DNA of 7,780 nt, taken from positions 1-7,780 of the forward strand of contig JABGPV010000237.1 in NCBI GenBank assembly GCA_018644785.1, written 5' to 3'. The notes beneath the pieces are model-generated. The model made no database searches and was not told the DNA's origin. It saw only the letters and a list, made by a program, of their open reading frames with translations. A program made the translations under genes and the position numbers. Position 1 is the stretch's first letter; each line of letters opens with the position of its first letter. Origin of the DNA: Deltaproteobacteria bacterium (GTDB taxonomy: Bacteria; Desulfobacterota; DSM-4660; Desulfatiglandales; Desulfatiglandaceae). Of the stretch, positions 1-7,780 are shown in pieces.

Positions 1-108
1 TTGGACAAATTGATCAGCAATTATTTTACGTTGGATGAGATCAATGATGTGGCGGATAAGATGTTAAAAAGGGAGATTCATGGTCGCTGGGTATGCAAAT
101 GGGACTAG
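1..108 (+). CDS. Alcohol dehydrogenase, zinc-type MDR family, C-terminal end only (partial)
   Basis: An open frame enters from the left edge and gives 35 residues before a TAG stop at 106-108. The fragment starts LDKLISNYFTLDEINDV and ends GRWVCKWD. The pattern of an LI..-F-LDEIN stretch, a K-R-rich helix and a short basic-aromatic beta strand is typical of the extreme C-terminus of medium-chain zinc alcohol dehydrogenases. The catalytic and zinc-binding parts are outside the window, so substrate and cofactor cannot be read. It points the same way as the aldehyde oxidoreductase gene 184 bp downstream, so an alcohol-to-aldehyde step feeding that enzyme is a reasonable inference. It could instead be another MDR reductase. 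Confidence 0.6.
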   Translation: MDKLISNYFTLDEINDVADKMLKREIHGRWVCKWD

Positions 109-149
109 GTTGACAATAGCTTAAATATGCGCCGGATCGGATGACGTCT

Positions 150-178
150 TTGACATTAGGACGTTCCTGGTCTATTAT
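150..178 (+). promoter_or_regulatory. Sigma-70-type promoter for the AOR gene
   Basis: A perfect -35 hexamer TTGACA (150-155) is followed after exactly 17 bp by TATTAT (173-178), a five-of-six match to the -10 consensus. Transcription would start near 184-187, leaving a leader of about 107 nt before the AOR start codon. It lies just after the dehydrogenase stop codon, so the AOR genes may be transcribed both from here and by read-through. Confidence 0.65.
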
Positions 179-183
179 CGGGT

Positions 184-209
184 CCGGAGGCGCTCTTTGG
201 CGTCTCCGG
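184..209 (+). promoter_or_regulatory. Hairpin at the 5' end of the predicted AOR mRNA
   Basis: CCGGAGGCGCT (184-194) pairs with GGCGTCTCCGG (199-209) around a 4-nt CTTT loop. The stem is 11 bp with two G-U pairs. It begins where the promoter at 150-178 is expected to start transcription. No T tract follows, so it is a poor intrinsic terminator. A 5' mRNA-stabilising or regulatory structure is more likely. Confidence 0.4.
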
Positions 210-292
210 CCTGGAAGTTCATTCGGGTTGGCGGAATGTGCCGCTTCGGGCTTTTGATGGAAAATAGGGGTGTCGTCTGACAAGGAGGAGTT

Positions 293-2011
293 ATGAAGTT
301 TATAAAAGTAAACATGAGCACACGGGAAGTAACAGTGGAAGAGGTGCCGCAGGCCTATATGGGCCTTGGGGGCAGGGGACTCACATCCATTATGATCAAT
401 GCCGAAGTTCCGCCCACCTGTGACCCGCTGGGGCCGGAAAACAAGCTTATTTTTGCTCCGGGCTCCCTGAGTGGAACCAGCCTGGTCAATACGAGTCGAC
501 TTTCAGTTGGCGCAAAAAGTCCGCTTACGGGAACCATCAAGGAGAGTAATGCCGGGGGTACCGTGGCCGCCGATCTCGGGCATCTGGGAATTACCGCGGT
601 GATCTTTGATGGTCAGGCCCCTGAAGGAGAGCTGTATGCTCTCAAGATCGATGAAAATGGCGATGCCGAGCTCTTTGCAGCCGATGAGTACAGGGGAATG
701 CGGACCTATGCCCTGTCTAAGAAATTGCTGAACATCTATGGAGAAAAAACATCGATTCTCTGTATTGGACCTGCCGGAGAACAGAAACTCGTGGCTGCTT
801 CCATTCAGACCACGGACGTGGACGGACGCCCCTGCAGGGCCGCTGGCCGCGGAGGATTGGGCGCGGTCATGGGCGCCAAAGGGCTCAAGGCGATTATGGT
901 GGACCAACGGGGAAAAAGTACCGATGCCATAGCGGATCCCGAAGCCTTTAAGGCGGCGGCAAAAGATTTTGCCAAAGCGGTGAAGGACCATCCTTTCAGC
1001 GGCCAGATGATGCCGGCCCTCGGGACGGCCGGTCTCGTGGGCCCGGTTAATTCCATGGGCGCTTTCCCAAGCCGCAATGCCACAAGCGGGGTAATGGAAG
1101 GATGGGAGAAGGTCAGTGGTGAAGCCATGGCCCAGATGATCCAGGAACGTGGGGGGAATACCACCCACATGGGCTGTTCCCAGTGCATCGTTCACTGTTC
1201 CAACGAATTCGTCGACAAAGAGGGGGAGTATGTGACCTCTTCACTGGAATACGAGACCATATGGTCCACAGGGGGGATGACCGGGATTGCGGATTTGGAC
1301 ATCATTGCGCAACTGGACCGTCTCTGCGATGACATCGGCGTGGATACCATGAGCACCGGAGTGGCCATTGGCGTGGCCATGGACGCGGGATACAAGCCGT
1401 TCGGGGATGGGGACGCTGCTATTCAGATGCTGGAGGAGATTGCCGAAGGAACGGAATTCGGAAAAATTATTGGGAATGGTCCTGTAGCCGTTGGAAAGCA
1501 TTTCAACCACCATCGGGTTCCCGTGGCCAAAGGTCAGAGCATCGCAGCCTATGACCCAAGAGCCATGCAGGGCAACGGGGTGACCTATGCCACCTCGCCC
1601 ATGGGAGCGGATCACACTGCGGGAAATGTTATTGGCGAGTACATGAGCGGAGCACTTAATCCATTGGAACCGGAAGGGCAGGTGGAAGCTTCTCGAAACA
1701 CGCAGATTGCCATGGCATCCGTGGATTGCACGGGGCTTTGTCTCCTGGCAAGCTTTGCCTTGACAACCCCTGAAGGTGGGGAAGCGTTTGTTAAGGCCAT
1801 GAGCGCTAAGTTCGGCGTCGCCCTCGGCCCCGACGATGTGCCTGCCATGGGCATTCGGGTGTTAAAAGCGGAGCGGGAGTTTAATCGAAAGGCTGGTTTT
1901 ACCAATGAAGATGATCGGCTGGCCCGGTTCTTCTACGAGGAACCACTGCCGCCCCACAACAAAGTGGTGCTGATCAGTGATGAAATGATGGATACTACCT
2001 TTGATTTCTGA
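293..2011 (+). CDS. aor: Aldehyde:ferredoxin oxidoreductase family protein (tungstopterin enzyme)
   Basis: The protein has 572 residues, slightly shorter than the roughly 600-620 usual for AOR. This family oxidises aldehydes to carboxylic acids with ferredoxin, using a bis-pterin tungsten cofactor and one 4Fe-4S cluster in the cytoplasm. The N-terminal domain carries GGRGL (26-30) and NTSRLSVGAKSPLTG (66-80), then the glycine-rich AAGRGGLGAVMGAKG stretch (183-197). The cluster ligands are Cys295, Cys298 and Cys302 (CxxCxxxC) with the distal Cys483 in DCTGLC. SLEYETI (317-323) follows the cysteine motif, and YATSPMGADHT (432-442) holds a candidate catalytic His441. An AGGAGG site (283-288) fixes the ATG at 293. 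A MoaD-like gene follows 67 bp downstream, as is common for tungsten AORs. The physiological aldehyde is unknown. Non-AOR members of the family, such as the benzoyl-CoA reductase subunit BamB, are less likely because no partner subunits are nearby. Confidence 0.92.
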   Translation: MKFIKVNMSTREVTVEEVPQAYMGLGGRGLTSIMINAEVPPTCDPLGPENKLIFAPGSLSGTSLVNTSRLSVGAKSPLTGTIKESNAGGTVAADLGHLGITAVIFDGQAPEGELYALKIDENGDAELFAADEYRGMRTYALSKKLLNIYGEKTSILCIGPAGEQKLVAASIQTTDVDGRPCRAAGRGGLGAVMGAKGLKAIMVDQRGKSTDAIADPEAFKAAAKDFAKAVKDHPFSGQMMPALGTAGLVGPVNSMGAFPSRNATSGVMEGWEKVSGEAMAQMIQERGGNTTHMGCSQCIVHCSNEFVDKEGEYVTSSLEYETIWSTGGMTGIADLDIIAQLDRLCDDIGVDTMSTGVAIGVAMDAGYKPFGDGDAAIQMLEEIAEGTEFGKIIGNGPVAVGKHFNHHRVPVAKGQSIAAYDPRAMQGNGVTYATSPMGADHTAGNVIGEYMSGALNPLEPEGQVEASRNTQIAMASVDCTGLCLLASFALTTPEGGEAFVKAMSAKFGVALGPDDVPAMGIRVLKAEREFNRKAGFTNEDDRLARFFYEEPLPPHNKVVLISDEMMDTTFDF

Positions 2012-2014
2012 TCC

Positions 2015-2040
2015 ACGGATATTACGGATTTTTCGGATGA
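2015..2040 (+). repeat. Three-copy 9-bp tandem repeat
   Basis: CGGAT recurs at 2016, 2025 and 2034, exactly 9 bp apart and separated by AT-rich tetramers, in the gap between the AOR and MoaD-like genes. No function is evident. It may be a short intergenic repeat. Confidence 0.5.
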
Positions 2041-2078
2041 AATGGACAAGAAATTGAGGGTTTAGCAGGCCATATGAA

Positions 2079-2318
2079 ATGAATGTCGCCGTCAAACTTT
2101 TTGGGACTTTGGGACGGTATATTCCCGGGTATGATCATGACCGTGGTGCAAATGTCCAAATCTCGGATGGCTCGAGGGTAAGGGACCTTCTTGTCCATCT
2201 CGAGATTCATGCGTGCAAAGGGCTTATTGTTGCGGCGAAGGGGAAACTCCTGAAACCGGAGGATAAACTGGGAAATGGTGATTCAGTTCAGATTTTCCAA
2301 TCGGTATTCGGGGGTTGA
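2079..2318 (+). CDS. MoaD/ThiS-family sulfur carrier protein
   Basis: This 79-residue beta-grasp protein ends in Phe-Gly-Gly. The C-terminal Gly78-Gly79 is the hallmark of MoaD/ThiS carriers, where the terminal glycine is adenylated by a MoeB-type enzyme and turned into a thiocarboxylate. The N-terminal VAVKLFGTLGRY strand and the late EDKLGNGDSVQIFQ segment (about 60-75), the usual 'L-x-D-G-D-x-V' region, agree with the family. In a gene pair with an AOR it most likely supplies dithiolene sulfur for the pterin of the tungsten cofactor. The Shine-Dalgarno site is weak (an AGCAGG stretch about 10 bp upstream). An ATG five bases earlier gives only a two-codon frame, so 2079 is the sensible start. 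Confidence 0.88.
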   Translation: MNVAVKLFGTLGRYIPGYDHDRGANVQISDGSRVRDLLVHLEIHACKGLIVAAKGKLLKPEDKLGNGDSVQIFQSVFGG

Positions 2319-2373
2319 TGCACCCGATAATCTATTACGAAGAGCTGCTGACGAAAAAACCAATTTCCACAAC

Positions 2374-2379
2374 GAGGAG
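2374..2379 (+). promoter_or_regulatory. Ribosome binding site deciding the mftA start
   Basis: GAGGAG lies 12 bp upstream of the ATG at 2392, somewhat far but the best site in the region. It supports a 40-residue peptide rather than the 79-residue frame from 2275, whose first 44 bases overlap the MoaD-like gene. Confidence 0.5.
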
Positions 2380-2391
2380 ATTCTCAAAAGG

Positions 2392-2514
2392 ATGGAAGAT
2401 AAGACTACTGAGATGGCAAAAGAAAATTTTGAAAATAAAAACGAGGACATTTTTTTAACGCAGGAAATCGAAATTGAAGAGATGGCCATAGATGGAATTT
2501 GCGGGGTATATTGA
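2392..2514 (+). CDS. mftA: Mycofactocin precursor peptide MftA-like
   Basis: The predicted peptide has 40 residues: a polar, glutamate-rich leader (FLTQEIEIEEMA, 21-32) and the C-terminal core IDGICGVY (33-40). MftA precursors are short acidic peptides ending in an IDG-x-CGVY motif. The radical SAM enzyme MftC, with the chaperone MftB, decarboxylates the last tyrosine and crosslinks the terminal Val-Tyr. The peptidase MftE, MftD and the glycosyltransferase MftF complete the redox cofactor. Here Val39-Tyr40 are intact and final. The open frame extends back to an ATG at 2275, but that would overlap the MoaD-like gene and is too long; an alternative internal ATG is at 2413. The gene lies 73 bp after the MoaD-like stop. 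No maturation gene is in the window, so they must lie elsewhere if the system works. The call rests on the C-terminal motif, peptide size and acidic leader. Confidence 0.85.
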   Translation: MEDKTTEMAKENFENKNEDIFLTQEIEIEEMAIDGICGVY

Positions 2515-2532
2515 ACCTTTTTCAAGAAAAGC

Positions 2533-2588
2533 ACCCGTGCGTGGGGGATCCAGAAAAAACAGGGAAGCCGGATCTCCCGTGCGCGGGT
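2533..2588 (+). terminator. Long stem-loop downstream of mftA
   Basis: Positions 2533-2551 pair with 2570-2588 to give a continuous 19-bp stem around an 18-nt loop, starting 18 bp after the mftA stop. Four of the pairs are G-U, so the RNA folds well only when transcribed from the + strand; the opposite RNA would have A-C mismatches. No T tract follows, so it may act as a Rho-assisted end, a 3' stabiliser or part of a small RNA rather than a classical terminator. It separates mftA from the convergent gene at 2619-2981. Confidence 0.5.
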
Positions 2589-2618
2589 ACTATCCGCTTG
2601 GTTAGGCCCTTAGACCCG

Positions 2619-2981
2619 CTAACGGCGGAACCCATATTCCAGTGTGAAAAATTGAGGATTCAAATCAGCCAGAGGTCCCCGGAGTTTTGTAAGTTCATCT
2701 TCGGGGCCGTGGACTTCCAAACGGGTGAGTTCAGCAATCTTCAGGGCTTCTTCCAACAGAGAGCCCACATTTCCGAGATGGGTTAACGCAGCATCGGCAT
2801 CTTCATAGCCCTCACGGCAATGGACCTGGGCCCCATCAAAGCTGAATCCATAATAGAGACATTTGGGCTCCCCATTGGTTTTCTCAACAAACTGCTCACA
2901 CAGTGCCTTAAAAGCCTCAAGTTTACCGTCCTGAACCTTAAAATAGGGTACGATGGTACAACATTTGTCCTGTGTTGCCAT
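2619..2981 (-). CDS. ABM-like (antibiotic biosynthesis monooxygenase/quinol monooxygenase fold) protein
   Basis: This 120-residue soluble protein resembles dimeric alpha-beta barrel proteins of the ABM superfamily. It has an N-terminal strand (CTIVPYFKV, 8-16), a helix with a GKLEAFKALCEQFV segment (19-32), a strand CLYYGFSF (41-48) and the characteristic HCREGYEDADAALTH region (54-68) before a second helix. The C-terminal half beyond about residue 85 extends past the usual minimal ABM domain. Members include quinol monooxygenases and many proteins of unknown role, so no substrate is assigned. The start is firm: AAAGGAGG (2996-2989) lies 7 bp before the ATG. It is divergent from the DUF4242 gene and convergent with mftA. 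A strong promoter with an internal palindrome lies upstream, so it is probably a separately regulated gene. Confidence 0.6.
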   Translation of the reverse strand: MATQDKCCTIVPYFKVQDGKLEAFKALCEQFVEKTNGEPKCLYYGFSFDGAQVHCREGYEDADAALTHLGNVGSLLEEALKIAELTRLEVHGPEDELTKLRGPLADLNPQFFTLEYGFRR

Positions 2982-3039
2982 GGGGGAGCCTCCTTTGGGG
3001 GTTATGCTTCAATAAACCAAATTTAATGTGTAAAGCAGT

Positions 3040-3067
3040 ATTGTACCACAAGTTGTGTCTAAGTCAA
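3040..3067 (-). promoter_or_regulatory. Promoter of the ABM-like gene
   Basis: On the minus strand, TTGACT (3067-3062) and TACAAT (3045-3040) are separated by 16 bp, each a five-of-six match to consensus. TGG precedes the -10 box, forming an extended -10 (TGn). Transcription would start near 3033, about 50 bp before the gene start. Confidence 0.6.
3047..3057. promoter_or_regulatory. Palindrome inside the promoter spacer, candidate operator
   Basis: CACAA-G-TTGTG is a perfect 11-bp inverted repeat located between the -35 and -10 boxes of the promoter at 3040-3067. A repressor bound here would block RNA polymerase. No cognate regulator can be named. Confidence 0.4.
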
Positions 3068-3090
3068 GGATTTGAAGGAATGATGTTCTG

Positions 3091-3200
3091 CTGAGCCTGC
3101 TTACCCAGACATTGGGGGGGGGCAAATTACGTGTCGTTCCAAACCCGGGGAAGGGATAGAGATTACCATTCGGCTGCCGTTTCAGGACGGCAAGCCGTAG
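3091..3200 (+). pseudogene. Sensor histidine kinase, C-terminal remnant
   Basis: The frame ending at TAG 3198-3200 reads GGQITCRSKPGEG followed by IEITIRLPF. This is the end of a histidine-kinase ATPase domain (usual pattern HGG-x-I-x-x-x-S-x-PG-x-GT-x-F-T-I-x-LP). In another frame, just before it, 3091-3117 reads LSLLTQTLG, which fits the preceding helix of the same domain. The two pieces join at a run of nine G (3114-3122), implying a frameshift there. No N, G1 or phosphoacceptor boxes are found upstream, and the minus-strand promoter of the neighbouring gene overlaps the region just before it. It is a dead fragment, or possibly an intact tail whose gene was cut by rearrangement. Confidence 0.55.
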
Positions 3201-3213
3201 TTTTAGATTTTTA
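3171..3213 (+). terminator. Terminator-like hairpin at the end of the kinase remnant
   Basis: CGGCTGCCG (3171-3179) pairs with CGGCAAGCCG (3188-3197), giving nine base pairs with a one-base bulge and an 8-nt loop. A T-rich tract (TAGTTTTAGATTTTT, 3198-3212, ending near 3213) follows. It overlaps the last codons of the histidine-kinase remnant and looks like its former intrinsic terminator. It also insulates the downstream DUF4242 gene. Confidence 0.5.
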
Positions 3214-3242
3214 CTATCTCATGCAATTGCCCCGTCTAACAC

Positions 3243-3271
3243 TTGTATCCGCCATGACTTTGGGGTAGAAT
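3243..3271 (+). promoter_or_regulatory. Possible promoter of the DUF4242 gene
   Basis: TAGAAT (3266-3271, five of six) lies 17 bp after TTGTAT (3243-3248), which keeps only the TTG of the -35 consensus. The start of transcription would be about 47 bp before the gene. The weak -35 suggests activator dependence, or another promoter. Confidence 0.35.
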
Positions 3272-3325
3272 CATCATTCAGGGTTCGATTTTTAAAAACC
3301 GTTAACTCAAAGAGGAGGGATTGGA

Positions 3326-3601
3326 ATGCCGAAATATGTCATCGAACGTGAACTGCCGGGCGCTGGAAAACTATCTCAACAAGAGATCCAGGGGATTTCC
3401 CAGAAATCCTGTGAGGTATTAACGAATCTCGGGCCGCAGATCCAGTGGGTTCAGAGCTACGTAACCGACGACAAGATCTACTGTATCTATGTTGCTCCCA
3501 ACAAAGAGTTGATTGAAAAACACGCGAAAGAGGGCGGCTTTCCGGCCAATACGATTTCAGAGGTCAAACGTATCATTGATCCGACAAGCGCCGAGGGATA
3601 A
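3326..3601 (+). CDS. DUF4242 (SCO4226-like, nickel-binding family) protein
   Basis: This 91-residue soluble protein starts MPKYVIERELPGAG and carries a helix ending at SCEVL (28-32). Then come the conserved QWVQSYVTDDKIYCIYVAP strand pair (40-58), an ELIEKHAKEGGFP helix (61-73) and a final strand VKRIIDP. This matches the DUF4242 family, small ferredoxin-fold proteins whose Streptomyces member SCO4226 binds nickel. The family's role is not settled. The start is supported by GAGGAGG (3312-3318), 7 bp from the ATG. It stands alone between a terminator-like hairpin and a convergent gene. It and the divergent ABM-like gene probably share a similar small alpha-beta fold, but no joint function is shown. 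Confidence 0.8.
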   Translation: MPKYVIERELPGAGKLSQQEIQGISQKSCEVLTNLGPQIQWVQSYVTDDKIYCIYVAPNKELIEKHAKEGGFPANTISEVKRIIDPTSAEG

Positions 3602-3661
3602 TGATTCAAGGCTGACAAAATGAATCATTGCCATATGCGTGGGGACCTGCGAGTACCGAAA

Positions 3662-3681
3662 GCCCGGTGGCGGCACCGGGT
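3662..3681. terminator. Hairpin between convergent genes
   Basis: CCCGGTG (3663-3669) pairs with CACCGGG (3674-3680) around a GCGG loop, with one more G-U pair outside. It lies between the stop of the DUF4242 gene and that of the minus-strand iron-sulfur gene. Neither side has a long T tract, so a bidirectional terminator role is only plausible. Confidence 0.35.
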
Positions 3682-3703
3682 GCGTAGATGGCTTGCTTTC
3701 AAA

Positions 3704-5092
3704 TCAACTTTTCTCATGGGCGGCATAGGAGGCCCTGAGGATCTCGATGGGGTGATAAACCGGGTAGGGTGTGGTTTGATTGAACTGCATCCGGCAACTC
3801 AGACAATCCGTCAACAATTGCTCTGGCGCAAGCTGTTTAATCCGGGCTTTCAGCCGGCTCCCCATTTTGATGGCGTTTCGATGAAAATCTGATTTGAATC
3901 CCATGATCCCCGCATTGCCACAGCAATGGAAATCTCCCGCAACCAGTGAAACGGAGATCCCGGGAATGAGGCCCAAAAGATCCATATACGGTTCACCGAT
4001 GTTCTGTTCCCTTAAATGACATGGCGGATAATAAGCCGCATTCGCGCGGATGGGCTCGAGTGTCGTGTTCAAGGCCCCTTCCTCATGAAGAATTTTCAGA
4101 TACTCCCCGAGATCGTATGTATGGTCCGAAACCATCATCCGTTTCAGACCGCTGATGGATGAAAAATACTGATCGTCCTTAAGGAGCTTGTTTGAAAAGG
4201 TGGTGGCGAACTGTCTCACCCAGAGAGCGGATCGCCGTTCCGGTGGTATGGAAAGAAGCGCGCCCTTCTTTTCCCGCAGGGCCTTTTGAGCCGCGGCCTG
4301 ATAATCCGCAGCGTGAACCGCCCCTTCCCTTATGATATGCTTCAACAGATACCCGCACGTGGGACAGGAGCAGACGATATGGAAGCCTTCTTCCACCAGT
4401 TCTGCCAGATGCGCCACATTGAAGCGAACGCACTTAAGGGTCATCCGTTTGTCTCCCTCGAGCAGAGAAGGCATACCGCAGCAGCCTTGTTCCGGAAAGA
4501 AGACCTCGATCCCGTTCCGTTTGAATACCTCTACGACGGCTTTGGGAATCTCCGGGAAAATATACCTTCCGGTACAGCCCGCAAAATAGGCCACTTTGCG
4601 TTTTGTTTGCGTTGTCGGCTTTTTGTCTATTTTCTGCGCCTTTGCCCATGACTGAAAACCATGCCTGGGAAATTCCGGCATTTTACAATCCTCATGAATG
4701 CCGACGATCTTCTTGATCCAATTTCCGGTGGTTTTGTTTTGAATTAGAAAATTGCTCGCCGCCGGATACACGCCGCAGAGCTTTCCCATGCGCTCGACGT
4801 TTTCCAGAAACCGGATGCGATAATTTAACCCATACCTTTCCTTGAATTCGGTTTTCGCCGCCAACAGGGCCGCTCTGATATTCGGGCATGGACAGATCTC
4901 GCAAAAATTGCACAGTTCCACAAGGTTCTGAAGCGCTTCCGAGGTAATCTTCTCCCCTCTGTCGCATTCATTGTCAAACAGACGGTACATCTCATTGAAC
5001 AAAAGACAGGCTGAATCGTCCATGAGCGTCCTGCACACATCGCACTCGCGACACGCCTGCAGTTCGATCATGAGTTTTTCTTCGGTTTCCAT
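3704..5092 (-). CDS. GlpC/HdrD-like iron-sulfur oxidoreductase with two CCG domains
   Basis: From the chosen ATG the protein has 462 residues. An N-terminal ferredoxin-like part has Cys14-x2-Cys17-x2-Cys20 with Cys29, and Cys61-x2-Cys64-x2-Cys67-x-Cys69, consistent with two 4Fe-4S clusters. Two CCG (DUF224) domains follow. The first has Cys173, Cys204-Cys205-Gly and Cys243-x2-Cys246; the second has Cys358, Cys390-Cys391-Gly and Cys430-x2-Cys433. The spacings fit the CCG signature of HdrB/HdrD, GlpC, GlcF and LutA-type proteins, which pass electrons between soluble dehydrogenases and thiols, quinones or other carriers. No membrane segment is seen. The gene stands alone, so its partner is unknown. 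The frame is open back to an ATG at 5146, but that lies in a TATAAT box. The ATG at 5092 has AAAGGTG just upstream; 5107 is another option. Confidence 0.82.
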   Translation of the reverse strand: METEEKLMIELQACRECDVCRTLMDDSACLLFNEMYRLFDNECDRGEKITSEALQNLVELCNFCEICPCPNIRAALLAAKTEFKERYGLNYRIRFLENVERMGKLCGVYPAASNFLIQNKTTGNWIKKIVGIHEDCKMPEFPRHGFQSWAKAQKIDKKPTTQTKRKVAYFAGCTGRYIFPEIPKAVVEVFKRNGIEVFFPEQGCCGMPSLLEGDKRMTLKCVRFNVAHLAELVEEGFHIVCSCPTCGYLLKHIIREGAVHAADYQAAAQKALREKKGALLSIPPERRSALWVRQFATTFSNKLLKDDQYFSSISGLKRMMVSDHTYDLGEYLKILHEEGALNTTLEPIRANAAYYPPCHLREQNIGEPYMDLLGLIPGISVSLVAGDFHCCGNAGIMGFKSDFHRNAIKMGSRLKARIKQLAPEQLLTDCLSCRMQFNQTTPYPVYHPIEILRASYAAHEKS

Positions 5093-5144
5093 TTTCACCT
5101 TTTCCATCACCAATGAATGCTTTGCTGGGATAATGTCCGCTAAC

Positions 5145-5150
5145 ATTATA
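5145..5150 (-). promoter_or_regulatory. Perfect -10 box upstream of the iron-sulfur gene
   Basis: The minus strand reads TATAAT at 5150-5145. No convincing -35 hexamer is found 16-18 bp upstream, so an activator would be needed. A start of transcription near 5138 argues against the upstream ATG at 5146 as the translation start. Confidence 0.35.
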
Positions 5151-5262
5151 GGGCGTAAGACGAGGAGGGTGCGGAAAGTCCATTGTATACGGTTAATATC
5201 CTTATCCGGGGGCTTTCAATCCGGCTGAACCCGAAATGTTCATAGAATTTCACGGCCTGAGC
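5146..5262 (-). pseudogene. GNAT-family acetyltransferase, C-terminal remnant
   Basis: Read on the minus strand, this stretch starts AQAVKFYEHFGFSRIESPRI and ends at TAA (5148-5146). The A-x-x-FYE-x-x-GF motif is the hallmark of the last helix-strand unit of GNAT acetyltransferases, including TacT-type toxins, which carry a proline a few residues later as here. In the same frame an in-frame TGA lies upstream at 5271-5269 and the acetyl-CoA binding R/Q-x-x-G-x-G/A loop is absent, so only a broken tail remains. Confidence 0.5.
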
Positions 5263-5284
5263 TAATGGTCAAGCACTTTCCGCA
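5170..5284. repeat. 10-bp inverted repeat pair
   Basis: TGCGGAAAGT (5170-5179) is repeated in perfect inverted form as ACTTTCCGCA (5275-5284), with 95 bp between the arms. It encloses most of the acetyltransferase remnant. It might be the ends of a small inserted element, a regulatory pair or coincidence; no target-site duplication is obvious. Confidence 0.4.
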
Positions 5285-5329
5285 TTCGCGTCCCCTATGG
5301 GCATGCTGAGAAAGTTTCTCAAAAAAGAC

Positions 5330-5360
5330 TTGACATTGGTTTGACGTCCAACCATATTAT
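5330..5360 (+). promoter_or_regulatory. Possible promoter of the MarR gene
   Basis: TTGACA (5330-5335) is a perfect -35. TATTAT (5355-5360) lies 19 bp downstream, longer than ideal; CATATT at 5353-5358 gives the ideal 17 bp but matches less well. The boxes run into the candidate start codons, so transcription from here would give a nearly leaderless mRNA. Confidence 0.4.
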
Positions 5361-5367
5361 GAATATG
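5353..5367. promoter_or_regulatory. Palindrome across the MarR start, candidate autoregulatory operator
   Basis: CATATT-ATG-AATATG is a perfect inverted repeat with 6-bp arms. It overlaps the putative -10 box and both candidate ATG codons. MarR regulators usually bind AT-rich palindromes of this size in their own promoters, so autoregulation is inferred. Confidence 0.5.
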
Positions 5368-5787
5368 GAAACAGAACATCTCATCGCATTGGTTTCCGCC
5401 ATTAGGGACAAAGCCAACAGGTTTATTTCTGAACAACTGAAGGCTCGTGGCATTAAAGACATTGCGCCAGCACACGGTGGAGTATTTTTTCATCTGTTTG
5501 GAAATCGTGAGCTTACCATGGGAGAAATCGCCCGTTTGATTCACAGAGACAAGTCTACGGTGACATCGCTGGTGGAGAAACTTGTGCGCTTAGGTTATAT
5601 TAAACGGGAAAAAGATAGCGTTGACCATCGCGTAACCAAGATAAAACTAACAGAAAAAGGGACGTTTCTGGAGGCTGATTTTGCAGAAATTTCCCGGAGT
5701 CTGCTCACAAAGTCCTATGGTGGGCTTTCTGACAAAGAGATGGAAGTTATCGTCCAACTGCTTGCACGGGTGAATAATAACTTCTAA
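5359..5787 (+). CDS. MarR-family transcriptional regulator
   Basis: From the ATG at 5359 the protein has 142 residues, usual for MarR. The order is an N-terminal dimerisation helix (about 4-30), then a winged helix-turn-helix containing LTMGEIARLIHRDKSTVTSL (52-71), the recognition helix VEKLVRLGYIKRE and the wing with the typical D-x-x-D-H-R motif (85-91). A C-terminal helix pair follows. MarR dimers repress neighbouring genes and let go on binding a small ligand or on cysteine oxidation; no cysteine is seen here, so a ligand is likelier. The frame also allows a TTG at 5341 and an ATG at 5365; none has a Shine-Dalgarno site. It precedes the macrodomain gene on the same strand by 95 bp, so it may control that pair as well as itself. 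Confidence 0.88.
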   Translation: MNMETEHLIALVSAIRDKANRFISEQLKARGIKDIAPAHGGVFFHLFGNRELTMGEIARLIHRDKSTVTSLVEKLVRLGYIKREKDSVDHRVTKIKLTEKGTFLEADFAEISRSLLTKSYGGLSDKEMEVIVQLLARVNNNF

Positions 5788-5805
5788 ATTTTCATGGTAA
5801 ACCTG

Positions 5806-5817
5806 TCTGAAATCAGA
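5806..5817. promoter_or_regulatory. Short palindrome between the MarR and macrodomain genes
   Basis: TCTGA-AA-TCAGA is an inverted repeat in the 95-bp gap. It does not resemble the palindrome at the MarR start. No clear promoter is seen in the gap, only a weak TATGAT at 5840-5845 without a good -35. Confidence 0.2.
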
Positions 5818-5882
5818 AATGTGAAAACTGTTTTGCGGGTATGATCGGGTATTTCGACCTGAACATATCTGGGTGAACGAAC

Positions 5883-6821
5883 GTGGTGAAAGTATCCCGA
5901 GTATCCATTGATCTTGAAGAGTATCGATCAGAAATTCACCTCGATAAGCCTTTCAAAGCGTCGGAACCCGCGCCGGCCCTCGAGAAATTGCGATCGGATC
6001 TGGTTGACGAATTGCTGGCGAATCTGGAAACCGACGGCACCTTCCAACGGTGCGGAATTCGTCTTGAAGCATTTCCGTCATCCTATACCGAAAAACGACG
6101 TTTGTTAAAGGCCCTGCTGACCGGGCGCAGTCCGGACCCGCTGCCAAAGCGGTTTCACACACAGATGGATCACCTTCTGCAATACGAAAAAGGACAAATC
6201 ACCATCAACGAAGCTGCCGGCCTGCCTCAGATTTCGCAGATGTTTACAGGTTCAACTTATGGGAGCGCGGAGTTGTGCACTCTCTGGAAGGGCGATATCA
6301 CCACCTTGGGGGTGGACGTCATCGTCAACGCGGCCAATGCCCAAATGCTGGGCTGTTTTGAACCCTTCCACAACTGCATTGACAATATTATCCATTCGGC
6401 TGCCGGACCTCGCCTGAGGGAGGATTGTGATACGATCATGCACATTCAGGGAAATCTTGAAGGGACAGGATGGGCTAAAATCACGCGGGGCTACAATCTG
6501 CCGTCCAGATATGTCCTTCATACCGTTGGTCCCATTATCCCGGCCGGTCGGGCGCGGATTTCCAATGAACAGGAGGACTTGCTGTCAAACAGTTATCGTT
6601 CTTGTCTCGAACTTGCGGGACGTATCGCCCGTGTCCGATCGCTTGCGTTTTGCTGCATCTCAACCGGGGTGTTTGGCTTCCCCCATGAACCCGCCGCGAG
6701 CATTGCCCTGAAAACCGTTCACCGCTGGCTGCGGGAGAACCCCAGGGCGCTTGACCTGGTAGTATTCAATGCCTTTACACAAGTCGATTTTGAGATTTAC
6801 ACCCAACTCCTGAGCCGATAA
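5883..6821 (+). CDS. Zinc-type macrodomain protein, predicted ADP-ribosyl hydrolase
   Basis: The protein has 312 residues: an N-terminal helical region of about 125 residues, then a macrodomain. The macrodomain shows WKGDITTLGVDVIVNAANA (135-153), the usual ADP-ribose binding strand and asparagine loop, HTVGPI (213-218), and the phosphate loop STGVFGFP (260-267). The GCFEPFHNC insert (157-165), with Cys158, His163 and Cys165, is typical of the zinc-dependent macrodomains that partner class M sirtuins in bacteria and fungi. These remove ADP-ribose from proteins. The N-terminal part contains a RRLLKALLTGRSP-like motif (72-84) also seen in that subgroup. The start is GTG at 5883 (or GTG at 5886); the first in-frame ATG would remove 94 residues. 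The sirtuin gene follows after 13 bp, so the two are co-transcribed. Confidence 0.9.
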   Translation: MVKVSRVSIDLEEYRSEIHLDKPFKASEPAPALEKLRSDLVDELLANLETDGTFQRCGIRLEAFPSSYTEKRRLLKALLTGRSPDPLPKRFHTQMDHLLQYEKGQITINEAAGLPQISQMFTGSTYGSAELCTLWKGDITTLGVDVIVNAANAQMLGCFEPFHNCIDNIIHSAAGPRLREDCDTIMHIQGNLEGTGWAKITRGYNLPSRYVLHTVGPIIPAGRARISNEQEDLLSNSYRSCLELAGRIARVRSLAFCCISTGVFGFPHEPAASIALKTVHRWLRENPRALDLVVFNAFTQVDFEIYTQLLSR

Positions 6822-6834
6822 TGAGAAAAACGTT

Positions 6835-7707
6835 ATGATCCGAAACCAGGATATCGAGAAATGTGCCGAATTTATCCGGGAGGCCGACTGCGTGCTGATC
6901 GGCGCCGGTTCGGGCATTACCGCCGATGCCGGCTATGACTATGCCGACCAGGAAGCATTCGCTCGGGATTACCCCGGCATGGCTAAACGCGGCTTCCGTA
7001 TGAAGGCCGAGTTGATCGGCTACACCGGCTGGAGCCCGGCGCTCAAATGGGGGTATCTGGCCGCCCACGTGAACGAGGTGCGTTTCGATGCACCGCCTCA
7101 TCCGGTCTACGGGCGGCTCCTGGATTTGGTAAAAGATAAAGACTACTTCGTGATCACATCCAATGTCGATGGCATGTTTGTCAAGAACGGTTTTTCGGAG
7201 GATAAAATCTTCACGCCCCAGGGCGATTATGCTCTCATGCAGTGTGAAACACCCTGCTGTCGGGAAACCTGGGACATCAAACCGATCATTGACCGCATCT
7301 TACCAACCGTCGATCCTAAGACCCAGGAGATCACTGACCCCAGTGTAATCCCCACCTGCCCGAATTGCGGTGGGCCGGTGTTTATGAATGTTCGCGCCGC
7401 CCACTGGTTCCTCGATGACCCCTACAGACAACAAGCCGACCGTTTTGTTAAATGTGTTCAGGAAAAGAATAAATCTCGCTTATTGTTGATTGAAATCGGT
7501 GCCGGGTTCAACACCCCCAGTGTGATCCGCTGGCCCATGGAACGTATCGTCCTCTCGCATCCAAGTGCCAATTTTATCCGCGTCAACCCGCAATGGCCCC
7601 AGGTCCCCGATGAAATCGCTGAAAAATCAGTAACTTTCCAGAATGGCGCGATGGAGACGATTACCGCTATCTGGAAAACGATAGGCAAAGTGTCGGAAAC
7701 GGGATAG
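6835..7707 (+). CDS. Class M sirtuin (SirTM), predicted protein ADP-ribosyltransferase
   Basis: This 290-residue Sir2-fold protein has the NAD loop GAGSGIT (23-29), TSNVDGMF (108-115) and TPQGDYA (127-133), then GAGFNTPSVIR (222-232). Zinc ligands are Cys137 and Cys141 (CETPC) with Cys175 and Cys178 (CPNC). In deacetylase sirtuins a histidine occupies the site held here by Gln129, and an ISGIPDFR motif follows the first loop; here it reads GITADAGYDY. Replacement of the histidine by glutamine, with Asn110 kept, is the mark of SirTM enzymes, which ADP-ribosylate a lipoylated GcvH-like carrier instead of deacetylating. The macrodomain partner lies immediately upstream. No GcvH-L, lipoate ligase (LplA2) or oxidoreductase is in the window, so the target cannot be confirmed. 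ATG at 6835 is chosen for its fit to the family start; the ribosome site is weak. Confidence 0.88.
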   Translation: MIRNQDIEKCAEFIREADCVLIGAGSGITADAGYDYADQEAFARDYPGMAKRGFRMKAELIGYTGWSPALKWGYLAAHVNEVRFDAPPHPVYGRLLDLVKDKDYFVITSNVDGMFVKNGFSEDKIFTPQGDYALMQCETPCCRETWDIKPIIDRILPTVDPKTQEITDPSVIPTCPNCGGPVFMNVRAAHWFLDDPYRQQADRFVKCVQEKNKSRLLLIEIGAGFNTPSVIRWPMERIVLSHPSANFIRVNPQWPQVPDEIAEKSVTFQNGAMETITAIWKTIGKVSETG

Positions 7708-7724
7708 CGGAAAACATTCCCTCT

Positions 7725-7737
7725 TCTAACTGTTAGA
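7725..7737. repeat. Palindrome downstream of the sirtuin gene
   Basis: TCTAAC-T-GTTAGA is a perfect inverted repeat with 6-bp arms and a one-base centre. It could be a DNA-binding site. It is a poor terminator, since no T tract follows. The rest of 7708-7780 shows nothing clear. Confidence 0.3.
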
Positions 7738-7780
7738 TGACGGAAGTTCTTTGATCTTGTTCACCAACTGTGTTGTCTTT

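Follow-up and report, generated by a model that had tools for sequence, protein, structure and literature searches.

A variant-type mycofactocin precursor gene beside an aldehyde:ferredoxin oxidoreductase gene, with no adjoining mftB or mftC

Results

Gene content of the window

The window, by which we mean the whole stretch of 7,780 nucleotides analysed here, begins within a zinc-type alcohol dehydrogenase (ADH) gene, of which it contains just the last 35 residues, followed by genes for an aldehyde:ferredoxin oxidoreductase (AOR), a small MoaD/ThiS-like protein and a short peptide (Table 1). Domain matches to AFOR_N/AFOR_C and to ThiS confirm the AOR and the MoaD-like carrier that a sequence-only reading had placed upstream of the peptide gene. 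The AOR carries a CSQCIVHC (C-x2-C-x3-C) motif, read from the sequence, aligns with the solved AOR 1aor at 268.7 bits and, judging by its family, is probably a tungsten enzyme. Full-length ADHs from two related loci, L007 and L022, have TIGR03989 (NDMA-dependent ADH) as their best NCBIfam match, with 315.8 and 329 bits, respectively, against a cut-off of 440. Zn ADH, AOR, MoaD-like protein and peptide are encoded in what looks like one alcohol-oxidation operon, and the organism is probably a relative of sulfate reducers.

Table 1 Features of the window and the evidence for each
Feature	Position	Strand	Evidence
Zinc-type ADH, C-terminal end, cut by window edge	1..108	+	63% identity over 35 aa to L007 ADH
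AOR, 572 aa	293..2011	+	AFOR_N 211.5 bits, AFOR_C 248.2 bits, both above gathering
MoaD/ThiS-like small protein ending in GG	2079..2318	+	PF02597 ThiS 28.9 bits, cut-off 22.5
Possible ribosome-binding site GAGGAG, 12 nt 5' of ATG	2374..2379	+	Read from sequence; weak evidence
mftA, variant-type mycofactocin precursor, 40 aa	2392..2514	+	NF040489 and TIGR03969 matches; no adjoining mftB/mftC
Conserved C-terminus IDGICGVY	2488..2511	+	Read from sequence
Val-Tyr, last two codons, core processed in characterised systems	2506-2511	+	Core as given in the accessible part of PMC11778925
ABM-like protein (antibiotic biosynthesis monooxygenase family), convergent with mftA	2619..2981	-	PF03992 19.8 bits, below gathering 23.1
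SCO4226-like (nickel-responsive) small protein, between ABM gene and CCG-domain protein	3326-3601		94.5 bits
Macrodomain protein-ADP-ribose hydrolase	5883-6821		299.2 bits, cut-off 272
Divergent Sir2-like protein, directly after macrodomain gene	6835-7707		14.9 bits, below Pfam gathering

Neither mftB nor mftC was found within the window by tblastn, using as queries MftB and MftC of two relatives and then two MftB and one MftC. Further 3' of the SCO4226-like gene lie genes for a CCG-domain protein, a MarR regulator and the macrodomain and Sir2-like proteins. The latter two look like a macrodomain-SirTM pair, an arrangement known from other bacteria. A plasmid origin was considered and rejected, as no near match to the window occurs among 72,556 plasmid records.

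The peptide belongs to the variant-type mycofactocin precursors

The peptide gene is an open reading frame with an ATG start, encoding MEDKTTEMAKENFENKNEDIFLTQEIEIEEMAIDGICGVY and ending in the conserved ...EIEIEEMAIDGICGVY, in agreement with the initial description of a 40-codon gene with the terminus IDGICGVY. Its proposed identity as an MftA-like precursor holds against the curated family models: NF040489 (NCBIfam, variant-type mycofactocin precursor) is matched at E 4.4e-8 with 33.3 bits against a cut-off of 30, and TIGR03969 (NCBIfam MftA) with 28.7 bits against one of 25. The gathering score of Pfam PF23709 is not reached (19.9 versus 27). Because the curated NCBIfam models are passed, the peptide is classed as a predicted variant MftA rather than as a member of the Pfam family. 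The curated peptide model yielded zero matches in 14 control genomes.

The longest frame begins within the previous gene, as had been pointed out: the preceding in-frame stop is at 2251, and additional start codons at 2275 and 2278 fall within the MoaD-like gene. Small genes of this kind had been described as easily missed for this reason, a remark to be qualified in that such peptides are by now annotated. A search of ~5.8 billion proteins gave 125 matches at E<=0.01, which is more than chance would yield; the nearest is 88% identical over the full length, and several JGI and NCBI records of these relatives already bear the names "mycofactocin precursor" or "variant-type mycofactocin precursor".

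Across the last 14 codons of 13 orthologous DNA sequences, the mean pairwise difference is 0.07, 0.00, and 0.48 at codon positions 1, 2, and 3, respectively. This third-position bias indicates a translated peptide whose C-terminus is under purifying selection. The putative ribosome-binding sequence GAGGAG also occurs at the matching place in the alignment with L001, a related locus described below. The mftA of the window is a real, intact-looking precursor gene. MftA itself is a known family; what is new is the arrangement, namely the linkage to AOR and the absence of adjoining mftB and mftC.

AOR genes recur beside variant precursors

A scan of genome contigs with the AOR as query yielded 23 loci, three of which contain the peptide motif (L001, L022, and L007). 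In addition, the curated peptide model was run on 395 genomes from the phylum of L022's genome (18 above cut-off), on 389 genomes from its class (30 above cut-off) and on 85 genomes from the order of L001's genome G001 (7 above cut-off); a class-level sample around G001 comprised the same 85 genomes and the same 7 matches, and the phylum, order and class samples overlap. Besides that of the window, neighbourhoods were compared at 58 sites from 51 genomes, mostly over 10 kb per side, with many regions shortened by contig ends. A weak match below cut-off in G242 was excluded from these sites, whereas G518, also below cut-off, was included with its adjoining MftB and MftC.

Gene orders vary around a common theme. 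L001 reads Fe-ADH, AOR, broken MoaD, MftA, ABM, and L022 reads ADH, AOR, MftA, MftB, MftC, two OYE, ETF-alpha, where MftB, MftC and one OYE exceed their NCBIfam cut-offs and the other OYE scores 729.1 versus 793.15. L007 has an AOR and, ~7 kb further, ADH, MftA, MftB, MftC, OYE. The order AOR-MoaD-MftA-MftB-MftC-OYE is found in G131 (L086), and ADH-AOR-MoaD-MftA-MftB-MftC-OYE in G828 (L158), so that the gene order of the window also exists with mftB, mftC and OYE attached.

The frequency of AOR genes in the vicinity of variant MftA far exceeds expectation. In a first set, 12 of 22 genomes with the variant peptide contain an AOR within the fetched flanks; after exclusion of G001, G006 and G018, which had been found via their AOR, 9 of 19 remain, compared with 1.1 expected from AOR density alone (236 AFOR_N matches in the 99.5 Mb of this set). 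A second set gave 13 of 29 genomes against 1.5 expected, a figure that uses the density of the first set; the genomes are related, and kinship is ignored in both comparisons, which makes the associated P values too small. Four linked AORs that we compared are 30-50% identical pairwise, apart from one pair at 69%, and this argues against a one-off accident that was then inherited. A literature search, with subscription journals mostly outside its reach, found no paper joining mycofactocin with aldehyde ferredoxin oxidoreductase, and to that extent the linkage was not found in print.

Two stricter forms of this association were considered and rejected. Dependence of this AOR clade on mycofactocin is contradicted by MftC above cut-off in just 2 of 18 genomes, representing 18 of the 23 AOR loci. 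MoaD is likewise no fixed part of a mycofactocin unit, as a homologue follows the AOR in 16 of 20 AOR loci devoid of MftA; in L022, tblastn did not find MoaD.

As a separate observation, LarB and LarC, of nickel-pincer cofactor synthesis, are encoded near variant mycofactocin genes in many compared loci (L069, L071, L079, L081, L130-L134, L137, L139-L141, L147, L152, L154, and others), their names resting on one protein each. No paper linking mycofactocin with lactate racemase was found in a search that left subscription journals mostly outside.

Precursor genes without adjoining mftB or mftC

At 51 of the 58 genome sites, mftB or mftC directly follows mftA in 3' direction; two sites could not be judged owing to contig ends, and five have neither gene (L001, G301:C56, G065:C142, G622:C158, and G797:C59), the window being the sixth such orphan. 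Four of the five genomes encode MftC above cut-off elsewhere. In G065, G301 and G622, the orphan shares a contig with an MftABC set, so that assembly contamination is unlikely there; in G797, the two are on different contigs. Precursors outnumber MftC in each of the four (3 versus 2 in G065 and G301, 2 versus 1 in G622 and G797). More broadly, 46 of the 51 other genomes with a variant peptide contain MftC above cut-off (21 of 22 in the first set and 25 of 29 in the second, where a 26th falls below cut-off).

In the fifth genome, G001, no MftC match was obtained at E<=1e-60, the best reaching 131.6 bits where 265 would be required, which may reflect an incomplete assembly or real absence; MftF is present above cut-off. 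Its L001 contig ends 819 bases 3' of MftA, with the ABM gene between. The Fe-ADH of L001 carries TSNPKDYECK, close to the TSNPKDYEVH on which, according to the accessible portion of Haft 2011 (PMC3023750), the signal of mycofactocin-linked Fe-ADHs centres.

In G065, the open frame of the orphan overlaps an ADH gene at its end, and a second MftA of that contig does so with an AOR gene. Such overlaps suggest translational coupling, although later start codons are available in both precursors. The recurrence in related genomes of precursor genes without adjoining maturation genes suggests that several precursor copies may share one maturation set. We consider it probable that the window peptide is a satellite MftA, which MftB and MftC from other sites in the genome modify in trans and which serves an alcohol-to-acid oxidation module. 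No paper on orphan, multiple or paralogous mftA, or on variant-type mycofactocin, was found in the literature searched, which mostly excluded subscription journals.

The main rival to a satellite precursor is a relic: the operon once continued into mftB, mftC and OYE, these genes were lost, and the leftover mftA is decaying. Two of the five other orphans indeed look damaged. The MftA of L001 has a frame change in its leader and GTG as its sole usable start, giving 33 aa, besides an ATG inside the core region, and the accompanying MoaD is broken; the G797 orphan (L157) retains the conserved end with no start 5' of it. A further AOR locus, L002, has an Fe-ADH end, an AOR and a MoaD but no MftA; in the AOR tree its AOR groups with those of L001 and the window in one sub-branch (93/90, support that is not strong), and neither peptide nor MftC exceeds the cut-off in its genome. 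The window copy, however, retains its full 40-aa frame with an intact leader and differs from L001 over the last 20 codons by 11 third-position against 4 other changes. Proteins P0001-P0003 are 83-88% identical to it over the full length, P0003 occurring on 32 contigs, and among the other orphans, those of G065 and G622 begin with ATG and retain the full frame, that of G301 being 37 aa long with a GTG start. Decay of a leftover gene is an unlikely account of the window.

It is highly improbable that mftB and mftC lie directly 3' in the true genome and that the downstream half of the window is misassembled. The prevalence of an adjoining mftB or mftC at the genome sites would favour such an error, yet in L001, a separate record, the same ABM gene (81% identical) likewise comes after mftA, albeit in the other orientation, and in a third genome, G301, an ABM homologue is located 248 bases behind the orphan mftA.

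The distribution of the ABM-like gene also stands as an observation in its own right. It occupies 2619-2981 in the window, 8495-8857 in L001 and 9389-9751 in L080, and homologues were seen at three of six orphan sites but at none of the 51 where mftB/C are present (Fisher p 0.0007, or 0.006 with the window and L001 counted once), an association noticed after the fact.

Maturation genes and a proposed route of electrons

Maturation genes beyond MftB and MftC were searched in the 22 relatives of the first set. MftF exceeds its cut-off in 20 of them, MftD in just one (G397) and MftE in none, with weaker creatininase-family matches in 15; the 14 control genomes contain weaker family matches in 5 (MftE), 6 (MftD) and 13 (MftF) cases, none above cut-off. 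Release and oxidation of the core in variant genomes must, to judge from these matches, proceed by another way or through diverged enzymes, and the final product may differ from known mycofactocin, given that MftE is absent and MftD nearly absent above cut-off. The families of MftD and MftE were described as not universal in the part of Haft 2011 available (PMC3023750). In G289:C95 (L088), two more radical-SAM-like proteins are encoded after MftF, and similar ones adjoin MftF in G001:C460 (L098).

The lack of MftE above cut-off also fits a peptide that remains unmodified or is differently modified and has a role of its own, for instance as a small partner or regulator of AOR or ADH that needs no MftC, as does its repeated placement directly behind AOR or ADH genes, with overlapping frames in G065. 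The leader end and core nevertheless resemble those of MftA encoded beside mftBC, including the Cys-Gly-Val-Tyr end, and we regard an independent role as very unlikely.

For a satellite precursor matured in trans, the following route can be proposed. The window peptide would be made together with ADH and AOR and modified by MftB and MftC from elsewhere in the same genome, where we infer their presence. A nicotinoprotein-type ADH would then oxidise an alcohol and hand the electrons to a mycofactocin-type carrier, while the AOR would oxidise the resulting aldehyde to the acid and reduce ferredoxin. The reduced carrier could be re-oxidised by FadH/OYE flavoenzymes, passing electrons to electron-transfer flavoprotein (ETF) and on to membrane or cytochrome partners. 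In many relatives, OYE and ETF genes adjoin mftC, and membrane or cytochrome partners are encoded beside mftBC as well.

More generally, and tentatively, anaerobes related to sulfate reducers may possess a variant mycofactocin wired to tungsten AORs, and some of their genomes may have several satellite MftAs, each made with one alcohol- or aldehyde-oxidising enzyme and sometimes in overlapping frames, that are matured by MftBC encoded elsewhere; we hold this broader picture to be possible, though somewhat less likely to be right than wrong. Should this picture be true, each substrate operon would set the supply of cofactor precursor. With MftE absent and MftD nearly absent above cut-off, the end product may be chemically distinct from the mycofactocin of mycobacteria. 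The finding connects AOR enzymes with a redox carrier made from a peptide in anaerobes and offers a concrete path by which relatives of sulfate reducers might oxidise alcohols to acids. Two questions become testable, namely whether a single MftBC can serve more than one precursor and which form the carrier takes without recognisable MftD and MftE.

Comparison with known systems

With the MftA families TIGR03969 and NF040489, the window peptide shares a short acidic leader, a C-terminal xDGICGVY and scores above both curated cut-offs; it differs in lying behind AOR and MoaD without adjoining mftB or mftC, and in scoring below PF23709 gathering. The AOR is typical of its family, possessing both AOR domains and having 1aor and 9mqx as best matches among solved structures, whereas its gene adjoins a mycofactocin precursor.

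The occurrence of mycofactocin in what looks like an anaerobe had been presented as unusual. The precursor is present here, but the anaerobic setting is no surprise, since the accessible text of a 2011 report (PMC3023750) already places mycofactocin in Deltaproteobacteria and Firmicutes, for example, Geobacter and Pelotomaculum; the surprise lies in the AOR linkage and the missing mftBC. The Geobacter, Pelotomaculum and Desulfotomaculum clusters of that report resemble the relatives studied here in MftB and MftC, linked alcohol dehydrogenases and MftF, and differ in that no AOR was seen in them within the text available. Haft 2011 (PMC3023750), in the same portion, describes rSAM protein, glycosyltransferase and peptide as always occurring together, whereas here the peptide gene is located apart from the rSAM gene.

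The mycobacterial system of MftA-F and MftG, as described in the accessible part of PMC11778925, has a Val-Tyr core modified by MftC with the chaperone MftB and a carrier that serves alcohol dehydrogenases, features to which the present peptide and its neighbours bear likeness. The relatives examined here differ from it in their MftD and MftE complement (1 and 0 of 22) and in OYE and ETF beside mftC in many loci. For Herbiconiux sp. L3-i23, the same part of PMC11778925 describes loss in one genome, whereas here six sites have an orphan MftA gene, and the genomes of four of these bear MftC.
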